Below, piece by piece: positions 1 to 6,213 of a DNA stretch of 6,213 bases. Origin of the DNA: Candidatus Fermentibacterales bacterium (GTDB lineage: Bacteria > Fermentibacterota > Fermentibacteria > Fermentibacterales > JAFGKQ01); NCBI GenBank assembly GCA_016928495.1, contig JAFGKQ010000059.1:1-6213 (forward strand), written 5' to 3'. How positions within the stretch are numbered: position 1 is the stretch's first letter; every line of letters starts with the position of its first letter. Below the pieces are notes generated by a model. The model saw only the letters and a list, made by a program, of their open reading frames with translations. It was not told where the DNA came from and made no database searches. The translations under genes were made by a program, and so were the position numbers.

Positions 1-2
1 GC

Positions 3-1202
3 CTGGCGATCCTGCTCGGGGGAGGCGTGTTCCTGATGCTGCGGATCCTCGTGGAGAAGAGGTGGCTTACCGCCAAGTACGAGATGGAGAGGCAGAGCGG
101 ACTGAGGGGGTCCGAGTTCCTGTCCCGCCTCATCTCGGAGATGCCCGGGCCCTCCATCGAGGTCTTCATCATCGTTGCGGCAGGGGTCTCGATCGGTGTA
201 GGGCTTGCCCTCCACTGGCACCTGCCCTTCCTGGTCACCGCGGTCACCGCCGGGGTTCTCGTAGCGAACCTCTACTCGACCCAGGTCTTCGAGTCGCTCC
301 GGATAGAGAACGCCACCTCCATGTACACCCTGCTCTTCTTCGCGCTGATAGGCGCGAATGCCGACATAGAGGCCTTTCATCCCGAGAACTTCGCTTTCAT
401 AGGAGCCTACATCGCCGCCAGGTCTGCCGGGAAGCTCGGGGGCACCTGGCTGGGCTGCAAGCTGACCCGTCAGGACCGCAGGATGACCAGCTCTCTGCCG
501 CGTCTCATGCTGCCCCAGGCTGGAGTGGCTGCCATCGAGGCCTACTTCGTCGCGTCGGTGCTGGGAGAGAGCGGCGAGACCATTCTGAGCATCATCCTGC
601 CCGGCCTGATCTTCTTCGAGATCGTGGGCATACTGACCTCGGAGAGAACGCTGATCAGGTGGCGGTCATGGATCACCGGCGGAGGTGAGCTGATCGGGCA
701 GGAGGATGTCATCAGGCAGAAGCTCCTGGGGGAGAGGCTGCGGCTGCCGGACGTGATAAGCCCGGAGTGCCTCAGGGTGCCGTTCGAGGTCGAGTCCAAG
801 GGCGAGGCCATCTGGGAGCTGGTGAGGACCCTCAAGGGTGCGGGATATGTCGAGAACGAGGGCGAGGTTCTGGAGATCATCCTGCAGCGAGAGCGTCAGG
901 GGGGCACCACGATAGGCGACGGGATCGCCATCCTGCATGGCCGCATTCCCGGCCTGCCCAGGCCGGCGGTCGCGCTGGGCGTGCTGCCGAACAGCGGCGT
1001 CGAGTTCGGCGGGGAGGTGGACGGCCTGGTGAACGTGGTCTACATGGTCCTCACAGCGGCCGAGTCGCCGGAGATGCACCTGCAGATCCTCGCGGCGATC
1101 GCCGAGCTCCTGACCGACAGGTCGGCTCGCGAGGAGCTCCGGAGGGCACGCAACGCCCTCGAGGCCATGTCGGTCATCAGGAAGCACAGCGGAGGAGCAT
1201 AG
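3..1202 (+). CDS. Cation:proton antiporter (CPA-like) with fused C-terminal PTS EIIA-like domain, 5' partial
   Basis: The frame is open from the left edge, so the true start lies outside the window; the GTG at 27 falls inside a hydrophobic segment and has no evident ribosome-binding site. About 399 residues are visible. The first part has roughly six hydrophobic segments, including the stretches around FIIVAAGVSIGVGLAL, FLVTAVTAGVLVANL, LPQAGVAAIEAYFV and ILPGLIFFEIVGIL. This resembles the second half of a CPA-type Na+/H+ or K+/H+ exchanger of the inner membrane. From about visible residue 240 onward comes a soluble domain like PTS EIIA of the fructose/Ntr type. Its GDGIAILHGR motif matches the family's phosphorylatable-His signature, with the His encoded at 936-938. 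In PTS-linked proteins this His accepts phosphate from HPr; here I infer a regulatory role for the antiporter. The stop is TAG. The ion specificity cannot be read from this fragment. Confidence 0.85.
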   Translation: MAILLGGGVFLMLRILVEKRWLTAKYEMERQSGLRGSEFLSRLISEMPGPSIEVFIIVAAGVSIGVGLALHWHLPFLVTAVTAGVLVANLYSTQVFESLRIENATSMYTLLFFALIGANADIEAFHPENFAFIGAYIAARSAGKLGGTWLGCKLTRQDRRMTSSLPRLMLPQAGVAAIEAYFVASVLGESGETILSIILPGLIFFEIVGILTSERTLIRWRSWITGGGELIGQEDVIRQKLLGERLRLPDVISPECLRVPFEVESKGEAIWELVRTLKGAGYVENEGEVLEIILQRERQGGTTIGDGIAILHGRIPGLPRPAVALGVLPNSGVEFGGEVDGLVNVVYMVLTAAESPEMHLQILAAIAELLTDRSAREELRRARNALEAMSVIRKHSGGA

Positions 1203-1216
1203 GTCTGGAAAAGCCC

Positions 1217-1237
1217 GGGCCTCTCGCGTGTGGGCCC
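1217..1237 (-). terminator. Weak hairpin between convergent genes
   Basis: In the 37-bp gap between the antiporter stop and the convergent small-protein stop, GGGCC (1217-1221) can pair with GGCCC (1233-1237) around an 11-base loop. Read on the minus strand, the stem is followed shortly by TTTT (complement of 1209-1212), so it could end transcription of the small minus-strand gene. The stem is only 5 bp and the T tract is short, so this is a tentative call. Confidence 0.3.
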
Positions 1238-1239
1238 TC

Positions 1240-1632
1240 CTAGAAGACCCCGGCTATCAGGACGACCAGCAGGGCCACGGCCGCTGCCACTGCCGTGAAG
1301 AGCGTGAGCGAGCAGCATCCGCACACCGGACAGCCCCTCGAGCCACCGGAAGGGACCCCCTGTACGGGAGCGCCCTCTTCCTGCTGTCCCGCTTGCTGCT
1401 TCTGCGCCCTCCTGGCCATCTCGGCCATGTTGTCGAAGACGGAGCCGTCCCCGTCCTTCTCGGGTCTGTGCTTGGGCCCCGGATCGTGAGGGGGCTTCAC
1501 GAAGCCCGAGTCCGACGAGGGCTTGCTCTTCCTGCTGCCGAACAGGGACTTCCCGAAGCTCGAGCCAACCGACTTCGAGGACTTGCCGCCCCCGCTCTTT
1601 CCGGAACCGCTGATCCTCCTGCCCTTGGCCAC
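1240..1632 (-). CDS. Small basic Ser/Gly/Lys-rich protein with Cys cluster and C-terminal membrane anchor
   Basis: I do not recognise this gene. The start is GTG at 1632, preceded by GAGGAGG with 6 bases of spacing, which gives 130 residues. Residues 1-40 are low-complexity and strongly basic, with many Ser, Gly and Lys and the segments GSGKSGGGKSSKS and FGKSLFGSRKSK. Next come a polar Pro/Asp/Lys linker and a likely short helix (FDNMAEMARRAQKQQ). A Gly/Ser hinge leads to CPVCGCC (residues 101-107), followed directly by a 23-residue hydrophobic helix that ends the protein. This is the layout of a tail-anchored membrane protein with its N-terminal part in the cytoplasm. The four Cys could bind a metal or be lipidated; neither is shown by the sequence. 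The frame stays open upstream to 1920, but that part looks non-coding and would overlap the next gene's start. Confidence 0.65.
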   Translation of the reverse strand: MAKGRRISGSGKSGGGKSSKSVGSSFGKSLFGSRKSKPSSDSGFVKPPHDPGPKHRPEKDGDGSVFDNMAEMARRAQKQQAGQQEEGAPVQGVPSGGSRGCPVCGCCSLTLFTAVAAAVALLVVLIAGVF

Positions 1633-1918
1633 TGCATTCCTCCTCGGATGAGAGCCACCGATTAGCCGCCAGGCATACCGGACAAATCCTAGGCAAGACC
1701 GGGTCCCGGGGCAACGGTCGGGCACGGGGCCGGGCAGGCGCCGGATGGGCACCGGGGCAGGGAAAATCTCCCGATGTGCGGCGGTATTCCCGCATGGATC
1801 GGAGCCGACGCAAGAGGGAGCACTCCATACCTTGATGTCAACCTTGGCGTTGCAGTCATGGCACGTGAGTTGCTTCCCTTCCGGGCGATGGGTTGAGAAA
1901 CCGTGAAGGGAGTCTGGC
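1633..1918. other. G/C-rich intergenic region between divergent genes
   Basis: This 286-bp stretch separates the small minus-strand gene from the plus-strand secreted protein gene and should carry both promoters. I found no convincing -35/-10 pair in either direction. It holds a short perfect palindrome, CCGGG-T-CCCGG (1699-1709), a run of GGG/GGGG tracts on the plus strand between about 1701 and 1762, and a small TTGA-TG-TCAA repeat (1832-1841). No tRNA-like or clear terminator structure is seen. Confidence 0.4.
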
Positions 1919-2512
1919 ATGGGACCAGTGCTCGCGGTGCTTGTGGCCCTGAGCGCAGTCGGTTCGACGCAGCTCCCGCTGGAGCGCCGGGTCTTCTGCG
2001 ACGGCAGCGACTACCTGCTGCAGTACGATGACGGAGAGGGCTGGTGGCTGACGTGGGGAGGGGCTTACAGGGGCGTATGGTTCCGGGTGGAGGACTTCAC
2101 TACCGCACCCGTCGATATCATCGGTCTGGAGCTGTGGTTCTACCATCACCCTGGCTACCCCTGGGACACACCCTTCTTCTTCGCAGAGATATGGACTGGG
2201 GACGATCAGTCCGGGCCCGTCACGCAGCTCTACAGCGAGACCGCCCCGGCTACGCACGACTCTGCCGTCAGGCTGGAAGTCGATCCGCCGATCGGCTCCG
2301 GCCCGGATTTCTGGGTGCTCGTGAACACGGAGATGTCCTCGGGGGGCTGGCCCTCCTCTCTCGGTGACAACGGACCCAACTTCACGGGCCACTGCCACAG
2401 CTTCGTCGCTGGCAACCCCTGGTCTCAGGGGGACCTGATGATCAGGGCAGATGTGGACCCTCTGGGCCTTGCCGAGACCACCTGGGGACGGATCAAGTCT
2501 CTGCTGCTTTGA
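1919..2512 (+). CDS. Secreted all-beta protein with C-terminal W-G-x-I-K motif
   Basis: The start is ATG at 1919, preceded by AAGGGAG with about 7 bases of spacing; the product is 197 residues. The N-terminus (MGPVLAVLVALSAVGS) looks like a signal peptide, although its n-region lacks a positive charge. The mature part is rich in Trp, Tyr and Phe with alternating hydrophobic residues (LTWGGAYRGVWFRVEDF, LELWFYHHPGYPWDTPFFF, FWVLVNTEMSSGGWPS), as in a secreted beta-sandwich domain. The last residues, ETTWGRIKSLLL, resemble a short tail I recall on exported proteins of Eisenbacteria/Fermentibacteria-type genomes; it may be a sorting or end-cap motif, but I could not check this. There are only two Cys. 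I cannot assign an enzymatic role. The stop is TGA, showing that TGA normally terminates in this genome. It lies 118 bp upstream of another secreted-protein gene on the same strand. Confidence 0.72.
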   Translation: MGPVLAVLVALSAVGSTQLPLERRVFCDGSDYLLQYDDGEGWWLTWGGAYRGVWFRVEDFTTAPVDIIGLELWFYHHPGYPWDTPFFFAEIWTGDDQSGPVTQLYSETAPATHDSAVRLEVDPPIGSGPDFWVLVNTEMSSGGWPSSLGDNGPNFTGHCHSFVAGNPWSQGDLMIRADVDPLGLAETTWGRIKSLLL

Positions 2513-2563
2513 GAGGAGAGTCCGCCCGCCGTGGAAGCTCGGGAGAAGGGCTTCGAGGCAGGA

Positions 2564-2592
2564 TTGCGCTTTGCATACCCCTTGGGTATACA
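2564..2592 (+). promoter_or_regulatory. Candidate sigma70-type promoter of the VCBS gene
   Basis: TTGCGC (2564-2569) and TATACA (2587-2592) are separated by 17 bases, the optimal spacing. An overlapping -10 reading, TACAAT (2589-2594), is also possible with a 19-base spacer. The site lies 38 bases upstream of the ATG at 2631, in an A/T-richer island within an otherwise GC-rich gap. It suggests that the VCBS gene is transcribed independently of the secreted gene before it. Confidence 0.5.
2575..2589. promoter_or_regulatory. Operator-like inverted repeat overlapping the -10
   Basis: ATACCC (2575-2580), CTT, GGGTAT (2584-2589) is a perfect 6-bp inverted repeat with a 3-base centre. It sits in the spacer and overlaps the first bases of the -10, where a bound repressor would block polymerase. 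The ATACCC/GGGTAT arms recall CsoR/RcnR-family metal-sensor operators, but this is a resemblance only. No T tract follows, so a terminator is unlikely. Confidence 0.35.
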
Positions 2593-2630
2593 ATGCCCGT
2601 AGTGGTGACGCCTTCAACGGAGGTGCGGGG

Positions 2631-3788
2631 ATGATGCGCATGCTTCTGCTGGTGCCGGCGTTTGCTGGCCTGGCCCTTGCCTGGGTGCCGGAGTACGATC
2701 CGGAGTATCAGCTCAAGTGCGGAGGGACGATAATCGACGTCGGGTACTACGCTGCGCCCTGCGTGGTAGACTGGGATCTGGACGGCCTGAAGGACCTGAT
2801 CCTCGGGCAGTTCAGCAGCGGCAACATCCGGTTCTACAAGAACGAGGGCAGCAACGAGGCCCCTGTCTTCAACTCGTTCTCCTACCTCTATTCCGACGGG
2901 TCGATCATCACCGTTCCATCCGGTTGATGCACCGGGGCCACGAATCCACAGGTCGTGGATTGGAATGACGACGGGCTCCTGGACATCATCGTGGGCGACC
3001 GCAACGGCTACGTGAACTACTTCCGCAGGACATCCAACGACGCGATCACGCTGACCACCATGCCCGATATCACCTGTGGCGGAGTGACCATCGACTGCGG
3101 CTACAACTCCTCGCCCGCCATAACCGATTGGGACGAGGACGGGGACCTGGACATGCTCCTGGGCACACAGGACGGGTACGTCAGGCTCTACCTGAACGAC
3201 GGGGGCGACTCCCAGCCGGTCTTCAACTCCTACACCAACATCATGAGCGGGGGCAGCAACATCTACCACTACAGGAACTGCCCCCGGGTCTACGATCTCG
3301 ACCAGGACGGCAGGAAGGACCTGATCTGCGGGGCCAACGACTACTACGTGTACTACTACCAGAACACCGGTACGAACTCCTCCCCCTCCTTCAGCGGATG
3401 GGAGAGGATAGCCTACAAGTACTCCGGGATGCGCCTGTGGATAGACGACTGGAACGAGGACGGGCTTCCGGACATGCTCACCAGCGACTACAACGGCTAC
3501 GTCTGGATGTGGATCCAGGAGAACACTGCGGTTGGCGACGAGCAGGCGCCGATCCTGCCCAGGGCGCTGGCCGCGAGCCGGAACCCGTTCGACGCCTCCG
3601 TGGTGATCTCCGCCTCCGGCTTCGGTCCGGGGTCCATCCGGGTCTTCGACCTCTCGGGAAGAGCGGTGGTGAACGAGCCGTTCGACGGCTCGTTCGCATG
3701 GAACGGCGCCGGGGCAGCCAACGGAACCTACCTGGTGCGAGTCGAGGATGCCGACGGAGCTTCCACTCTGAGGCTGGTCAAGCTCTAG
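2631..3788 (+). CDS. Secreted FG-GAP/VCBS beta-propeller protein with in-frame TGA at codon 99 (candidate selenoprotein)
   Basis: The start is ATG at 2631, six bases after GGAGGT; ATG 2634 is an alternative. The product is 385 residues if TGA 2925-2927 is read through. A signal peptide is clear (MMRMLLLVPAFAGLALA, cleavage before WVPEYD). Five FG-GAP/VCBS blades carry Asp-rich, probably Ca-binding loops: DWDLDG (47), DWNDDG (110), DWDEDG (166), DLDQDG (222) and DWNEDG (273). Residues about 318-385 form a C-terminal beta domain (NPFDAS..., IRVFDLSGR, NGTYLVRVED...LRLVKL), like the FlgD-like/type IX-type sorting domains of exported proteins. The TGA falls between blades 1 and 2, is followed by a Cys codon, and the same frame continues to TAG at 3786. 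The downstream part has no ribosome-binding site or signal peptide. Reading TGA as selenocysteine is supported by a SECIS-like hairpin. A nonsense mutation or sequencing error would instead leave a 98-residue fragment. Ligand and function are unknown; such propellers are usually extracellular binding or adhesion modules. Confidence 0.7.
2925..2927 (+). other. In-frame TGA, candidate selenocysteine codon (Sec99)
   Basis: The codon context is Val-Pro-Ser-Gly-[TGA]-Cys-Thr-Gly-Ala-Thr-Asn-Pro. TGA terminates three other genes in this window, so it is not globally reassigned. Sec insertion would produce an adjacent Sec-Cys pair in an exported protein. Single-base changes from GGA (Gly), TGG (Trp), TGC/TGT (Cys) or CGA (Arg) would also explain the codon as a mutation. 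Confidence 0.5.
2943..2961 (+). promoter_or_regulatory. Candidate bacterial SECIS hairpin
   Basis: AATCCAC (2943-2949) and GTGGATT (2955-2961) form a perfect 7-bp stem with the 5-base loop AGGTC. The loop starts 22 bases after the TGA. In known bacterial SECIS elements the loop lies some 16-37 bases after the UGA and has a G in its first two positions; E. coli fdhF uses AGGUCU there, recognised by SelB. Spacing and loop fit. The bulged U found in the fdhF stem is absent. An alternative hairpin, CCACGA (2938-2943) with TCGTGG (2953-2958), competes with it. Confidence 0.5.
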
Positions 3789-3808
3789 CGCTGCTCTTGC
3801 CTGGGTGA

Positions 3809-3838
3809 GCGAGGAGGAGGCTCTGTCCTCCCCCTCGC
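3809..3838. terminator. Strong hairpin between convergent genes, probable bidirectional terminator
   Basis: GCGAGGAGGAGG (3809-3820) and CCTCCCCCTCGC (3827-3838) pair over 12 positions with one A-C mismatch around the loop CTCTGT. It sits in the 74-bp gap between the VCBS stop (3788) and the stop of the convergent TPR gene (3863). No T tract follows on either strand, so termination would rest on the stem or on a protein factor. Confidence 0.55.
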
Positions 3839-3862
3839 CGCTACCTCGGGCAGGACCGGCTC

Positions 3863-4819
3863 TCAGTCTCCACCCGAGCGCTCCAGGGCGCGCGGGGGGA
3901 TGAGCACGGAGGTGCCGGGAGCCGTGAGCTTCCTCACGTATTCGGCGTAGAGCGCGGCGGCCTCCTCACGCTCGCCGGCATCCCAGAGCGCGTCGGCCAG
4001 GTTCAGGTAGACGGGGACTCTGTCAGGAGCTATCTCGGTGACCCTTCGGAGCACCCGGATGGCCTGGCCGAGCCGGCCCGCCCGGTGCAGGAAGAAGCCG
4101 TAGTCGTTTACCATCTCCACGTAGTGGTCCCAGTCCATGAGATCCCGGAGGCACCAGCCGTCAGGGCCGGACGCGGCCCACCAGGGCGCCTCCCAGAACA
4201 GCATGTCCAGAACCTCGCCGGCCTGGTCGAAGGCCTGGATGGCGTTCCCTGTGCCCTGGCGATGCGCCGCAATGGCTGCCGTCCATGCGGCCTCCAGGAA
4301 CCCCATGCCCATCACTTCCGGCCGGTAGTAGTGGTGGGGATACATCATCGACCATAGCTCCGAGGCAGCCTCCTCGATCCTCCCGGCGGGCAGCAGCGAG
4401 TCTATCCTCCCCATTGCGTCCCAGGAGGGATCGCCCGAGGACTCCGAGAGCAGGATCAGCGTGTCCCCGGAAGCATCGACCCTGTAGGCGGCCTCCGTGT
4501 AGAAGGCCGTCCCCGGCATCTGGAAGCAGACCTCCAGGCTGTCGCGTTCGGGGAACAGGAGCGCCCATGACTTGGCTGCGTTGTACATCTGGCCGAACCA
4601 GCCCCGCGCGACCAGCGAGGTATCGGCCCCCTCGACGGCCATCAGCAGGATGTCCGTGCCCTCGCCCAGGCCCTGTTCCCCCGGCAGGGTGATGATGTAC
4701 TCCCGGTCGAGCTCCAGCGGCCTCCCGTCGGGATCACGGGTCTCGACCCAGACCGGAAGCGCCAGGCCGGGGAGCACGGCGACCGTCGTCATGAGAGCGG
4801 CTGAGCGCAGCAGTGGCAT
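3863..4819 (-). CDS. Exported protein with C-terminal tetratricopeptide repeats
   Basis: The start is ATG at 4819, preceded on the minus strand by GGGGAGGT with about 5 bases of spacing; the product is 318 residues with a TGA stop. The N-terminus (MPLLRSAALMTTVAVLPGLALP) is a signal peptide with one Arg and a hydrophobic core. Residues about 23-130 look beta-rich and unassigned (ELDREYIITLPGE, DTLILLSES). Residues about 135-230 are helical and Trp-rich. The end holds two TPR-like helix pairs at roughly 233-266 (VNDYGFFLHRAGRLGQAIRVLRR) and 267-298 (YLNLADALWDAGEREEAAALYAEY), with the usual Ala/Gly/Leu/Pro spacing. TPRs mediate protein contacts, so a periplasmic scaffold or binding role is likely but unproven. 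It is convergent with the VCBS gene and divergent from the glycosylase gene. I see no catalytic motif. Confidence 0.78.
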   Translation of the reverse strand: MPLLRSAALMTTVAVLPGLALPVWVETRDPDGRPLELDREYIITLPGEQGLGEGTDILLMAVEGADTSLVARGWFGQMYNAAKSWALLFPERDSLEVCFQMPGTAFYTEAAYRVDASGDTLILLSESSGDPSWDAMGRIDSLLPAGRIEEAASELWSMMYPHHYYRPEVMGMGFLEAAWTAAIAAHRQGTGNAIQAFDQAGEVLDMLFWEAPWWAASGPDGWCLRDLMDWDHYVEMVNDYGFFLHRAGRLGQAIRVLRRVTEIAPDRVPVYLNLADALWDAGEREEAAALYAEYVRKLTAPGTSVLIPPRALERSGGD

Positions 4820-4886
4820 TCCCTACCTCCCCTCGAGCGGTTCGCTGCCCCGAACATCGCCGGCGGGAGGGGTCTTGTCAGCGTTC

Positions 4887-4915
4887 TTGATTGTGCAGGC
4901 CGCATGAGATAGACT
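4887..4915 (+). promoter_or_regulatory. Candidate promoter of the glycosylase / Cys-rich protein pair
   Basis: TTGATT (4887-4892) and TAGACT (4910-4915) are 17 bases apart, in the 126-bp gap between the divergent TPR and glycosylase genes. Transcription from here would give a leader of about 24 bases that includes the GGGAGG ribosome-binding site (4934-4939). A further TTGTCA lies just upstream (4875-4880). Confidence 0.4.
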
Positions 4916-4945
4916 CGGAGAGCATCATCCCGCGGGAGGCCAAAC

Positions 4946-5767
4946 ATGATCGAGCATCCGGAGGCAGTCCTGCTCGCCAGGCAGATCGGGGAGGAGCTGT
5001 CGGGCAGCAGAGTCGTGAGAGCGATCCGGGGCAACAGCCCCCATAAGTGGGTGTTCTACAACCTGGATCGGGAGCCCTTCGAACGGATACTAGAGGGTAA
5101 GGAAGTGGGTGAATCGTCCTGCGGAGGCAAATGGGTGGACGTTGGCATGGAGCCCGGATACACGCTCCAGTTCGGCGATCTGGGCGGGAGGATCCGGCTC
5201 CATGACTCCGCCGACACCCTTCCGCGGAAGCACCACCTCCTGCTCGAGCTGGAGGGCGGCCGGTTCTTCACGATCACGGTCCAGAACTGGGGCTTTCTGC
5301 GCCTGACGGGACCCGGGGCGCCACGGGAGGAGGGCCACCGCGAGACCGGGCTCTGCCCGACCAACCCGGGGTTCACGACGGAGTACCTTGCCCGCCAGGT
5401 GGGAGACTTCGACCGGAAGAAGAGCGTCAAGGAGTTCATAGTCAGCGGTCCGGCAATCGCCGGCCTCGGCAACGGGTACCTGCAGGACGTCCTGTTCAGG
5501 GCGGGCATCGTGCCGACCAGGAAGCTCTTCCAGTTGAGCGCGGACGACATAGGGAGACTCCACCGGGCCATCGCGGAGGTGATGTCGGAGGCAATAGCCG
5601 CGGACGGCAGGGATACGGAGTACGACCTGCACGACAGGCCCGGGAGGTACGTGGCGGCCATGGACAGGAGAGCCGATGGGAATCCATGCCCGGTCTGCGG
5701 GACTCCGATTCTCAGGGTCAGCTATCTCGGCGCCTCCTGCTACTTCTGTCCGACCTGTCAGACCTGA
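4946..5767 (+). CDS. Fpg/Nei (endonuclease VIII-like) DNA glycosylase family protein lacking the N-terminal catalytic Pro
   Basis: The start is ATG at 4946, with GGGAGG 6 bases upstream; 273 residues, the family's usual length. Three parts of the Fpg/Nei fold are visible. The first is an N-terminal beta domain starting MIEHPEAVLLARQIGEEL, with GGKWVDV (K62) matching the conserved GK. The second is the helix-two-turn-helix at about 157-190 with AIAGLGNGYLQDVLFRAGI. The third is a C-terminal C4 zinc finger (C248, C251, C268, C271; CPVCG...YFCPTCQ). Classical members excise oxidised bases using the N-terminal Pro2 as nucleophile with Glu3, plus an Arg in the zinc-finger turn. Here Pro2 is Ile, Glu3 is kept, and the zinc-finger turn reads GASC with no Arg. 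It matches a divergent subfamily beginning M-I/L-E-x-P-E-A that I recall from many bacteria and that is annotated as endonuclease VIII. Catalysis is therefore uncertain. An 18-base gap separates it from the next gene. Confidence 0.85.
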   Translation: MIEHPEAVLLARQIGEELSGSRVVRAIRGNSPHKWVFYNLDREPFERILEGKEVGESSCGGKWVDVGMEPGYTLQFGDLGGRIRLHDSADTLPRKHHLLLELEGGRFFTITVQNWGFLRLTGPGAPREEGHRETGLCPTNPGFTTEYLARQVGDFDRKKSVKEFIVSGPAIAGLGNGYLQDVLFRAGIVPTRKLFQLSADDIGRLHRAIAEVMSEAIAADGRDTEYDLHDRPGRYVAAMDRRADGNPCPVCGTPILRVSYLGASCYFCPTCQT

Positions 5768-5785
5768 CCGATCCGGGGGACGGCG

Positions 5786-6213
5786 GTGTGTGAGTTCTGC
5801 ACGAGGCACGCCGAGGGCCGGAAGTGGTACCTCGAGATGCGGCACTACTCGAAGGAGCTCCTCCATCAGGAGCTGACTGCAGGCCAGAGGGAGGCAGTCC
5901 GGGCCGGGACGCGCCTCGAGTGGGCCAACAGGTTCTGGGAGGGCTTCGTCATGCCGGCCATACTCGGTGTGAGGCCCTCGACCCGGAGCGATGCGGCCGA
6001 GACGGGGCTGCAGCCCGTACTGCGCACGTTTGCTGCGAGAACGGACGAGGAGTGCATGCTCGAGCACTACGGCCAGGTGCTCCCCTTGGAGGACGTGCAC
6101 AGGGTTCTCGAGATAGTCGATTCGATCACCAGGATGCCCTGCGGATGCCGTTTCCTGACTACCGGCAGGACCGATAGGAGGTACTGCTTCGGCCTCGGCA
6201 TAGACAGGTGGCA
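5786..6213 (+). CDS. Cys-rich putative iron-sulfur protein, 3' partial
   Basis: The start is GTG at 5786, five bases after GGGGGA, 18 bases after the glycosylase stop; the frame runs off the right edge after 142 codons. The N-terminus reads MCEFCTRHAEGRKWYLEMRHYSKELL. This CxxC-x2-H-x-E-G-x-K-W-Y-L opening resembles a family I recall as '4Fe-4S ferredoxin-like' or hypothetical in anaerobic bacteria. Further Cys lie at 90, 119, 121 (MPCGCR) and 134 (YCFG), after a segment VLPLEDVHRVLEIVDSI that is also typical of that family. The CxxC and C-G-C sites could hold an Fe-S cluster or Zn; the sequence does not decide. No signal peptide or membrane helix is seen, so it is probably cytoplasmic. Position and spacing suggest cotranscription with the glycosylase homologue. 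Confidence 0.7.
   Translation, partial: MCEFCTRHAEGRKWYLEMRHYSKELLHQELTAGQREAVRAGTRLEWANRFWEGFVMPAILGVRPSTRSDAAETGLQPVLRTFAARTDEECMLEHYGQVLPLEDVHRVLEIVDSITRMPCGCRFLTTGRTDRRYCFGLGIDRW

Follow-up and report, generated by a model that had tools for sequence, protein, structure and literature searches.

An in-frame UGA very probably read as selenocysteine in a family of predicted surface-exported FG-GAP propellers

The window analysed here, a stretch of 6,213 nucleotides corresponding to contig 143 of a draft Candidatus Fermentibacterales genome (2.3 Mb, 337 contigs, 81% complete), carries a forward-strand gene (2631..3788) in which the in-frame TGA at codon 99 (2925..2927, same strand) is very probably read as selenocysteine (Sec), such that the gene encodes a selenoprotein. 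The predicted product comprises a signal peptide, which was called from the sequence alone, a five-bladed FG-GAP propeller and a C-terminal sorting domain of the type IX secretion system (T9SS). More broadly, and with moderate confidence, we posit an undescribed family of five-bladed FG-GAP selenoproteins, exported to the cell surface by the type IX route and present in Fermentibacterota, where one genome may have as many as nine, and also in a second phylum, in which Sec, often vicinal to Cys, would serve extracellular redox or soft-metal chemistry new for propellers.

The gene runs from ATG at 2631 to a TAG stop at 3786–3788, a frame of 385 codons whose sole interruption is the TGA at codon 99. 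A first-pass annotation of this DNA had described a single TGA at 2925–2927 followed directly by a Cys codon, and its coordinates were correct: TGC (2928..2930, forward strand) comes next and would form a vicinal UC motif with the proposed Sec codon, as in most but not all members of the family. It had also held that coding character continues 3′ of the TGA, which is borne out by FG-GAP repeats on either side of the codon (PF13517, five stretches, 78.4 bits, cut-off 26.9) and by a T9SS type A sorting domain at the protein end (TIGR04183, 29.8 bits, cut-off 23; residues 318–385, 3582..3785 on the forward strand). The codons flanking the TGA show a bias of their own. The preceding Gly codon (2922–2924) is frozen as GGT in 76 of 81 Gly codons across relatives, while in no other Gly column of the family does the commonest codon exceed 57%, and TGC predominates at the Cys codon after the TGA; the hairpin described below gives no explanation for this bias. 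Elsewhere in the window, positions 3–1202 encode a Na/H exchanger domain fused with a PTS EIIA type 2 domain, and a 197-residue protein with a signal-peptide-like start is encoded upstream on the strand of the selenoprotein gene (1919–2512). The latter product has no Pfam match and its gene is not conserved beside relatives; two weak hits aside, no conserved gene neighbourhood of the family was found.

The closest named relatives come from Candidatus Fermentibacteria, Aegiribacteria and Sabulitectum genomes, from an unclassified marine bacterium and from an entry labelled Desulfuromonas sp. SDB. A TGA lies at or beside the residue-99 column in 14/14 of the homologues examined first, within motifs such as GUCTG[AS]TNPQ[VA]VD and HCUPKTGARNPQVVD. 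A profile search of 42 Fermentibacterota genomes recovered the family in 36, with up to nine copies per genome and exactly one TGA in nearly every copy. Fetched copies from this phylum together with the 14 first homologues gave 101 distinct TGA contexts, and in all of them (101/101) the TGA falls in the residue-99 column or next to it. The hairpin is kept in 100/100 contexts long enough to contain it, the 101st ending at a contig end. The distance from the TGA to the start of the stem is 15 nt in 88 contexts, 18 nt in eight and 12 nt in four, which puts the loop start at 22, 25 or 19 nt (range 19–25 nt). The phylum of the marine genome contributes 24 copies in 11 of 39 genomes, each with one TGA (24/24), and a UC motif and a hairpin with a four-pair core (CCRC/GYGG) accompany it in 24/24, with loops including AGATG, AGATT and GGATC. 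Some copies in this second phylum stand in tandem arrays of up to four (L202, L203, L208, L206). A plasmid collection searched for the family yielded distant FG-GAP proteins only, and four loci (L038–L041) are general FG-GAP proteins with no TGA in the matched stretches, in which the Sec column cannot be aligned with confidence. The first-pass annotation had expected either Cys, or UGA with a conserved hairpin, at this column if the codon encodes Sec; TGA with a conserved hairpin is what the homologues carry, along with one Cys form that lacks the hairpin.

Residues around the proposed Sec vary, being UC in most members, CU in the Sabulitectum type and UG, UA or UN in a few, and the column after Sec is Cys in 85 of 99 genes. 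In one subgroup the order is swapped from UC to CU, such that Cys stands opposite the Sec of the UC type. The UG, UA and UN members rule out the adjacent Cys as an obligatory partner. Three members span the site without a TGA. One (L126/L177) has Cys there, in an arrangement fitting the CU type, and has lost the hairpin. Another, the tandem copy L082 (G015:C35:13819-15018), carries Glu (GAA) at the site and keeps the hairpin; it looks like a recent loss of Sec beside an intact Sec copy, and retention of the hairpin is as expected of a recent change. The third (L143), a truncated copy adjoining a run of N, has TAA. Alignment of Sec with Cys in homologues is confined to a few cases, namely L126/L177 and the CU-type members; Cys forms are very rare among the sequences compared, so that few sequences bear on the classical Sec/Cys exchange test.

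The candidate bacterial SECIS element of the window (2943..2961, forward strand) is a perfect 7-bp stem, AATCCAC/GTGGATT (2943–2949 with 2955–2961), closed by the loop AGGTC (2950–2954), which begins 22 nt past the TGA exactly as the first-pass annotation described it. The general model for bacterial SECIS elements calls for a loop of 3–9 nt, an upper stem of 4–16 bp and a G within the first two loop positions, 16–37 nt from the UGA (PMC13188914). The window hairpin, with its 5-nt loop AGGUC, 7-bp stem, G at loop position 2 and spacing of 22 nt, agrees with this model in each of these features, upholding the earlier claim of a fit in loop distance and early loop G. A bulged U, whose lack had been counted as a weakness, is indeed absent, but it is no part of the general bacterial model (PMC13188914). 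Against an energy criterion of −7.5 kcal/mol or lower, the hairpin alone folds at −7.3 kcal/mol and a 54-nt segment containing it at −18.2 kcal/mol; a 40-nt segment around it folds otherwise, at −11.4 kcal/mol, and shuffled versions of a 46-nt segment are on average as stable as the real one (z 0.04). A competing fold wins in segments of 39–46 nt (hairpin probability ~0.15), and the hairpin core has a probability of ~0.99 in segments of 54 and 81 nt. The window hairpin by itself is not unusually stable and single-sequence fold energy is uninformative; the above-chance status of this candidate element comes from the comparison between genes and not from energy.

Across 99 genes, 116 codon columns were tested, and the three with the least variation all fall in the hairpin: Asn is AAT in 81/81, Gln is CAG in 95/95 and Val is GTG in 93/93. 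The hairpin Pro is CCA in 88 genes and CCG in 11, and at the other ten Pro columns the top codon accounts for 34–39%. When the same peptides were recoded with synonymous codons drawn from the family's own usage, all five core pairs formed in 4.2% of trials versus 98/99 real genes, and the mean core pairing probability was 0.055 versus 0.95. Two-sided pair changes in 60 distinct hairpins occupy 13 cells versus 4.5 in shuffles, a value reached in 0/500 shuffles. Common descent inflates such covariation counts, but the same tree underlies the column comparison and a slide control, in which shifting the partner strand destroys pairing. Compensation reaches even into the protein sequence: where Asn becomes Ser (AAT to AGT), Asp usually shifts from GAT to GAC, and in both phyla Val becomes Ala (GTG to GCG) solely in hairpins whose Pro codon is CCG. 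The comparison shows selection acting on both the UGA and the candidate hairpin.

Lack of Sec machinery in view had been the other reservation of the first-pass annotation, and a search of the source genome removed it. The genome encodes a tRNA-Sec (74 bits, anticodon UCA), a selB above cut-off adjoining a selA fragment on contig 111, where selA is partial, cut by the contig end, and, on contig 329, a pair of adjacent selD genes that both contain an in-frame TGA (L158, G000:C329:357-2646). Across Fermentibacterota, selA is found in 38/42 genomes and tRNA-Sec above cut-off in 36/42; since the machinery is nearly universal in the phylum, setting presence of the family against presence of the machinery across the 42 genomes gave no contrast. 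Most SelD genes examined carry a TGA followed, at a similar distance, by a stem around AGGCT or AGGTT, and the AGGYU loop is common to most of them and the propeller family. SelD being an accepted selenoprotein, its loop offers an internal reference for what this SelB recognises. Another type of SelD (L159–L161, motif VGUAAKMGP) has a hairpin without the AGGYU loop of the other SelD.

We therefore propose, as the earlier annotation did, that the in-frame UGA specifies Sec, a reading consistent with the TGA and hairpin conserved in two phyla and the machinery encoded in the genome. SelB carrying Sec-tRNA(UCA) would bind the AGGUC loop 22 nt 3′ of the UGA, Sec would be inserted at codon 99, and a full-length protein of 385 residues would result. 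Since one stop alone breaks an otherwise open frame, the window might simply contain a nonsense mutation, a pseudogene or an assembly error; with the same stop in more than 120 further copies, spread over dozens of genomes and two phyla, sequencing error is untenable, and conservation of both protein and RNA among the copies leaves this explanation as a whole with a negligible probability. Nor is translational coupling, by which TGATG would close one gene and open another, any more credible: TGATG occurs in most members as well as in the window, where, however, the overlapping ATG opens a frame of only ~13 codons, and both TGA and hairpin persist in those members whose TGACC, TGAGG, TGAAA or TGAGC offers no such ATG.

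A changed genetic code, with UGA standing for another amino acid genome-wide, would equally account for one UGA read through in frame, and we regard it as very improbable. The neighbouring formamidopyrimidine-DNA glycosylase gene ends at a TGA (5765–5767) directly after its terminal zinc finger (residues 245–272 of 273), the other homologues have TAA, TAG or TGA where their C terminus is expected, and a local hairpin would be needless under such a code. The analysis turned up no conserved genes of the genome with an in-frame TGA and no hairpin, SelD, a known selenoprotein, excepted. Conserved RNA structure downstream of a stop codon can, in general, stimulate read-through, and the hairpin might accordingly promote decoding by near-cognate tRNAs without Sec, giving a short and a long form. 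We consider this improbable as well, given the full Sec pathway in Fermentibacterota genomes, a loop that is that of SelD genes in the same phylum, and a spacing and loop that match the SECIS model; in addition, the rare substitution accompanying hairpin loss is Cys, and the short form would amount to one propeller repeat only.

The Sec-containing product is predicted to fold as a five-bladed FG-GAP propeller, as supported by domain matches and a structural model. AlphaFold2 run on 14 sequences gave a mean pLDDT of 87, Foldseek matched the model to FG-GAP propellers of the BBSome, integrin alpha and KICSTOR, and VIA-align fitted residues 23–313 to five-bladed GH43 enzymes (Z 19.2, 245 residues, 3.3 Å). 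Repeats above the curated cut-off and the predicted propeller fold place the protein among FG-GAP propellers. In the model the Sec position falls just before strand 104–109; Sec, usually beside Cys, would sit in a loop ahead of the first strand of the second repeat, perhaps near the central pocket, as such positions do in five-bladed enzymes. Export by the type IX route is predicted and well supported by domain matches, with the signal peptide and an SprA-dependent translocon as its presumed parts. SprA, through which type IX cargo crosses the outer membrane, was found above cut-off in 40/42 Fermentibacterota genomes, which makes a surface location plausible, and scored 416.6 bits in the source genome, with neighbours in the frame; a C-terminal sorting domain and a genome-encoded SprA translocon component together mark the protein as predicted T9SS type A cargo.

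Sec is kept while its neighbours vary, and a Sec conserved on its own would fit redox or soft-metal chemistry. We lean slightly towards a surface thiol/selenol redox site, and a soft-metal binding site is a more tentative, rather unlikely alternative; links to mercury or metals have been described for several selenoproteins of the catalogue in which Cys and Sec are adjacent (PMC13188914). The presence of up to nine paralogues per genome, all keeping Sec insertion, points to an important extracellular chemistry.

The first-pass annotation had proposed a candidate new selenoprotein family, and none of the sources consulted lists it. A 2026 catalogue lists 119 selenoprotein families and subfamilies, most of whose characterised members have a thioredoxin-like fold, and none of the 119 is described as an FG-GAP, VCBS or propeller family (PMC13188914). 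The family is not among the nine added by deep-Sep in 2025, nor is it represented by a model in NCBIfam (June 2026). The deep-Sep authors noted that their method may miss selenoproteins without Cys homologues, a limitation that fits the propeller family because its Cys forms are very rare. A literature search linking selenoproteins with FG-GAP, VCBS or Fermentibacteria, outside which lay preprints and most subscription papers, returned nothing relevant, and an unpublished or subscription-only description is possible. The family would add to the 2026 catalogue a selenoprotein fold and a likely cellular location that are new to it. Database entries will show such genes split in two or labelled as pseudogenes, and a class of Fermentibacterota surface proteins is therefore probably misannotated.

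The vicinal Cys-Sec pair of the family is shared with SaoL, SaoC, HgcA, MbdU and KCU-star (PMC13188914), although no sequence relation to these proteins was seen and the propeller family has its pair in the order UC or CU, with Cys optional. Like T9SS type A cargo (TIGR04183), its members have a sorting domain above cut-off and SprA in the genome; the literature search yielded no selenoprotein among T9SS cargo. Repeats above the Pfam cut-off and Foldseek matches are held in common with FG-GAP/VCBS propellers (PF13517) of the integrin alpha, BBSome and ITFG2 type, whereas the family has five FG-GAP stretches, superposes best on five-bladed GH43/GH32 and carries Sec, in contrast to distant FG-GAP relatives without it. 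Its protein fold is unrelated to those of SelD from the same genomes and of E. coli FdhF, whose SECIS loop is AGGUCU; like these proteins, it combines an in-frame UGA, a hairpin with an early-G apical loop at 16–37 nt and the Sec machinery.
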